In this document: positions 1 to 64,000 of the stretch, in pieces
How positions within the stretch are numbered: the stretch's first letter is position 1
How the letters are laid out: every line of letters starts with the position of its first letter
Assembly: GCF_007748115.1 (NCBI RefSeq)
Contig: NZ_CP036289.1
Location: 4,030,001-4,094,000 of the forward strand
DNA from: Bremerella volcania
Lineage (GTDB): Bacteria > Planctomycetota > Planctomycetia > Pirellulales > Pirellulaceae
Length of the DNA stretch: 64,000 bases
Direction: 5' to 3'
Made by a program: the position numbers and the translations under genes
The notes under the pieces: generated by a model
The model's input: the letters and a program-made list of their open reading frames with translations, nothing else
Database searches by the model: none
What the model was told of the DNA's origin: nothing

Positions 1-2334
1 TGGTCCAGTGACCACTTCATTCACGGTCAGCACGAACGACTCGGTGGTGACCAGTTCGCCATCGCTCACGCTGATGGTGATGTTGGCCGTACCAAATGCG
101 CCCGCCAGCGGAGTGACGATCAAGGTCTTGTCGGCACCGTCACCAGCGACGATGATGCCGGCGGCATCGACCAACGCAGGGTTATCCGATTCGACGCTGA
201 CCACCAGGCCTTCCGCGGCCGACTCAGCATCGGAAACGGAAAACTCGAGGGGAGCAGTCGCCGAGTCCTGGTCGATCACCTGGTCCTCGACCGCACTGAT
301 CGTCGGGGCAGTATTCTCCCCCGCGAGTTCGGTCACCGTCAGCAGAAACGACTCGGTGGTGATTTCCTCGCCATCGCTCACACTAATGGTAATGTTGGCG
401 GTACCAAATGCACCTGCCAGCGGAGTGACGATCAACGTCTTATCGGCACCGTCACCGGCGACGATGATGCCAGCGGCATCGACCAGAACCGGGTTGTCCG
501 ATTCGACGCTAACGATCAGGTCTTCGACCGCCGACTCGGCATCACCCACGGTGAACGCCAGCGGATCGGTCGCCGAGTCTTGCTCGATCGTTTGGTCTTC
601 GACCGCACTTACCGTCGGAGCCGTATTTTCGGCGACCACTTCGGTGACGGTCAGCACGAACGACTCGGTCGTCGTCAGCTCGCCATCGCTCACGCTGATG
701 GTGATGTTGGCCGAGCCTGTCGCACCGGCCAGCGGCGTGATGACCAACGATTTGTCGGCGCCGTCACCGGCGACGAGAATACCTGCGGCATCCACCAAGG
801 CAGGGTTATCCGATTCGACGCTGACGATCAGATCTTCGACCGCCGTTTCGGCGTCACCGACGGTGAAGGTCAACGGATCGGTCGCCGAATCTTGATCGAT
901 CTCCATGTCGTCCATCGGCGAAACGGTTGGCGCCGAGTTCTCGGCAATCACTTCGTTGACCGTCAGCAGGAACGACTCGGTCGTCGTCATTTCCCCATCG
1001 GTCACACTGATGGTGATGTTGGCCGAACCGGTCATACCAGCCAGCGGCGTGACCACGAGTTCGCGATCAGCACCGTCGCCGGTGATGACCAGTCCGGCTG
1101 CGTCCACCAATGCCTGGTTGTCCGACTCGACGCTGACCGTCAGGTCTGCGGCTGCCGATTCGGCATCACCCACGCTGAAAGCCAGCGGATCGGTGGCGGT
1201 GTCCTGATCGATGCTCTGGTCTTCCACAGGGCTGATGGTCGGTGCCGTGTTGGCGGCCTGCGAAACGGTCAGCGTGAAGTACTGGGCATCGGCCAATCCG
1301 TACTGGTCGACCGCGAGAATACGAATCGTGTATTCGCCTGGCTCGACTCCTTCGCCAGGGGCGATCGAAAGGGTCGCTTCCCGGGTGCCAGCCTCCTGCG
1401 TCAGCGTGACGTATTCCGGCGTTTCGACGTCGAGCAGCATGTAAATCTCGTCGCTCTCGTTCTTATCGGTCGCCGTAATCAGGAACTCTTCGGCCTGACC
1501 AATCTCGACGGCCTGATCCGCGATCGGCAGCAGGTCCGGTGCGTGATTCACCGCGATGGTGCTGGTCGCGACGGCACTGTCGTACTCACCATCGCTGACG
1601 GTGATCTCGACCAGACGCGAGGTCGGATCAGCATCGGCGTTGGTGTTGTTGTAGGTCAGCGTCTTCAAGGCGCTCGCATAATTCTCGGCGGTGTCTTCAC
1701 CGGTCAAGATGATCGAGCCATCGGCATATTCGACACTGATATTGGTCCCTTCCACGTCGATGGAAAGGGATTCCTCGGCGCCATCCAGCGGGTTGGTCAG
1801 GGTGACCTTCGCCGACTGCAGCATGTCGTCGTTTTCGTCCGAAACCGTCAAGTCGCTATCGACGACGCTGACCGGACCGTGACCAACCTGAAAGACGGCG
1901 TCGTAGTCGATCCCTTCCTGGTCTTCACCATTGAGGTCGACGACGGGACGACCGACGCGCACGTCGATCATCAGTTCTTCCACGTCAGCGCTGGAAGGCT
2001 TGCCGTTCTCGACGGCAATGATCTTCACGCTATAAAGGCCTTCTTGCTCGGCAGTGGGGGACCACTGGAAATCGCCGGAGAACGTCATCGACATTCCCTC
2101 GGGTCGCTCGTCACCGTCGGGGTCGAGCTGATACATGACCGTCCTTGGCCCATCTTCCCCTTCGCTGACCGTAGCGCCAAGTTCACCGAGGTTGAAGCTC
2201 AGTGTCTCGCCGGCGAACACGGTCTGCGTGGGAACCGCTGACAAATCCAAGTCCAGCGGAGTTCCACTCAACATACTGCGATCTTCCAGTTGTTCCCCGA
2301 GAGAAGCTTGAAACCTGGGGCGTTTGAACCGCAT
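1..2334 (-). CDS. giant secreted Ig/cadherin-like repeat protein, N-terminal part
   Basis: The minus-strand frame is open from an ATG at 2334 to the left edge (778 codons, no stop), so the gene is truncated by the window. Residues 16-24 read LEDRSMLSG, the LExRxxLS-type motif found near the N-terminus of very large planctomycete extracellular proteins. Then come beta-rich Ig/cadherin-like domains (about 30-360) and at least four copies of a 104-residue domain beginning ENTAPT and containing DGADK and ITISVSDGE. The acidic, Ser/Thr-rich, Cys-poor composition fits a secreted or surface adhesin-like protein. Long plus-strand open frames here are antisense shadows. Function is unknown; a surface or biofilm role is inference from the architecture. 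Confidence 0.85.
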   Translation of the reverse strand, partial: MRFKRPRFQASLGEQLEDRSMLSGTPLDLDLSAVPTQTVFAGETLSFNLGELGATVSEGEDGPRTVMYQLDPDGDERPEGMSMTFSGDFQWSPTAEQEGLYSVKIIAVENGKPSSADVEELMIDVRVGRPVVDLNGEDQEGIDYDAVFQVGHGPVSVVDSDLTVSDENDDMLQSAKVTLTNPLDGAEESLSIDVEGTNISVEYADGSIILTGEDTAENYASALKTLTYNNTNADADPTSRLVEITVSDGEYDSAVATSTIAVNHAPDLLPIADQAVEIGQAEEFLITATDKNESDEIYMLLDVETPEYVTLTQEAGTREATLSIAPGEGVEPGEYTIRILAVDQYGLADAQYFTLTVSQAANTAPTISPVEDQSIDQDTATDPLAFSVGDAESAAADLTVSVESDNQALVDAAGLVITGDGADRELVVTPLAGMTGSANITISVTDGEMTTTESFLLTVNEVIAENSAPTVSPMDDMEIDQDSATDPLTFTVGDAETAVEDLIVSVESDNPALVDAAGILVAGDGADKSLVITPLAGATGSANITISVSDGELTTTESFVLTVTEVVAENTAPTVSAVEDQTIEQDSATDPLAFTVGDAESAVEDLIVSVESDNPVLVDAAGIIVAGDGADKTLIVTPLAGAFGTANITISVSDGEEITTESFLLTVTELAGENTAPTISAVEDQVIDQDSATAPLEFSVSDAESAAEGLVVSVESDNPALVDAAGIIVAGDGADKTLIVTPLAGAFGTANITISVSDGELVTTESFVLTVNEVVTGP
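7..1254 (-). repeat. tandem 312-nt coding repeats (four units)
   Basis: Four consecutive units of exactly 312 nt (104 codons) start at 1254, 942, 630 and 318 on the minus strand, each at the (E)N-T/S-A-P-T boundary. The two units nearest the left edge look close to 90% identical by eye, while the first is more diverged, suggesting recent duplication toward the C-terminal side. More units probably lie beyond the edge. Confidence 0.85.
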
Positions 2335-2830
2335 TGAGAATCTCCGTTTTTAGATGGGCAATCGTTTCGACCACGCTCCCATGCGCGGCCGGTTCGAGTG
2401 GCATTGTGCGTCCGACTTGAGAAAGTTCCACGGTCAGAAAAGTTTTTCGGGAACTTCCATCAGCGATAGCGTTATCAAAGCTGCGGCAAGAATTGCCGAG
2501 TTATGGTTACGTCTCGATGCATTCGCGGCCGACGCATCAGCCGCAACTTTTTGTTCACGCTACCGGCAAAGATTGCCGATGCGACGTAAGTGCAACGCCT
2601 ACGCAACTCTTGAATACTTTCACTGCACTTTATCAACACGTTGATATCTATTGCTAATCAACACCATGACACGCGTCGATGCATGCAGGTAGCATGAAGA
2701 AAATCTTGGCAATTCGACTCAAGTTTTACTTCCCCAGTCCAACTGTCTAGTGATAGCAGGGCCGCCGTTGGCTTGGATCAACTGTTCGACTGAGTGACGA
2801 TCAGTAGAAGACGGGTAAGTCGCGGCGGCC

Positions 2831-2860
2831 GTTGGAAGTTTTCAGTGCTCAGTTTTCAGC
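2831..2860 (-). repeat. dispersed 30-bp repeat, copy 1
   Basis: The reverse complement matches 15563-15592 at 28 of 30 positions; the core is GCACTGAAAACTTCCAAC. Both copies are intergenic, so this is a dispersed element of unknown role. Confidence 0.7.
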
Positions 2861-2896
2861 GAGAAATGCGGTTGGGTGTGCGCTGCGCAGCACCTT

Positions 2897-2931
2897 CCTA
2901 TCCCCTCTCCACCGTCTGCAAGGGAGATAGG
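2897..2931. repeat. palindromic intergenic repeat, short form
   Basis: CCTATCCCCTCTCC and GGGAGATAGG flank an ACCGTCTGCA loop. It belongs to the same CCCTCTCC palindrome family seen at 11646, 52557 and other sites, and is nearly the same as the copy at 52557-52596. Confidence 0.65.
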
Positions 2932-3091
2932 ATTTCTAGGAGGCCCTCTTTTGTTCTCGTTGTTGAATTTGCTTTCATTGTCCAAACTGAGTGCCACGCC
3001 CAAGTCGGTTTGAAGGTGCGTTTGCTTGGCAGATTGCATCGGCCCGTACTGATGTTGTCTCGAAACCTCCTCGGCATTTCGCGTCACCAAC

Positions 3092-3220
3092 TCAGGCGAC
3101 ATCTGCTGGCACTTCTACCATCACGCCACATGCCGAGCACACGAATGTCTTGCCTGCGCGTACGACAACCCAGGTAGCGTTCACTCCATGGGGATCGGGT
3201 TGTGCCGTTGCGTGCGACAT
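3092..3220 (-). CDS. small single-CxxC protein
   Basis: A 42-codon minus-strand frame from ATG 3220 has the segment TWVVVRAGKTFVCSACGV followed by a short acidic end. A CSAC knuckle after a beta-strand resembles half of a zinc ribbon and looks like a genuine small planctomycete protein rather than noise. No strong Shine-Dalgarno site is visible. The stop overlaps another open frame in -1 (from about 3102) that could extend the protein if there were a frameshift. Function unknown; the whole call is tentative. Confidence 0.4.
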   Translation of the reverse strand: MSHATAQPDPHGVNATWVVVRAGKTFVCSACGVMVEVPADVA

Positions 3221-3283
3221 GACAGTACTCGTTGATGGATATGCGTGAGAGGTTAAGCCGATACCTGGTAGATACCTGATAGG

Positions 3284-3306
3284 CACGCCCAACAAAGGTG
3301 GGCGTG
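3284..3306. terminator. hairpin downstream of fabI
   Basis: CACGCCCA and TGGGCGTG form an 8-bp perfect stem with a 7-nt loop, about 120 nt past the fabI stop. There is no clear T tract on either strand, so it may be a weak terminator or an mRNA 3'-end structure. Confidence 0.4.
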
Positions 3307-3357
3307 ATCCCTGAAATCGAGAGTGACTCGCAGGACGTAGGTGCAATTTATAGGCAG

Positions 3358-3384
3358 AGCGCTTCCGTGAGATAGTGCGCGCGG
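3358..3384 (+). repeat. dispersed 27-bp repeat, copy 1
   Basis: The sequence, with core GTGAGATAGTGCGCGCGG, recurs in inverted orientation at 60335-60361 with 26 of 27 bases identical. Both copies are followed, on this strand sense, by an A/T homopolymer run. It lies about 40 bp from the fabI stop. Confidence 0.75.
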
Positions 3385-3422
3385 AATTTTTTTAGCGTGG
3401 ATATTCCGCACGCAAACGCACG

Positions 3423-4232
3423 TTAAGAGTCGTGCTTGAGGACACCGGCGATGATGTCTTTGTCGAAGTAGTTGATGCTCATCCCGGCATCGACGGCGAT
3501 GTTTTGGGCCTGGATGCCGCTCGAGCGAGGGCTCAGCAGGAAGACCGCTACGTCGGCCGCTTCCTGAGTCGTGACCGCACTCTTGCGGGGAATGACCTGC
3601 TCGGCAAACAAATACGCATCGACATACCCAGGGATGCCAGCCGAGGCCGACGTCTTCAACAGGCTCGGCCCCACGGCGTTGAACCGCACGCGTGAAAAGC
3701 TGCTGAAGCTTTTGGTCAGGAACGCGAGCGACGAATCGAGCGCCGCTTTGATCGGGGCCATGAAGCCGTAGTTTTCGCTGGCCATCGTCGTCGTCGAGAT
3801 CGAAATCGTCACGACCGATGCATCCGGATCGAACACGTCCTTCAGCGCGTTGGAAAGCTTCACCAGCGAGAAGCAAGAGATGTCGACCGCTTGCAGGAAC
3901 TGGGCCTTGGTCGTTTCGTGAAACGGCTTCATCCCTTCCGAGTAGTCCGCAAACGCCATCGAATGAACCAGTCCATGGATGGTGATCCCCTGGGCGGTCA
4001 GGTCATCGCGTAGCTTATCGATCTGATCCTGGTACTCGACGTCGCAGACCAGCACCTGGCGATCGGCCAATAGCTTGGCGGTCGACTCCTTGCGGGCCTC
4101 GCTACGTACGACGTAAACGACCGTGGCCCCTGCTTCTTCTAGTGTTTTGGCGATATGCCAGGCCACGCTTTTGCGGTTGGCGACCCCAGTGACGACGATG
4201 TTCTTGCCGGTAAGTTTCAGAAAGTCGGTCAC
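3423..4232 (-). CDS. fabI: enoyl-ACP reductase, FabI-type SDR
   Basis: NADH-dependent reduction of trans-2-enoyl-ACP, the last step of fatty-acid elongation. From the GTG at 4232 the product is 269 residues, the usual FabI length. It shows the FabI-style nucleotide loop [13 protein letters not shown] (16-28), HSMAFAD (90-96) and the Y-x6-K pair Tyr155/Lys162. The position equivalent to E. coli Tyr146 is in a TTTM segment, so that second tyrosine is missing. The open frame extends 87 codons upstream through fabZ, but the GTG lies 2 nt after the fabZ stop, giving a tightly coupled operon. It is the last gene of the acyl-chain cluster. A related specialised enoyl/acyl reductase is possible. Confidence 0.82.
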
Positions 4233-4234
4233 GA

Positions 4235-4666
4235 TTACGCGTTTTCCATCTTCGCTACGGTACAGGCAAAATCGAACCGCATGGCCAGCTTGCCACCGAC
4301 GGTTACTTTTCCGGTCATGAAGAACGCGTCGGCCATGCGTTCGTTGAGTTTCACGTTCATTTCGATCGTGTCGCCAGGGCGGACCATCTTCTTGAACTTC
4401 ACGTCGTTCAGCCGCGTGGCAACCGGGACTCCTTCGCCTTCGGTGACGAACTTGGAGAGCAAGATGGCCCCGGCCTGCATGGTGGCTTCGCACAAAATCA
4501 CCCCCGGCACCAGCGGGTAGTCGGGATAGTGACCTTGAAAGAAGTACTCGTCCGGCGTGAACGTTTTGCGGCAGAGGATGTGGTCTTCCGATTGCTCGAC
4601 CACTTCGTCGACCAACAGCATCGGACCGCGATGCGGAATGGCGTCTTCGATGGCGAATTTCGTCAT
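4235..4666 (-). CDS. fabZ: 3-hydroxyacyl-ACP dehydratase, FabZ/FabA hotdog family
   Basis: Dehydrates 3-hydroxyacyl-ACP to trans-2-enoyl-ACP. The 143-residue protein is a single hotdog domain with [12 protein letters not shown] (11-22), the catalytic segment [14 protein letters not shown] with His46, and Glu60 in the CEATMQAG helix, matching FabZ (H and E dyad). It sits between a CrtI-like oxidoreductase (13 nt upstream) and fabI (2 nt downstream), so it is translated within the same transcript. Because the cluster also has its own ketosynthase and ACP, it may serve a dedicated chain rather than bulk lipid synthesis; that is inference. Confidence 0.82.
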
Positions 4667-4679
4667 GGTGTGTCCTGCG

Positions 4680-6131
4680 TTACTTGGTGCTATCGGCCAG
4701 TTGCGATCCGGCGGAAGACTTCATGAGGTACGAGTCGACGTCGTTCGAGACGATCACGCCGTAGTTAATCGCCCCGAGCCAGCCCGACATGATGATGCCC
4801 ACGCTGCCGGCGTGATACAAACCAGGGATTTGCTCGGGGATCGCTCGACTGACGGACAGCCCTTCGAACTTGGTCCCGAAGCTGGATCCGAGCGCGTGCT
4901 TGGTGTACCGCTGGAAGGTCTTCGGTGTGGAGACCTCGACATGGTCGATTCGCTCACGCACGTTGGGAACGTACTTCTCGAGCGCGTCGAGCGTGGTCTC
5001 GGCGAGATCGTCCTTGCTCGCTTTGTACTCGTCTTCCGACAGGTTCGCCCAGTCTTCAAACCGAGCGTTCGTGCTGGAAACCACCAGCGATCGTGGACGC
5101 CCTTCGGGACGCGTGTGCGGGTAATAGAACGAGTACGTCCGGCTGGTGATGTCGCGGCTGAGCAGCAGATCGGTGCGGAACGCCGGGGCCGTGCTGCTGA
5201 AGAGGAGGTCGCCGGTCTCTTCGGGAATCTGCTCGTCCGGCTTCATGGCGATGTAGACCTGGGTGCTGGAGTTATTGAGCCGCACCGCCTTGGCGTCTTC
5301 GATGAACTTCTTATCGAAGTACTGCTCGCCAACTAGGTCGAAGATAGTGAGCTTCAGGTTCGAGTTCGACACGATCGACTTGCACTTGATCGTTTTGCCG
5401 TTGGCCACGATGCTTTGCACGCGGCCATTTTCGAGGTTGATCTTCTCGACGTCGACATTGATGCGCACGTCGACGCCTGATTTCTTCAGGTCTTCGTGCA
5501 TCAGTTGAATGAGCCGGTCGGTTCCCCCTTGGAAGGTGAAGACCCCTTTGCTCATGAAGTTCGAGAAGACGATGCCGTAGCTGATCGCCGGATCTTCCAG
5601 GGTCGAACCGTTGGCGTAGGTGATCGGTTCCATCAGCAGCCGCACGACGTCTTCCCGCCCGGGGAAGAACTTGTCGAACAGCTGCTTCGTCGTCATGCCT
5701 TGATCGTCGTAGAAGTTCATGCCGCGCGCCGTGTCGAAGAACTCCTTGACGGTCGCTTCGGGCACGTTGAACTGCTGGATCAAGAGCTGCGTGAAGTCTT
5801 CACGGTTGAATGTGGTCGACAGCGAGAACATCGGGTTGTCGAAGCGGATGTTCTTCAGCTGCACGATCGAATCGGCGATCTCGCGGGTCCAATAGCGCTT
5901 ACAGCTTTTGATCATCCCAATCGGGAAGCCGTGCAGCGAGATGTCGAAGATGTGCCCGCCGGGACGCTTGAACCAGGTTGCCATCCCCCCCAGTTTGTAG
6001 TGCTGTTCGCAAAGCAGCACGCTACGTCCTTGGCGGGCCAACGTGTTGGCGGCGGTCAGCCCGGCCAGACCGCTGCCAATGACGACAACGTCGTACTCGT
6101 CCTGAGTGTCTTTCAAAAAGTCTTTCGGCAT
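4680..6131 (-). CDS. CrtI/phytoene-desaturase-type FAD oxidoreductase (1)
   Basis: A 483-residue flavoprotein. The N-terminal Rossmann dinucleotide fold is [14 protein letters not shown] with GSGLAG at 19-24, followed by an acidic strand end and LGGMATWF, as in CrtI-type desaturases and retinol saturases. The C-terminal FAD motif is [10 protein letters not shown]...[11 protein letters not shown]. It probably desaturates, saturates or isomerises a long acyl or polyene chain; substrate unknown. It lies 13 nt upstream of fabZ, and a second CrtI-like gene precedes it with a repeat element between them. The Shine-Dalgarno-like AGGAA lies next to the edge of that repeat. Candidate ladderane loci of anammox planctomycetes also combine CrtI-like enzymes with Fab genes. 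Confidence 0.8.
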
Positions 6132-6144
6132 GATTCTAATTCCT

Positions 6145-6318
6145 GTCCCCTCGCCCCTCGCACGGAGAGGGTTAGGGTGAGGGGCGAAGCGGTTTTGGCT
6201 TCGCTGATCCTTTGGTGCTTAAATTCGGAAGGTGTTCTAGACCTTCGCTGCTGGTTGTGTTTTGTCTTGGCGGCATTAGCCCCTCACCCTAGCCCTCTCC
6301 CCTCAGGGGCGAGGGGAC
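6145..6318. repeat. paired-arm palindromic element, 174 bp
   Basis: The left arm (6145-6185) and right arm (6278-6318) are imperfect inverted copies beginning GTCCCCTCGCCCCT and ending GGTGAGGGGC, around a 92-bp centre without a gene. Arm sequence matches the ends of the DUF559 element at 45953-46414. Inferred to be a non-coding, MITE-like relative inserted between two operon genes. Confidence 0.8.
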
Positions 6319-6382
6319 TTAGCTGGGACTAAAGTCCCAGGCGTACCAGGCGAAGGCCGGCGTGGATTTAGCCGCCATAGGT

Positions 6383-7774
6383 TTAGCCGGCGTCTTGCAG
6401 GCAGTATCGGTTGGCGACCGATACGCCGCTCATGATCGAACCGATGATGCCGACGTAGCCTTGATCGGTTCCGCAAATGTACAGGTTATCTACGTGCGTG
6501 GTGCCGTCGAGGTGTTTCTCCGGGGCACCATACACGGCACCGTTTTTGTGCCAGGTATATCGATGAATGGTCTTCGGCGTGAACATATCGACCGCCACCA
6601 CGTGCCGGCGAAACTCGGGAATGAACCGCACGACACTATCGCTGATCAGATCGTACCAGCGGTTCTTCTCGAAACGGTACTGCGGTTCCGGCAGGTTCAC
6701 CCAGCGATCGTAGTTGGCCAGGGCCGTCACCCGGAGGTACCCTTCGTCGAGGTTTGCTCCGTCTTGGTAGTCGAAATTATTGGGGGAGCAAATGACGCCG
6801 GTGCGGACGTCGCACAAATCGTCTTCCGGCTTGACCCAGTGGAATTTTTGGGAGTCGTTGAAGAAGACGATCGTCGAATCGTAACCCACTTCGGCCGGCT
6901 GCTTCTTGATGACCGAAATCGTTTCGACGAAGCTCAAGCGGCCTGGCTCGCCGGCAGGCGGTTTGATCCCTTCCTCGCACATCCGCATCGTTTCCCACCA
7001 ACCGGCGGAGGAAACGACCTTGCGGCCCATCAGTTCGGTACCGTCGTCGAGCGTTACCCCGACGCACTGCCCCTCTTCGATCTTGAGGGCAGAAACACCG
7101 GTGCGAAGTTTGAGTTCCCCCCCGAGTTCGCGAAACTTCTTGACCAGGTTTTTTAGCAGCAGCCGCACCCCTTTGAGCGGACGGGCGAAGCCTTCCATGT
7201 AGATGCTGCGGAACATGATGCAGAACTGGCCCCAGTCCATGTCTTGTTCTCGGGCGTTGCCGTACCACATCAGCGGGCACAGCAGCATCTCGATCAACAA
7301 CGGGTCGCTGATGATCTCGGCCAGGCGCGTGCGGGCCGAGCCGGCGTAGTTGTCCGGAGTGATGTCGTCGTAGTCCATGATCTGCCCGCGCAGGCGATCG
7401 AAATTATCGGCCTGCTTGGGAAAGCGTTGGGCGATCTCGCTGCGTAGTAATTCGATGTCGTTGTCAAACTTCAGTTCGACCCCGGGGAACATCACCTTCG
7501 AGCCCAGTTGGGGGCACAGAGCGAACTCGTCCCATTTGAAGCGGAGCTGACGCAGCAGCCGACCGAGCGGCCCCTTCTTTTCCCCCTTCTTGGTGAAGTT
7601 GGTCACCGCGTGCAGGCCGACGTCGAAGTCGCGGCCAGCCATCCGATAGAAGGAATTCAAACCGCCAATCGTATTATGACGCTCGAGAATGCAGACGTTC
7701 TGACCGAAGTAGGCCAAGCGAATCCCGGCCGCCAGCCCGGACATGCCTGCGCCGATAATGATCGTGTCGTACAT
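6383..7774 (-). CDS. CrtI/retinol-saturase-type FAD oxidoreductase (2)
   Basis: A 463-residue flavoprotein starting directly with the FAD-binding fold MYDTIIIGAGMSGLAAG (GAGMSG at 8-13), then GGLNSFYR after the acidic strand end, and ending with LYICGTDQGYVGIIGSIMSG. This is the phytoene desaturase / all-trans-retinol 13,14-reductase superfamily, diverged from the neighbouring 4680-6131 paralogue. It is likely cytosolic or membrane-associated and acts on a lipophilic chain. A 135-bp repeat separates it from the ACP gene upstream and a 174-bp repeat from the next oxidoreductase downstream, so operon continuity seems to have survived both insertions. Exact reaction unknown. Confidence 0.8.
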   Translation of the reverse strand: MYDTIIIGAGMSGLAAGIRLAYFGQNVCILERHNTIGGLNSFYRMAGRDFDVGLHAVTNFTKKGEKKGPLGRLLRQLRFKWDEFALCPQLGSKVMFPGVELKFDNDIELLRSEIAQRFPKQADNFDRLRGQIMDYDDITPDNYAGSARTRLAEIISDPLLIEMLLCPLMWYGNAREQDMDWGQFCIMFRSIYMEGFARPLKGVRLLLKNLVKKFRELGGELKLRTGVSALKIEEGQCVGVTLDDGTELMGRKVVSSAGWWETMRMCEEGIKPPAGEPGRLSFVETISVIKKQPAEVGYDSTIVFFNDSQKFHWVKPEDDLCDVRTGVICSPNNFDYQDGANLDEGYLRVTALANYDRWVNLPEPQYRFEKNRWYDLISDSVVRFIPEFRRHVVAVDMFTPKTIHRYTWHKNGAVYGAPEKHLDGTTHVDNLYICGTDQGYVGIIGSIMSGVSVANRYCLQDAG

Positions 7775-7808
7775 CGTGACGAGAAAGTCCTTGTGGCGTC
7801 CGAATCGA

Positions 7809-7943
7809 GTCCCCTCGCCCCCGAGGGGAGAGGGTTAGGGTGAGGGGTTTTTCAATTAGTGCGTGACGAGATCAATCGACCGTGTACCGGGTTCGCCCCT
7901 CATCCGCCCTTCGGGCATCTTCTCCCCTGAGGGGAGAAGGGAC
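7809..7943. repeat. paired-arm palindromic element, 135 bp variant
   Basis: The left arm (7809-7848) is the GTCCCCTC...GGTGAGGGG type. The right arm (7894-7943) is a diverged form with CCCCTCATCCGCCC and a TTCTCCCCTGAGGGGAGAAG palindrome. The centre is about 45 bp. It lies between the ACP and the second CrtI-like gene. Confidence 0.7.
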
Positions 7944-7956
7944 GTTTGCTTGAACC

Positions 7957-8208
7957 TTACAAATCCTTCATCTTCGGCTCGAGGTAGGCAACCGTGCTGC
8001 TCATCGAGGCCAGTTCCGGGTATTCTTCTTCCGGAATTTGGACTCGGTGACGCTTGCGGAGTTCCATGACGATGTCCAGGAAGTCCATGCTGTCGAGTTC
8101 CAGCTGGTCGCGAAAGGGCTTATCGTCGTCGATATCCGTGATGTCGTCATCCGGAGCGATGTCCCGCAAAATGTCCAAAATTTCTTCACGGATTTCCGCT
8201 GGCGTCAT
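7957..8208 (-). CDS. acyl carrier protein
   Basis: An 83-residue, strongly acidic helical protein with the phosphopantetheine attachment motif LDSMDFLD; Ser40 is the expected 4'-phosphopantetheine site. The third helix carries a run of basic residues (RKRHRV) that is unusual for housekeeping AcpP, whose equivalent is mostly acidic, so this looks like a specialised carrier. It is 28 nt downstream of the FabF-type ketosynthase on the same strand and presumably carries the growing chain for ketosynthase, FabZ, FabI and the CrtI-like enzymes. No separate housekeeping acpP is in the window for comparison. Confidence 0.85.
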   Translation of the reverse strand: MTPAEIREEILDILRDIAPDDDITDIDDDKPFRDQLELDSMDFLDIVMELRKRHRVQIPEEEYPELASMSSTVAYLEPKMKDL

Positions 8209-8236
8209 CCCGATCTGGCTCCTTCAACCGTGTGCT

Positions 8237-9490
8237 TTACAGCTTCTTGATGATTACTACTGAGTTAATGCCCAGCATTCCGAACGAGTTATTCAGAATG
8301 ACATGAGCTTTTCCGAGTTCCCGCGGCTGATTCAAAACCAAACCGTCAATGGCACATTCCGGGTCCAACTCGTCGACGTTGATCGTGGCGTGACACACAC
8401 CATCTTCAAACGCAGGCAGGTTGCCGGCTAGTTCCAATGCCCCAGCCGCTCCCATCGCGTGACCGATGAAACTTTTTGTATTGTTGACGAACGTCGTTTC
8501 GCTTTTGCCGAAGACTTCGCGAATCGCCGTGCATTCCTGCTGATCGCCCAGCGTTGTGCCGGTGGCGTGCGTGCTGACGATATTGATGTCGGTCGCGTTC
8601 ATCCCGGCTCGCTTCAAGGCCAGGTTGATGCACTGCACTTGTCGCTCGGGGTTGGGCAGCACGAAGTCGGTCGCGTCGGTGTTCATCGCGTATCCGGCCA
8701 GTTCGCCGTAGATCTTCGCACCGCGTTTTTTCGCGTCGGATAACCGCTCAAGCGTATAAATACAGCCACCTTCGGAAACGACGATGCCGTTTCGCTGGGT
8801 GTCAAAAGGGCGCGAGGCCTTGGTAGGGTCTTCGTGATGGGCCAAGGCACCTTGGCTCTTGAAGCCTGCGAAGATCCCGAAAGTTTGAATACTTTCCGAC
8901 ACGCCGCCCGCCAGTGCGAGGTCGCATTCTCCCAGACGCAGCATCTGGGCACCCTGAATCAGCCCGGCATTGCCAGCGGCACAAGCGGCACCAATGGTGT
9001 AGTGCGGGCCGATGATTCCCAGCGTCAGACAGATTTCGCCGGCTGGGTTATTGGCCACCGTGCGAGGGTTGTGGTGGTGCGACCAGAACGAGGTATCGTA
9101 GTCATAACCCTTGATGTTGTAGACTTCGTTTTCCGTTTCGACATTGCCGTGCTCAGTCACGCCAATGTAGACGCCAACCATGCTTTTGTCGGTGTTTTCC
9201 CAGTCGACGCCACTATCGGCGATCGCTTCGCCGGCACAGTAGATGCCGATACTGCCGGCCCGCGTGCCGCGGCGGATGTCCCGCTTCTTCTGGTAGCGGG
9301 TCGCTTCGTAGTCGCAGATGCCGGCCAGGGTCTCGCCGACGTAGCGAATTTCGTAGTTCTGGACGCCGCTCTTCCCCGCGAGCAGGGCAGCTCGGTATTC
9401 AGCATACGAATTGCCATTGGGCGCGGTCAAACCGATGCCCGTGATGACAATGCGCTGCGAATCGGGAAGTTGTTCAGCGGTGGCAATCAT
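8237..9490 (-). CDS. fabF: beta-ketoacyl-ACP synthase, KAS II (FabF-like)
   Basis: Decarboxylative Claisen condensation of malonyl-ACP with an acyl chain. The 417-residue thiolase-fold protein has the KAS I/II triad: Cys170 in IGAACAAGNAG, His308 in STHATGT and His344 in KSFIGHAMGAAG. This rules out a FabH- or OleA-type Cys-His-Asn enzyme and a chain-length factor. It starts immediately after the oleD-like gene (64-nt gap) and is followed by ACP after 28 nt. His-rich SHHHNPRTVANN is characteristic of a divergent clade rather than E. coli FabF, so the symbol indicates family only. Probably the condensing enzyme of this cluster's dedicated chain. Confidence 0.82.
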   Translation of the reverse strand: MIATAEQLPDSQRIVITGIGLTAPNGNSYAEYRAALLAGKSGVQNYEIRYVGETLAGICDYEATRYQKKRDIRRGTRAGSIGIYCAGEAIADSGVDWENTDKSMVGVYIGVTEHGNVETENEVYNIKGYDYDTSFWSHHHNPRTVANNPAGEICLTLGIIGPHYTIGAACAAGNAGLIQGAQMLRLGECDLALAGGVSESIQTFGIFAGFKSQGALAHHEDPTKASRPFDTQRNGIVVSEGGCIYTLERLSDAKKRGAKIYGELAGYAMNTDATDFVLPNPERQVQCINLALKRAGMNATDINIVSTHATGTTLGDQQECTAIREVFGKSETTFVNNTKSFIGHAMGAAGALELAGNLPAFEDGVCHATINVDELDPECAIDGLVLNQPRELGKAHVILNNSFGMLGINSVVIIKKL

Positions 9491-9554
9491 TTGCCCATCC
9501 TCGGCAATTTAACGGAAACCGTTCAAGCTACCGATTCCCAGGAACCTTGGCAAG

Positions 9555-10556
9555 TCACCTGCGGCAAGCCAAATCGCCGGCCAGACGCTGCATCCCCTCC
9601 TCGGTCGAGACTTTCGGGGAGTATCCCAAGTCGTGTCGGGCAGCGGAGATATCGAAATAATGATGGGTCGCAAGCTGCCTCGCCAGGAAGCGTGTCATGC
9701 GTGGTTCTTCATGCATCCGACCGATCATTTTATAGGTCGTTTCCATGACCGCACCAGCATAATAGGCAACGTTTGCCGAAACGCGTTTCCGAATCGGGGG
9801 AATCCCTTCCATGGCCAGGATCTCGTTAATCCAGTCCCACAGCCGAACCGGAGCCCCTTGCGTGACGAAATAGGCCTTGCCGCCGACCTTCTCTGGGGTA
9901 TTCACCAAAGCCCCGGCCGCTTGGATGTGAGCGGAGGCGGCGTTTTCGACATAAACCATGTCGACCAGGTTCTTTCCGTCCCCGACGATTCGTAACTTTC
10001 CCGATTTTGCCCGCTGAATGAGCCGCGGGATCAAGTGACCGTCGCGCGGTCCCCAGATCAGGTGAGGCCGCAGAGCACAGGTCACCAGCGCCCCAGGTCG
10101 ATTCGCCTTAAGCACGGCCTGTTCGGCAATGGCCTTGGAATGGGGATAGTGGGCCAGCCATTTTTCCGGATAGGGGGCCGATTCATCGACTCCCTTCTGG
10201 TCGCTTCCGTTGAAGGTCACGCTCGGGCTGCTGCTGTAGATCAGACGTTCGACATTCCAAGCCAGGCAGGCATCGATAATGTTTTTCGTCCCTTCAACAT
10301 TGATGCCGTAGTAATCTTCCCAGCGTCCCCAGATGCCGGCCAAGGCGGCGACGTGATAGACGACTTCGCATCCCTTCACCGCCCCTTCGACCGCCGCCCG
10401 ATCGCGAAGGTCCCCCTGAATACACTCGACGCGAAGTGCTTCGAGTTCCGGATACCGCTGCCGCGAGAGAACTCGCACGTGTTCCCCGTGCATAAGTAGC
10501 TGCTCGACGATGTATCGGCCGAGGAATCCCCCTCCGCCGGTGACCAGCACGCTCAA
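9555..10556 (-). CDS. oleD: OleD-like NAD(P)-dependent 2-alkyl-3-oxoacyl reductase
   Basis: A 333-residue extended SDR of the 3-beta-HSD type. It shows TGGGGFLG (6-13), the VYHVAALAGIWG strand and the Tyr137-x3-Lys141 pair. The long match to bacterial OleD that I recognise includes CALRPHLIWGPRD, GDGKNLVDMVYVENAA, GKAYFVTQG and TRFLARQLATHHYFD. OleD reduces the 2-alkyl-3-ketoacid from OleA to the 2-alkyl-3-hydroxyacid that OleC converts to a beta-lactone. An OleC-like ligase lies two genes upstream, supporting this, but no OleA or OleB is in the window. A sterol-dehydrogenase-like or other hydroxyacid reductase is the alternative. Confidence 0.75.
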   Translation of the reverse strand: MSVLVTGGGGFLGRYIVEQLLMHGEHVRVLSRQRYPELEALRVECIQGDLRDRAAVEGAVKGCEVVYHVAALAGIWGRWEDYYGINVEGTKNIIDACLAWNVERLIYSSSPSVTFNGSDQKGVDESAPYPEKWLAHYPHSKAIAEQAVLKANRPGALVTCALRPHLIWGPRDGHLIPRLIQRAKSGKLRIVGDGKNLVDMVYVENAASAHIQAAGALVNTPEKVGGKAYFVTQGAPVRLWDWINEILAMEGIPPIRKRVSANVAYYAGAVMETTYKMIGRMHEEPRMTRFLARQLATHHYFDISAARHDLGYSPKVSTEEGMQRLAGDLACRR

Positions 10557-10593
10557 GTGTTGCTCCGGATGCCTATCTTGTCGCTGGGGCCTG

Positions 10594-11544
10594 TTAGAGC
10601 CCCTGAATCATGGACTTGGGGATCTTGAACCGGTACGAACCACTTCTGCCAATCGCTTCGCCTGGCAAATCAAGGTAGAGATTCTCGACCTTGTTGGGGT
10701 CGAAGTCCTCAGGCACGTCAAAGACGATCGCATCGGTCCCTTCTTCCGCAGGCTTAAACGTCTTGCTGGGGGTCCACCATTTTAGGTCGGCAAGATCATC
10801 AAACTTGAGGGGATAGTACATGTTCTTGTCGTCGTCGGAAAGCTGGGCGGTGCGAATTGCCCCATTTTCTGCGGTAAATTGATTGCCATACCAGCTTTTG
10901 AAGTCAAACGTCTTGTCCGACCGGTTCGACAGTTCGAGGTAGACGTTCATGTAGGGACGTCCGTTGGAGGTAACCAGTTCGCCCCCTTCGTCACGACCGC
11001 GGACTTCACCCCAATCGACGTGGTTGATCTTGACCTTGAAGCCTTCCATGGTGGCCGAATTCTTGGCCGGGACCCAATTGATGTAGATGTCCCCTTTTTC
11101 GGCCGCTTCCATGACGTCTTGAATCTGGTTGCCGCTATTGGCCACGCCGTCATTCACGTACGGCGACTCATCGACGACGTCATCCCCCGATCCGATTTCC
11201 AAAATGCCCATCGCCACAAGGCCGAAGAACAGAACCACGGCCAGGAACATCGGCAGGACGACGATCTTGGCGATCTTCAGAATCAGATCGACCGGGATTC
11301 CCCCCGATTCGAGTTCTTCTTCTCCTTCGGCATCCTCTGCCCCTTCGGCCTGCTCGGTCTTGGGCTGGGCTTTCTTTCGCAGCGGTTTGCTCCCAGGCTC
11401 TCTCGGCGTAATTACCGGTGCATTGACCTGGGGCGTCATCTGGGGAACGACGAACATCCCCTGGCAAGTCGGACATTGAACCTGAGTCCCGGCAGGACTG
11501 GTCACATTCAGAACGGTCGAACAATGAGGGCACTTGAGATGCAT
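10594..11544 (-). CDS. zinc-ribbon membrane-anchored protein (MJ0042-type)
   Basis: A 316-residue protein of unknown function. The N-terminus is a zinc ribbon with CPHC at 5-8 and CPTC at 24-27, followed by a Pro/Lys/Glu-rich linker (about 40-80) and one hydrophobic membrane segment (about 88-113). A soluble beta-rich domain follows (about 150-316) with MNVYLELSNRSDKTFDFKSW, reminiscent of DUF4352-like immunoglobulin-fold domains. This layout is common in planctomycetes. It sits between oleC and oleD in the same orientation (37-nt gap to oleD), but a connection to the pathway is not evident from sequence. Confidence 0.72.
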   Translation of the reverse strand: MHLKCPHCSTVLNVTSPAGTQVQCPTCQGMFVVPQMTPQVNAPVITPREPGSKPLRKKAQPKTEQAEGAEDAEGEEELESGGIPVDLILKIAKIVVLPMFLAVVLFFGLVAMGILEIGSGDDVVDESPYVNDGVANSGNQIQDVMEAAEKGDIYINWVPAKNSATMEGFKVKINHVDWGEVRGRDEGGELVTSNGRPYMNVYLELSNRSDKTFDFKSWYGNQFTAENGAIRTAQLSDDDKNMYYPLKFDDLADLKWWTPSKTFKPAEEGTDAIVFDVPEDFDPNKVENLYLDLPGEAIGRSGSYRFKIPKSMIQGL

Positions 11545-11645
11545 AGGTTGGAAAAGCCTTCGATCGACAAATTAGTCATCAACAGTAGGGATGAGTTTAC
11601 CAGGAGTATTGGCTTCACAGGAGTCACGTCAGGCGAACCACTCTT

Positions 11646-11823
11646 ATCCCCTCTCCCTCGCAGGGAGAGGGCCAGGGTGAGGGTTTTCTGAGCGACGCTA
11701 ATTTAACATCGCCAGACTAAGTACCGAGCTAATCGAATGGAACCCTGACCGCGTTTCCAAAAGATGTCGGCGACAAGCCCCCTCACCCTAACCCTCTCCC
11801 CCGCAGACGGTGGAGAGGGGACT
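11646..11823. repeat. paired-arm palindromic element, 178 bp
   Basis: The left arm (11646-11683) reads ATCCCCTCTCCCTCGCAGGG... and the right arm (11778-11823) is its inverted relative with an ACGGTGGAGAGGGGAC end. The centre is about 94 bp with no gene. It fills most of the 282-bp gap between the zinc-ribbon gene and oleC; the right arm ends 4 nt from the oleC stop. Confidence 0.8.
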
Positions 11824-11826
11824 AGA

Positions 11827-13500
11827 TTAGGAGAGCCGTTCCTCGGCCCAAACCTTCAGTTTTTCGCGGAAAATCTTCGAGTTATGCCGCACATCCACGG
11901 GAAAATTGGGGTGCAGCAGGAAATGTTCTATTCGCTCGGTCAACCGTTTTTTATTGCCGATTTCCCGCAGCTGGTCCATCAGTTGGTCGATCTCTTGCGG
12001 CGTATCAGGGTACATCCCAGGCCACGGCTGGACGATCACCACCGGAATCTGACTGCCTGGCTCGCCGAGCCCTACCAGCGCGCTGCGAAAGATTTTTTCG
12101 TGCGTGTTGAAGATCGATTCGACTGGAATCGTGAACATCGACCCATCGGCGGTCTCCAGGCGATGCGACTTCCGCCCGCAAAACCAGAAACGGTCCTGCG
12201 TGTCGAGATAGCCGACGTCTCCCATGCGATGCCACACTGCGTCGCCATCGTAGATCTTCGACAATCGCGTCGCCTCGTCACTGGTCGCGTACCGCCGCGT
12301 AACCACCGGGCCGCGGACGATCAGTTCGCCGATCTCGCCACGTGGAAGTGGATTGATTTGTTCGACCGTCTCGATTGCTTCGTCGGAAATGGCGATCACC
12401 CGCCAGTCGATTCCCTCGAAACGTGAGCCAACGCAAGTGCCCGCTCCTTCGTTGGAACGCTCGATCGTTTCCCCTAACACCTCACTGGCCGAGATCGAAG
12501 CCACCGGCAACGCTTCGGTCGCCCCGTAGGGCGTGTACATCTCGGCATTGGGAGCCGCCTTTTTCATACGCTTCAAAACATGCGGCGGAACAGGGGCTCC
12601 GGCCGAAAGCACGCGCCGAAGCGACGGCATCCACAGGTTTTCGCGTTCGCAGAACTGCCCCACGGCGTTCCATACCGCCGGCGAAGCGAAGGATTGGGTC
12701 GCTTCCCAGTCGGCAACCGCTTCCAATATGTTCCGCGGATCGACGGTCGCCGGGCGGCTGAAATCCATGTCAGGGATGACCGAAGTCACTCCCATCGCGC
12801 TATTGAAGAGCCCGAACAGGGGGAAGCCAGGCACATCGATCTCGCCGGGCTCAATCGCGTAACGTTCTTGAATGAACTGCACCTGGCGGCGGAATCCTTC
12901 GTGCCGGAATTCAACTCCCTTCGGCGGTCCCGTACTGCCGGAAGTAAAGATGATCGCTGCTCTGTCGTCGGCCGTGGCGGCAAATGGCTGAAAGTCGCCA
13001 ACCTCCGTTTCGCGCAGCTGGTCGAGCGTTGTACCTCCCCAGAACCACTTGCGACCGACGGTCACATTCAGCCTGGCATCGCGGTAACGTCGTCCGCACA
13101 GCTTGCGTACGGCATGCACGATCGGAATGCCCACAAACCCTTCCGGCTTGACCTGATCGAGACAAGACAAGACGTTTTTCTTTCCCATCCCGGGATCGAT
13201 CAAAACGCTGACTGCCCCGACCTTGAAGAGAGCAAACACGAGCGAAACGAAATCAATCCCTGGTCGAACCATCAGCGCCAAACGCGTACCCGGGACCACC
13301 CCCATCTGCGACAAACCGGCCGCGATGATCGTGCTATCTTCGGCCAGCCGAGCAAACGAGATCGTATCGTAATGCCGCTTCCCCTGGGCATCGCGCTGGC
13401 CTGCTACGGCAATCGCGATTGCGTCGGGGCAAGTGAGTGCCACTTCATCCAGAAGTAGCCCCACATTGAAAACGGTCGATGTCATCGTGGCATCCGCCAT
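11827..13500 (-). CDS. oleC: OleC-like AMP-dependent synthetase (beta-lactone synthetase family)
   Basis: A 557-residue ANL-superfamily adenylating enzyme. It has the AMP-binding loop FTSGSTGPPKG (185-195), YGATEALPVASIS and the hinge region WHRMGDVGYLDTQDRFWFCGRKSHR. OleC-specific similarity includes SVLIDPGMGKKNV and PATVDPRNILEAV. Characterised OleC enzymes convert 2-alkyl-3-hydroxyacids to cis-beta-lactones in long-chain olefin synthesis. I chose ATG 13500: the 32 extra upstream codons of the longest frame translate the palindromic repeat at 13515-13553 and are probably not coding, and AGAGAAG precedes this ATG. OleA and OleB are not in the window, so the final product is uncertain. Confidence 0.78.
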   Translation of the reverse strand: MADATMTSTVFNVGLLLDEVALTCPDAIAIAVAGQRDAQGKRHYDTISFARLAEDSTIIAAGLSQMGVVPGTRLALMVRPGIDFVSLVFALFKVGAVSVLIDPGMGKKNVLSCLDQVKPEGFVGIPIVHAVRKLCGRRYRDARLNVTVGRKWFWGGTTLDQLRETEVGDFQPFAATADDRAAIIFTSGSTGPPKGVEFRHEGFRRQVQFIQERYAIEPGEIDVPGFPLFGLFNSAMGVTSVIPDMDFSRPATVDPRNILEAVADWEATQSFASPAVWNAVGQFCERENLWMPSLRRVLSAGAPVPPHVLKRMKKAAPNAEMYTPYGATEALPVASISASEVLGETIERSNEGAGTCVGSRFEGIDWRVIAISDEAIETVEQINPLPRGEIGELIVRGPVVTRRYATSDEATRLSKIYDGDAVWHRMGDVGYLDTQDRFWFCGRKSHRLETADGSMFTIPVESIFNTHEKIFRSALVGLGEPGSQIPVVIVQPWPGMYPDTPQEIDQLMDQLREIGNKKRLTERIEHFLLHPNFPVDVRHNSKIFREKLKVWAEERLS

Positions 13501-13514
13501 CAAGCTTCTCTCTT

Positions 13515-13553
13515 GTCCCCTCGCCCCTGAGGGTAGAAGGTTAGGGTGAGGGG
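13515..13553. repeat. palindromic intergenic repeat, single arm
   Basis: A solo arm GTCCCCTCGCCCCTGAGGG...GGTGAGGGG of the same family, 14 nt upstream of the oleC start. It adds an artificial in-frame N-terminal extension to the longest oleC frame. Confidence 0.75.
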
Positions 13554-13613
13554 TTTTCGTTTGAACTCTTTCGAGGGTCGCAATGCCAACGCGCACTCAT
13601 CCCAGGTGGGTGA

Positions 13614-13635
13614 CCCAGAGAGATTTCTCTCTGGG
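13614..13635. repeat. perfect 10-bp hairpin between ATP-grasp gene and oleC
   Basis: CCCAGAGAGA and TCTCTCTGGG are perfect inverted arms with a 2-nt spacer, 7 nt past the ATP-grasp stop. There is no T tract, so it could be a stabiliser, a processing site or another dispersed palindrome. Confidence 0.6.
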
Positions 13636-13642
13636 CCCCCGG

Positions 13643-14536
13643 TTAGGAAGTAACTCGCGCGATTACGTAATCGATCAATTTCGCAGCAATGTCTACATCG
13701 CAGGCCTTCGCCAGCCCTTTCCATCCTGGGACAGCATTGGCTTCCAGTAAATACCAGCCCCCTACGCCGTCGGGCAAAAAGTCGAGCCCGGCGATCGACA
13801 GATCGAGCGTCTTCACCGCGTCGAGCGCTACTTGTGCGACCTCGTCGGGAATGGACTCCGCCGAGGCACTGGCACCGCGGCTGAGGTTCGTTCGCCAACT
13901 GTCGGCCGAAGTCCGCCGCATGCCCCACGTCATTTCGCCAAGCACGAGCACACGCAGATCGTAGCCGGGATGGGGCACGAACTTCTGCAGATAGATGATC
14001 TGATCCATCTGCTGCAGCGTTTTGAAGACGCGATGGGCGAGGTCGGCGTCCTCGACCCGCATGATCCCCCGCCCTTCTCCGCCGAAGATCGGCTTGACGA
14101 CGACCGACGGTCCCAATTCTTCAAAAGCGTCCATCGCATCCTGCCACGTTTGACAGACGTGCGTCTGAGGGACCCGGTAGCCTGCGGCCGATAGTTTGGA
14201 AAGAGAGAGATACTTGTCGATGGCCAGTTCCATCGACTTGGGCGGATTGATGATCAACACCCCTTGCCGCTCGAGCCCGGCCAATGCATCCATGCGGAAG
14301 ACGACTTGCTCGAGCGAACCCGGCGGCATCGAACGCACGATCACCGCGTCGAAGTTGTCGGACAACACCGCATCGGCGGAAATCGACTCCCTGCCACCAA
14401 TGCGTGACTGCAAAGCCGAGAACTCCAGACGCTGGACTTGGGCTTTCCCAATGGCTGCGCGCTGCAGGTCTTGGAAGTACCAGCTATCTTCGTTGGCCAA
14501 CACGCCGATGCGTGGTAGTCGTGCATTTGCATCCAT
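13643..14536 (-). CDS. ATP-grasp ligase, RimK-like, next to mch
   Basis: A 297-residue ATP-grasp protein of the RimK/glutamate-ligase type, with PKSMELAIDKYLSLSKL, SVVVKPIFGGEGRGI and GLDFLPDGVGGWYLLEANAVPGWKG as the ATP- and metal-binding core. The start ATG 14536 is 8 nt after the mch stop. Upstream codons of the longer frame overlap mch and were discarded. In bacteria using tetrahydromethanopterin-linked C1 transfer, an ATP-grasp gene commonly accompanies mch and is thought to act in cofactor biosynthesis (possibly adding glutamate, as archaeal MptN does). That assignment is inference from neighbourhood; the fold is clear. Confidence 0.75.
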   Translation of the reverse strand: MDANARLPRIGVLANEDSWYFQDLQRAAIGKAQVQRLEFSALQSRIGGRESISADAVLSDNFDAVIVRSMPPGSLEQVVFRMDALAGLERQGVLIINPPKSMELAIDKYLSLSKLSAAGYRVPQTHVCQTWQDAMDAFEELGPSVVVKPIFGGEGRGIMRVEDADLAHRVFKTLQQMDQIIYLQKFVPHPGYDLRVLVLGEMTWGMRRTSADSWRTNLSRGASASAESIPDEVAQVALDAVKTLDLSIAGLDFLPDGVGGWYLLEANAVPGWKGLAKACDVDIAAKLIDYVIARVTS

Positions 14537-14544
14537 CGCGGCGG

Positions 14545-15492
14545 TTAACCTTGCCCGAACGACTTGACCAGCACTTCGAGGTTGCGCTGACCGAAGATGG
14601 TCGATTTGCCATCTTGCAAGCTCACCAGGCAAACTTCCGCCGGGCTGAACAGCAGTGGGTCGATCTGGTAGAAGTCGAACTTCGCGTCGCGCAAAATCTT
14701 TTCAAACGGCTGGCCGTACATCGAGGACGTTCCGCTGGGGAGCTTCTCGCCGAACTCGCTCAAACGCTCTGACGTTTCGTTGACCCACAACGTGACCGTG
14801 CCGCCGTACAAGATGGCGTCGTTCGTGCGGCCAATGCCCACCACGTCGTCGGCGGCAATCGGCGGCAGCGGAGCGGCTCCGAAGCCGCTGGCGATCTTCG
14901 ACAGGTCGAACTTCAGTTCGTGCAACTTGTGCAAACATGTCTCAACGCTGCGCGCAACCACCTGCACATGCCCGGCAATGCTGGCCGTGCGAGCGGCCAG
15001 TAGAACGAGCTTCTTCGGGTCGACGTGGCAATCCGCGGCGATTTTCTGACAAACTTCATCTCCCGGAAGCTGCGACGTTTCCAGCACGCCTACCGCAACG
15101 GGGTAGTCATCGGTCAGGCCCAGCTCCTGAATGACAGGCTCTTTGGCCGCCTTGACCCGCATCGGTCCCGAGCCCATCCCGAAGAAATTCTCGGTTTTGA
15201 TCTGCCAGCCGGCGTACTGCGATGCGATACAGGCCAGTTCCGGGCGATCGGTGCAGACGTTCACGAACGTTCGCGTTCCCGGAGCATCCCCCAGCGAGAA
15301 CGACACTTCCCCGAGCCCAGCCAGGCAGATTTCGGCCATCTGTCGCCCAGCTTCAAGCCCCCCTCGCCCTGCGGTGACCCCCAAATCAAGCACTTTCGCG
15401 CCGCACGCAAGCTGAACCAGCTCTGCTCCGATTTCTCGCGGGGTTTCAATAATCGGCTGTACCAGGGCATGAGCCCGCTGGTTTAATTCCAA
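14545..15492 (-). CDS. mch: methenyltetrahydromethanopterin cyclohydrolase
   Basis: Interconverts methenyl- and 5-formyl-tetrahydromethanopterin in formaldehyde oxidation. The 315-residue product has typical Mch blocks: LELNQRAHALVQP, KVLDLGVTAGRGGLEAG, ENFFGMGSGPMR, LAARTASIAGHVQV and GRTNDAILYGGTVTLWV. I chose the TTG at 15492 because AAGGAG lies 6 nt before it and family homology begins there; the longer frame adds 48 codons that include a dispersed repeat. H4MPT-dependent C1 genes are known from methylotrophs and planctomycetes. The rest of that pathway is not in the window. It is the first gene of the eleven-gene minus-strand run. Confidence 0.88.
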   Translation of the reverse strand: MELNQRAHALVQPIIETPREIGAELVQLACGAKVLDLGVTAGRGGLEAGRQMAEICLAGLGEVSFSLGDAPGTRTFVNVCTDRPELACIASQYAGWQIKTENFFGMGSGPMRVKAAKEPVIQELGLTDDYPVAVGVLETSQLPGDEVCQKIAADCHVDPKKLVLLAARTASIAGHVQVVARSVETCLHKLHELKFDLSKIASGFGAAPLPPIAADDVVGIGRTNDAILYGGTVTLWVNETSERLSEFGEKLPSGTSSMYGQPFEKILRDAKFDFYQIDPLLFSPAEVCLVSLQDGKSTIFGQRNLEVLVKSFGQG

Positions 15493-15797
15493 GATTTTCT
15501 CCTTGGTTCCTATACTCGTTGCGTGATTTACTTGGGGGCAGGCAGCGGCTTTTCCAGCTCTTGCTGAAAACGGAACACTGAAAACTTCCAACTGGCGAAG
15601 CCCCTCCATCATCCCTGCCTTTCCTAAATGCTGCAATGACGCCCCCAGCCGGGTGCCGGCAGTGCTATTGACGCTTTTTGCCGCATTCTCCTATACTCAG
15701 TCGCTTGTATGTAAGCATTTTATATGAAACGCTTTAGTAGCAATCCCGCTGCGATCGCGTTTCCCGCAGGCCCCACTCTTAAAGCGTTAAATCAGCG
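15493..15797. other. divergent intergenic region, mch and TPR gene
   Basis: This 305-bp region lies between divergent genes and should contain both promoters. It holds a strong AAGGAG ribosome-binding site for mch (15499-15504) and a 30-bp dispersed repeat (15563-15592, core ACACTGAAAACTTCCAAC), an inverted copy of 2831-2860. AT-rich sequence around 15705-15735 probably contains the plus-strand promoter, though no clear -35/-10 pair could be fixed. Confidence 0.6.
15563..15592 (+). repeat. dispersed 30-bp repeat, copy 2
   Basis: Matches the reverse complement of 2831-2860 at 28 of 30 positions; it also contains an internal near-direct repeat (CTGAAAAC twice). Confidence 0.7.
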
Positions 15798-16856
15798 ATG
15801 AAGTCGGAACGTCGGCACGAAATTCAAGAGAATTCCCTGGCTCACTTTCTCGAAGGTATTGTGGAACAAGCCAAACCTCACGCGACGATGATCGGCGGGG
15901 TGGCCTTGGCTTTGTTGCTGGGGTTCGTGGGTTACGTCATCCTCAATACCGATAGCGGTGTGGTAAAGAACGAAGAGTGGAGCGCCGTTTATTCGACTCT
16001 CGATCAATCGTTCCGCGTCGGCGAAGACGACGTCAAACGCCAGGAAGTCGCTCAAGAGTTCGCTACGCTTTCGACCGACTTTGGTACTTCGCGTCCTGCC
16101 TTGTGGGCCGAGTACTTCTATGGTCAACAGAACCTGACACAAGCCAGCGACCTGGCGTTCAGTGATCCTCAATCAGCCACTGCCGATATCGAGCGAGCGC
16201 TCAAGTCATTCCAGAAGGTCTACGACTCGGCCGACCTCCCAGTCCTTAAGGTGAAAGCCCTGTGGGGCATGGCCGAAGCTTACGAACTTCAGGCCACCAA
16301 AGAGTCGCTCGCCAAAGCGAAGTCCAACTACGAAGAAGTTATGGTCATCTGGCCTGATACCAACACTTCGCTGCTTGCCGAAGAACGTATCAAGCGTCTC
16401 GACAACCAAGGGGTCGATGGCTTCTATGCCTGGTACCGCGATCAAGACTTCGTCGCTCGTGCCGCCGAAGTCGAACGAGAAAACCGGGCTCCGCTGGAAG
16501 GTGGACTGCCAGGCATGGACATGAACCTGGAGAACCCGGGTGGTGGCCTGTTCGATACGCCAGGAACAAACAAGCCAGGTGCCGGTAGCGATCCGTTGTT
16601 CACGCCGAGCATGGACCTCAAGGGTGCTGGCGGCGAAGGTACCGCTCCAAAGCCATCCTCGTTCACCGAGAAGGAAAAAGAAGCCGCCGACAAGGCAGCC
16701 GAGCCAATGGGCGAAGAGAAGGAAGCGGCTACCGAAGAAAAGAGCGAAGAGGCTGCCAAGCCTGCTGCGGAATCGACCGAAGAAGCACCAGCGGAAGAAA
16801 AGCCCGCTGCTGAACAACCGGCGCAGGAAGAGGCCGCGGAAGAGAAAGCGGAATAA
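15798..16856 (+). CDS. membrane-anchored TPR-like protein with acidic tail
   Basis: A 352-residue protein. A short basic cytoplasmic N-terminus is followed by one membrane segment (about 31-48, IGGVALALLLGFVGYVI) and a helical region (about 60-215) with TPR-like pairs (KVKALWGMAEAYELQ, AKSNYEEVMVIWPD), then a Gly/Pro linker and an Ala/Glu/Lys-rich tail (about 285-352). This resembles YfgM-type ancillary proteins that cooperate with the Sec translocon, but similarity is only architectural. It is followed by a strong terminator hairpin and rluD on the same strand. Function unknown. Confidence 0.75.
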   Translation: MKSERRHEIQENSLAHFLEGIVEQAKPHATMIGGVALALLLGFVGYVILNTDSGVVKNEEWSAVYSTLDQSFRVGEDDVKRQEVAQEFATLSTDFGTSRPALWAEYFYGQQNLTQASDLAFSDPQSATADIERALKSFQKVYDSADLPVLKVKALWGMAEAYELQATKESLAKAKSNYEEVMVIWPDTNTSLLAEERIKRLDNQGVDGFYAWYRDQDFVARAAEVERENRAPLEGGLPGMDMNLENPGGGLFDTPGTNKPGAGSDPLFTPSMDLKGAGGEGTAPKPSSFTEKEKEAADKAAEPMGEEKEAATEEKSEEAAKPAAESTEEAPAEEKPAAEQPAQEEAAEEKAE

Positions 16857-16896
16857 GCAAACCTCCCCTTCGGCGACTCACGCGATAAAATATCGG

Positions 16897-16931
16897 CATG
16901 GCCACTTACCGGTGGCCATGTTTTCTTTCTT
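16897..16931 (+). terminator. intrinsic terminator / attenuator before rluD
   Basis: CATGGCCAC and GTGGCCATG form a 9-bp perfect stem with a 6-nt loop, followed directly by TTTTCTTTCTT. It ends the TPR gene but lies only 13 nt before the rluD start, so rluD must rely on readthrough or a promoter just upstream. Confidence 0.8.
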
Positions 16932-16943
16932 GGGTCTCATTTC

Positions 16944-17900
16944 ATGCGTTATACGGTCGACAAAACAGATGCCGGTCAGCGGCTCGATCAATTCGTTACC
17001 CGCCGCATCAAGACGGCGAGCCGCGCCCAGGTACGTTCGGCGATCGACGAGGGCCAGGTCACCATCAACGATGAGGCCACGAAGCCGTCGTACAAGCTTC
17101 GCGTCGGGGACGTCGTCGAGTACCCCGAGATCGATGCCCGGCAGGAAGAACAGAAGCCAGAACACGTCGACCTCGACATCATCTATCAGGACGAACACCT
17201 GGCAGCGATCAACAAGCCCCCGGGCATGGTCACCCACCCGGCGAAAGGCCACTGGGACGGTACGCTGACCGCCGCGCTTCTTGCGAAGTTCAGTCAACTG
17301 AGCGACATCGGCGGGGCCTCTCGACCAGGCATTGTGCATCGCTTAGACCGTGATACGAGCGGCGTGCTGGTGATCGCGAAGAACAACGAAGCCCACCAGG
17401 CCCTCACGCAGCAGTTCGCCGACCGGATCACCGAGAAAGAATACCTGGCGATCGTCGCCAACTGCCCGGACCGCGACCGGGACGTGATCAACGAACCGAT
17501 CGGCCCTCACCCGCGTTATCGCGAGCGGATGTCGATCGTGCGGGACGATCCCGAGGCGAAAGAAGCCCAGACGTTTTACGAAGTTGCCGAGCGTTTTGAC
17601 GGGTTCGCGGCGTTCAAAGTCTTTCCCAAGACCGGCCGCACGCATCAAATCCGCGTGCACCTGGCCCACATCAAGCATCCGGTGCTGTGCGATCGCGCCT
17701 ACGGCAATCGGGCGCGAATCACGGTCGGGGAAATCGCACGAACCGACGACGAGCAAATCGTTCTTTCTCGAACCGCGCTGCATGCCCGGCGACTCAAGAT
17801 CAACCATCCGGTCACCGGCGAGCCGCTCGAATTCGAGGCGCCGATCCCGGAAGACCTTCACTCGACGCTGGTTGTCTTGCGCAAGTACCGCTCGGTGTAA
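16944..17900 (+). CDS. rluD: 23S rRNA pseudouridine synthase, RluD/RluC family
   Basis: Isomerises uridines in 23S rRNA helices. The 318-residue protein has an N-terminal S4 RNA-binding domain (about 10-75, [17 protein letters not shown]) and the catalytic domain with [16 protein letters not shown]; Asp135 is the catalytic aspartate. [19 protein letters not shown] and RTALHAR complete the family pattern. RluD and RluC cannot be separated confidently by eye; RluD is favoured by overall length. The 3' end overlaps the convergent PIG-L gene by 43 bp. A terminator-like hairpin sits in the short leader. Confidence 0.85.
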
Positions 17901-18649
17901 ACGCGATCACCCGGATACAGTAGCTGCATCATGTCCGGCGTGCCGATGGCCCGCGTGGTGTAGAACAACTCGCCGGCTCCGTACCCGGCCGTGGCTCCCA
18001 GGTAGATCGCGGCTCCCTTCACGCGTTCAAAGACATATGCTTTCTCTTCGGGGAATTGCGTCTGGTAACAGCGGATGCTTTCCAGCTTCCGCTCCAGGCA
18101 ATCGGTAATGTCGTGCACGAAGCTGCCAGGAGCATCCAGCTTGTTGATCGGTTCGAAGGCGAGCTTGAAGTACAACTGCCGGCCGATGGTATGCACCGGC
18201 AGGTGATCGAACTTATCGTCCCACTTCGTCAGCCGCGAATAGAAAACCGCCGCGTCGGTGATCTGCATCGCCTGCCAATGATCAGGCGAAGCCATCGGCG
18301 TGCGATCCCCAAACCCAATCACCACCTTGGGACGATACTTGCGGAACTCTTTGGCCAGGGCCACGCGTGCTTCGAAGCTGTCGAACAGCTTGCGGTTGGG
18401 CAGGTCGAGCGTGATTCGCTTCTGTACGCCCAAAACCTTGGCGGCCTCGGCGGCTTCCGCGAGCCGCGTTTCCGGGTCAGGCGAACGAGGCGTCGGTTCG
18501 CCATCGGTCAGATCGATGATGCCTACCGAATGCCCCAGGTCCGCCAGCTTGGCCAGCGTTCCGCCACAGGCAATCTCGACATCATCGGGATGGGCACCGA
18601 CCGCCAGAATTTCGATCTGAGGGTATTCTTTTTCGACGTCAACAGTCAA
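17858..18649 (-). CDS. PIG-L/LmbE family N-acetylglucosaminyl deacetylase (BshB1-like)
   Basis: A 263-residue zinc-dependent deacetylase. The metal-binding AHPDD motif is at 19-23, preceded by a beta strand. A Rossmann-like core follows with [24 protein letters not shown], which is characteristic of the BshB1 bacillithiol enzyme, and [13 protein letters not shown] supplies a conserved His-rich site. Likely removes acetyl from a GlcNAc derivative (malate adduct in bacillithiol synthesis). No bshA or bshC is visible nearby, though an unassigned GT4 gene is at 24.9 kb. The 3' end overlaps rluD convergently. A 29-bp palindrome separates it from cbiET. Confidence 0.8.
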
Positions 18650-18668
18650 CGAACTCTCTCTCCTCTTC

Positions 18669-18697
18669 GTCCCCTCTCCCCCAAGGGGCGAGGGGAC
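18669..18697. repeat. 29-bp palindromic repeat, short form
   Basis: GTCCCCTCTCCCC and GGGGCGAGGGGAC flank a short AA centre. It belongs to the same family as the longer arms, here without the GGTGAGGGG extension, and lies between cbiET and the PIG-L gene. Confidence 0.7.
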
Positions 18698-18706
18698 AGG
18701 AAAATG

Positions 18707-19963
18707 TCAGCTCTTCTTCAGCGGCTTCTTAGCGCTTACCAGGAACGTTGGGTTTGAAGCTTCGAAGCGGTGGCGTTCCAACTGGTAGGTCGCGTGCGAG
18801 ATGTTTACCATCGTGACCTTGGCCGCTTCCATCTCGCTGTCGAATAGCTGATGCACTTCGGCCAGGTTTTCGATGCTGCTCAAGTTGCACACGATGCGGC
18901 CACCGGGCTTGATGCGAGTCATCGCTTGTTCGCAGATGCCGCGCACCTGGCGACCGGTCCCGCCGATGAACACGCAATCGGGGTCGGGCAGATCGGCCCA
19001 GGCATCGGGTGCTTTGCCGAGCACGGCCTGAACGTTCTTCACACCGAAGGCCTCGATATTCGCGCGAATCAGGCCGTGGTCTTCGGCGTCCATCTCGATC
19101 GCGTAGATCGAACCCTTTTCAGCGATCATGCCTGCTTCGATCGAGACGCTGCCGCTTCCGGCACCAACATCCCAGACGACGCTGGAGTCTCCCAGGTCCA
19201 TCAGCGAAAGCGCGATGCAGCGGACTTCCATTGGCGTCAGCAGACCGCGTTTTGGTTTAGCCTGGCGGAAGACGTCGTCCGGGTTGCCGAACTTACGCTT
19301 GCCTACCAGCGACATCGGCCGGTCCGGCACGTCTGGCTTGCGAACCAGGATCATCACATTGAGCGGGCCAAACGTTTGCTCGCTGATTTCTTTCAGATCC
19401 CCCTGCGTGACGCATTCGTTCGGCGAACCGAGATTCTCGCAGACGTAGGCATGGAAGTAGTCGAGATCGTGCCCCAAAAGCGTCTTGGCAACTTCCCGCG
19501 GCGGGATCTCTTCGGTGGTGAACAGACCGATCGCTTCCGAGATCCGTGCGGCAGCGACCACCGATTCCAGCGGCTGGTTGGCCAGATTCGCCAGGTGGGC
19601 GTCGTCCCAGCTTTCTTTGATTCGCGCAAACGCCAACTGCATACTGCTGACGTGCGGAATGACGTGGAAGCGATCTTTGCCGAGCTTGTCGCACAGGTAC
19701 CGCGAAACACCGTAAAACAGCGGATCGCCACTGGTCAGCATGACGACGTCTTTGTCGCTGTGCTTTTCCAAGGCTTCGACGATCTCGTTCAAGTCACCGC
19801 TGACCGGCACCTTCTCGGCGGTGATCTTCTCGACGTGGACCAGGACTTGAGGGTTTCCGATAATGACCTGGGCATCGCCCAAGATTCGCATCGATTGGCT
19901 CGTCAGCCCGTCGAGACCATCGTCGCCAATACCTACGATAAATGTTCTGGGAGTGGTACTCAC
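18707..19963 (-). CDS. cobL: precorrin-6Y C5,15-methyltransferase (CbiE-CbiT fusion, CobL-like)
   Basis: A 418-residue fusion. The N-terminal tetrapyrrole methylase domain (1 to about 215) has GIGDDGLDGL and SGDPLFYG (78-85). The C-terminal class I SAM methyltransferase (about 240-418) has GLLTPMEVR and DVGAGSGSVSIEAG (265-278). CobL-type enzymes methylate C5 and C15 of the corrin precursor and decarboxylate the acetate side chain. No other cobalamin gene is nearby: neighbours are a PIG-L deacetylase and a divergent dehydrogenase. Either the pathway is scattered or this is an orphan with another role. Domain calls are firm, pathway role less so. Confidence 0.85.
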   Translation of the reverse strand: MSTTPRTFIVGIGDDGLDGLTSQSMRILGDAQVIIGNPQVLVHVEKITAEKVPVSGDLNEIVEALEKHSDKDVVMLTSGDPLFYGVSRYLCDKLGKDRFHVIPHVSSMQLAFARIKESWDDAHLANLANQPLESVVAAARISEAIGLFTTEEIPPREVAKTLLGHDLDYFHAYVCENLGSPNECVTQGDLKEISEQTFGPLNVMILVRKPDVPDRPMSLVGKRKFGNPDDVFRQAKPKRGLLTPMEVRCIALSLMDLGDSSVVWDVGAGSGSVSIEAGMIAEKGSIYAIEMDAEDHGLIRANIEAFGVKNVQAVLGKAPDAWADLPDPDCVFIGGTGRQVRGICEQAMTRIKPGGRIVCNLSSIENLAEVHQLFDSEMEAAKVTMVNISHATYQLERHRFEASNPTFLVSAKKPLKKS

Positions 19964-20091
19964 CGATTATTCCAATTCCAAGCATCTGAAGTAGAAAAGA
20001 CTTGCGTCGATTTTACGAGATGCGACGATCTCTGGAAAGTTCACCCACTCCCTCGCCCCGACGTCCCGTTCTTTTCCAGAAGGCCCCAATC

Positions 20092-21066
20092 ATGCCTACC
20101 ATCGCGGTCACCGGCGATCACTTCCACTTTCCCCACCAGCAGTACTACGGCATCTTAACCAAGGCCGGGTACGAAGTCCGCTTCATCGATCCTGTGAAAA
20201 ATAACCTCAACCAGCCGGACACGTTGCTTCAGCAGCTTGCTGGCTGCGATGCGGTCATGTGCAGCACCGAGCCCTACCCGGCCGATCTCCTGGATAAGTG
20301 CCAGATTCGCGTCCTTTCTAGGCTGGGAGTGGGCTTCGATTCGATCGACCTGGAAGCGGCCACCGCGAACAACATCGTCGTCTGCCGCACGCCGGGAATT
20401 CTGCACGAGTCGGCGGCGGAACAGACACTGGCCTTTCTCTTCGCCATCTCTCGCAACGTCATCGAGCGTGATCGTCAGGTCCGCCAGGGGCATTGGAAAC
20501 GGACGTGCTGGCCGCGTCTGGCGGGCCAAACACTAGGACTCTTGGGCCTGGGTCTGATTGGTCGCTGCGTCGCGGAGAAAGCTCTGGCCCTGGGCATGAA
20601 GGTCATCGCCTACGACCCGGTCGCCGCGCCACACGATGAGATCGAATTGGTGACGCTCGATCGGCTTTGGAGCGACTCCGACATCGTCAGCCTGCACGCA
20701 CCGTGTACGCCAGAAACGGCGAACATCATCAATCACGTAACGCTCGAGCGAATGAAACGGGGCGTCGTTATCGTCAATACATCCCGCGGAGGGCTGGTCA
20801 ACGAGAACGCCCTGGCCGAGGCCCTTCAGTCTGGCCAGGTCTTGGCGGCAGGGCTCGACGTCTTCCACGAGGAACCACCGAAGCCGGACGATCCGCTGTT
20901 GAAGCTCGAGAACGTCATCCTCGCCCCGCACATGGCCGGGATGGATTTGGAGTCGGAACGGGCGATGGCCACAATGGCCGCGGAGAATATCATCGCCCTG
21001 CATCGCGGCCAGTGGCCGGCGGCGAATATCGTGAACCCCGAAGTCAAGCCGACCTGGAAGTGGTGA
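20092..21066 (+). CDS. D-2-hydroxyacid dehydrogenase (SerA-like)
   Basis: A 324-residue NAD-dependent D-isomer-specific dehydrogenase. The NAD fold is GLGLIGRCVAEKA (Gly152, 154, 157), and the catalytic triad is Arg232 (NTSRGG), Glu261 and His280 (APHMAG). Length fits the short group without an ACT regulatory domain, so phosphoglycerate dehydrogenase activity is possible but not certain. ATG 20092 has AGAAGG 8-9 nt upstream; the longer frame from 20002 lies in the leader. It is divergent from cbiET and convergent with iscA, with a hairpin between. Confidence 0.8.
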   Translation: MPTIAVTGDHFHFPHQQYYGILTKAGYEVRFIDPVKNNLNQPDTLLQQLAGCDAVMCSTEPYPADLLDKCQIRVLSRLGVGFDSIDLEAATANNIVVCRTPGILHESAAEQTLAFLFAISRNVIERDRQVRQGHWKRTCWPRLAGQTLGLLGLGLIGRCVAEKALALGMKVIAYDPVAAPHDEIELVTLDRLWSDSDIVSLHAPCTPETANIINHVTLERMKRGVVIVNTSRGGLVNENALAEALQSGQVLAAGLDVFHEEPPKPDDPLLKLENVILAPHMAGMDLESERAMATMAAENIIALHRGQWPAANIVNPEVKPTWKW

Positions 21067-21098
21067 TCTCGGTCCCTCGCAGTCAAGAAACGAAAAAC

Positions 21099-21119
21099 GC
21101 CCCAGCATTTGCCAGGGGC
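21099..21119 (-). terminator. intrinsic terminator for iscA
   Basis: GCCCC and GGGGC arms, extended by GCATTTGC-type pairing, are flanked on the plus strand by GAAAAAC, giving a T-rich run after the hairpin on the minus strand. It lies 35 nt past the iscA stop. Confidence 0.6.
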
Positions 21120-21153
21120 ATATTTCGTGTGTTCGCTATGCGGAACTTACCAC

Positions 21154-21486
21154 TTAGGCCTGGAACGACGAACCGCAACCGCAGCTGCGGGTAGCGTTCG
21201 GGTTGTTGAAGGCGAAACCGCGGCGATCGATCCCGTCGTAGAAATCGACCGTCGTACCGTCGAGGTACAACGCGTGCTTCTTATCGACAACCACTTCGAC
21301 GCCGTGATAGTCGTACTTGGAATCCTTTTCTTCGTCGTATTCCTTTTCCAGCGTCAGGCTGTACGAGAAACCGCTGCAACCGCCGGCAGTGATACCGATA
21401 CGCAGCTTGGTGCCTTCTTCGTACTTCTGATCTTCCAGGATTCGCTTGACTTCGCCGGCCGCTTTTTCGGTGATGACGACTGCCAT
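21154..21486 (-). CDS. iscA: A-type iron-sulfur carrier (IscA/ErpA/SufA)
   Basis: Transfers or inserts Fe-S clusters. The 110-residue protein has exactly the family layout: Cys37 in TAGGCSGF and the C-terminal CGC motif (Cys102, Cys104) in SCGCGSSF. ErpA and SufA are equally possible; IscA is used generically. It lies 164 nt downstream of the cysteine desulfurase gene on the same strand, so the two likely form a small Fe-S module without iscU or isc regulators in the window. A terminator hairpin follows. Confidence 0.88.
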
Positions 21487-21650
21487 GTTTTGTTCACTCC
21501 AGACGTTAAATTAACGCAAACTTGTATGTGTTTATTATTATCGATGCCCCGAAGCGGGGAAAGGGTGCAAATTTTATTGGGGAATTTCCAACGCCCCCAT
21601 TGTTACCGATTCTACCTCAAAAATCGAGGGTGCGGTCAGCCGAAGCCCTG

Positions 21651-22859
21651 TTAGGCAATCAGCTTACGTAGTTTATCCACCGCACGTGACACAACGTCAA
21701 CGGCAATATCGACTTCCTCAGCTGTATTGAACCGGCCGATCCCAAACCGCAGGCTGCTTCGCGTGAGGTCTTCGGATAGCCCAATGGCCCTAAGTACATG
21801 GCTGGGTTGGGGATTGGCCGAAGTGCAGGCCGAGCCGCTGGAAACGGCGATTTCACGAACGTTCATCATCAACGCCTCGCCATCGACTTTCTCGACTGCG
21901 AAGTTTAAATTACCGGCCAGACGGGCACCTGCGACCGCGAGTTCCGGGCCGTTGAGTTGTAGGCCGGTGATCCGCTCGTTCAGTCCTGACCACAGCCGCT
22001 GCCTCAATTCGGCTAACCGCTGTGACTCGCGATCCATTTCGGCCAGGCTCAGACGGACTGCCTCTGCCAGGCCGACGATGCCTGGGACATTGAGCGTTCC
22101 GCTGCGTATGCCCCGCTGTTGGCCTCCGCCGAAGATCGCCGGTTGAAGCCGAACCCGCGGATGGCGCTTCCGCACATACAGTCCCCCTATCCCCTTGGGA
22201 CCGTACATCTTATGCGCGGAAAAGCTCATCAGATCGACGCCTAGCCGCTCGACGTCGACCGGCAGATTGCCCACGGCCTGGGTCGCATCGCAGTGCAACA
22301 GCACGCCCTGCTCTTTGCAGATCTTTCCGATCTCGGCGACCGGATGAATCACGCCGATCTCGTTATTGGCAAGCATCACGGAAACGAGCGCCGTATCTGG
22401 TCGTATCGCTTCGCGAACTTGCTCGGCATCGAGCATGCCGGCCAGCGGCTGGCCAGCCTGGCGGGGCGAAAGCCGGGTTATCTCAAAGCCTTGGTGCTCC
22501 CACTGCTCTAGTGGATCGAGCACCGCTTTGTGCTCGGTCGTGACGGTCACTACATGGTTGCCGCGACGACGACGCTGCGAGAGGATGCCGCCGATCGCCA
22601 GGTTATTGCTTTCGGTCGCACCACTGGTGAAGACGATCTCGCTGGCCTCGGCCCCAATCACCGCGGCAATCGACTGCTGCGACGATTCGACGAGTTGATT
22701 GGCTTCTTCCCCAAACAGATGCCCGACACTCGACGGGTTGCCGTAGGTCTGGGTAAACGTCGGCAGCATCGCCTCGACGACGCGAGGATCGACTTGAGTA
22801 GTAGCGTGATTGTCGAAGTAAATGGGCACTGCGAGAGCCAAAATGGTGAACCGGATCAT
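21651..22859 (-). CDS. iscS: cysteine desulfurase (IscS/NifS family)
   Basis: PLP enzyme that releases sulfur from cysteine for Fe-S and thio-cofactors. The 402-residue form has the PLP lysine in SAHKMYGPKG (Lys217) and the active-site Cys345 in SSGSACTSANPQPSHVL, a class I (IscS/NifS-like) loop. YFDNHATT near the N-terminus is the usual family beginning. The usual start would be a few residues before PIYFDNHAT, so a TTG or GTG 8-11 codons downstream of the ATG at 22859 may be the true start. It is followed by iscA. Confidence 0.87.
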   Translation of the reverse strand: MIRFTILALAVPIYFDNHATTQVDPRVVEAMLPTFTQTYGNPSSVGHLFGEEANQLVESSQQSIAAVIGAEASEIVFTSGATESNNLAIGGILSQRRRRGNHVVTVTTEHKAVLDPLEQWEHQGFEITRLSPRQAGQPLAGMLDAEQVREAIRPDTALVSVMLANNEIGVIHPVAEIGKICKEQGVLLHCDATQAVGNLPVDVERLGVDLMSFSAHKMYGPKGIGGLYVRKRHPRVRLQPAIFGGGQQRGIRSGTLNVPGIVGLAEAVRLSLAEMDRESQRLAELRQRLWSGLNERITGLQLNGPELAVAGARLAGNLNFAVEKVDGEALMMNVREIAVSSGSACTSANPQPSHVLRAIGLSEDLTRSSLRFGIGRFNTAEEVDIAVDVVSRAVDKLRKLIA

Positions 22860-22897
22860 TAACGGTCACCATTGTACTCGATAGGCGTGCCTGCCAA

Positions 22898-23515
22898 TTA
22901 GCCGTAGATCGTTTTCAGACAGATGCTCGACCAAGTCTCGAATTCTTCGAGCTTGGCTAGAAGGTCACCAACCGGGCGGAAACCGGCGTCGAGGATGTCT
23001 TCTTCGTTGGGCATCACCTCGGGGCGTTCGATCTTGCAGAGATAAACGACGCCCAGGTGCACGCGACCGACTTCCGATTCGTCGTCGTTGATCAGGCCGG
23101 CACAAACCATTTCGTGCGGAGCATGGAAGCTGACTTCTTCCTCCAACTCGCGTCGCATTCCCTGCTGGAAAGGATCTTGGTCACTGTCCGGGGCATCTTC
23201 CGACGAGACGTGACCGCCGATACCGACGCTTCGCTTGCTGTGCAGACGCGATTCGCCTTGTCCCTTGCCGCGAACGTACTGAAAGACGTGCTGGGTCCCT
23301 TGATCGTCTTTGTATTCGAAGATGACGTAAGGAATGAGCTGCTTGAATTCAGGCGACTTTTCCATGACGTCGCGCGGGCGGAAGCTCATCTGTTCTGGAG
23401 TCAGCAGTTGATTCAGGTAAGTTTCGACGTCGTCGTGAAACCCCTGAAACTGCCCGATCTCGTGGAACTTCTCGGTTGGTACCACTAAGACCTGTTCGAC
23501 TTCCGCTATGCTCAT
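22898..23515 (-). CDS. Nudix-like hydrolase
   Basis: A 205-residue protein. A Nudix-type segment begins at GIGGHV (98-103) and ends with RRELEEEVSF (121-130), giving the REUxEE core glutamates. The spacing from the glycine to RE is about seven residues longer than the canonical box, filled by an acidic loop. The N-terminal 90 residues include FEYKDDQGTQHVFQYVRGKGQGESRL. Related planctomycete proteins are annotated as NUDIX or phosphoesterase; substrate unknown. It is upstream of iscS with a 38-nt gap and may be cotranscribed with it. Confidence 0.65.
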   Translation of the reverse strand: MSIAEVEQVLVVPTEKFHEIGQFQGFHDDVETYLNQLLTPEQMSFRPRDVMEKSPEFKQLIPYVIFEYKDDQGTQHVFQYVRGKGQGESRLHSKRSVGIGGHVSSEDAPDSDQDPFQQGMRRELEEEVSFHAPHEMVCAGLINDDESEVGRVHLGVVYLCKIERPEVMPNEEDILDAGFRPVGDLLAKLEEFETWSSICLKTIYG

Positions 23516-23765
23516 TTCGTATTCCCTTCCATGTGGGGGCTGACTCTGGAACGTTCCACGTGGCTATCGTACCCAATTGCTATCAAGCTATCGACTCCCC
23601 CTCTTACGTGCCGCAGGACGACCGAAGAATATATTTTCACGCAAGACGAGAAGATTCGTTTTTCCTTCTCTCACAATAACCATTTCCCGCGATAATTACC
23701 CGCGAAATCACCGGAATTCCGAGAAAAGTATATTAAAGCGATTTTCCGCACCATTAACGGCAAAA

Positions 23766-24812
23766 CTACAGGATGAGCATGGCATCGCCGTAGCTGTAAA
23801 AGCGGTACTCTTCGTTGATCGCTTCGCGGTAAGCCTGGCGTAGCAGCTCGTCTCCACCGAACGTCCGCACCAGAATCAATAGCGTCGACTTGGGCAGGTG
23901 GAAGTTGGTCAGCAGGACATCTACCGCTTTGAACTGATACGGGGGGCGGATGAACAGATTGGTTTTACCCACCCATGGCTTGAGCGTGCCGCTCGCCGCA
24001 GCCGTTTCCAGAACCCGCGTGGCGGTTGTTCCCACGGAAACCACGCGACCGCCGTTGGCTTTGACCTCTTTCAAACGATCGACCGTGGCCTGGTTGATTT
24101 CGCCGTACTCGAAGTGCATTTCATGCTCATCGATGTTCTCGACGCCGATTGGGCGGAACGTCCCCATGCCGACATGCAGGGTGACGAATTGCCGATCGAC
24201 CCCTTGGGCGCTGATCTTGTTCAAAAGTTCGTGCGTGAAATGCAGCCCCGCCGTCGGAGCCGCAACCGCGCCGGGGGTTTCGGCGAAGACCGTTTGATAG
24301 TCTTTCCAGTCCTCCGGCATCATTTCGCCGCCGCGAATATAGTGCGGAAGAGGGACCCGGCCGACGCGTTCGAGCACGTCAAACGGCGACTCCGAGGTCA
24401 GCGGCTTGACGGCCCATTGCCCGCCACCCAGGTTGGCCAGTAGCTCCAGTTCAGTGTCTTCGCGGGCTTCACGATTCTCGAGAATGACCTTTTCGCCGGG
24501 CTGAATCTTGCCGCGTGTTTTCGCCAGGACCAGCCAGTGGCCTTGGGGATCGGTTTCAACGAACAACCCTTGCCAGCGACCGCCCGTATTGGCTCTTCGG
24601 CCCATCAATCGTGCTGGGACGACCTTGGTGTTGTTCAGCACCAGGCTATCGCCGGCCTTCAGGAATTCCGGCAGGTCTCGCACATGCTGGTGCAAGATTT
24701 CCTGCGTCTGACGATTGACCACCAAGAGCCGCGCGTCGGTCCTTTTCTCCAAAGGTTGCTGCGCAATCAAATCGGAAGGAAGATGGTAGTCGTACTGGTC
24801 GATATTGGTCAT
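23766..24812 (-). CDS. queA: SAM:tRNA ribosyltransferase-isomerase
   Basis: Transfers and isomerises the ribosyl of SAM onto preQ1-modified tRNA to form epoxyqueuosine. At 348 residues it has the standard QueA length and blocks: YDYHLPSDLIAQQPLEKRTDARLL at the start, FLKAGDSLVLNNTKVVPARL, TAGLHFT, ITLHVG-like VTLHVGMGTF and NLFIRPPYQFKAVDVLLTNFHLPKSTLL near the end. Other queuosine genes are not in the window. It is divergent from the GT4 gene. Confidence 0.92.
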   Translation of the reverse strand: MTNIDQYDYHLPSDLIAQQPLEKRTDARLLVVNRQTQEILHQHVRDLPEFLKAGDSLVLNNTKVVPARLMGRRANTGGRWQGLFVETDPQGHWLVLAKTRGKIQPGEKVILENREAREDTELELLANLGGGQWAVKPLTSESPFDVLERVGRVPLPHYIRGGEMMPEDWKDYQTVFAETPGAVAAPTAGLHFTHELLNKISAQGVDRQFVTLHVGMGTFRPIGVENIDEHEMHFEYGEINQATVDRLKEVKANGGRVVSVGTTATRVLETAAASGTLKPWVGKTNLFIRPPYQFKAVDVLLTNFHLPKSTLLILVRTFGGDELLRQAYREAINEEYRFYSYGDAMLIL

Positions 24813-24940
24813 AGAACTCGCAAAACATCAATGAAAAACCGCTGAACGACGCCTGTCCTTTGTGTCGTCCATGGTTGAGTATATGCCGTCAGCGGGGAAG
24901 TCGACTAGGCCCGCACATACCGTCATTGGCTGCCAGCACC

Positions 24941-26062
24941 ATGTCCTCAATCCCCAAGCCCATCCTGATCGTCACCACCGAACTGGGCATGGGCGGAGCC
25001 GAACGATGCGTGGCCAACGTGGCCTGCGGACTGAATCCGTCCAAGTTCCCGGTGCACGTGGTGGCCCTGGCGCCGCCGCCGGAAGACCCGAAAGATGCGC
25101 TGGTGCGGCAGCTTGAGGACGCTCAGATCCCTGTCACATTCCTGGGTTGCCGTACCAAGTGGCAGCTGTTGTCGGCCGTGAATCGGTTGAAGCGAATCAT
25201 CCAGGTGAACGAGGTCGATGCCGTCTGGAGCTTTCTGTTTCACGCCAATATCGTCTCGGCGATGGCTACCCGCGGCATGAGCATCCGCAAGCTGCAATCG
25301 CTGCGAGTCATCGAACAGGGGAGTTGGCGTCGAAGATTTCAATCGTGGGCTGCCCAGCGTGCCGATCGCGTGTTGTGCGTCAGCGAAGGGGTTCGACAGT
25401 TTGCAGCCAAGACACTTCGCGTGCCGGAGTCCAAACTTCAGGTCATTCCCAACGGCATCGACGTCGACTCGATCGTACCGACAACCTATGCCGAACCCGT
25501 CGATCGCAAGCATCGGATCGTTGCCGTGGGACGTCTCGACGATCAAAAAGGATTCGACTGGTTGATCTTTCGCCTTGCTCAGTTGCTGCGCGAGAAACCG
25601 GAGTGGGAACTGGTGATCATCGGGGACGGCCAGCTTCTTCCGGAATTGCTGGTACAGATTGAATCCGAAGACCTGAACGACTCTGTCAGGCTTGTTGGCT
25701 GGCAGGACGACTTGCCCAGTTGGTTTCGCGAGAGCGAGATCTACGCGCTCAGTTCCCGCTGGGAGGGGATGCCCAATGCGTTGATCGAAGCGATGGCCCA
25801 TGCCTTACCGGTGATCGCTACCGACGTGGAAGGCGTGCGTGAACTACTTTCTGGCGAACTCGCCGTGCAAAAAGTTAATCACTGGGAAATGCCCGAAGCG
25901 GAAGCGCTGCTTCGCCGACTAATCGAGGACCCAGCCCTTCGCCAGCAGCTTGGTCAAGCCAATCGCCGGCAGATCGAAACACACTTCTCGCTTCGCCAAA
26001 TGATCCAGTCTTACGAAACCACGCTGGACGACGTACTTTCCGGCCCATCACCGAAACGCTAG
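24941..26062 (+). CDS. GT4-family glycosyltransferase
   Basis: A 373-residue retaining GT-B enzyme. The N-terminal acceptor domain has GMGGAERCVANVACGL; the donor domain has IVAVGRLDDQKGFDWLI, a nucleotide-sugar loop, and YALSSRWEGMPNALIEAMAHALPVIATDVEGVREL, containing the E-x7-E motif of family 4. The start ATG 24941 begins MSSIPKPILIVTTEL; the 27 codons upstream have no homologous look. It probably adds a hexose or hexosamine to an exopolysaccharide, LPS or thiol precursor. It stands alone between queA (divergent) and a structured intergenic region. Confidence 0.82.
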   Translation: MSSIPKPILIVTTELGMGGAERCVANVACGLNPSKFPVHVVALAPPPEDPKDALVRQLEDAQIPVTFLGCRTKWQLLSAVNRLKRIIQVNEVDAVWSFLFHANIVSAMATRGMSIRKLQSLRVIEQGSWRRRFQSWAAQRADRVLCVSEGVRQFAAKTLRVPESKLQVIPNGIDVDSIVPTTYAEPVDRKHRIVAVGRLDDQKGFDWLIFRLAQLLREKPEWELVIIGDGQLLPELLVQIESEDLNDSVRLVGWQDDLPSWFRESEIYALSSRWEGMPNALIEAMAHALPVIATDVEGVRELLSGELAVQKVNHWEMPEAEALLRRLIEDPALRQQLGQANRRQIETHFSLRQMIQSYETTLDDVLSGPSPKR

Positions 26063-26244
26063 CAGTCCGTTTCGGTAAGCTGCAAAACTTTTTCCAGCGG
26101 GGGGCTTCGTCGCAACTCTCGCGATGGCCAATCGTTAATCACGCTAGCGTAATTTGCTAGCAAAATTTTCGAGCGTGTTTCTGGATTGACGAAAAATGTG
26201 CACCGAATATCCTCAATCACATGCTCATCAGGCGACATCGATTG

Positions 26245-26274
26245 TTGATGTTTTGCTGAACAACAGTTTATCAA
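26245..26274 (+). promoter_or_regulatory. candidate sigma-70-like promoter
   Basis: TTGATG (26245-26250) and TATCAA (26269-26274) are separated by 18 bp, predicting a start near 26281. It would drive the structured segment before rsmH. It is a match by eye only. Confidence 0.35.
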
Positions 26275-26280
26275 CTAACA

Positions 26281-26476
26281 AGTAATTTCTTACGTCCGAA
26301 GCTTGCTCCGCGCGACGATGCCACCCCGATCAGGCCACTGTCGGGAAAACGTGTGCCGTCACGGAATCAAAGATTGACGCCGGGTCGGGCAAGCCCTGTG
26401 AAGTCGCTAGTGCAGCGGTGACTCCACAAGATCCGTCGATGTGGGGCACGGATGCGCCACGACGGATTTTTTCTTT
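26281..26476 (+). ncRNA. candidate structured leader RNA or sRNA ending in terminator
   Basis: Downstream of the candidate promoter is a GC-rich segment with a hairpin at 26402-26423 (AGTCGCT and AGCGGTGACT arms). A terminator-like stem-loop follows: CCGTCG...GTGG pairs with CCAC...GACGG (26433-26465), then ATTTTTTCTTT. No known RNA family signature (SRP, 6S, RNase P, tmRNA) was recognised. It could be an independent small RNA or an attenuator in the rsmH leader. Confidence 0.35.
26433..26476 (+). terminator. intrinsic terminator upstream of rsmH
   Basis: Imperfect stem CCGTCGATGTGG with CCACGACGG around GGCACGGATGCG, followed by ATTTTTTCTTT. Confidence 0.55.
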
Positions 26477-26545
26477 CCCGCCCTGCCGCGGGGCCGATTG
26501 CTTCGGTAAGCTGGACGTTTTGCCCGAGTTCTTTCCACCGATCCT

Positions 26546-27433
26546 ATGGCCGCTCCTACCGTTCACGTCCCTGTTCTGCCAGCGGAAGTTCTGCACTGGC
26601 TCGACCCCCAACCGGGAAAGATCTTGGTCGACGGCACGCTCGGCGGCGGCGGACACACGCGTATGATGGCCGAAAAGCTCGGCGAGAGCGGCTTTGTCGT
26701 TTCGGTAGACCGCGACGTCATTCCCTTGCAGCGGGCCGAAGAGACTCTGGCGGGTCTGCCGGTGAAGATCGCTCATGCCAACTTCGTCGAGATCCCCAAG
26801 ATTCTCGATTCGCTCGAGATCGACAAGGTCGATGGCATCTTGCTCGACTTGGGACTTTCGAGCGATCAACTGGCCGACGACGATCGGGGCTTCAGCTTCG
26901 AATCGGACGGGCCTCTCGATCTGCGGTTCGATATGCGTGACAAGAAGACCGCCGCCGACCTGGTCAATCATCTGAAAGAAAAAGACCTAGCCGACCTGAT
27001 CTATCAGAACGGCGAAGAACGCTTGAGCCGCCGCATCGCCAAGAAGATCTGCCACGTTCGCAAGGAAACCCCCTTCGAGACCTCCAAGCAGTTGGCCGAC
27101 GTGGTCGCCAGTTGTTATCCACCGGTCGCCGGAAGTGGCCGCGGAAGAATCCATCCGGCGACGCGCACGTTTCAGGCGCTGCGGATCGCCGTGAATCGCG
27201 AACTGTCTTCGCTGGAAACGGCCTTGGAAACGCTGCCTGATCGCCTGAAGCCAGGGGGCCGGTTGGCCATCATCAGCTTCCACTCGCTGGAAGACCGCCC
27301 GGTGAAGCAAGCGTTCCTCGACGACCCCCGCCTGAATCGGTTGACTAAAAAACCGGTAACGGCCAGCGATGAAGAGATTGCCCAGAACCCGCGCAGCCGA
27401 ACGGCGAAACTGCGCGTGGCCGAGCGAGTCTAA
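26546..27433 (+). CDS. rsmH: 16S rRNA (cytosine-1402-N4) methyltransferase
   Basis: Methylates C1402 of 16S rRNA with SAM. The 295-residue protein shows HVPVLPAEVLHWL, the SAM loop DGTLGGGGHT (29-38), GILLDLGLSSDQLADDDRGFSF, RIHPATRTFQALRIAVNREL and LAIISFHSLEDRPVKQAF, all diagnostic of MraW/RsmH. In most bacteria it begins the dcw cell-division cluster. Here no mraZ, ftsL or ftsI surrounds it, as expected for planctomycetes, which have a dispersed or reduced dcw cluster. It is convergent with the peroxidase gene across a shared terminator. Confidence 0.92.
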   Translation: MAAPTVHVPVLPAEVLHWLDPQPGKILVDGTLGGGGHTRMMAEKLGESGFVVSVDRDVIPLQRAEETLAGLPVKIAHANFVEIPKILDSLEIDKVDGILLDLGLSSDQLADDDRGFSFESDGPLDLRFDMRDKKTAADLVNHLKEKDLADLIYQNGEERLSRRIAKKICHVRKETPFETSKQLADVVASCYPPVAGSGRGRIHPATRTFQALRIAVNRELSSLETALETLPDRLKPGGRLAIISFHSLEDRPVKQAFLDDPRLNRLTKKPVTASDEEIAQNPRSRTAKLRVAERV

Positions 27434-27440
27434 CAAAAAA

Positions 27441-27465
27441 GACGCCCTCGCAGTCAGAGGGCGTC
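27441..27465. terminator. strong terminator between rsmH and peroxidase gene
   Basis: GACGCCCTC and GAGGGCGTC form a perfect 9-bp stem with a 7-nt loop, preceded on the plus strand by AAAAAA. The T tract is therefore on the minus strand, fitting termination of the peroxidase transcript; rsmH may also use the hairpin. Confidence 0.85.
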
Positions 27466-27495
27466 CTCATCAGTTAACTTGCCAAATGTTGGTCG

Positions 27496-28992
27496 TTACG
27501 GGAAAGGTAAAATCGTGGGCAGTGACGGCGGCGACGGTAACGTCGGCAGTGATGGAGGCGATGGCGGTGTCGGCAACTGCGGCAGTTGAGGCAGTTGTGG
27601 TCCGGAAGGGGGTGACTGATACCCATCGGACAACGTCGCCATGAAAGCCACGATGGCATCCTCTTCTTCGTCGGTAAGCCCCAGGTCCCCCACGATACCG
27701 CCGGTAATGTTACCGAAGTCGACTTCAGGTTCGCCCCAGGCTTCTTCCGGCACGTCACGCGTGTTGTAGAAGTGCACGACTTCCTTCATCGACTTCAGTC
27801 CGCCGTGATGCATGTACGCTTTGACGAATCCTGGAAAAGGTCGCTTGTTGACATTTCGCAAGGTCGGGGTTTTGTGACGGCCTTCCGCGTTGTCGATTTC
27901 CTCTTGCCACGAGGTAATGGCGCCTGATGGAGTCCAGTTATCGGGTTGGCCGATCGTCTCTAACGTCGGGGCCAGACCGCGATCGATGAAATCGCGACCA
28001 TCTGGATTGAACCGCCGCGGCATGAAGTAAAACGGATTGTCCGGGTTCTTCGGCAAGCCCAAGTTGTGGTAGGCGAAGTCCGTGAACAAAGGTGGCTCAT
28101 CGTTGGGCCCTGGCAATTCGGAATGGCAAACGCCGCATCGTCCCTTGCCTTGATTCCCCTGTGGGAATGCAGTCCGCCCCTCGTCCTCGTTGGGCGTCAG
28201 CAACGACTGCCCATCGAATGGATTCTCGAACAACCATAGCCCCAGCTTTTCCTGCTCGGTCAATTCCGCCTCACCAGCGAGCCAGGCATCGAACTTGGAA
28301 CTGTAGGGATTCACTTCGCTGGACCGCTCGAAGGCCGCGATCGACGTCACGATCCGATCGTATGCCCGGGCAACGACCTCATCGTCCTGGAAATCAAGCG
28401 AACCTCGGCCCCAGACCTGCAGGAAGAGCCGTCGATAGCGCGAGAAGGCTACCTTGCGAACCACGATCTTTTCGTTGGCGACGTTCTGTTCGACTGGGTT
28501 CAAGAACGGAAATAGGGCCTGTTCGGCAAGTGGATCGAACTCAGGGCTGTCGTCCGATTCCGGAAATAGCGGCAATTGGCCCGCAGCACGACCATCCCAG
28601 AACACGCCTCCTTCCCAGTTCACGGCAAATGCCGGATCCGCGACGAATCGCAAGTCAGGAGAATCGCCTGCATAGGCAGCCGACGGCGGCTTACGAGGAC
28701 CAAAGCGATGCGGTATCGCCCCGAAGTGGGGCCCAAAGAACTGATTGACAAAGAAATTCGGGCTGACGAACCCGACTTCCGGTGCATGACAGGTAACGCA
28801 GCCTTGCCCTGGTGGCGTTGAAAGATTGGTGTCGTTGAACAACTCGCGTCCGAGTTGCTCCATCGGATCGAGCGTTTCCTGCTGCGGTCCCAGCGGAAAG
28901 CCAAATAGCCCTTGAGCTGTGGCTGCCTGGGTACCGGCTAAAAGCGTCAAAACGCTTAGCAAATACTTAAGTGGCTTGAGTTTAAGTGGCAT
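27496..28992 (-). CDS. secreted di-haem cytochrome c peroxidase (MauG/CCP family)
   Basis: A 498-residue protein with a signal peptide (about 1-27, ending TQAATAQG) and two haem c sites: CVTCH (65-69) and CGVCH (286-290), as in bacterial di-haem peroxidases. It would act in the periplasm, reducing peroxide or oxidising a substrate. Conserved ELFNDTNLSTPPGQGC, FWDGRA and TPTLRNVNKRPFPGF are typical CCP/MauG segments. The last about 35 residues are a proline-rich repeat (LPxLPSPPSLPT) that is not part of the enzyme fold, perhaps a linker or wall-interaction tail. It is monocistronic, with a terminator downstream. Confidence 0.85.
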   Translation of the reverse strand: MPLKLKPLKYLLSVLTLLAGTQAATAQGLFGFPLGPQQETLDPMEQLGRELFNDTNLSTPPGQGCVTCHAPEVGFVSPNFFVNQFFGPHFGAIPHRFGPRKPPSAAYAGDSPDLRFVADPAFAVNWEGGVFWDGRAAGQLPLFPESDDSPEFDPLAEQALFPFLNPVEQNVANEKIVVRKVAFSRYRRLFLQVWGRGSLDFQDDEVVARAYDRIVTSIAAFERSSEVNPYSSKFDAWLAGEAELTEQEKLGLWLFENPFDGQSLLTPNEDEGRTAFPQGNQGKGRCGVCHSELPGPNDEPPLFTDFAYHNLGLPKNPDNPFYFMPRRFNPDGRDFIDRGLAPTLETIGQPDNWTPSGAITSWQEEIDNAEGRHKTPTLRNVNKRPFPGFVKAYMHHGGLKSMKEVVHFYNTRDVPEEAWGEPEVDFGNITGGIVGDLGLTDEEEDAIVAFMATLSDGYQSPPSGPQLPQLPQLPTPPSPPSLPTLPSPPSLPTILPFP

Positions 28993-29215
28993 CGTCTATT
29001 TCCCCCGAATAAATTTTTCGTCTCACATGTTTCATCAAATCAAAGGTGTCAACGACATGCGGCCAGGGGGTGGACGGGCGATCAGCCTCCCCAGAAGACA
29101 GAGCAGCGTAAAGACAAAAAAGGACAAGTGAAGCGATGCCGACGTCATCGCTTCAGGGAGATCGAATAGAGAGTTTCGATCTTTACTATCCATGCCCTTG
29201 CGCTAAAATCTGAAG

Positions 29216-29303
29216 TACGTGTCCTGAGCGCATACCAATAGCGCTCTTCGATACATCGGTCAGTAAGTCTTCCGGTTGGCGCTGGGACTTACTGGCCATT
29301 TTT
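29216..29303 (+). ncRNA. candidate small RNA, about 88 nt
   Basis: A possible -10 TAAAAT (29204-29209), with a weak TTTACT 16 bp upstream, predicts a start near 29216. The transcript would contain a small hairpin AGCGC/GCGCT (29227-29245) and end in a 12-bp terminator stem GGTCAGTAAGTC / GACTTACTGGCC (29258-29297) followed by ATTTTT. There is no ORF and no neighbouring plus-strand gene that could need this terminator, so an independent RNA is the simplest reading. No known family recognised. Confidence 0.4.
29258..29303 (+). terminator. orphan intrinsic terminator
   Basis: A 12-bp stem (one G-U) with a 16-nt loop followed by ATTTTT, on the strand with no annotated gene upstream. Confidence 0.65.
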
Positions 29304-29839
29304 ATGCGCGTTCGATGCGGGACTCATTTTCGACTTCGCGGGCTCGCGCACCTATTTCACGGCGATACGCAACCCGTCTTGCGAACACGAGGGAAAGCAG
29401 ATGGACTGACGTAGGTTCCCTGGTATTGCTCTCCGCTGTTGACTTCGAGCGCACTTCGCAAAGAACACATCACAACGTCTTTAAGACCTCACCCATAAAA
29501 GAGGTGAGCGACGCCCGATTCTTAAGAGGATTTACTGGACCTGTTACGCCTCGAAAAGCCACTGCGCTGTGTCGACTGATCCAGTCTCCCACAACACAAT
29601 CCATTCCAACCGCTTGGCCTGGAAACGACTTTTTTGAGGTAGCCCGCGCTGCCCCCCAAGGTTTATGCAAACCGCGCATTCGTCAAACTTTGACTTTGAA
29701 CGCGAGTTCTTTCTAAACCCGCAGAACGATCAAGTCAACGAACTTCGATGCGTAATTAACCAACAAAATGGGATAATTCAGGCACCAGAAAGGAGGGGCT
29801 GTATAGAAAGACGCACGGTCAGCCCCAAGAAACAAAAAA

Positions 29840-29866
29840 CGCCACTTCACACAGAGCGAAGTGGCG
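29840..29866 (-). terminator. terminator of tRNA-Lys
   Basis: CGCCACTTC and GAAGTGGCG form a 9-bp perfect stem; the A run on its left (AACAAAAAA) is a T tract on the minus strand. It lies 8 nt past the tRNA. Confidence 0.85.
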
Positions 29867-29873
29867 AAACAAG

Positions 29874-29946
<73 letters not shown>

Positions 29947-29962
29947 GCTTGGGAAGGGAACC

Positions 29963-29991
29963 AGTTTCCGCCGGATGGGCTGGATTGTCAA
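29963..29991 (-). promoter_or_regulatory. sigma-70-type promoter of tRNA-Lys
   Basis: On the minus strand a perfect TTGACA (29986-29991) lies 17 bp before GAAACT (29963-29968), predicting a start about 10 nt before the mature tRNA 5' end. Confidence 0.65.
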
Positions 29992-30129
29992 GGGGCGGTT
30001 AAGAACGCCCTCGTCGTAACTGGTGACTGGCGGACGTTTTGCTGCGAAATGAACTTCGCTCGTTCTTTTCCAGTAGACCGCATTGCCAGGGATATGTTCA
30101 CCTTCGGGGCGTGAATTTCTTCCTGGAAT

Positions 30130-31560
30130 CTACACCAGGATGTCGTGTAGCACGTGGCCATGGACGTCGGTCAATCGCATGTCCCGGCCGCTGAAGCGGA
30201 AGGTCAGGCGGCGATGGTCGACCCCCAGCAAATGCAGGATGGTGGCGTGCAGGTCGTACATTTCGACGCGGTTCTCGACCACCTTGTAGCCGAACTCGTC
30301 GGTGCTGCCGTAGACGGTGCCTCCCTTCACCCCTCCACCGGCCATCCACATGGTGAAGCCAAACGGATTGTGATCACGGCCATTCTTGCCTTGAGCGAAG
30401 GGAGTCCGTCCGAACTCGCCTCCCCAAACGACCAGCGTCGAATCGAGCATGCCGCGCCGCTTCAGGTCGGCCAGTAGGGCGGCAATCGGCTGGTCGACGG
30501 CCAGGCAGTTCTTCTCGTGCCCATCCTTCAAATTGCTATGCTGATCCCAGCGATCGTGACCGACATTGGGCACCGTCAATTCAACGAAGCGAACGCCTCG
30601 TTCGACCAGTCGACGTGAAAGCAGACACAGCCGACCGAACGTCTTCGTCGGGTCGTACGAATGGTTCAAACCATATTCTTCCAGCGTCTGCGGAGTTTCG
30701 TCGGCGAGATCCATCAGGTTGGGCACCGCCGATTGCATCCGATAAGCCAGTTCGTAATTGGCAATCGCCGATTCCATCTGGTCGTTCCTGCCAACCTGAT
30801 CGAGCGTCAGTTGGTCAAGCTTATTCAATAAATCCAACTTACTGCGCTGCGCCGCCGGGCTCTTATCGCGCGAGCGGATGTTGGCCACCGGCGGATCACT
30901 GGCGGCGAAGATCGACCCTTGAAATGCCGCCGGCAGGAAACCGCTGTTGAAGTTATCGAGCCCGCCCGGCGGGATCAGCCCACCATTGAGCACCACGAAC
31001 CCCGGCAAGTTGTCGTTCTCACTGCCTAGACCATAGGTCGTCCAAGCTCCCATGCTGGGGCGTCCCTGCAAGCCGCTGCCGGTATGCAGGAAGTAATTGG
31101 CGTTGGTATGTTCGGAGAAGTTCGACGTCATCGAGCGAATGAGGGCCAGGTCATCGACGTGCTTGGCCACATTCGGGAAGAGTTCGCTGACCTCAATGCC
31201 ACTTTGTCCGTACTTCTGAAACTTCCAAGGGCTCGCCAGCGTTCCGCCCAGGTTATTGAACTGCGTCGGCTCTGTTTCCGCTGGAAATGGCTGACCATCG
31301 TACTTATTCAACAGGGGTTTCGGGTCGAACGTATCCACCTGGGAAGGTCCCCCGTCCATGTACAGGAAAATGACGCTACGGACTTTCGGCGACGCGTGTG
31401 GAGCCCCCAGCAGGCCTAGTCCATCCGCCGCGGCCGCGTCGCGCTGCAGCATCCAGTTGAGCGCGACCGAACCAAAACCGCAAGCGGCCTGGCCTAACCA
31501 TTGGCGACGGCTCAGCATTCCCGAAGGTCGAGGACAACAATCCACGCGGCAACTCCCCAC
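30130..31560 (-). CDS. DUF1501 family secreted protein
   Basis: A 476-residue protein of the DUF1501 family (alkaline-phosphatase/sulfatase-like fold), abundant in planctomycetes. SRRQWLGQAACGFGSVALNW (18-37) is a twin-arginine signal in style (SRRQ-L), so export folded via Tat is likely. Conserved blocks include VIFLYMDGGPSQVDTFDPKP, GLGSENDNLPGFVVL, WGGEFGRTPFAQGKNGRDHNPFGFTMWMAGGGVKGG and DLHATILHLLGVDH. The GTG start abuts the stop of the upstream DUF1553 gene (TAAGTG); an ATG 14 codons in is an alternative. The pair is usually coexpressed; biochemical role not established. Confidence 0.88.
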   Translation of the reverse strand: MGSCRVDCCPRPSGMLSRRQWLGQAACGFGSVALNWMLQRDAAAADGLGLLGAPHASPKVRSVIFLYMDGGPSQVDTFDPKPLLNKYDGQPFPAETEPTQFNNLGGTLASPWKFQKYGQSGIEVSELFPNVAKHVDDLALIRSMTSNFSEHTNANYFLHTGSGLQGRPSMGAWTTYGLGSENDNLPGFVVLNGGLIPPGGLDNFNSGFLPAAFQGSIFAASDPPVANIRSRDKSPAAQRSKLDLLNKLDQLTLDQVGRNDQMESAIANYELAYRMQSAVPNLMDLADETPQTLEEYGLNHSYDPTKTFGRLCLLSRRLVERGVRFVELTVPNVGHDRWDQHSNLKDGHEKNCLAVDQPIAALLADLKRRGMLDSTLVVWGGEFGRTPFAQGKNGRDHNPFGFTMWMAGGGVKGGTVYGSTDEFGYKVVENRVEMYDLHATILHLLGVDHRRLTFRFSGRDMRLTDVHGHVLHDILV

Positions 31561-34500
31561 TTAACGAACAAAAATAAACGGCTTGGCATTGACCAGCACA
31601 TGCGCCAGATCGCGCCACAACTCGACCGATGAAGCCATCTGTTGCGGGGCGATCGACAACGTCTGCCCGTGGCTCTCCAGGAACTGTTTGGCTAGCGTAA
31701 GTTCCTCGGCGGTCGGCTTGCGCGAGAAGGCCTGCTCGACCATACGCTCGATTCGCAGTTGCGTGTCGTCAGGCGTCTGGGTGATGGCCTGCTTGGCCCA
31801 GATTTCACACTGCTGGATGACGAACGGATCGTTGAGAAGTATCAGCGATTGCGCCGGCACGTTCGATTGATTGCGGCGACCGATCGTCGTGATCGGCTGG
31901 GGCGTATCGAAGGCCAGCATCATCGGCGCGAGGAAATTACGTCGGACTTCCAGGTAAACGCTGCGCCGCCCTGCCCCGTCAACGGGACCACTTTGACCAG
32001 GACGACCACGGCCTTGCATGAACGAAGTCAGGTACACCGGCACGCTTGGGCCGTACATCTTTTCATCCAGACGGCCACTGACCATCAGCAGACTGTCCCG
32101 GATGGCCTCGCCTGACAGACGCTTCACTTCGGCTCGATGGAACAGGTCGTTCTTCGGATCGGCTTGTTCGGCGGAGCCTGCCTGCGTCGATGACATCTGG
32201 TAGGTCTGCGACAGCACGACTCGTCGAATCATTCGCTTGAGGGACCAGCCATCTTCGACGAACTCGGCTGCCAGGTAATCCAGTAGCTGCGGATGCGTTG
32301 GCAACTCGCCGAGGACGCCGAAGTTATCGACCGAACGAACGATGCCCCGTCCCATGAGGTAATGCCAAACACGATTCACGGCCACGCGCGAAGCGAACGG
32401 ATTGTCGGCGTTCATCATCTGATGGGCCAGTTGCAAACGTCCGCTGCCGTGCGGATCGAACGAGTTGTCCGTGCCGGTAATCGCGGTGAGCAGTTGTCGC
32501 TCGACCAGCCCGGCCGGGGTTTTCGTATTGCCCCGGATCAACAGGGATTCCTTCTCAGCCGAGTTATCCCACATGCCGGGAGCGGTGCATGATTCCCACC
32601 GCACGTCCGCCAACAGTGCCTGGGATTGATCCCGGTATTGTTTCGCCAAATCCTTGAACGGATTGGGCTCGCCTGGCATCAGCTTATCCCAATTGCGAAC
32701 CAGCCAATTTGCCAGGGAGGCACCGTCCGGGGTATCGATCGCGCCTTTCAATGTTTGCAGGAAGCGCTGGGCGTTGACGTCACCGCTGGACGCAGCCTGA
32801 TCGAACGCGAGTGCGGCTTTCGCCGCGTCCTTCGCCCTGGGAGGCATCTGCTCGCCATCGACGACCAACAAGACCTCCAACGGCTGGTCATCCATCGGAG
32901 TAAACTCAAGATGAATCGAGTGTCCGAGATAATCTCGCAGGTCGTGCCGAATCCACTGAACCTGGCTGGCGTCCTTCGACTCCCAGCGATTGCCTGACTT
33001 TCCATGAAGCGGCCCCTGCACCATCCGATGGGAATCGATTACGGCGAAAGCATAACCACTTCCTTTCACCAGGTAGTGAACGCGTCCGTCCTTGAGCGTA
33101 AAGGTATCGGTCTTGAGCGTACGTCCGGCACGATTCCAGCCGCGTGTCTTTCCGAAATCATCCTGAACCCCCGGCTTTAGCTTCAGTCCGCTCCAGCGCG
33201 TGTCGTAGACTGCCGCACCGTCCGTTCGAACGCCGATCACGTCAGGTTCGTTCGAAGAATTCCAGAGAAATGCCCCTGGCTTCTCCGGGCCATTTCCAAA
33301 CACGACACCATCGGTTCGCCACTGCGTCTTAGGCAGATTCTCATAGTCGTGAATCACGTGCCCTGGGTAATCCGCAATGGACAAACGCTGCTGCTCGGCC
33401 AGCTTGTGCACCTCTTCCAATAGCAGGGGACGCTGTTCGTCGGTAACGCTGAAAGACTTCGCCCAGTAGTGCAGCGGGTGTTTGGCGTCTTTGGCAGCTT
33501 CCGCCAAAACCAGATTCCAAGGCGAGCCGGGCGTCAGCAGTTCCTTCTCCCAGCGGCCGGACACTCGATCGATACCGCTTTGATAGGCCGCCTTGGCTTT
33601 ATTCTGAAATTCGTCCTTCAACTTATCCAGCGAGTCCGCGATCCTCTGGTTGTGCTCGGCCGTTTCAAAACGAACCTGGCGATACGACGAACTTTGAAGG
33701 AACCCCATCTGGGCGTAATAGTCGGCCTGCGAGATCGCGTCGAACTTATGATCGTGGCAGCGGGCACAGGTTACCGTCAGCCCCAGGAACGCCTTGTTCA
33801 TGACGTCGAGCATGTTATCGAAGCGATCGGTCTCGTCCTTGCGAATGTCGACCGGCGAATGGACCCAATCTCCCAAGTGCCAAAAGCCTGTCCCCAGGAC
33901 CGACTCGTTACTGCCGGTCTCGGCGTTCGTCCTCGGCCTTTCGAGCAGGTCGCCAGCGATGTGTTCAACGACCAGCTCGTTGTACGGGAGATCTTGATTC
34001 AGCGCACGAATGACATAGTCGCGATACTGGTAAGCGTTGGGAATGTCGTAGTCGAACTCGTGCCCTCGCGATTCGGCATAGCGTACCAGGTCGAGCCAAT
34101 GCCGTCCCCAGTGTTCACCAAAGCGCGGCGAAGCCAGTAGCTGGTCGACGACCTTCTCGATGGCGGCCGGAGATGGGTCGGCCACAAAGGCCTCGACCTC
34201 TTCCGGCTTAGGCGGCAACCCGGTCAGGTCGAAGCTAAGCCTTCGAATCAGAAGGGCTGGTTCGGCCGGGCCATTGGGCGCGAGGCCTGCGTCTTCGAGC
34301 TTTGCCAAGATGAAACGATCGACGGGATCCTTAACCCAAGCCTCGTTCTTCACGGCCGGCAACTGCGGACGGGTGACCGGTCGCCAGGCCCAGTGCTCGG
34401 CCTTTCGCTTTTCGAGATCGAAGACTTCCTTTTGGGGTGTATTCTTTTCGTCGCTGACCGGCCAGGCGGCTCCGCTGGCGACCCACTGTTCGAGCTTGGC

Positions 34501-34857
34501 GATCTCATCCTCCGGCATCCGTGACTTGGGTGGCATCTGGTAGATGCCGTCGTAGTGGATCGCTTCGATCAGCAAACTTTCGTCAGGCTTGCCGACGACG
34601 ATCGACGCGCCGCTGTCCCCTCCTGCGAGCAGCGCTCCACGCGAAGTAAGGAACAATCCGCCACCCGGCGTTTCGGAGTCAGGCCCGTGGCACTCGTAAC
34701 ACCGCTTTGCCAGAATAGGACGGATCTCCTTCTCAAAGAACTCGAGTTGGGCATCATCGAACTGCGGCGTATCGAGTTCGGCAGCGACGACGCCAAGCGT
34801 CATCGCCGTGATCGATAAACAGGCAGCCAAGCTGGACCGTATCAAGAGTGGCACCAT
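31561..34857 (-). CDS. planctomycete cytochrome-like protein (PSCyt1-DUF1549-DUF1553)
   Basis: A 1098-residue exported protein. Signal peptide at 1-26 (ending VVAAELD). The PSCyt1 haem c domain has RCYECHGP (Cys53, Cys56, His57). A DUF1549/PSCyt2 domain contains LSFDLTGLPPKPEEVEAF, HWLDLVRYAESRG and a second haem-type motif CARCHDHKF. A divergent middle beta domain includes AFLWNSSNEPDVIGVRTDGAAVYDT. The C-terminal DUF1553/PSD1 domain has NRVWHYLMGRGIVRSVDNFGVLGELPTHP, RRVVLSQTYQMSS and RRSVYLEVRRN. It is paired with the DUF1501 gene, as is typical for planctomycetes. Thought to be a periplasmic oxidoreductase or polysaccharide-related complex; not proven. Confidence 0.9.
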   Translation of the reverse strand: MVPLLIRSSLAACLSITAMTLGVVAAELDTPQFDDAQLEFFEKEIRPILAKRCYECHGPDSETPGGGLFLTSRGALLAGGDSGASIVVGKPDESLLIEAIHYDGIYQMPPKSRMPEDEIAKLEQWVASGAAWPVSDEKNTPQKEVFDLEKRKAEHWAWRPVTRPQLPAVKNEAWVKDPVDRFILAKLEDAGLAPNGPAEPALLIRRLSFDLTGLPPKPEEVEAFVADPSPAAIEKVVDQLLASPRFGEHWGRHWLDLVRYAESRGHEFDYDIPNAYQYRDYVIRALNQDLPYNELVVEHIAGDLLERPRTNAETGSNESVLGTGFWHLGDWVHSPVDIRKDETDRFDNMLDVMNKAFLGLTVTCARCHDHKFDAISQADYYAQMGFLQSSSYRQVRFETAEHNQRIADSLDKLKDEFQNKAKAAYQSGIDRVSGRWEKELLTPGSPWNLVLAEAAKDAKHPLHYWAKSFSVTDEQRPLLLEEVHKLAEQQRLSIADYPGHVIHDYENLPKTQWRTDGVVFGNGPEKPGAFLWNSSNEPDVIGVRTDGAAVYDTRWSGLKLKPGVQDDFGKTRGWNRAGRTLKTDTFTLKDGRVHYLVKGSGYAFAVIDSHRMVQGPLHGKSGNRWESKDASQVQWIRHDLRDYLGHSIHLEFTPMDDQPLEVLLVVDGEQMPPRAKDAAKAALAFDQAASSGDVNAQRFLQTLKGAIDTPDGASLANWLVRNWDKLMPGEPNPFKDLAKQYRDQSQALLADVRWESCTAPGMWDNSAEKESLLIRGNTKTPAGLVERQLLTAITGTDNSFDPHGSGRLQLAHQMMNADNPFASRVAVNRVWHYLMGRGIVRSVDNFGVLGELPTHPQLLDYLAAEFVEDGWSLKRMIRRVVLSQTYQMSSTQAGSAEQADPKNDLFHRAEVKRLSGEAIRDSLLMVSGRLDEKMYGPSVPVYLTSFMQGRGRPGQSGPVDGAGRRSVYLEVRRNFLAPMMLAFDTPQPITTIGRRNQSNVPAQSLILLNDPFVIQQCEIWAKQAITQTPDDTQLRIERMVEQAFSRKPTAEELTLAKQFLESHGQTLSIAPQQMASSVELWRDLAHVLVNAKPFIFVR

Positions 34858-35016
34858 GGTTTCCGCTGGGGCAGGAGTCGTCGAAGGCGGGAAGGCAGGA
34901 TGGCTATTACCTTAGCAATTCGGGCCTTGAATTGCCATATTTCCTTAATCTATTTTACCTCCCAGCTCAACTTAGCAGTCAATCTATCAACCTTATTTAC
35001 GGGTAAAATCGAAGTT

Positions 35017-35586
35017 ATGGCGTGCCAACTTGCCCTCAAAGAGTGGAATGTCGTCTGCGAAGCGATCGCTCGCGGCCAACAGATTGTGTTGGCCCGCAAG
35101 GGTGGCATTGCCGAGCCGGAGGGGGAATTCGCGTTGCCCAAGAATCGCTTCTGGCTGTATCCCACCCATTTCCACGAGGCCGAGTCGAAACTCAACGGTC
35201 TGGGTAAGATGCTGCTGCAAGAGCATCCCGAGTTCCTGCAGCCCCCGGCATCGCCGGAAGTGACGATGCACCTGATGTGCGAGGTGACCGACGCGATCTA
35301 TCTGGAAGACGAAGCGAAGCTCGATGCGTCCCTCTTCGAGCAAATCTTAAGCCGAGAAGCGCTGCACATGCGTTACCACTATCGGGCCCCAGGGATCCAC
35401 TTGTTGGTCGTACGTGCTTACGAAGCAAGCCAGCCACCGGCCATCACGCCGACCGACGCGATGGCCGGTTGTAAGAGTTGGGTCGAGTTGCCCAAGCCCT
35501 TGGAAACAGGCGACTTACAGCCGGTGGTTGCCGATGCTGATTTTCACGTTCGCAAGAATTTGCTACTTTCCGCGCTAGGTGCGTGA
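35017..35586 (+). CDS. DUF1802 family protein
   Basis: A 189-residue protein. ALKEWNVVCEAIARGQQIVLARKGGIAEPEGEF followed by FWLYPTHFHEAESKL matches DUF1802, a small family of unknown function found in cyanobacteria, planctomycetes and others. The ATG at 35017 begins MACQLALKEW; the longer frame from 34900 adds 39 residues of hydrophobic, AT-rich leader that are not family-like. It stands alone, divergent from the DUF1553 gene and followed by a structured RNA candidate whose -10 lies just after this stop. Confidence 0.75.
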   Translation: MACQLALKEWNVVCEAIARGQQIVLARKGGIAEPEGEFALPKNRFWLYPTHFHEAESKLNGLGKMLLQEHPEFLQPPASPEVTMHLMCEVTDAIYLEDEAKLDASLFEQILSREALHMRYHYRAPGIHLLVVRAYEASQPPAITPTDAMAGCKSWVELPKPLETGDLQPVVADADFHVRKNLLLSALGA

Positions 35587-35589
35587 ACC

Positions 35590-35595
35590 TACAAT
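35590..35595 (+). promoter_or_regulatory. candidate -10 element
   Basis: TACAAT directly after the DUF1802 stop; a poor TTTCCG lies about 17 bp upstream. Predicts a start near 35602. Confidence 0.35.
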
Positions 35596-35801
35596 TCTAC
35601 TGCCCTGTCCTACGGGGGCGTTCGCGGAGAACCGAGATTGGAAAAATGGCCTTGCCATTTCAGAAATCTTGGTTCAAAGTGAGACTTACCTAGGGTCGCG
35701 TTAACGCAGCGCGACGTTACTGAAGACCTGCGGTCGGCTCTACACGGCGTTCTGTCCGGCCAAGGGTAAGCTTTAGTAGAAAGGAGGTGTTCCAGTGGAA
35801 T

Positions 35802-35891
35802 ATGTCTGTACCAGCCGTAGAGGTGGCTCTGCCTAACGGCTACCGGCGGGTTGCCGGTAGGCAACCACATTCCTATCGGAACCTCTTCTGA
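35802..35891 (+). CDS. possible 29-residue peptide inside structured RNA
   Basis: ATG 35802 to TGA 35889-35891 encodes a 29-residue basic peptide (MSVPAVEVALPNG... ending SYRNLF) in good composition, but its ATG is 12 nt after the SD-like AAAGGAGGTG, longer than ideal. The overlapping GTG at 35795 has ideal 5-nt spacing and encodes 13 residues (MEYVCTSRRGGSA). Neither is supported by recognised homology; the frame is recorded because of the exceptional SD. Confidence 0.25.
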   Translation: MSVPAVEVALPNGYRRVAGRQPHSYRNLF

Positions 35892-35916
35892 GAATCCGAT
35901 CAGGCTACCAATGAGG

Positions 35917-35958
35917 CTCCGCAAGTCCCCCGTGGACTTGCGGAGTTCTCTTTTTCTT
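35917..35958 (+). terminator. very strong intrinsic terminator of the candidate RNA
   Basis: CTCCGCAAGTCC and GGACTTGCGGAG form a perfect 12-bp stem with a 5-nt loop, followed by TTCTCTTTTTCTT. Confidence 0.92.
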
Positions 35959-36127
35959 GTCCGCTAAAACTAGCCGCAAAGAGCACTTAGAATTAGTGGG
36001 AAACCCCTTCAACGGCTCCTGAAAAACGGCTGGGACTTGTTGTTCGAAAGCTGGCGTGCTAGATATGGCGTTTCATCATTAACGGGATCAATTACGAAAC
36101 AAGAAACAACACGTCTAAGGACAACAA

Positions 36128-36931
36128 GTGCACGGTCTTAAATACTTTTCTGTTGTTACATTGGGGGTTTGTGCCTGTCTTGCCGCTCCGGCTAAGGCCC
36201 AGGAGATTGCTGTTCGCGTTGCTTCTTTCAATGTCGAATTCAGCCGGAGTACAACACCGGAACAGGTTGGCGAAATGTTCCAGCCCTATAACCTGGACAT
36301 CATTGGATTCGACGAGGTTCCCGATGGTGACTGGACCGCCCGTGTGGGAAAAGTACTGGGCATGAAACACTACTACGTCGGGAAGATCTCGTCGGCAAAC
36401 CACAAGGACAAATACAAATCGATTCTCTGTCGGACGCCACTGCGCGAAACAAAAGAGTACCCGCTGCGCGTCGATCGGGGTTGGAATCCTGCGTCGGCGG
36501 TCCGAGCGGTTACTGAAATTGATGGCCTTCCAATCGCATTCTACTCTTTGCATATCTGTGCTTCGGGTCGCGACAACGGGCATGCTTATCAACTTGCATC
36601 AGAGATTTTGCCCAAAGAGTCAGTCGAGCGGGTCATCGTCGTTGGCGATTACAACAACAAGATTGGCGATGAGGCGATGAACACCATTGAAAACGCAGGA
36701 ATGAAGCCCAGTTGGAAGGACCTGAAATTGGATTTGTCCAACCGGTTCACGTACAACGCGCTGGACCCCATGGGCAAGTACCAGGGAAGGGTCATCGACC
36801 ACATCCTGTACAACACGTCCTCTGGTGCGTCGGCGACCGATGGCAGCATCATTGAATTGGATCAGCCGCTATCAGACCACAAACCCATATGGGCCAATTT
36901 AGTTTTTCCTCGCCATCTTCCCAAACGATAA
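36128..36931 (+). CDS. secreted endonuclease/exonuclease/phosphatase-family protein
   Basis: A 267-residue protein starting at GTG. A signal peptide (about 1-24, VVTLGVCACLAAPAKAQ) precedes an EEP-fold catalytic domain: RVASFNVEF (N ligand), IIGFDEV (Glu replaced in context by D-E), PIAFYSLHI, VIVVGDYNNKIGDEAM (GDxN motif) and LSDHKPIWANL (SDHxP). These are the Mg-dependent phosphodiesterase/nuclease motifs. Substrate unknown: nucleic acid, inositol phosphate or sphingolipid-like are possible. It is convergent with a lipoprotein gene across a bidirectional terminator. There is no operon partner on its strand. Confidence 0.78.
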   Translation: MHGLKYFSVVTLGVCACLAAPAKAQEIAVRVASFNVEFSRSTTPEQVGEMFQPYNLDIIGFDEVPDGDWTARVGKVLGMKHYYVGKISSANHKDKYKSILCRTPLRETKEYPLRVDRGWNPASAVRAVTEIDGLPIAFYSLHICASGRDNGHAYQLASEILPKESVERVIVVGDYNNKIGDEAMNTIENAGMKPSWKDLKLDLSNRFTYNALDPMGKYQGRVIDHILYNTSSGASATDGSIIELDQPLSDHKPIWANLVFPRHLPKR

Positions 36932-37107
36932 ACATCAATACGTTGGGCAAGCAGATCGTTTCTGCACGGCGGTCCCATCTGGGGCAATTGGATGAATGCT
37001 TGGTACAGATACTCGGAGCGAGAGCGACCTTGCGTCTCTGTTTTGTTCCGTCAACCCAATCGATATACGAAGGTGGCAAAGTCAGCAAGTATTTGATCGC
37101 TGCGCAT

Positions 37108-37142
37108 AAAAAAACGCCGGATGGTCTGCCCGGCGTTTTCTT
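37108..37142. terminator. bidirectional terminator
   Basis: AAAACGCCGG and CCGGCGTTTT flank an 8-9-nt loop, with A run on the left and T run on the right, serving both convergent genes. Confidence 0.88.
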
Positions 37143-37154
37143 AATTAAATGCTC

Positions 37155-37547
37155 TTACTTCTCAAGGTCGAAAGTGTAGGTGTTTTCTGCCTTGTTTTCC
37201 ACGGTTGCCGTCAGGGTCGTCGCCGTGTTGTACTTCTTGGGAATGTACGGAATGTAGTTCGGCAGACCATCGGGAGCTGGCTTGTCACCGACCCTGTTAG
37301 CGGTGATCTCCACCTTCTTTTCTCCAGGTGGGGCGATGAAAGAGAATTCCCCATTGTTGATTGGACCGGCTCCGACAGGGCCGACACCGTCGGCGGGAAT
37401 GAAAATGATTTCGCCTGTTTCGACCGGTTCACCCTCGAAGGTAACCGTCCCCTTGACGACAATTTCCCGCGGCCCACCACAGCCGGCCAGTGGTATGAGA
37501 AGGCCCAGCACGACGAGCAGGGCCATCGACTTCAACGCGTAATGCAT
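37155..37547 (-). CDS. small lipoprotein with carboxypeptidase-regulatory-like domain
   Basis: A 130-residue protein. Lipoprotein signal with lipobox LAGC (Cys23), then a beta-sandwich starting VVKGTVTFEGEPVETGEIIFIPADG, the repeat-like fold (carboxypeptidase regulatory/transthyretin-like) very common in planctomycete small lipoproteins. ATG 37547 is chosen because it gives a proper signal; the longer frame upstream has no such look. It lies 59 bp downstream of the DUF1559 gene on the same strand, a classical planctomycete pair. Confidence 0.8.
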   Translation of the reverse strand: MHYALKSMALLVVLGLLIPLAGCGGPREIVVKGTVTFEGEPVETGEIIFIPADGVGPVGAGPINNGEFSFIAPPGEKKVEITANRVGDKPAPDGLPNYIPYIPKKYNTATTLTATVENKAENTYTFDLEK

Positions 37548-37606
37548 CGTTTTCCTTTCTGGAAACGAGTCTTTCAAATTCAGAACGGATACGGGAAGCG
37601 ATTCGA

Positions 37607-38554
37607 TTAATATTCGCCCGGTACTTCGCCACCAGCTTTCGTTCCCAGGTCTTGCCACGTTTGAGTATTGATCGTTTCCGATACAAATTGCACGCTGGCA
37701 TCCATCAGGGTCATCATCACGCCACCTGGATGTTGGCTGCGGGCATAAATGACCTGCGTGTTGGTGTCCTGCGCACAAGGTGCGTAAGACGGGTTAGGAG
37801 GCGAACCCTGGCAGGTACGCATCTTGTCCGAAGCCGTGGTGTTCGGCGGAAGTCGCGTGCTGACAATGCTGCTGAGGTGGTCGGCACGGTAATAACGACC
37901 ACGCCAGTCACGTGCCCCAGACACATTCGATTTCACCAGCAAGATTTCTGCCGCCATTACGGTGTTGGCAGTCCCGTCCGTGCAGGAAGAAAAATCAGTC
38001 TTTGACAGGTAGTAGAACATCCCAGTCGCGTTGTTATCGGTTGTCGTCGTGATCTCTTCGTTGCCGTGGCACAACAAGTAGTTGCCGTGGAAACCATCGT
38101 TGAAGTCTGGCGGTGGATCGGCAGTTCCGTGAACCTCGCCGGTCTGCCCGCGATTGGGGTCGGACGGGCACATCAACGTTTCGATCTTCGTGTTCATCAG
38201 ATCGCTAGGGAATGCAGCGGAACTTCTCGATTGCATAAACGGCTGAAGCTGATCGTGAAGTGGCCCCTGCTCCAGAAATGGCAAAAGGACCGGCATCCAG
38301 GACATCGCTCTTGGATTGGTGTCCAGTTGGTCATTCAAACCATCCGCAAACACGCCCGGCGGAAATACGCCGTGCGTGTCGTGGTAGTTGTGCATTGCCA
38401 GGCCCAGTTGCTTTTGGTGATTCGAGCACGTCATGCGTCGGGCGGCTTCGCGGGCTTGCTGCACCGCTGGCAGCAAAAGCGCAATCAATACCCCGATGAT
38501 TGCGATAACAACCAGTAGTTCGACGAGCGTGAAGCCCGTCCGTTTGAGCGTCAT
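37607..38554 (-). CDS. DUF1559 (prepilin-type N-terminal) secreted protein
   Basis: A 315-residue protein. The type IV prepilin-like N-terminus TGFTLVELLVVIAIIGVLIALLLPAVQ has the cleavage Gly7 and Glu12 (fifth residue of the mature helix), followed by QAREAARRMTCSNHQKQLGLAMHNYHDTHGVFPPG, the DUF1559 signature (SBP_bac_10), and ending with GGVMMTLMDASVQFVSETINTQTW. Many copies exist per planctomycete genome and probably form extracellular pseudopilin-like structures. ATG 38554 has AAGGA at 7-8 nt; a TTG five codons upstream is the alternative. It precedes the lipoprotein gene. Confidence 0.9.
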   Translation of the reverse strand: MTLKRTGFTLVELLVVIAIIGVLIALLLPAVQQAREAARRMTCSNHQKQLGLAMHNYHDTHGVFPPGVFADGLNDQLDTNPRAMSWMPVLLPFLEQGPLHDQLQPFMQSRSSAAFPSDLMNTKIETLMCPSDPNRGQTGEVHGTADPPPDFNDGFHGNYLLCHGNEEITTTTDNNATGMFYYLSKTDFSSCTDGTANTVMAAEILLVKSNVSGARDWRGRYYRADHLSSIVSTRLPPNTTASDKMRTCQGSPPNPSYAPCAQDTNTQVIYARSQHPGGVMMTLMDASVQFVSETINTQTWQDLGTKAGGEVPGEY

Positions 38555-38746
38555 GATGTGATCCTTCAAGCGTAAAACGAATAGATAAAGGAAGAGTTTC
38601 CATCACACACATTCTATAAAGACGCTTAGATCGACATTCATATATTTTTTACAATACCGTCAATTATTTTACACCACCCCCATCAGATGGAATGAAATTT
38701 TCTCAGCTTATGAAATGCCACCAGGATCCCAAATCGCGCCTAAAAA

Positions 38747-38772
38747 AACGCCGGAGTGATCACTCCGGCGTT
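38747..38772. terminator. 26-bp perfect palindrome terminator
   Basis: AACGCCGGAGTGA with its exact reverse complement directly adjoining, flanked by an A run left and TTTTC right. It lies 36 nt past the metalloprotease stop. Confidence 0.85.
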
Positions 38773-38807
38773 TTCTCGAATTCAGTAGGCTGGAAAGCTT
38801 GGCAGGC

Positions 38808-41720
38808 TTACGGACGCGAGAGCGTTAGTTCGGCATCCAGAACTTTCTCGATCCGACGCGTCGTTTCCAACAGATGGGCACGCGTGTAGGCGTCGAGTTC
38901 CAGTTCCTTTTCTTCCAGGTCCCGCAGCTTTTCGTGCAGGTCGATCAGCTGAGCATAGGCGATCGTCTGGCAATCGGCCGGAGCATACGAATTGCCCATG
39001 GCCAAGGTCGATAATCGCTGCAGGTAGTCTCGCTGCAAGTTGCGGCGCAGACTGCTGATCGCTGGCTGGCGAACCGTATAGTCACCCTCTTCCAGTGAAT
39101 CGAGTTCGCTGAAGATGGCATCGGTCAGGCTCTCGATCATTTCAGCCGTCGTGAACGCATCTTGATCGGCGGGGACTTTCAACTCCGCGTCATGCATCCG
39201 GTCCAGGGTGATCGACGAGAACAATCGCGACAGAATCGTCGACTGCCATCGCGAGATCGTGTCGTGGATCGGGTAGTCGCCGCGGATGTCGAAGCTGGTA
39301 CCCCAGTGGTTCCAGTGGGAAGGAGCCAACTTGTTGTACAGTTCGGGGTCGAACTGGAATGGCTCGTCACTGAAGACCTGTTCCGAGAGCAGCTTCATGA
39401 CTTCACGCTGCTTTTCAACGTCCACCACTTCAAACGGTGCCGGAGCGTCGGCCTGGCCCTTGTGCGAGCGATTGACGTGCACGCCGCCGACGTAGCGGGA
39501 CGCGAAGTACATCGCTTGACCATGGGTGTTCAGCAGCGTGTTGAAGGCCTGACGAACACGAGAGTAGTCCTCGCCATCTTCCACCACGCGATCTGCCAGA
39601 CCATCCATCGCCGCTTTCACGACTTCCGATTGGTTCTTGGCAAACTCGAGTGGATCCTTGCCGAAGTCGAAGCGATTCGAATCCGGATCTGGCGAAAGGC
39701 TCGTCGTGTCTTCATCCGTCAGGTAGGCCAAACCAGGCTCGGTACTCTTCGAGGCCAGCTTGTTCAGCTCGCCCTTCTCACCGTCGGTTCCGCCGCTAAA
39801 TGGCTTGTAACCGTACTCGATCGCCCACATATCGTAGACGCCGATCGACTGCGGGAAGAACGCGCCCTGCTTTTCGCCGGGAGGGGCGATGTGCGGGGGA
39901 ACGTAGTCCATCACGCTGGAAACGGTCGCTTCGCCATCTTCCAAATCGGCGATCTCGGCCAGGCTATGGTACTTGCTGGCGACGAAGTTATGACGCAGGC
40001 CCAACGTGTGCCCGACTTCATGCATGGCCACTTCCTTCAGACCTTCCATGATCATGCGTTCGAGCAAGGCTTCTCGCTCTTTCTTGACCTCTTCGGCCGA
40101 AGGCTTCTTTTCTTCCTCTTCCTTGGACTCTTCTTCTTTATCTTCCTTCTTGTCGTCGGAGGCTTTTTCCTCGGCGTTCTTATCCTCGGACTTTTCGCCT
40201 TCTTTCATCTCTTCTTCGGACTTGGCTTCTTCCTTGTCCTTCTTCTTTTTCTTCTTCTTGGCAGCCTTTTCTTTCTCGACGTCGGCCAAGACAGCGGCAG
40301 CACCAAAAGCGAACTGCTGCGACATGCCGCCTGAGAGCATGCACTGGTGGCGCGGCGAGATCGACCCGACGCGCTTCAGGAACTCTTCCTGGCTATTGAC
40401 GTCCAGCGGACCGCCAATCAACGCTTCCGTCGATTGAGGGTTGTAGTTCTCGAAGGCCTGCTTCCAGTAGTTAAGGAAGTCGGCATCGAAGATGATGTCG
40501 GCGTCCAGGATTTGCCCCGTGTAAGGATTCACACGGCTCGGCCCCATCGCGAAACCAGCGTCCGAAGTGATCCAGCGGAACGTGTTGTAGCGGACGTCTT
40601 CCGGATCCCAATCGGCGTCGTCTTCCTGCTGCCGAACGTGAATCGCGTCGATGAAGCCTGCCTTTTCGAAGGCCTTGTTCCATTCCAGAATCCCATCGCG
40701 AATCGGTTTGCGATACTTATACGGAATGGTGTTTTCCATGTAGAAGATGATCGGTTCTTTCGGTTCCGACATCTTCGCCGCAGGATCGGCCTTTTCCAGC
40801 TTCCAGCGGTTGACGTACCGCACGAACTGGTTGTCGTCCGACTTCGAGTAGTTCTTCACGGCGGTCAGGAAGTAACCGACGCGATCGTCCGCGACGCGCG
40901 GAGTGTAACCGCCCGATGGGATCTTGCTGATCGAGTAGTGTACGTCGATCGTCAAACCACGTGAGTCGGGCACCGAGTCGATGTTCGAGCGGCCGCTTGA
41001 TTGATAGGTCGCTTCAACTTGAAGTTCCAGGTTCTTCTCGAAGCCCTTCACTGCACCAAAGATCGATTTGCTGGCCGAGAAGCCGAAGCCTGGCAGCACG
41101 TCGCCGATCATCGGCAGGTCGCTCATGAAGACCGGGGTCACTTCCACCAGGTCACCACCACCGGGACCTTTCGTGGCGATCGGAATGCTGAACAGCACGC
41201 TGTCGTTGTAGGCATGCTTCACGGCACGCGATTCAGGCTTGCCATCTTGGGCTTTGAAGCGCACGTTCTTGCGAACGATGTGAATGCGATCGTCGACCTT
41301 GCGGAAGCTCCAGACCCAGTCGTCACCGAAGCCCCACGACATGCCGCCGTACAGCGGTTCAACACCGGCACCGCGGGCAATCGAAATCAGCACGATGAAC
41401 TCGCCGTTGTAATGCGTGTTGTTCAGTTCAAAGAACATCCGATTCCCCTTGTGATAAGTGGGAATCAGGCCGTCTTGTTTCTTGAAGTCCTTCAGGATCG
41501 CGGCGTGAGCCGGCGTACTCGAACCGCTGGAACTACTGCCACCGGAACTCGAGGAACTCGATCCGCCTGTCGTCGCGGCGACTTCGGATGGGACGGCAGC
41601 ATCGGCCATGTCTCCGTCCGTCTTCGTTTCGTCCGCCATGGCCAGACCGGTTGCGGCCAGGGCGACCATCGCCGTCGCACACCAAGCCGTTGACCGTTGC
41701 AACAATGTAAACACCTTCAT
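38808..41720 (-). CDS. secreted zinc-dependent metalloprotease (DUF5117/DUF4953-type)
   Basis: A 970-residue exported protein. Signal peptide at 1-29; a poly-Ser/Gly linker (53-69) is followed by a conserved domain (about 90-330) with FELNNTHYNGEFIVLISIARGAG. The zinc-binding site HEVGHTLGLRH (His567, Glu568, His571, His577) is a met-zincin-like HExxHxxGxxH, followed by SVMDY, a Met-turn-type motif. Just before the active site is a Lys/Glu-rich insert (about 482-550) that is unlikely to be folded. It is the family sometimes annotated as zinc-dependent metalloprotease with DUF5117 and DUF5118. Substrate unknown; periplasmic or extracellular. A perfect palindromic terminator follows. Confidence 0.85.
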   Translation of the reverse strand: MKVFTLLQRSTAWCATAMVALAATGLAMADETKTDGDMADAAVPSEVAATTGGSSSSSSGGSSSSGSSTPAHAAILKDFKKQDGLIPTYHKGNRMFFELNNTHYNGEFIVLISIARGAGVEPLYGGMSWGFGDDWVWSFRKVDDRIHIVRKNVRFKAQDGKPESRAVKHAYNDSVLFSIPIATKGPGGGDLVEVTPVFMSDLPMIGDVLPGFGFSASKSIFGAVKGFEKNLELQVEATYQSSGRSNIDSVPDSRGLTIDVHYSISKIPSGGYTPRVADDRVGYFLTAVKNYSKSDDNQFVRYVNRWKLEKADPAAKMSEPKEPIIFYMENTIPYKYRKPIRDGILEWNKAFEKAGFIDAIHVRQQEDDADWDPEDVRYNTFRWITSDAGFAMGPSRVNPYTGQILDADIIFDADFLNYWKQAFENYNPQSTEALIGGPLDVNSQEEFLKRVGSISPRHQCMLSGGMSQQFAFGAAAVLADVEKEKAAKKKKKKKDKEEAKSEEEMKEGEKSEDKNAEEKASDDKKEDKEEESKEEEEKKPSAEEVKKEREALLERMIMEGLKEVAMHEVGHTLGLRHNFVASKYHSLAEIADLEDGEATVSSVMDYVPPHIAPPGEKQGAFFPQSIGVYDMWAIEYGYKPFSGGTDGEKGELNKLASKSTEPGLAYLTDEDTTSLSPDPDSNRFDFGKDPLEFAKNQSEVVKAAMDGLADRVVEDGEDYSRVRQAFNTLLNTHGQAMYFASRYVGGVHVNRSHKGQADAPAPFEVVDVEKQREVMKLLSEQVFSDEPFQFDPELYNKLAPSHWNHWGTSFDIRGDYPIHDTISRWQSTILSRLFSSITLDRMHDAELKVPADQDAFTTAEMIESLTDAIFSELDSLEEGDYTVRQPAISSLRRNLQRDYLQRLSTLAMGNSYAPADCQTIAYAQLIDLHEKLRDLEEKELELDAYTRAHLLETTRRIEKVLDAELTLSRP

Positions 41721-42089
41721 GCGTACAACTCTCGTACAATAAAAAGGGAGGGAGATTTCGATAAGTTATCCGGATATCGTTCTCAATTGGGTTGCCTAAG
41801 GCGATTGCCACACACCGCGACGGCAGCAATCGCCCCTCAGGTAGAGGCTTCTCACCGCGAAATCTTGCGAGATTGGACAACGAAATTCGGAAAACTTTCC
41901 ACTACGGCTAGTTTTAGATCGCTGGGAAAATATACCCCACTCTAAGCGACTGCCGTATTTGTTCTATTCTGCGCATGGGATTTTGGGAAAGAAAAGCCGT
42001 TTATACCAATAAAAACGATTAGAGTCACCGATTCATCCATAAACCTTGCCGGGAACCGTGTGGGAAAAGTTGCTTGAAAACGCCAAAAA
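41721..42089. other. 369-bp divergent intergenic region
   Basis: It lies between the divergent metalloprotease and APH-like genes. It is AT-richer from 41895 to 42030, as expected for promoters; no clear operator, riboswitch or repeat was found. Confidence 0.5.
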
Positions 42090-43097
42090 ATGACGAACCA
42101 CGACAAAACGCTAATCCAGGTCCTGGCAGCTTTTCAGCTTCCCACATCGACAGTGCGCGGCATCGTAGCTTGTGAAGGAGGACTTAGCGGAAGCGAGGTA
42201 TGGAAGGTCGAAACGGCTCAGGCATGTTACTGTTTGAAGCTTATGCCGCCCGACTTTTCCGTCAATCGTCTACTGGCGGCCCACCATGCGGCGAACGATC
42301 GCCGCCGCCGGGGCATGACCTACCTGGCCGGGTACCTGCCGGCGGCATCCGGCCAGACTTATGTGCAGACGGATGATCGGCTGTGGGAACTTCAAACCTG
42401 GATCAATGGATCGCCGCCCACCCTTCCCTACACATTTCCGCAAAAGAAGGCCATGTTTCACGCGGTTGCCGAGTTTCATGACAAGCACGAAACGCCCCCG
42501 AAAGAAACCGACGTATCGCCCGGAATTCAGACGCGTATCCAACTCTGCGAAGCGTGGCGCCTGAAGCATGTGCGTGGCCACTTCCCCTCGCTTCACAGCT
42601 TCGGGCAACCGCAGTGGAAATGGGCGCTCGAGCAATTCCTAGACAGTTTAGTACATTATCACCCACGCCTGGGTCCGCTGCTCTTATCGCTTGAGGACGA
42701 GACCTATTTGCTTGAAGACTGCATCGCGGATCCGCGCCCGGAAAACTTTCGATTCCAGGGAGATCAGCTGACCGGATTATTCGATCTGGGGTCGATGCGG
42801 TGGGATAACATTGCTCTGGATGTATCGCGAATGGCGAGCGAAGTGTCCCTGGATGGAGAAGTCGACTGGGAATTTGCCTTCCAAGCGGTCGACTCAATTC
42901 GCCCGCTTACCCCTTCGGAAGAGCGGTTGGCAATCGTCCTGGACGCGGCAAATGTTCTGCTAACGGGGTTGAATTGGGTACAGTGGCTAGTGATTGATGA
43001 GATCCGTTTCGCCAACTGTGACCATGTCAGTTCCCGGCTGTCTCACCTAACGGATCGTTTAGCGAAAATAGAGAAGCACGCAGCCTGGAAGATATGA
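42090..43097 (+). CDS. aminoglycoside-phosphotransferase-like kinase
   Basis: A 335-residue protein of the APH/choline-kinase superfamily. ATP-site Lys50 is in CYCLKL after a GGLSGSEVWKV glycine loop. The catalytic segment is CIADPRPENFRF (Asp214, Asn219 with the canonical five-residue spacing), and FDLGS (Asp232) is the DFG equivalent. The usual histidine of HGD is replaced (IAD). Substrate is unknown: candidates are small-molecule amino alcohols, not necessarily drugs. A Trp-rich middle and C-terminus suggest a substrate pocket. It stands alone between metalloprotease and dsbD. Confidence 0.7.
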   Translation: MTNHDKTLIQVLAAFQLPTSTVRGIVACEGGLSGSEVWKVETAQACYCLKLMPPDFSVNRLLAAHHAANDRRRRGMTYLAGYLPAASGQTYVQTDDRLWELQTWINGSPPTLPYTFPQKKAMFHAVAEFHDKHETPPKETDVSPGIQTRIQLCEAWRLKHVRGHFPSLHSFGQPQWKWALEQFLDSLVHYHPRLGPLLLSLEDETYLLEDCIADPRPENFRFQGDQLTGLFDLGSMRWDNIALDVSRMASEVSLDGEVDWEFAFQAVDSIRPLTPSEERLAIVLDAANVLLTGLNWVQWLVIDEIRFANCDHVSSRLSHLTDRLAKIEKHAAWKI

Positions 43098-43284
43098 TCC
43101 AGCAATGTGAAACCCACGTGCGTATTCAACATCACAGACTCAGCCCAGGCTGCGGTGAACAATACCTCGACTGGCTCGGACATCCGTTTGCCTGAATTAC
43201 GAATTCCGCATTTACGAACCCACCATTTTTTCCGAAGATGGTTTCAGACCGACATTTAGGTCCTGACCAGCTTTTTCCTCGGTA

Positions 43285-45924
43285 ATGAATATTCTCATGA
43301 AGCGTTTTACCCCCATCGCTCTAACATTACTGCTTTGTCTGCTTCCCACCACGATCATGGCCCAAGGGCTGGGTGGGGATCTGTTCCAAGGCATTGAAGG
43401 CTTCGACGATTTCGGCGGTGGCGGCCAAAGTGATCCGAATTTAAAGCTGACCGCAAAGTACGTCGTCGATCCGGCTGGCACGCACGGACGCATTGACGTC
43501 ACCGCCACAGTCGGCAGCGGATGGTGTCTCTACTCGACCACGCAGCCCAAAGGCGGGCCGATGGCGACCAAGCTGAAGATCGAAGACAGCCCAGGCATCA
43601 CCGCCGTGGGTGAATTCACCCCCGATCATAAACCCAAGGTCGTACCACCCGACAACATCATCCGCGTCGCGCAAGAGAAGTTCTACGAGAAGGTTACCTG
43701 GAGCGCTCCCATTTTGCTCGCTCCTGGCACCAAGCCAGACGACCTGGACTTAAAGGTCAAACTAAGTGGCCAAAGTTGTCACGACAAAGGAACGTGCTTT
43801 CCGGTCACGGCCAATGCCGTCGCGAAGTTCGACGGGGAAAAGGAAGTGCCTAAACCAGAGAATTTGTTGCCAGAAAAAGCTGCCACCCCAGGCGGAGCCA
43901 TTCCCCCGGCCGATTATAAAATCCAAGGGACCATGGGGGACTACTCGACCGAAGGTGGTCATGGCGTGCTAAGTGGTAAGTTCGAGCCCGCCAAGGTCGA
44001 GCCCGGCGATGAAGTCACCGTCACGCTGAGCTTCAAGCCCAAAGGTAACTACCACGTCTATGCCTACTCACCGACCGATTCGACCATCGGCTACAAATCG
44101 ACCCAAGTCGCCCTGGCGGAAGTCACACCCTGGCTGGCCACGCAGGCCAAGACGCAAAACCCGGTGATCGAAAAGGCCCTCATCGAAGGCTTCCCACCGG
44201 TACGTTATCACGAAGGGGAAACGACCTGGAAATTCACCGTTCAGGTTCCGATCGACGCCGTGCCTGGCAAGTATCCGCTGGTCGGTTATGTCGGCTATCA
44301 AACCTGCACCGATACGACCTGCGATCGTCCTTCGGGCGCGATGTTCGAAGGGGTCGTTCAAGTCGGCGAGAAAGGGAAAGACGAGTCCGCTCCGTTCGCG
44401 TTCTCCCCGGCCAAGTACACCAAGGCGGCCGAGCGAGCCAAGATCACGCACGCGGAAGTTCAAGACGCCACTGGTGACAAGACCAGCCAAATCATCAATC
44501 CACCGACGCGTGAGCAGCCAAAAGATCATAACGCGATGGCTCCACCGGTCCCGATGAACGATAACATCCAGTGGAAGGTGCTCAACCCGCCAGAGACGGC
44601 CAGCCTGGGCTGGATCATCGTCCTGAGCTTTATCGGTGGGGCGATCCTCAACCTGATGCCGTGCGTGCTGCCGGTCGTCGGCTTGAAGATCCTTTCCTTC
44701 GTGAATCAGGCCGGCAAACATCGCGGCCAGGTCTTCATGCTGAACCTGATCTACTCGCTGGGTGTGATCTTCGTGTTCATGATTCTGGCGGTCGTTTCGT
44801 CTTCGCTGAATCTCATCGTCGGCGCTTTCAGTTCTGGCGAAGCCGCCGCTGGCGGAGCCGACGGGCTGGCCTGGGGGCAGTGGAGTGGCGACTGGCGATA
44901 CATCCTGGCGATGATCGTCCTGGTCTACACAATGGGCCTGAGCATGCTGGGCGTTTGGGAACTGACGATGCCGAGTTTCCTGGGAAGTGGCAGCGTCGCC
45001 AACGCCTCGAACAAGTCAGGCTATGGCGGGGCGTTCTTCAAAGGGATCGTCACCACGCTGTTGTCGACGCCGTGCAGCGGCCCGTTCCTGGGTCCGGTAT
45101 TCGGCTATACCATCTCGCAGGAAACGTACGTGACGTTCATCGTCTTCGGATCGATCGGCCTGGGGATGGCTTCCCCTTACCTGATCATCGGCATGAACCC
45201 ACGCCTGATCGCTTTCCTACCCAAACCAGGCAACTGGATGGTGGCCTTCAAGCAGTTGATGGGCTTCGTCATGATGCTGACGGTCGTCTATCTGATGTAT
45301 ACCATGCCCGATCAGTACGTCGTGCCGACGCTGACTCTGCTGGTAGGCCTGGGTGCCGGGTGCTGGATGCTTGGTCAGGTGCACACGCTCGAGCACAAGA
45401 GTTCGAAGATCGCCACTACGATCGGTGCGTTCGTCGTCGCGATCGGCATCGGCATCTTCTCGTACAATAACCTCATTGAAGGGGATACCCACGAAGGAAG
45501 CATCGCCTGGGACACGTACGCTGAAGAACGTTGGCCAGCCCTGGAAAACGACATCTACGCCCGACAGCAAGCCGGCGAAACGGTGATGGTCGATTTCACC
45601 GCCGACTGGTGCCCGACCTGTAAGGTGAACTACTACACCGCGATCAACACCGACGGCGTCGGCGAAGTGGTCAACCAACACGGCATCGTCCCGATGCTGG
45701 TCGACTGGACCAACACCACGCACGATAACAGCCCCCAGGTGCAGAAGTTCATCAACAAGCTGGGCTCGAACAGCATCCCACTGCTGGCCATCTTCCCCGG
45801 AGGCAAAGCAGGCGAGGTGTACGTCTTGAGCGACCTGCTGACCGAGTCAAAGGTCATCGAAAGCTTGAACGCCGCCCAACAGGAATCGAGCAGCCTGGTA
45901 AAGCAAACGGCGATGCAGGAGTAG
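43285..45924 (+). CDS. dsbD: DsbD-like thiol:disulfide transporter with thioredoxin domain
   Basis: An 879-residue protein. Signal peptide (1-26, TTIMAQG) and two periplasmic alpha-type domains (about 50-200 and 225-370) carrying SGQSCHDKGTCFP and GYQTCTDTTCDRPSG cysteine pairs. A multi-pass domain (about 440-740) has LNLMPCVLPVVGLKIL and LLSTPCSGPFLGPVFG, the CcdA/DsbD membrane cysteines. The C-terminal thioredoxin domain has DFTADWCPTCK (Cys776, Cys779). DsbD passes electrons from cytosolic thioredoxin to the periplasm. The duplicated alpha-domain makes it longer than E. coli DsbD (565). The 3' end abuts the DUF559 repeat element. Confidence 0.85.
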   Translation: MNILMKRFTPIALTLLLCLLPTTIMAQGLGGDLFQGIEGFDDFGGGGQSDPNLKLTAKYVVDPAGTHGRIDVTATVGSGWCLYSTTQPKGGPMATKLKIEDSPGITAVGEFTPDHKPKVVPPDNIIRVAQEKFYEKVTWSAPILLAPGTKPDDLDLKVKLSGQSCHDKGTCFPVTANAVAKFDGEKEVPKPENLLPEKAATPGGAIPPADYKIQGTMGDYSTEGGHGVLSGKFEPAKVEPGDEVTVTLSFKPKGNYHVYAYSPTDSTIGYKSTQVALAEVTPWLATQAKTQNPVIEKALIEGFPPVRYHEGETTWKFTVQVPIDAVPGKYPLVGYVGYQTCTDTTCDRPSGAMFEGVVQVGEKGKDESAPFAFSPAKYTKAAERAKITHAEVQDATGDKTSQIINPPTREQPKDHNAMAPPVPMNDNIQWKVLNPPETASLGWIIVLSFIGGAILNLMPCVLPVVGLKILSFVNQAGKHRGQVFMLNLIYSLGVIFVFMILAVVSSSLNLIVGAFSSGEAAAGGADGLAWGQWSGDWRYILAMIVLVYTMGLSMLGVWELTMPSFLGSGSVANASNKSGYGGAFFKGIVTTLLSTPCSGPFLGPVFGYTISQETYVTFIVFGSIGLGMASPYLIIGMNPRLIAFLPKPGNWMVAFKQLMGFVMMLTVVYLMYTMPDQYVVPTLTLLVGLGAGCWMLGQVHTLEHKSSKIATTIGAFVVAIGIGIFSYNNLIEGDTHEGSIAWDTYAEERWPALENDIYARQQAGETVMVDFTADWCPTCKVNYYTAINTDGVGEVVNQHGIVPMLVDWTNTTHDNSPQVQKFINKLGSNSIPLLAIFPGGKAGEVYVLSDLLTESKVIESLNAAQQESSSLVKQTAMQE

Positions 45925-45952
45925 CTTTCGCTTCAATCTCAAATTCGCCTAA

Positions 45953-46414
45953 CAAATCTTCGTCCCCTCTCCCCCGAGGGGAGAGGGTTAGGGTGAGGGG
46001 TTATCTTCATCGGGCAACCCCAACAATCGCCGGATGGCAATGCTGACGCCTTCAAGATTCGTGAGCACCTCCTCGTTCTGAAAGCGAAGCACTTTGAATC
46101 CTTCCGCTTCAAGGTAACGCTGGCGTTCAGTATCTTTGTCTTGAGTCTTGTCGTGATATCCACCATCGATTTCGATCACGACCATCTTCTCCATGCAGGC
46201 GAAGTCCGCTATCCATGGACCGATGGAATGTTGCCGTCTGAACTTCAAGCCAGCGAGTTTACGATTTTGCAGAACCGACCAGATTAGTTGCTCTGGTTTG
46301 GTAGAAGTTTGGCGGAGAGATTTGCGGCGTTGAGAGTTGGTAGGTTGGTTGGGCTCCATTGAATAACCCCTCACCCTAACCCTCTCCCCTCGGGGGAGAG
46401 GGAACGAAGATTTG
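45953..46414. mobile_element. 462-bp TIR-flanked DUF559 element (candidate novel)
   Basis: 52-bp terminal inverted repeats (45953-46004 and 46363-46414) differ at a single base. The outer end starts CAAATCTTCG; the inner end is GGTGAGGGGTTAT. Between them is one gene (DUF559). The stop codon of that gene lies within the left TIR. No clear target-site duplication can be seen. The arms contain the palindrome CTCTCCCCCGAGGGGAGAG, and the same arm sequence occurs at four non-coding paired elements and several solo copies in the window. Inferred: an autonomous or once-autonomous element with MITE-like derivatives. Confidence 0.7.
45988..46359 (-). CDS. DUF559 (Vsr/PD-(D/E)XK-like) protein in TIR element
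   Basis: A 123-residue protein from ATG 46359. PEQLIWSVLQNRKLAGLKFRRQHSIGPWIADFACMEKMVVIEIDGGYHD and later RYLEAEGFKVLRFQNEEV match DUF559, whose fold resembles the Vsr mismatch endonuclease. Candidate active-site residues are the Glu of PEQ, the Asp of ADF, and Glu and Asp of IEIDGGYH. The last residues NPSP and the TAA stop are encoded by the flanking TIR. DUF559 genes are abundant and often repeat-flanked in planctomycetes and similar environmental genomes, but no transposition function is established. Nuclease activity is inferred. Confidence 0.82.
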   Translation of the reverse strand: MEPNQPTNSQRRKSLRQTSTKPEQLIWSVLQNRKLAGLKFRRQHSIGPWIADFACMEKMVVIEIDGGYHDKTQDKDTERQRYLEAEGFKVLRFQNEEVLTNLEGVSIAIRRLLGLPDEDNPSP

Positions 46415-46463
46415 ATAGAGGCCTCTCATCAGGTGATACGCGATTATCTTACAGCCGCCCGTC

Positions 46464-47315
46464 TTACAACCGGCAGTTGGCGATGTTCGTTTGCAGGATG
46501 GCCGACGCGCCGAGTTGTTCCAGCTGTTCCATCACGTCGATCACTTCCTTGCGCTTGACCATGGCCCGCACCGCGCACCAGGCGTCGTCTTCCAGCGGGT
46601 TGATCGTCGGCGAGTTGAAGCCCGGGGTGATCTTTTCGGCCTCGGCGAGCTTTTCGCGGGGTATGTTGTATTCCAGCAGCGAGTAATCGCGAGCGATCAC
46701 CACCCCTTCCAATCGGCGAACGATCCGGTCGGCAAGCTCAGGCTGACGCTTCTGCTTGTTCTGGATGAGCACCGTTTGGTAGCTGCCGATCTCGGCAAAG
46801 ATCTTCAAGCGATTCGCGGCCAGCGTGCTGCCGGTCTCGACCAGGTCGACGATCGCGTCGGCAATGCCCAGCGAGATCATCACTTCGACCGAGCCTGACA
46901 GGTTCACCAAATGAGGCTGCGCTCCGTTGGCGACCATGTAGCTGTTGGTAACGTTGGGGAAGCTGGTCGCGACGCGGCACGACTTCATGTCCTCGACGCT
47001 TTTCCAATCGGTATCTTCCGGCACGCACAACGCCAGGCGGCACTTGCCCACGCCCAGTTCCATGCGGGTCTCGACGTCAACTTCGGCTTCCTCGACGAGG
47101 TCGCTACCGGTGATCCCCATGTCGATGGCCCCTTCGGCGCACAGCACCGGGATGTCATCGGTCCGCAGGAAGGTGATGTCGATCGGCATATCGCGAACCC
47201 GAGCAAACAGGCTGCGATCCTGGCGACGAAATTTCAGGCCGGCGTCGCCGAGAAGTTCGGTAGCGACTTCCGCGAGTCGCCCTTTGCTGGGAATGCCAAT
47301 CCGGAAGTTTTCCAT
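46464..47315 (-). CDS. hisG: ATP phosphoribosyltransferase (long HisG form)
   Basis: First step of histidine synthesis: ATP + PRPP to phosphoribosyl-ATP. The 283-residue product is the long, hexameric form with its own C-terminal regulatory (ACT-like) domain (about 210-283, EVIDVMEQLEQLGASAIL), so no HisZ is needed. Family blocks: RIGIPSKGRLAEVATELL, DIPVLCAEGAIDMGITGSDLV and ISLGIADAIVDLVETGSTLAANRL. It lies 36 nt downstream of hisE in the same orientation. Confidence 0.92.
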   Translation of the reverse strand: MENFRIGIPSKGRLAEVATELLGDAGLKFRRQDRSLFARVRDMPIDITFLRTDDIPVLCAEGAIDMGITGSDLVEEAEVDVETRMELGVGKCRLALCVPEDTDWKSVEDMKSCRVATSFPNVTNSYMVANGAQPHLVNLSGSVEVMISLGIADAIVDLVETGSTLAANRLKIFAEIGSYQTVLIQNKQKRQPELADRIVRRLEGVVIARDYSLLEYNIPREKLAEAEKITPGFNSPTINPLEDDAWCAVRAMVKRKEVIDVMEQLEQLGASAILQTNIANCRL

Positions 47316-47351
47316 GATGGTTCGCTGGGGGTTGGATGGTGATTGCAGAGT

Positions 47352-47708
47352 TTACTTCGGGTCGCGGGCCGCTTTTTCATCGATACCAGAAACGCCAAAT
47401 CGGCGTCCCAATTCGGCTTCGACCTCGGCCAGGGAAATCTCGCGATGCCCCAGCATGACCAGCAGGTGATAGATCAGGTCGCCCGCTTCATAGATCAGAT
47501 GCTGACGCCCCTCTTCTCCCTCTTCGCCGGCGGCCTCGACCACTTCGGCCGCCTCTTCCATGATCTTCTCGCCGATCTTAGGCACGCCACCTTGGAATAA
47601 TTTGGTGGTGTACGACTTCTCTGGCGGGTTGGCGCGGCGATCTTCGATCACGGCCATCAGCGCTGCCAGGACGTTCACGGAAGGATTTGCGTTAGGTTCG
47701 CCGGACAA
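47352..47708 (-). CDS. hisE: phosphoribosyl-ATP pyrophosphatase
   Basis: Hydrolyses phosphoribosyl-ATP to phosphoribosyl-AMP. The 118-residue MazG-like all-alpha protein shows NPPEKSYTTKLFQGGVPKIGEKIMEEAAEVVEAA and AGDLIYHLLVMLGHREISLAEVEAEL, the HisE signature. It forms a two-gene unit with hisG, the first step of the pathway it follows. Confidence 0.9.
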   Translation of the reverse strand: MSGEPNANPSVNVLAALMAVIEDRRANPPEKSYTTKLFQGGVPKIGEKIMEEAAEVVEAAGEEGEEGRQHLIYEAGDLIYHLLVMLGHREISLAEVEAELGRRFGVSGIDEKAARDPK

Positions 47709-47838
47709 AGTACGGCCCCCTTGTTGAGGTAATGCAGTTGGGGAAGTTCATTTCGTCGAGTAACCCAACCCCCTTCGTCGAGTGGCCGGGAATCTAGTAT
47801 TGTAGTCAGCTGGGGGTAAACTGAAAATTGCACCCCCA

Positions 47839-48855
47839 ATGAACCTTAACATCCGCAGAAACCAGGGTTTTTCCCTGGAATCGACCGCCATAAGCATGAC
47901 CAATCCCACGACTGACAAAGACTTTACCTTCCTGGACTGCTGGTTTCTTTCGGGGGCGACCGCCAGCGGAAAAACGCGGGTCGGGCTTCACCTGGCTGAG
48001 AAAATTAACGCGGAAATCATCGCCCTCGACTCGATGTCCCTCTACCGCGCGATGGATATCGGCACCGCCAAGCCGACACTGGATGAGCAAGCCGTCATCC
48101 CGCACCACCTGATTGACGTGCTCGATCCGAACGAAAACTCCAGCATTTCCCATTACCTGGAGATGGCCGAACAGGCCGTTAAAGAGATCCGCGGGCGCGG
48201 CAAAGAGGCCCTCTTCGTGGGTGGTACCCCGCTCTATTTGAAGGCCTTACTACGAGGTCTTTCCGAAGGCCCAGCCCCGGATCCCGAGTTACGAAAAGCC
48301 TTGGAAGAGGAAGCGGCCAAAGTGGGTAACGCGGCCCTGCATGCCCGGCTAAGACTGGTCGATCCCCTTGCCGCGGCCCGCATTCATGAAAACGATACCC
48401 GCCGCATGATCCGCGCCCTCGAAGTGCACCAGGCTACCGGTAGGCCGATGAGCCATTACCAGTTCGAGTTTGAAGATCACGTCAAACCGGAAGACTGCAA
48501 GGCGTTCTGGCTCTCCTGGGATCGCTCGGTATTGCACGATCGAATCAACCAGCGCGTCGATACGATGTTCGACGTCGGCCTGATCGAGGAAGTACGGCGT
48601 CTGCTCGATACCTATTCCCCACTGAGCACCACCGCCATGCAGGCGGTCGGCTACCAGGAAGTGATCGACTACCTGGCCGACAATCAAGAGTTGGAGTCGA
48701 CCAAAGATCGCGTCAAAGCCCGGACGCGGCAATTCGCCAAGCGTCAATGCACGTGGTTTCGCAGCTTGCCCGAATGCCGCGAAGTGACGCTCAGCGGCAC
48801 GCTCGATGCCGCAGCGGTCGCCCAGCAAATCTACGAAATGGGGACCGCCTCTTGA
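47839..48855 (+). CDS. miaA: tRNA dimethylallyltransferase
   Basis: Transfers dimethylallyl to A37 of tRNAs reading UNN codons. The 338-residue protein has the P-loop GATASGKT (39-46), ALDSMSLYRAMDIGTAKP, VGGTPLYLKALLRG, HENDTRRMIRALEVHQATGRPMS and RTRQFAKRQCTWFR. ATG 47839 or ATG 47896 (19 codons later, MTNPTTDK) may be the start; homology begins after both. It is divergent from hisE and convergent with a zinc-ribbon gene. Confidence 0.9.
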   Translation: MNLNIRRNQGFSLESTAISMTNPTTDKDFTFLDCWFLSGATASGKTRVGLHLAEKINAEIIALDSMSLYRAMDIGTAKPTLDEQAVIPHHLIDVLDPNENSSISHYLEMAEQAVKEIRGRGKEALFVGGTPLYLKALLRGLSEGPAPDPELRKALEEEAAKVGNAALHARLRLVDPLAAARIHENDTRRMIRALEVHQATGRPMSHYQFEFEDHVKPEDCKAFWLSWDRSVLHDRINQRVDTMFDVGLIEEVRRLLDTYSPLSTTAMQAVGYQEVIDYLADNQELESTKDRVKARTRQFAKRQCTWFRSLPECREVTLSGTLDAAAVAQQIYEMGTAS

Positions 48856-48868
48856 GGTCGATCGGGAG

Positions 48869-49588
48869 TTAGTCCCACCAGTTCACGTAATAGGCCGACA
48901 GCCCCATCGTCATCCGCAGCAGCAGCGTGATCAGGATGTAAAACGAGAAGTGCAGGAAGCCTGACAACGGCTGAATATCGAACGCGCCGGCTGCCGCAAA
49001 GCCACCACCAATCAGGCAGACGACCGCCGTGATCACGTAGTAGGGAAGGTACTCGTTCAGGTTGGGGCTCAGTTCCCAGTAACCCACCAGAAACGCATAG
49101 ATTCCCCAAATCAGTGCATACGCGGCTGAGCACACGGCGACGCGCACCCACAGTTCCAGGCCCGAGTAGGCTTCGTACTCGTCGTCGCGCAGAAACCAAT
49201 AGCCGCTCCAACAGATCGGCAGTGCCATCAAGAACGAGCCTGCGGCGACAATCAACGTCAAGTTGCTTTTGTCTTCGGTCGAATGCCCGATGAAGAAGGC
49301 GATCGCAAACGCGGAGATGGCGGCCGTCAGCACCACCGCCAGGGCCGTCGTCGAAAACTTTGCGTCTTCGCGGGCAACCGGCTTGAAGACCAGCTTCCCC
49401 TCTTTCGACTTAACGCCGCCGAACTGCTCCTTCTCGCGCAGGACGACTTGTTCGGTCAGTTCCGGAATCTTGATCGGCTTCTTACAGCTGGGGCACGGAC
49501 CTTCGCGCCCGGCAAACTTGGCGCTGACTTCAAAGCGCTTGAAGCAACTGGGACATGTTACGCGTATTTTTTCTTGCTGTTCGGCCAT
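48869..49588 (-). CDS. zinc-ribbon multi-pass membrane protein
   Basis: A 239-residue protein of unknown function. The N-terminal ribbon has CPSC (12-15) and CPSC (32-35), followed by a charged linker and about five hydrophobic helices (from about 80 to 235) ending NWWD. ATG 49588 fits the zinc ribbon; the longer frame's 29 extra residues are not similar. This is a typical planctomycete architecture, in which the ribbon (MJ0042 family) is fused to various membrane domains. Possibly a stress or envelope sensor, but nothing in the sequence proves this. Confidence 0.75.
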   Translation of the reverse strand: MAEQQEKIRVTCPSCFKRFEVSAKFAGREGPCPSCKKPIKIPELTEQVVLREKEQFGGVKSKEGKLVFKPVAREDAKFSTTALAVVLTAAISAFAIAFFIGHSTEDKSNLTLIVAAGSFLMALPICWSGYWFLRDDEYEAYSGLELWVRVAVCSAAYALIWGIYAFLVGYWELSPNLNEYLPYYVITAVVCLIGGGFAAAGAFDIQPLSGFLHFSFYILITLLLRMTMGLSAYYVNWWD

Positions 49589-49903
49589 GTTGTTCCGCGA
49601 TAAGGATCGAAAGCAGGGCTTCCAAGGCGACAGGGAGATAAGCTGAACCGGGCCTTTAACTTGCCCGGGGGCCACATTTTAGTCAACTGCTGCGCGATTG
49701 ATAATGTGACATATCATGCGGTCTTAAGTCGAGGTCTGAGTGAAACTTCGGCGAAAGTAACTCTTTTTTACGGATCGCAGGGCTTGAATTCATCATTTGT
49801 TTAAATCCAGCCCGTATCCTGGGACGGTTATCGTGGGCGTCCTAAGCCTTCAAAAAGCGCACGACGCGGCCGCTAGGCGGCATTTTCTCAAATGGGAGCG
49901 TAG
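49589..49903. other. 315-bp divergent intergenic region
   Basis: It lies between divergent zinc-ribbon genes and probably holds both promoters. It contains TTTTTTAC and an AT-rich segment (49760-49810); I see no operator, repeat or small gene. Confidence 0.5.
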
Positions 49904-50488
49904 GTGAATACCAAGTCCGACACAATTATGTTCCTGTGTCCCAACGGGCATCGATTAAACGCTCCGCAACGATTGCAGGGGCAGCCTGGAAAGTGTCCTC
50001 ACTGCAACGTGCGGTTTCGTGTCCCGAACGTCACGCCTGAATCGGCTGATAATACGCATGCGATCGCGTCCTCGGCCTCTTCTACCGGTGCCTCGGCACT
50101 GAGGAATTCCAGCGAGATCAGGTCGGCGGGCGATTTGCCGGATCTGTCGGATCTGGGCTTGCGAGACGACGCAGAGACCTCCGACGTCTTGCATTCTTCG
50201 ATCGGATCGAAGCAGCCGGGGGCCCCGATCGTCGCGGGTCATAGCCGCATGTTTGTCGAGTTCACCCATCTCTGGAAGACGCATGCCCCCGAGGTCTCCT
50301 TCGAAATCCACCTACCTGAGGGAGAAGTCTTCGTCCCTCACCACTACTCCCCCGAGAAATCTTCGCCGGAACTTGGCTATTTCGTCCGCAAGGGGGAATC
50401 CGACAAGTACCAGATCCATCTGATCCCCTGGAAAGCGGTCTGCCGGCTGGTGGTCAACGGCCTGGCCGACCTTCCCTTCGACGCCTAA
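49904..50488 (+). CDS. zinc-ribbon protein of unknown function
   Basis: A 194-residue cytosolic-looking protein from GTG 49904. The N-terminus has LCPNGHRLNAP and CPHC (31-34), a ribbon in which the first pair is C-x3-H. A Ser/Ala-rich linker (45-105) and a C-terminal domain (about 110-194) with MFVEFTHLWKTHAPEVSFEIHLPEG follow. There is no membrane segment. The stop lies 122 bp before mqnA, same strand. It is one of three MJ0042-like proteins in the window. Confidence 0.65.
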   Translation: MNTKSDTIMFLCPNGHRLNAPQRLQGQPGKCPHCNVRFRVPNVTPESADNTHAIASSASSTGASALRNSSEIRSAGDLPDLSDLGLRDDAETSDVLHSSIGSKQPGAPIVAGHSRMFVEFTHLWKTHAPEVSFEIHLPEGEVFVPHHYSPEKSSPELGYFVRKGESDKYQIHLIPWKAVCRLVVNGLADLPFDA

Positions 50489-50610
50489 TCCGCGTACGCT
50501 AGAAGCTTGATTACCCTTAATCCGCATCCCTGCATGGTTTATGGGGTTACGCCGTCTGCAGATGGGCGGTTCAATTTCTAGCAGATTTAGGCACCCCGTT
50601 TCCATTCAAC

Positions 50611-51421
50611 GTGCAAGATAACGCCGTGAACGCCGTCGAGATGAAGGCCCGCGTAGGAGCCGTTCGCTACTTGAACACCAAGCCCTTGGTTCACGGTCTG
50701 GATGGCGCAGAGACTCCCTTCACCCTCTCGTTCGATTACCCCAGCCACCTTGCCGACCAGCTTGCCCTGGGCCTGTTAGACGTGGCGTTGATCCCCTCGA
50801 TCGAATACTTCCTGGGGGACGGCTACCGAATCATTACCGACGCCTGCATTGGCTGCCTGGGACCGGTTTGGAGCGTGAAGATCTTCTTCCGCGTTCCTCC
50901 CCGGCAGATTCAAACGCTGGCCTTGGACGAAGGCTCGCGAACCAGTGCCGCGCTAGCAAAGATCCTGCTGGCCGAGCGACTCGACGTTCGGCCCCGCCTG
51001 CAGGCGCTCCCTCTGGGTAGCGATATGCGGGACTGCGAAGCGGATGCGATCCTGTTGATTGGCGACCGAGCGATCCATCCACCGGCGATCGACGCCGTCG
51101 AAGTGTGGGACCTGGGGGAAACATGGGTCGACTGGACGGGGCTGCCGTTCGTTTTCGCCATGTGGGTTGCCCGGCCAGGCGTCCCCACCGAATCGATCGC
51201 CCAGCACTTGATGCAGGCAAGAAACCGCGGACTGGAAAACCTGCAGGAAATCGCCGAGCGGGAAGCCCCCAACTACCGGCTGACCACCAGCGAGTGCTTC
51301 CAATATTTTCACGATAATTTACATTTCACGCTGGGCCCGCAAGAGAAAGCGGCCCTCACGCGTTTTTACGACTATGCAGTTGGATTAGATCTAGCACCCA
51401 GCGGCAGGACACCGATTTACG

Positions 51422-51444
<23 letters not shown>
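50611..51444 (+). CDS. mqnA: chorismate dehydratase (futalosine pathway)
   Basis: Converts chorismate to 3-[(1-carboxyvinyl)oxy]benzoate, first step of the futalosine menaquinone route. The 277-residue protein has the periplasmic-binding-protein-like fold and blocks VGAVRYLNTKPLVHGL, DVALIPSIEYFLG, LALDEGSRTSAALAKILL, DAILLIGDRAI and WVDWTGLPFVFAMWV. GTG 50611 is the start used; an ATG 10 codons on (MKARVGAVRYLNTKP) is more typical. The 3' end overlaps mqnC by 23 bp, so the two are translationally coupled. Confidence 0.88.
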
Positions 51445-52549
<1,105 letters not shown>

Positions 52550-52556
52550 GTAGCAT

Positions 52557-52596
52557 CCTGTCCACTCTCCACCGTCTGCGAGGGAGAGGGGACAGG
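52557..52596. repeat. palindromic repeat, short form, between convergent genes
   Basis: CCTGTCCACTCTCC and GGGAGAGGGGACAGG flank ACCGTCTGCGA. It resembles the copy at 2897-2931 and may serve as the terminator of both mqnC and the hydrolase gene. Confidence 0.7.
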
Positions 52597-52625
52597 AACG
52601 TAGGGTCTTTCAGATGATTGCCGAA

Positions 52626-54668
52626 CTATTTTGACTTCACCTGCCAACGCTCATCAAAGAAGTCGGCATCCACAATCTTCCCCGGCCACAACGCATCCGG
52701 CTTCGTCGTCACTTCCACGATCGCCCAGTCGGGCAGTTTGGGTACCTGGCGGGCATTGTTCAGGTAAGCGTACTCGCGATAGGTGAAGCCGCTATTAATC
52801 ACCACGTACTTGGCCGGGTTCAGCGGGTTCGGGTAGATCAGCACCGGGGCGTTCTCGGTTGCCTTGTAGGTCTTCCCGCCAACGGTCACCTCATTCTTGG
52901 TCCACTGAATCGGCAACTTGTCGGCGATCTTGGCTAGCACTACGTTGCTGCCGGGGTCGCCGAACAGAATGAGGTTACTGCTGGCAATGTCGGCCTCGGT
53001 TAGCATGTCGTCCGCTTTCACGATGGCATCGCCGCGGAACTGTTGTCGCCATTGTTCGACGAAGTGATTCATCTCGCCAACGGCCCAGGCGTTAGCCGCT
53101 TCGTTCCACGGCTCGCCCGTCGGGCTGACCACGACGAAACTATCGAGGAACGCGTCGTCAATCGGACCTTGCAGCCCAGGCACTTTCGCCAGCATGGTAG
53201 GCGTGCTCCAACCAAGCTGCCAGCCAGCGGGCGTCATTTCCAAGCGGGCCGCCCACGAACGGTCGGTCTCTGGCTGCAATGCCGTCAGGTCGGTGTAGTC
53301 GCCTTGAACGCCATCACTGGACGAGGCAATGCGAACTTTCACCGGCTGGTCGACGTCCAACAGCGTTTGCCCGGGCGGGAAGTTCAGTTCCAAGCGGGTA
53401 ACGTTCCGCGTGCCGATCACGATCGTATTGCTCGCCGAGTCGACTTTGGCATGCACGCTGGCCTGCTTCCAGTGCTCCTGCAGACCGGCGACGGTTACCC
53501 AGTGCATCCGTGGATAACGCAGGGTGAACGTGGCGAAGCGGATCTCGCCAGGCGTGGTGATGCGGCCCACTTTCGCCAGGGCATCGAGCTTCGCCGAAAT
53601 GATCTCTTTCGAGTCGGCATGAATCGCGTGCTTCGTCTCGGGGCCGATGATATGCGTCAGCCGCATCCCCTGGGCGGCGATCGCAGCTTCCATTACGTCG
53701 GCGGCTTGCTTCTGAATATCGAGTTCACCACTGTAGGCGACCGTCGGCAGATTGAAGACGTTCTCGGCGTAGCCTGGGCAGTCGTACCACTGCCACAGTT
53801 TCTTTTCGTACCAGGTCGGCTCCAGCGTTTCCTTCTGGAACACGTCCAAAAACAACGGCGTTTCCGAGAAGCCTGCCCCGGGATTGGCGGCAAAGAACAA
53901 GTCGGGGTAATGCACGGCCATCTGCCAGCACCCTGCCCCGCCCATTGAAAACCCGCGAATCGCGACGCGGTCGTCGTCGATGCGGTAGCTATCTTTGACG
54001 TGCTGCATCCCTTCCAGAACGTCGATCTCGCCCGCGAACTTGAACGCGTTGCAGTACCGTCCAAACGGATGCAGCACGATTGTTCCGGCAGGCTGATACT
54101 GACCTGGCTTCTTCATCCGTTCGGCGATGAAGTTGGCCTCGGTGTTGCGTTCGCCCCGACCGTGCAGCCAGATATCCAGACGAAACGCGTCGATCGAATC
54201 GAAATTGTAGTCGTCAGGAATCTCCAGCCCGTACGGCTGCACCGTTTGATCGATCTTCGAGCGGTACCCGCGAACGACCAGGCCGGTTTGCGTGGTCCAT
54301 GGGGTCTTTCCTTCCATCAGGCTTTCGGCCCGGTTCAATCCTTCGGTCAACGTCTGCTTGGCGGCGGCGATATCGGCCGGCTTGAAGAACTCGCGGTACT
54401 TGAGGGCTTGGTGGATGGCGCGGGAAAAGATCTCGACGTCCGGCAGCATCCGCGGCGTTTTCGCGTCGCGACGCATCGCCAGCTTCTTGATCAGGTCATC
54501 CAGCCGCTCGAGCCCCTGCGATAGTTCCGCGGCATCTTCGGCCGGAATCTCGATCCCCTCAGGCGGAATCGGGCGAACGCTGGCAGGGACGTTATCGGCC
54601 GGGCCATCGGCCCACAGGGAAGTTGCAGACAGGAAGAACGCAGCGGCAAACAGGAGGCAGTTTCGCAT
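52626..54668 (-). CDS. secreted prolyl-oligopeptidase-like alpha/beta hydrolase
   Basis: A 680-residue exported protein. Signal peptide at 1-20 (SATSLWA). A helical segment (about 45-120) is followed by an alpha/beta hydrolase core: nucleophile elbow GFSMGGAG (Ser241), YSGELDIQK (candidate acid) and TKHAIHADS (candidate His). A long C-terminal beta-rich region (about 390-680) is less familiar, with FPPGQTLLDVDQPVKVRI and ILFGDPGSNVVLAKIADKLPI, possibly carbohydrate- or cell-wall-interacting. It likely acts on peptides or ester-linked saccharides outside the cytoplasm. It is convergent with mqnC. Confidence 0.75.
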   Translation of the reverse strand: MRNCLLFAAAFFLSATSLWADGPADNVPASVRPIPPEGIEIPAEDAAELSQGLERLDDLIKKLAMRRDAKTPRMLPDVEIFSRAIHQALKYREFFKPADIAAAKQTLTEGLNRAESLMEGKTPWTTQTGLVVRGYRSKIDQTVQPYGLEIPDDYNFDSIDAFRLDIWLHGRGERNTEANFIAERMKKPGQYQPAGTIVLHPFGRYCNAFKFAGEIDVLEGMQHVKDSYRIDDDRVAIRGFSMGGAGCWQMAVHYPDLFFAANPGAGFSETPLFLDVFQKETLEPTWYEKKLWQWYDCPGYAENVFNLPTVAYSGELDIQKQAADVMEAAIAAQGMRLTHIIGPETKHAIHADSKEIISAKLDALAKVGRITTPGEIRFATFTLRYPRMHWVTVAGLQEHWKQASVHAKVDSASNTIVIGTRNVTRLELNFPPGQTLLDVDQPVKVRIASSSDGVQGDYTDLTALQPETDRSWAARLEMTPAGWQLGWSTPTMLAKVPGLQGPIDDAFLDSFVVVSPTGEPWNEAANAWAVGEMNHFVEQWRQQFRGDAIVKADDMLTEADIASSNLILFGDPGSNVVLAKIADKLPIQWTKNEVTVGGKTYKATENAPVLIYPNPLNPAKYVVINSGFTYREYAYLNNARQVPKLPDWAIVEVTTKPDALWPGKIVDADFFDERWQVKSK

Positions 54669-54766
54669 GAGGACAATCCAGGCAGGGGGGCAGAAGGCCG
54701 ACAGATACCCACGTCGGCCAGGCTGGATTGATTTTAACTGCTGCTTGCCTGCGAGGAAACAAGGCC

Positions 54767-57700
54767 CTACGAGGCATCGTCCTCGTTGACGATTTCTTCG
54801 CGAATGATCACTTCATCGTGATCCTTGCGAGGATCTTTCTGTTCGTACCAGCGGCGCGGCGAGTCCCATCCGAATTCGTCGTGGGCCGTGTAGACGTAAC
54901 GAATCCGCATCTTTTTCTTGGGTGGTTCTGGCAGCGGTTCGGGTTCCGGCTCAGGCTCTGGTTCCCACTGCGATTCCGGCTCGACGATGGCATCGGCCAC
55001 GGGGAATTCTTCCTCGACCGGTTCTTCTTCGACCGGCTCTTCTTCCAGCAAAGCATCCCAATCGATCTGGTTGGCCCGGCTTCCGTCGGCATCCTTCAGC
55101 CGATAGTTGACGTTGCCGTTCATCTCGACGCCGAAGTCGGATAGCGACAGGTAGTACTTGGCGGTGACGTCGCTTCCTTTCAGGCGGTAGCTGACTTCTT
55201 CCTGCAAGACGTCGCAGCGAAGTCGTACCGGCTCTTCCTTGGGCAGTTGCACGATCGGCAACGGTTCGGGCTCAGGCTCGACGTGCTTGATCACTTCGTA
55301 TTGGATCGGCACGTACTCCGGCAGCACGACTTCCGTGTACTCGTACGTTGGCGGCGGTACCGGCTCAGGCTTCGGGTCTTCGATATGAACGGTGACCTTC
55401 GGCTCGGGCAGCGGAAGCTGTTTGACTTTTGGCTTCGGAGCCGGTTTCGGCTCAGGCTTGGGTTCAGGTGCGGGTTCCGGCTTGGGAGGTGCCAGTTCCA
55501 TCTTGGGCAGCGGATCTTCGATTTCGATCAAACCAGGACGGCAGATACCGGTGAACTTCGGCAGTGCCCGGACGTCGGCTCCCATGTCCTGGAACATCGC
55601 GGCGATGTGCTCGTGGCAGGTGAAGATCAGCAGTTGATGCCCTTCGGCGGCAAACTCCTTGAAGACTTCGGCCGTGGCCTTCGAGCGTTTCGAGTCGAAG
55701 TTCACCAGCACGTCGTCCAGAATCACCGGCAGCACGCGGCCTTGGCGGGCGAACAAGTGAATCAATGCCAGGCGAACGCTGAGGAAGACCTGTTCGCGGG
55801 TCCCTTCGCTGAGGTGAGCCAGGCTCTTCGAGTCGGCTTCGCGTTCTTCGACGAACAAGGTGTTCTCGTGCAGCGGCGTCCAAATGCGGGTGTAACGGCC
55901 GTCGGTCAGCTTCTTCATATACGACGAAGCCAATCGCAGCGTTTCAGGCTGGCGATCGTTTTCGTAAACGCGGCGAATCTGTTCCAATAGGCACGACGTG
56001 GTGGCCAGCGTCTGCCACTTTTCGATCGCCTTTTCCAGCTGGGCCTCCACTTCGGAAACTTCCAGTTGGGCGTGCATCAGGCGGTCGTTCTTTTCCAGGG
56101 CTTCCAGTTGAACCTTCAACTCGCCGCGACGCTCGAAGCATTCCTGCATGCGCTTTTCAGCGTGCTGATGATCGGCCAGCAGCTTGGCCAACTGCTCGTC
56201 GGCATCTTTGCTGATCGTCGTTTCCAGCCACGCTTCGACTTCCTCGACGGTGCATTCGCCGTCGATCTTTTCTTCGATTTTCTCGTTCTGTTCTTCCAGC
56301 TTGGCTTGCAGCTGTTCGACTTCTTCCGTCTTGACGATCCAGGTCAGGTACTCTTCTTCGTCGGCACTGTTGGCTTCTTCCAGAATCTGTTCACGCTCGG
56401 CGATCAGTTCCTTCGCTTCTTCCGCGACTCGGCGGAACTCGCCGCGAACCTTCTGACCTTGCTCGAACAAGGCTGTTCGCTGCTTGTGCTTCCCTTCCTG
56501 ACGCAACAGGTCGTCTTCCAACTGCCCCAGCAGCAAGAGCGCGTCGTTGGTCTTCGGCTGCACTCCGACGTCTTTGGCCAGGTGCGAAATGCGACCTAAG
56601 AGTGATTCGCGTTCGCGCTCGGCGATTTCGTTCTCGCTGCGAATGGCTTTCAGACGCTTGCGATACTGGTGAATCTGAGCCAGGAAGCGGCCCAAAGACT
56701 TCACGCGATCGGGGTTGATGTCTTCCGGCAGATCGAGAACCCGCAGGGCGTCTTTCCAGTTCTTGCGGGCTCGCACGACGGCGGCTTCCATGTCGCTGAT
56801 CTGACGCGTGCTCGACTCTTGCTTCTCGCGAACTTCCCCCAGCTTGTGCCCCAGCGGGATCAACTCTTCCAACCGGGCCAGGTGATCTTCGGCACTTTTC
56901 AGCCGAGCCAGCAGCGCCCCGTTGCCGCGCGGCAGCGAGACGTCTAGCTCTTTCTGTTCGGCCACCGCTTTGTCGAGCTGTTGATCCAGCAGCATCAGTT
57001 GACGCTTGGCCGAATCGAACTGCTGAGCGGTCTCGTTGTCCATCTTCCGCTTCAGACTGTACGAAGCGACCATTGCCATCGAGCCGAAGATCCAGCCGAA
57101 GTGCCCCAGACCCGAGCCAATCATCAGGGCATTGCCGAAGATCGACATCAGCGTCATCGAGCCGCCGGCGATGAACAGTGCCCCCAGGAACACCATCTCT
57201 GGCTTCGGCATCATTTGATGTTCCAGCAGGTCGTGCGTTTCCGCTTCCGACTCGCGGTACTGGATGCGGATCTGGTCGATCTTGTCTTCGACCTGAATGC
57301 GGCGACGCAGCAGATTGACCAGGTCGCCCGCCTTGGTGAGGGCCTTGTTCAGGTCTTCTTCGCCCAGCGAGATAAGGGACTCTTCGACTTCGCTCTCGAC
57401 ACCCAGTAGCTCTTCTTCATGGGTCGATGTGTGACGCTTGGCTTCTTCCAACTCTTGCGTCGCGTTCTCCAGAGTACGCAATGGGTCACGCAGCGAACGC
57501 AGCTGCTTCCGCGACAAGTCGGGGCGTTTGCCGCCGCGCGTCTTGATGCCTGTCTGTTCCCACAAATCGTCGATCTCGGAATTGATCTGGGCGACTTCTT
57601 CTTCGTTGCGCTCCAACTGCTGCGTCAGCGACAAAATCCATTGCCGCTGTTCACCAAGGGCATCGACCCGGGCGGCCTGGCGGGCGAGTTCCTGGTTCAC

Positions 57701-58627
57701 GGGAATCGAGCTGTGCTTCTCGCGCAGTTCGGTATAGCTGGCCCGAAGATCGCGGCATTTGGTCCGCTTCTTGGCGATCTGATCCTGCAACGAATGCAGA
57801 TGCCGGAGCGTCTCGCGCGAAACTTCCGGCAACTCGCCGTACGAGTCGATCTTCTCCATCAGCTTGTTACGGCGATTGATCTCAGGCCGGACTTCCTGGC
57901 ACATCTCGACGAACTGGGCGACCTTTTCCAGGTCGGCTGTTTTGAACTGAAACTGATTGATCTGCGTTTCGAGGGCCCGACGCTGGTTGAGCAGGTTCGA
58001 CCATTCCTGCGTTCCGCCGCGGAGTTGCTCGATTTCCTTCTTCAGCACCTGGTGCCGTTCGAGCAGCTGGTCGACCAGCGCCTCTTCTTCGCCGCCAGAG
58101 ATCAACCGGCAACGCGAGGACTCCAGTTCGCGCATTACCTCGGCCAGCGAAATGCGATCGAGCCCGCTGGTCAGTTCGTAAATCTTCTGGGCGGCCACGC
58201 TATCGTCGAGCGTCGCCAAAAGCTGCATCTCGCGGAGACCGACGGCGAAGATATTGCTGTAGGTCAGACGATCGACCCCTTCCAGCAGCGCATCCAGCTG
58301 CGCGCGGCTTTGCCGAGTCCCGTCCTTCGCTTCGATCCAAACCTGTTCTTCGCTGCCGTCATGATTAAAGCGGCGCACCACCTTGAAGCGTCCCATCGAA
58401 CCGTTGACGCGCAAGGCGCCGCCTGGCTCGCCACCATGCACAGGCGGCAGATAGCGGCGTTCGGCATCGGGTTCCTGGCCGTACAGCATCGTTCGCAGGA
58501 AGTGCAACAGCGTGCTCTTGCCCGCTTCGTTGTGGCCGAACAGAACGGTGATGGTCGGCGAAAGCTGCTCGACACTCAGGTCGTGCCAGACGCCGAAACC
58601 GTCGATTTGAATTTGATTGAGTTGCAT
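54767..58627 (-). CDS. YhaN/SbcC-like membrane-spanning AAA ATPase with Pro/Glu-rich tail
   Basis: A 1286-residue SMC/SbcC-type ATPase, related to B. subtilis YhaN. Walker A GHNEAGKST (31-39) follows FGVWHDLSVEQL; the signature LSEGTREQVFLSVRLAL (about 940) and Walker B VLPVILDDVLVNFD (about 975) are at the far end, separated by long coiled coils. Two hydrophobic helices (about 475-520) interrupt the coiled coil, so the protein spans or is tethered to the membrane. The last about 250 residues are a Pro/Glu/Lys-rich tail plus a small domain that YhaN lacks. It is 50 bp downstream of the degenerate YhaO-like gene. Likely acts with it on DNA ends or another membrane-linked function; not proven. 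Confidence 0.82.
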   Translation of the reverse strand: MQLNQIQIDGFGVWHDLSVEQLSPTITVLFGHNEAGKSTLLHFLRTMLYGQEPDAERRYLPPVHGGEPGGALRVNGSMGRFKVVRRFNHDGSEEQVWIEAKDGTRQSRAQLDALLEGVDRLTYSNIFAVGLREMQLLATLDDSVAAQKIYELTSGLDRISLAEVMRELESSRCRLISGGEEEALVDQLLERHQVLKKEIEQLRGGTQEWSNLLNQRRALETQINQFQFKTADLEKVAQFVEMCQEVRPEINRRNKLMEKIDSYGELPEVSRETLRHLHSLQDQIAKKRTKCRDLRASYTELREKHSSIPVNQELARQAARVDALGEQRQWILSLTQQLERNEEEVAQINSEIDDLWEQTGIKTRGGKRPDLSRKQLRSLRDPLRTLENATQELEEAKRHTSTHEEELLGVESEVEESLISLGEEDLNKALTKAGDLVNLLRRRIQVEDKIDQIRIQYRESEAETHDLLEHQMMPKPEMVFLGALFIAGGSMTLMSIFGNALMIGSGLGHFGWIFGSMAMVASYSLKRKMDNETAQQFDSAKRQLMLLDQQLDKAVAEQKELDVSLPRGNGALLARLKSAEDHLARLEELIPLGHKLGEVREKQESSTRQISDMEAAVVRARKNWKDALRVLDLPEDINPDRVKSLGRFLAQIHQYRKRLKAIRSENEIAERERESLLGRISHLAKDVGVQPKTNDALLLLGQLEDDLLRQEGKHKQRTALFEQGQKVRGEFRRVAEEAKELIAEREQILEEANSADEEEYLTWIVKTEEVEQLQAKLEEQNEKIEEKIDGECTVEEVEAWLETTISKDADEQLAKLLADHQHAEKRMQECFERRGELKVQLEALEKNDRLMHAQLEVSEVEAQLEKAIEKWQTLATTSCLLEQIRRVYENDRQPETLRLASSYMKKLTDGRYTRIWTPLHENTLFVEEREADSKSLAHLSEGTREQVFLSVRLALIHLFARQGRVLPVILDDVLVNFDSKRSKATAEVFKEFAAEGHQLLIFTCHEHIAAMFQDMGADVRALPKFTGICRPGLIEIEDPLPKMELAPPKPEPAPEPKPEPKPAPKPKVKQLPLPEPKVTVHIEDPKPEPVPPPTYEYTEVVLPEYVPIQYEVIKHVEPEPEPLPIVQLPKEEPVRLRCDVLQEEVSYRLKGSDVTAKYYLSLSDFGVEMNGNVNYRLKDADGSRANQIDWDALLEEEPVEEEPVEEEFPVADAIVEPESQWEPEPEPEPEPLPEPPKKKMRIRYVYTAHDEFGWDSPRRWYEQKDPRKDHDEVIIREEIVNEDDAS

Positions 58628-58677
58628 CCCTTCACTCCTGAAGATGGCCCATCACTGGCAGCCGGCGGAATTCTTGT

Positions 58678-59898
58678 TCACTCGGCTCGCAGCAATCGGA
58701 CGCCAAGGCGGCGTGCGTCTTGCAGCACACGGCGGCGATTTTCTCTTGATTCAATGGAGACTGCGTCGGCTAGTTGGCTTTCCTCGTGCCCCTCGGCCAG
58801 GAACTGCGTAAGCTCGATCGGCAGACTGGGATCGGCGGCCAATTCCCGCGTCAAGCGCAGGTAATCGCCGCAGATCGATTGTTCCTGATACCACGCTTCA
58901 GGAATCACCGAGGCCGTTTCAACCGTCAGTTCGTACGTCCACGAACCCATCGGCTCCTGGCCGAACTGCTTGTTCAGCTCGTCGGTAATCTCTTGCCAGG
59001 TTTCTTCCCTGAGGAGGTCTCGCGTCGCTTCGTTGGCCACGATCACCCGCCAGTCGATCATCAACTGGCGATTCCCCTTGGTGGTGTTGAGCGTGTTGAG
59101 CCGGTTCTTGATGATCTGCGCCAGGTCGCTCACTTTTTTGCAGTTTTCCAGCTCGATGATTTCACTTTGCCAGCGGCAGACGTCGGTCGGGATCGCTTCC
59201 ATGGCGACGTCCCCTTCCTCGTCCACTTCCACCAGCGTGCAGCTGCGTTGACCGTTGTGCGTGATCGAGCGCCCCTGGGGTGAACCTGCGTAGACGGCAA
59301 TCGCTGGCGAGCAGTTCAGCTTGTCGCGCAGCTCTTTGCCGCCCAGGGCCCAATAAGGAATGCCGCTACGGGCAATCGCGTCCGACTCGAACTCGCCGTT
59401 CAAGGCCCCAATGGTAAACAGACCTGCGGCGTCGGGGCGAAACTGGCTCCAACCAGGCTCGCGGCCGGTGTACCCTTGGGCCATGATCGTGCAGATGGCG
59501 ACGTCGCCGCGCTGATGCAGGATTTCGACCGGCTTGCCGGGGCCGATGGTGTGGACGTTCGATGGCAGATGAATCGAAGCAGGCCAACGTGCCGGAGGAT
59601 CGCTCTCGCCACCGAGCCAATACACTTTGATGCCGGCGTCGCTGAGCGTTTCCAATTGATCTAGCAGAAACCCGACGATGACCGGGCTGCTATGCCGCAC
59701 GTCGAGCACGTTTCCGGTGATCAGCACGAAGTCGACTTCATGCAGCAGCGCGTTCTCGACCACTTGTTGCATCGCCTGACGCGGCGCACTAAGGAAGATC
59801 TCGCGCAAATGCTTGGGGACTTCCGCGAGCCCGCCTAGCGGCTGATCGAGATGAATATCACCGGTTTGAATGAACCTGAACGGGGAACCAGGCGTCAC
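58678..59898 (-). CDS. degenerate YhaO/SbcD-like phosphoesterase-fold protein
   Basis: A 406-residue protein with the YhaO/SbcD-like fold: RFIQTGDIHLDQP (Asp14, His16 kept), then GNVLD (63-66 region) where GDxxD is expected, GGESD (96-100) where GNHD is expected, and YWALGGKELRD where GHxH is expected. So most metal ligands of the calcineurin-like family are missing, though the surrounding strands match. A pseudo-enzyme is inferred. The C-terminal 150 residues are helical, like YhaO. It is followed by the YhaN-like ATPase, the usual operon partner. A structural or regulatory role is likely, because pairing is retained. Confidence 0.8.
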   Translation of the reverse strand: MTPGSPFRFIQTGDIHLDQPLGGLAEVPKHLREIFLSAPRQAMQQVVENALLHEVDFVLITGNVLDVRHSSPVIVGFLLDQLETLSDAGIKVYWLGGESDPPARWPASIHLPSNVHTIGPGKPVEILHQRGDVAICTIMAQGYTGREPGWSQFRPDAAGLFTIGALNGEFESDAIARSGIPYWALGGKELRDKLNCSPAIAVYAGSPQGRSITHNGQRSCTLVEVDEEGDVAMEAIPTDVCRWQSEIIELENCKKVSDLAQIIKNRLNTLNTTKGNRQLMIDWRVIVANEATRDLLREETWQEITDELNKQFGQEPMGSWTYELTVETASVIPEAWYQEQSICGDYLRLTRELAADPSLPIELTQFLAEGHEESQLADAVSIESRENRRRVLQDARRLGVRLLRAE

Positions 59899-60105
59899 GG
59901 CCTCTCTCCATGGCTGACGACCTTCAAAATATCATGCGATAGCATCATGCATGCTTGCACACTGGGAGTAGTTTAGCGAAACGTCAAAGTTTCGCCTATC
60001 CAGATTTATTAAAGGTCAGAAGCTGTGCGACCGACAGCACCAGACAGCTCGGGCGAGGGGATTTTGGCAAGATAGAGAAAAAGGAAGCAAGCAAACCACA
60101 ACCAA

Positions 60106-60151
60106 CCCTCCACTCCCCTCGCCCCGATGGGAAGAGAGCCAGGGTGAAGGG
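60106..60151. repeat. palindromic arm, diverged
   Basis: CCCTCCACTCCCCTCGCCCC...AGAGCCAGGGTGAAGGG, a diverged member of the GTCCCCTC/GGTGAGGGG family. Confidence 0.6.
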
Positions 60152-60194
60152 CAAACCAGGTACCAGCTTCTCAAATGCAAAAAAGAGAAGACCA

Positions 60195-60322
60195 ACCACG
60201 GATGACACGGATGAACACGGATCGGAAAGCTTGAGAACGGGTGCCACTGCCGCCCCCGGCAGTGCGAAGTTGGTACCCGTTCTCGATTCATTCCCATCCG
60301 TGATATCCGCATCATCCGTGGT
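60195..60322. repeat. 128-bp imperfect palindrome
   Basis: The outer arm ACCACGGATGACACGGATG pairs with CATCCGTG...CATCCGTGGT; an inner pair is GAGAACGGG (60233-60241) with CCCGTTCTC (60276-60284), and an innermost CACTGCCG with CGGCAGTG. It could form a long hairpin; role unknown. Confidence 0.7.
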
Positions 60323-60334
60323 CAAAAAATTTTC

Positions 60335-60361
60335 CCGCGCGCACTATCTCACTGAAGCGCT
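60335..60361 (-). repeat. dispersed 27-bp repeat, copy 2 (inverted)
   Basis: Reverse complement matches 3358-3384 with 26 of 27 bases; core GTGAGATAGTGCGCGCGG. Confidence 0.75.
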
Positions 60362-60382
60362 AGTCCTCTAAATTGCACGTAC

Positions 60383-60432
60383 ACCCGACGAAGCATCACG
60401 CTTCCGGGTGCCAAGCCCACGTCCGCGTGGGC
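60383..60432. repeat. double hairpin repeat
   Basis: ACCCG...GAAGC with GCTTC...CGGGT (60383-60409), then GCCCACG with CGTGGGC (60415-60432). It looks like a REP-type tandem hairpin; no second copy was found in this window. Confidence 0.55.
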
Positions 60433-60460
60433 ACGCAAACCTTCAACACTCGAAAACGTC

Positions 60461-61333
60461 ATGTCCCATCAACACGCACCACAACCTGAAAAACACGTAG
60501 CGCACGCTCCGCAGGTTGCCGTGCGCGATGGGAATCGACTGCTCTGCCCTTGCTGCGGAGAAGTGTTGATGGTCTTGCAGGAACAGCCGGCCAACGAGTC
60601 GCAGCCCAAAAAATTCTGGCCGCCGAAAATGGCCCCTCCGAAACGAACGCCTCGGCCGCAGTCGGCCACGCTCAACGAAATCATTCGCCGGCAAGAGGCC
60701 CAGGAGGAAGCCGCGTTTCAGGCTGCGATGACGAAGGACGTTTCCCACGACGAGCCGCCTGACGAAGCGTTCGACCCCGACCGGCCCCATTACCGGGCCG
60801 ACAGCATCGTGGTTGAAATCGATCCGGAGGTCGCGGCGTACGAGTTCCCCGAAATCGATCCTCCCCTGGTCCCAAACGGCCGAACGCCCAAACGTTCGCG
60901 AAGTGACTCAGGCGAATACCGCGAGCCCCGCGAACGCGACGCGGTGACGCGTTACGAGGAACGAAAGCGTTACCGGCTACGGCAGCCGCTGCGCGAACCG
61001 CTCACGTATGAAGCCGCACGATTGTACGCGTGGATGTTCTACCGGATGAAAAAGCTCAACCTGCAGTTGATCGAGGAGATCACCGCGAAGCAGGCCGAGA
61101 TCGATGCGCTGGAAGAGGAACTCAACGCACCCGTCGAACAGGCTTCGAGCGAAGAACAATCCGAAAGCGAAACGCAGCCTCAAGTAGTCTCCCGAAGCGA
61201 AACCCAGAAGATCATCACGCCCACACGACGCGAACGTGTGCTTCGCGTGATCGAAAAGCGTGTCCACGCGGACATGGCGTCCGCGATGGAAACACAGCAA
61301 GTCGAAACGGCTAACGAGCGTGGCCCGCCTTGA
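60461..61333 (+). CDS. hypothetical protein with CPCC knuckle and coiled coil
   Basis: A 290-residue protein of unknown function. A His/Pro-rich N-terminus has LLCPCCGEVLMVLQ (about 27-40), a single zinc-knuckle-like CxxC; then a Pro/Arg/Glu-rich disordered region (45-170), a helical segment EPLTYEAARLYAWMFYRMKKLN with a following coiled coil (about 185-225), and a charged tail. There is no membrane segment. Planctomycete-type low-complexity composition; no domain recognised. It is convergent with the helicase gene across a paired-arm repeat. Confidence 0.65.
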   Translation: MSHQHAPQPEKHVAHAPQVAVRDGNRLLCPCCGEVLMVLQEQPANESQPKKFWPPKMAPPKRTPRPQSATLNEIIRRQEAQEEAAFQAAMTKDVSHDEPPDEAFDPDRPHYRADSIVVEIDPEVAAYEFPEIDPPLVPNGRTPKRSRSDSGEYREPRERDAVTRYEERKRYRLRQPLREPLTYEAARLYAWMFYRMKKLNLQLIEEITAKQAEIDALEEELNAPVEQASSEEQSESETQPQVVSRSETQKIITPTRRERVLRVIEKRVHADMASAMETQQVETANERGPP

Positions 61334-61368
61334 TCGTGATAGCCCCAAGGGGCTGACAAGAAAATCCT

Positions 61369-61540
61369 GTCCCCTCTCCCTCGCAGGGAGAGGGCCAGGG
61401 TGAGGGTTTGTTGTGCGGTTATTGCCTTACATCGCTGGTCGAAAGTTCCGAATCCATCGCGAACATAGGCCACGCATGCGCTTTCAGGCCGGCGGGGATA
61501 ACCCCTCACCCTATCCCTCTCCCCTCGGGGGAGAGGGGAC
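61369..61540. repeat. paired-arm palindromic element, 172 bp
   Basis: The left arm (61369-61407) begins GTCCCCTCTCCCTCGCAGGG and the right arm (61500-61540) ends CGGGGGAGAGGGGAC. They are inverted relatives around a 92-bp centre. It lies between the convergent hypothetical gene and the helicase. Confidence 0.8.
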
Positions 61541-61550
61541 AAGAATGTGT

Positions 61551-63575
61551 CTATCGTCGACGCGCCCCAGCCGAGGGTCGCTTCTGGCCTGACTTGGGTG
61601 TTGCTGGCTTCCGGGCTTCGGGGGCGACGGCATTAGGGTTATCGGCCTGGCCGGTCAGTTCATACAGAAAGCGGCTCGTTTCGGTGGGGCGTGGTTTGCC
61701 CCATTTCTTGCGAGCCAATGCGAACGAGAAGGTCAACCGTTCCTGGGCTCGGGTGATGCCGACGTAACAGAGCCGGCGTTCTTCTTCGATCGCTTCGTCG
61801 CCATCTTTCAGGCTGCGGCTGTGAGGGAGGATCCCTTCCTCCATGCCAACCATGTAAACGAAAGGAAACTCGAGCCCTTTGGCGGCGTGCAGCGTCATCA
61901 GGATGACGCCGTTTTTTTTGAGCTGTTTCTCTTTCTCGTTGTCGAAACCGTCCCCGGCTAGGGCCGTGTCGTCGAGGAAACCGGCCAGGGTGGCTTTGCT
62001 TTTCTTCTTTTCCTCGTAGGCACTCACGGCATTGACGACCTGCTCGATCGCGGCCTCGCGTGATTCGCGGTCGTTGGGGTCGGGATAGAGCCGCTGAAGT
62101 TCCTGCTGATAGCCGATCGCCCCGATCAAGTCGCGGACGATATCGGTCAACGAATCCTTACCCAAGCGAGCGTGATAATGCTGAATCAAGCGAACGAACT
62201 TGCTGATTGCCTCGGTCGTCGTGGTCGATGCCCCTCCCCGCAGCGCGGCGGCCTGGGGCAGCACTTCCCACAGCGGCTTCCCTTCGCTGGTGGCATGATC
62301 CAGAAGATCCTTCACCGTTTTCTGGCCGATGCCGCGCGGAGGCGTGTTGATGATCCGCAGCAGGGCCACTTCGTCCTGGTGCGAGTTGATCAGCTTCAAG
62401 TAGGAAAGAATGTCGCGGACTTCCTTCCGGTCGAAGAACGACATGCCGCCGATCAGCGTGTACGGTATGTTCATCGCCCGGAACTGCTGCTCAAACGCGC
62501 GAGGCTGTTCGTTGGTGCGGAATAGAATCGCAAAGTCGCGGGGCTCTACGGCCGGATCCTGGATGCGGCGAGCGATGTCGCCGACCACTTCCTCGGCCTC
62601 TTTTTCCTCGTCCTTGAAGTAGAGAACCTTCGGCTGATCGCCCCCATGCCGGGCCGCGTTCAGGACCTTGTCGTAACGCGTGCTGTTGAACGCCACCAGG
62701 CGGTTGGCCACCGTCAAAATGGCGTTGGTGCAGCGGTAGTTGTCGGCCAGAAGTATGACCTTGGCTTCGGGCCAGTCCTCTTTGAAGCGGAGAATGTGCT
62801 TCACTTCGGCTCCGCGCCACGAGTAAATCGACTGGTCGTCATCCCCCACCACGCACAAGTTGCGGTGCCCTTCGGTCAAACCGCGGACAATACGGTACTG
62901 CGAGGCATTCGTGTCCTGGTATTCGTCGATCATCACATGATCGAACAGGGCCGCTTCCTGCTCGCGCACGGTGGGAAAGTTCGTGAACAGTTCTTCGGTG
63001 CATAGCAGCAGGTCGTCAAAATCGAGCGCCCCGCAAGATTTCAGCGCATTCTGATAGCGGCGAAACGCGACCGCGGCGAGGTGGGCCTTGTCGGTGTCGG
63101 CATGGGCGAAGGCCTCTTTGGGACGAATGCCGGCCGACTTCCAGCGACTGATGAAGTTGAGCATATCGCCAGGGCGAAGGGTCTCGTTGGGAACGCGGAT
63201 CTCTCGCAGCACACTCCGGGCAACCATTTCCTGATCGCTACGATCGTAAATCGTATACGTGTTGGGATATCCTAAATGGTTAATATGTCGCCGCAGAACA
63301 CGAACACAATGAGAGTGGAACGTCGAAACGACCGGTTCGTCCTCGGACTGCGTATTTTTTCCCAGCAGCTTAAGGGCACGTTCCTTCATTTCCGCGGCGG
63401 CTTTGTTGGTGAACGTCACCGCCAGGATGCGCTGCGGCTTGATGCCATGTCTGATGAGATTCGCGATGCGGAACGTCACCACCCGGGTCTTGCCCGAGCC
63501 GGCCCCGGCCAGCACCAGCATAGGGCCCGACAAGGTGTTTACCGCTTCCAATTGTGGCGGATTGAGTCCGTTCAC
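61551..63575 (-). CDS. pcrA: UvrD/PcrA-family superfamily 1 DNA helicase
   Basis: 3'-5' SF1A helicase for repair and replication. From GTG 63575 the product is 674 residues. Helicase motifs: NPPQLEAVNTLSGPMLVLAGAGSGKT (motif Q and I), TFTNKAAAEMKER (Ia), MIDEYQDTN (II), GDDDQSIYSWRGA (III), LADNYRCT (IV), MTLHAAKGLEFPFVYMVGMEEG (V) and EERRLCYVGITRAQERL (VI). The longer frame to 63692 adds 39 residues without family similarity. A basic C-terminal tail follows FLYELTG. UvrD, PcrA and Rep cannot be separated by eye. It is divergent from the YihY gene. Confidence 0.9.
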   Translation of the reverse strand: MNGLNPPQLEAVNTLSGPMLVLAGAGSGKTRVVTFRIANLIRHGIKPQRILAVTFTNKAAAEMKERALKLLGKNTQSEDEPVVSTFHSHCVRVLRRHINHLGYPNTYTIYDRSDQEMVARSVLREIRVPNETLRPGDMLNFISRWKSAGIRPKEAFAHADTDKAHLAAVAFRRYQNALKSCGALDFDDLLLCTEELFTNFPTVREQEAALFDHVMIDEYQDTNASQYRIVRGLTEGHRNLCVVGDDDQSIYSWRGAEVKHILRFKEDWPEAKVILLADNYRCTNAILTVANRLVAFNSTRYDKVLNAARHGGDQPKVLYFKDEEKEAEEVVGDIARRIQDPAVEPRDFAILFRTNEQPRAFEQQFRAMNIPYTLIGGMSFFDRKEVRDILSYLKLINSHQDEVALLRIINTPPRGIGQKTVKDLLDHATSEGKPLWEVLPQAAALRGGASTTTTEAISKFVRLIQHYHARLGKDSLTDIVRDLIGAIGYQQELQRLYPDPNDRESREAAIEQVVNAVSAYEEKKKSKATLAGFLDDTALAGDGFDNEKEKQLKKNGVILMTLHAAKGLEFPFVYMVGMEEGILPHSRSLKDGDEAIEEERRLCYVGITRAQERLTFSFALARKKWGKPRPTETSRFLYELTGQADNPNAVAPEARKPATPKSGQKRPSAGARRR

Positions 63576-63783
63576 CCGTTTCTCGTCCGTTCGCTTTCGA
63601 AGAATTCGCTGCCCGATAGCGAGCCAAGTGTCGCGTTTAGGGCTAGGGCCAATTGGCCTCCAGAGCCCATTGATGGTACGAAGTTGCCCCAACGATTTTC
63701 AATGGGGTCTTGCCTAACTTTCCACACTTACGACAACCCACGAGCTACGCGGCGACGCAAGTCCTGGCTAGAATGGCGTTTGA

Positions 63784-64000
63784 ATGTTTAGCGAAGCACC
63801 AGAAAAATCCGCCTCCCAATCCGTCATGCTCGAGCCGTGGAAAAAATTTTGTTCTCGATTCTTCGTCCGCTGGATCGAGAACGATCATTCCACGTCGGCG
63901 GCCGCGATCGCGTTTTACGTGATTTTTTCGCTGGCTCCGATTTTGGTCTTCTCGATTGCGATCGCTGGCGAGGTTCTCGACAGCAACGAAAATGCCCGGG
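63784..64000 (+). CDS. YihY/BrkB family membrane protein, N-terminal part
   Basis: The frame starts at ATG 63784 and runs off the right edge after 72 codons. FVRWIENDHSTSAAAIAFYVIFSLAPILVFSIAIAGEVL matches the first membrane segment of the YihY/BrkB (formerly RNase BN) family, integral membrane proteins of unclear role. Only about a quarter of the expected length is present. It is divergent from the helicase gene, with about 200 bp between starts. Confidence 0.78.
   Translation, partial: MFSEAPEKSASQSVMLEPWKKFCSRFFVRWIENDHSTSAAAIAFYVIFSLAPILVFSIAIAGEVLDSNENAR

Follow-up and report, generated by a model that had tools for sequence, protein, structure and literature searches.

A gene for a DUF559 nuclease in the planctomycete Bremerella volcania lies between two inverted copies of a published triplex motif (TM), and stand-alone genes of the same family in several bacterial phyla are enclosed in the same way. 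The DNA analysed here, referred to as the window, is a stretch of 64,000 nucleotides (contig NZ_CP036289.1, positions 4,030,001 to 4,094,000), and the element in question occupies 462 bp of it (window positions 45953-46414). From the comparisons described below, we consider it probable (roughly 0.57) that nuclease and repeats form a two-part system resembling RAYT/REPIN, in which a homing-endonuclease-like DUF559 protein would act as the mover of TMs.

The element consists of the DUF559 gene flanked by two 52-bp inverted arms, which an earlier note on this DNA, made from the letters alone, had described as near-perfect terminal repeats. Only one of the 52 bases differs between them, and lengthening the arms to 56 nt gives two differences. 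From the outside towards the gene, each arm is made up of a pyrimidine tract CCCTCTCCCC, a CGA loop, a purine tract GGGGAGAGGG, a TTA linker and a second purine tract GGGTGAGGGG, and the further palindrome mentioned in the note is present in both arms. The end of the protein was indeed found to be encoded by the repeat itself, as had been claimed: the plus-strand TTA that links the two purine tracts of the left arm reads as the stop codon on the minus strand, and the residues NPSP are encoded within the same arm. No target duplication was seen by eye around the element, and the flanking frames are those that we take to be dsbD and hisG. All features located in the window are collected in Table 1.

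Table 1. TM-related features of the window (positions are those of the window)
Feature	Position	Strand	Basis
Gene-free inverted TM pair, 174 bp	6145..6318	.	Arm search and comparison with relatives
TM with diverged partner further on (L028)	7809..7847	+	Arm search
Gene-free inverted TM pair, 177 bp	11646..11822	.	Arm search and comparison with relatives
Single TM with mismatches; arm at the same site in G002	13515..13553	+	Arm search
Lone outer hairpin GTCCCC..GGGGAC, no third strand, scar type	18669..18697	.	Sequence
Left arm, TM reading towards the gene	45953..46004	+	Sequence; fits the consensus of Holder 2015
Left-arm parts: Y 45965-45974, loop CGA, R 45978-45987, linker TTA 45988-45990, mirror strand R' 45991-46000			Sequence
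DUF559 nuclease gene, 128 codons from GTG	45988..46374	-	PF04480 match, predicted structure
Right arm, opposite-strand copy of the motif with 1 mismatch in 52	46363..46414	-	Sequence
Gene-free inverted TM pair, 172 bp	61369..61540	.	Arm search

The window protein matched PF04480 with an E-value of 8.8e-36 (122.5 bits against a cut-off of 20.6), and this was the only DUF559 match in the whole genome. In our judgement, an inner ATG (46357-46359) is a likelier start than the GTG. When the predicted structure (pLDDT 91.9) was used for a structure search, matches were obtained to 3hrl (NGO0050; E-value 9e-9), the homing endonuclease I-Bth0305I (1.5e-5) and Vsr (0.011), and a sequence-profile search gave 3hrl (2.8e-35) and I-Bth0305I, there named a mobile intron protein (1.4e-5). 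The scores for the Vsr models remained under their cut-offs (PF03852, 15.8 vs 27; TIGR00632, 22.3 vs 97.85). The Vsr-like nuclease fold that had been proposed for this protein is correct as far as a related fold is concerned, but the protein is nearer to I-Bth0305I and NGO0050 than to Vsr. Residues E15, D44, E55, D57, H61 and D68 were invariant in 24 sequences, a pattern that suits an EDxHD-type site. PADLOC returned weak matches only, the best being DpdF (9.6e-5) and the next a homing endonuclease model (5.7e-4). Among proteins of related fold, the VsrA of Caulobacter carries a DUF559 domain and is reported to be linked to DNA damage, with a proposed part in mismatch repair (PMC12907096).

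By its sequence, the window repeat is a member of TM/TMECO, a motif that has already been named and published, and its arms fit the printed TMECO consensus, CCCTCNCCC N3-6 GGGNGAGGG N3 GGGNGAGGG. The paper that named it (Holder 2015, PMC4666352) reports 23 copies in Escherichia coli MG1655 and a G/C-rich TM class in more than 260 genomes, describes inverted pairs, polymorphism and hairpin-leaving deletions, and gives triplex folding as demonstrated in vitro, not in vivo. In the same source, TMs are tied to genome instability while the cause of their spread is left open, mobility activities are said never to have been found near them, and earlier studies are cited, including TM work by Hoyne and Maher and work that credits the motif with neither promoter nor terminator activity. 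The main text of that paper mentions neither DUF559 nor ycjD, Vsr or nuclease, and no title linking DUF559 to TMs or inverted repeats was found in the open-licence literature searched. The Rfam search gave three matches, every one under the gathering score.

The second purine tract of the motif mirrors the first, with A matched by A or T. This relationship was measured in hairpins beside DUF559 genes at 110 loci, of which 177 arms from 102 loci were usable. The third strand fully mirrored the hairpin in 99 of 133 asymmetric arms, compared with 24 +/- 3.6 when partners were shuffled, and a full direct-repeat match was present in 27 of the 133. The mirror fitted better than the direct match in 81 asymmetric arms and the direct match better in 4; on this count, the candidate explanation that the third strand is simply a direct repeat of the purine strand was rejected. 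All three strands covary: the hairpin variants GGGAGAAGG, GGGGGAAGG and GGGAGAGGA are accompanied by the altered third strands GGATGAGGG, GGATGGGGG and AGGTGAGGG. A G-quadruplex was also rejected as the common rule, since it fits arms such as GGGGAGAGGGTTAGGGTGAGGGG and fails for GGGAGAAGG..GGATGAGGG, a variant that the mirror rule does fit. Under the triad rules, a mirror purine pattern is that of an antiparallel purine-purine-pyrimidine triplex.

The distribution of TMs around DUF559 genes was analyzed with a strict detector, which calls a hairpin with its mirror strand at no more than 300 bp from a gene and facing it. Inward-facing TMs on both sides were found for 87 of 141 stand-alone DUF559 genes (the best relatives contributed 17 of 30, the named records 55 of 80 and the further relatives 15 of 31); 119 of the 141 had a TM on at least one side, and none was detected for the remaining 22. 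When positions were slid along the same loci, 3 of 626 were bracketed and 40 of 626 had a TM on any side. The check proposed in the earlier note, whether DUF559 genes elsewhere are flanked on either side by such repeats, thus came out in favour of the association. It should be noted that the 80 named records were chosen by protein alone (narrow alignment A2), the window protein alone having found no relative, and that the 141 do not include a partial DUF559 gene (L232), the tandem copies of L166 or any second copy situated in another locus. Proteobacteria, Nitrospira-type bacteria, Chloroflexi, Planctomycetota, Dadabacteria and Spirochaetota are among the titles of the 55 bracketed named records. 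In a control with DUF559 domains of large fused proteins, 0 of 15 were bracketed, both flanks being covered in 5 of the 15. The TM-bounded units were of rather uniform size, with a median length of 447 bp and a 10-90% range of 411-539 bp (87 units).

Several details qualify this picture. The detector-negative loci include L104, L108 and L143 of the Legionella group, in which the arm loop is longer than the detector allows. Orientation is not exclusive, since outward-facing TMs were also found on both sides at 23 of the 141 loci. With a separate inverted-repeat score, a value of at least 34 was reached in 60 of the 80 named loci, as compared with 6 of the 658 positions obtained by sliding. Randomly combined flanks from different loci also scored high, in 113 of 636 cases, because one motif is common to the loci. 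At L129, a DUF559 gene was observed amid inverted repeats of different sequence (ACTCCCCC..GGGGGAGT), and at L183, in a Neisseria record listed as a plasmid, a TM-like repeat lies close upstream of DUF559 and similar ones lie downstream, apparently in the same orientation.

The association was also read in the reverse direction at 110 loci, where 68 TM pairs enclosed the focal gene and 34 were gene-free with arms less than 200 bp apart; this test is not a random one, because its loci were chosen for DUF559. Another eight TM pairs had arms 200-1500 bp apart, of which three hold a further DUF559 gene, two a methyltransferase-like frame and three nothing recognised. The DNA-methyltransferase-like frames (1.2-1.4 kb, read by eye) lie between inward TMs near a DUF559 unit at L089:221-1615 and L134:3073-4278.

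At the level of whole genomes, 147 relatives were compared, and a strong DUF559 match (E <1e-19) was present in 16 of 25 arm-rich relatives, defined as having at least 10 window-type arms by a cut set after the counts had been seen, vs 25 of 122 others (p=3.5e-5, a value that ignores kinship). Leaving out the window's own genus gave 13 of 18 vs 24 of 120. When G104, whose arm matches are mostly a simple repeat, was left out, the corresponding fractions were 15 of 24 vs 26 of 123 (p=1.1e-4) for all remaining relatives and 12 of 17 vs 25 of 121 for those of other genera, kinship being ignored here as well. The arm-rich relatives without a DUF559 match include G001 with 82 arms, G002 with 77 and G005 with 46. 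As to whether the phylogeny of DUF559 follows the sequence of the repeats, a weak tracking was observed, the similarities of arm and protein being weakly correlated over 87 loci (Mantel r=0.17, p=0.0085).

Copies of the arms without the gene are numerous. In the window, 10 arm matches were found at no more than 3 mismatches vs 0 in 100 shuffles, and the whole genome (6.5 Mb) contains 152 arms at no more than 2 mismatches, the reversed-pattern control giving 0. The gene-free pairs and single arms of Table 1 confirm that the same arms recur on their own, as had been noted, and shorter pairs with arms 46-48 bp apart are present elsewhere in the genome. Of 30 arms inspected among the 152, 20 stood in inverted pairs, two of these 20 being the arms of the DUF559 element itself. 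The spacers of the shorter class had a mean identity of 81% vs 50% when shuffled (9 pairs), and those of the longer class 60% vs 49% (9 pairs). Because spacers are shared within a class, the gene-free pairs seem to multiply as units. The possibility that they are deletion derivatives of the gene was considered and rejected, the longer spacers being without similarity to the DUF559 gene. Thus, of the idea of an autonomous element with MITE-like derivatives, the many gene-free pairs with class-specific spacers were confirmed, but longer spacers unlike the gene speak against it, and the expression is a stronger claim than the evidence.

The gene-free elements vary between relatives. The 174-bp pair is present in G002, is represented by a short hairpin only in G001 and by a truncated arm in G005, and was not seen in G008. 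At the site of the 177-bp pair, the aligned sequence of G002 has a hairpin only, and the pair was not seen in G001, G005 and G008. The site of the lone outer hairpin has a longer arm in G008.

The history of the DUF559 unit itself appears to be different from a recent insertion. At the 3' end of dsbD, a DUF559 unit is found in G000, G008, G006 and G004, those of G006 and G004 being turned round relative to dsbD and having a stop codon inside. The same in-frame TAA (STK to ST-stop) and the same turned orientation occur in both L048 (G004) and L056 (G006), suggesting one common inactivated lineage or a downstream start. In G001, G002 and G005, the 3' end of dsbD has the outer hairpin or part thereof only; nothing recognisable was found downstream of hisG in G007, and G003 gave no hisG match. 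Since the same site is occupied in relatives, the window unit is, as judged from these alignments, old in the genus, inherited by descent and lost elsewhere with hairpins left behind. A residual hairpin is what slippage between arms would also give. The comparison of filled and empty sites proposed earlier therefore did reveal hairpin-only sites, but the window element is an old resident and no fresh insertion. Descent is likewise shown by same-site neighbours in Variovorax (L116, L138 and L142) and in Nitrospira-type bacteria (L120 and L135). Three DUF559 copies of one genome (L047, L170 and L171) lie at unrelated sites; their proteins are 73-80% alike, their mean arm identity is 0.84-0.87 and no flank match exceeds 27 bp (pairwise rows with L226 and L227 were excluded from the locus comparison). 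At L166 (G029:C5:328000-341000), several near-identical DUF559 genes stand in tandem, with many repeat spacings of ~1544 bp and 155 bp, which looks like local amplification.

Gains and losses of TMs could be followed in E. coli, where a ycjD query matches 3365 of 5426 genomes and a 40-base TM matches 5093 of 5426. Between pstB and pstA, K-12 and one O157 strain differ from E2865 and IMT5155 by 92 bp, made up of an 84-bp part that contains one TM and of a repeated AACCGTGT, which gives an 8-bp direct repeat. Among 60 pst records drawn from across the ranking, the query is covered in full by 23, while 36 show the shorter form. The query matched in 76 of 119 outgroup genomes; 30 loci were fetched and 12 of them aligned, and the insert is absent from all 12 of these outgroup species. 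This insert reaches beyond the TM, and its ends are, by eye, not inverted repeats. Between fepB and entC, K-12 has a 186-bp insert that contains an inverted TM pair, and 2752 of 5426 genomes carry a form with a query coverage of at least 80%. The insert is missing in one O157 strain and two other E. coli strains as well as in 8 of 8 aligned outgroup loci (of 14 fetched), two of which carry unrelated inserts, and no clean duplication was found at the junction. By outgroup polarity, as read from these alignments, TM units were gained at both pst and fepB-entC. Target-site duplications, which the earlier note had also brought up, gave a divided result: 8 bp at pst, but none clean at fepB-entC and none by eye at the window element.

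Losses are seen at yjdP-phnP, where several deletion alleles leave half-hairpins. The interval fabI-sapF was considered as an empty ycjD site and rejected, the alternative allele being an efflux operon. Strains of E. coli without ycjD at fabI keep further TM-query matches (H93 at 2 places, H94 at 5), and in MG1655 ycjD has its nearest listed TM at a distance of 168 bp on the downstream side and none close upstream. We also observed that the E. coli TMs at L206, L288 and L174 share an outside extension upstream of the TM (GCACAAT.CGTCCCC or GCACAAT.CGGTCCCC); in view of this common extension, the mobile unit may exceed the TM.

In RAYT/REPIN systems, a low-copy, vertically inherited enzyme gene lies within an inverted repeat pair, and many gene-free pairs occur elsewhere. 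The DUF559/TM arrangement is alike in having its enzyme gene in an inverted pair, in low copy number, in vertical inheritance and in the gene-free pairs at other sites, but the window enzyme belongs to the PD-(D/E)XK type rather than HUH/Y1 and the repeat is a triplex motif. The arrangement works like RAYT/REPIN and is no member of it, because the enzyme is not of the HUH/Y1 class. The suggested nuclease-driven analogue of the RAYT/REP system accordingly agrees with the data in its anatomy, in having few copies of the gene and in being inherited vertically, while the enzyme class differs. In the genus, both systems exist side by side with different repeats: Y1 (RAYT-type) genes at L061 and L154-L161 with REP-like pairs constitute a second repeat system in the same genomes. 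Of the 10 Y1 loci of the genus, L061 and L154-L160 are flanked by their own repeats (AATAGCCAGGGGCG..AGCCCCTGG with CAGCCCCAAAGGGGCG or near variants), L161 has a related pair and L066 none.

The kinship of the window protein with I-Bth0305I in fold and sequence invites comparison with homing endonucleases, and the likeness may extend to DUF559 driving a mobile unit as such nucleases do. Unlike homing endonucleases, no intron or intein was seen; the gene stands between dsbD and hisG, and copies occur at unrelated sites. The consensus, the inverted pairs, the polymorphism and the hairpin-leaving deletions are common to our elements and to TM/TMECO as described in Holder 2015 (PMC4666352), where no mobility gene is given, whereas the TM-bounded units of ~450 bp studied here usually contain a nuclease gene.

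Three other explanations of this arrangement appear to be improbable to different degrees. A classical MITE family moved by an unseen DDE transposase, with DUF559 captured and then inherited, would account for the 8-bp direct repeat at pst, but the same nuclease family is found in units of several phyla, a clean duplication is lacking at fepB-entC and, by eye, at the window element, and no transposase was recognised in the eight non-focal TM pairs (frames read by eye); we regard this explanation as improbable. Even less probable, and largely refuted for these data, is that the arms are REPs moved by an HUH transposase (RAYT, Y1_Tnp) with DUF559 as a passenger. A Y1_Tnp match was present in 25 of 25 arm-rich relatives vs 90 of 122 others, as this explanation would have it, but the presence of Y1 alone cannot separate the two systems, since all 25 arm-rich relatives have it. 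On the other hand, 0 of 22 Y1 genes were bracketed by TMs (3 of 25 loci were omitted as cut short), the window arm was absent from 25 of 25 Y1 loci, and in the genus 8 of the 10 Y1 loci are flanked by repeat pairs of another kind. Moreover, of the 35 genomes covered by 36 of the 80 DUF559 loci, some of them drafts, 12 gave no Y1 match, and in 6 of these 12 a loosely defined pattern with a weak control matched 47 to 194 arms, the reversed-pattern control being of little use for such counts because the arm is a near mirror repeat. The least probable of the three is a host gene with bidirectional terminators, the repeats merely standing at gene ends. The arms are indeed strong hairpins in intergenic DNA, but bracketing was rare at slid positions of the same loci (3 of 626), and a third strand with mirror covariation is superfluous for a terminator. 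The motif was also without promoter or terminator activity in work cited in Holder 2015 (PMC4666352).

The strongest rival to a mover is that DUF559 is a structure-specific repair nuclease, the cargo or caretaker of TMs that hinder replication, and that TMs spread passively by slippage, template switching and break repair. We consider this explanation possible but less likely than that of a mover. The link of Caulobacter VsrA to DNA damage and its proposed role in mismatch repair (PMC12907096) favour it, as do the slippage-type hairpins left by TM loss, the persistence of TMs in G001, G002 and G005 without DUF559, and the pst insertion, whose ends are not defined by the TM. Against it are the close inward bracketing of DUF559 in several phyla and the shorter-class pairs, which share a spacer and seem to multiply as units.

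If DUF559 is instead the mover of TMs, the following sequence of events may be envisaged. A TM in single-stranded form would fold into a hairpin with its third strand laid back on it, and the nuclease would recognise the motif when it is single-stranded or extruded, as during replication or repair. It would then cut or nick at the TM edge, and the TM-bounded segments would be copied into other breaks. The DUF559 gene would remain for long at one site and act in trans, the gene-free TM pairs being the units that multiply. In its fullest form, this would be a transposase-free mobile-repeat system, in which a nuclease reads a folded triplex that bounds both its own gene and the gene-free satellites, drives break-repair copying and is the mover of TMs in more than 260 genomes including E. 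coli K-12; we put this forward tentatively, as somewhat short of an even chance. There is a fair chance that such a mechanism is new.

Our data suggest that the nuclease may be the enzyme for a widespread bacterial repeat, that of E. coli included, whose spread has hitherto been unexplained. E. coli K-12 has both a DUF559 gene (ycjD) and the 23 TMs published in Holder 2015 (PMC4666352). The link between TMs and DUF559 gives a testable enzyme for the former and suggests what the latter, a domain of unknown function, may do, and DUF559/TM would represent a second, independent case of an enzyme with satellites beside RAYT/REPIN.
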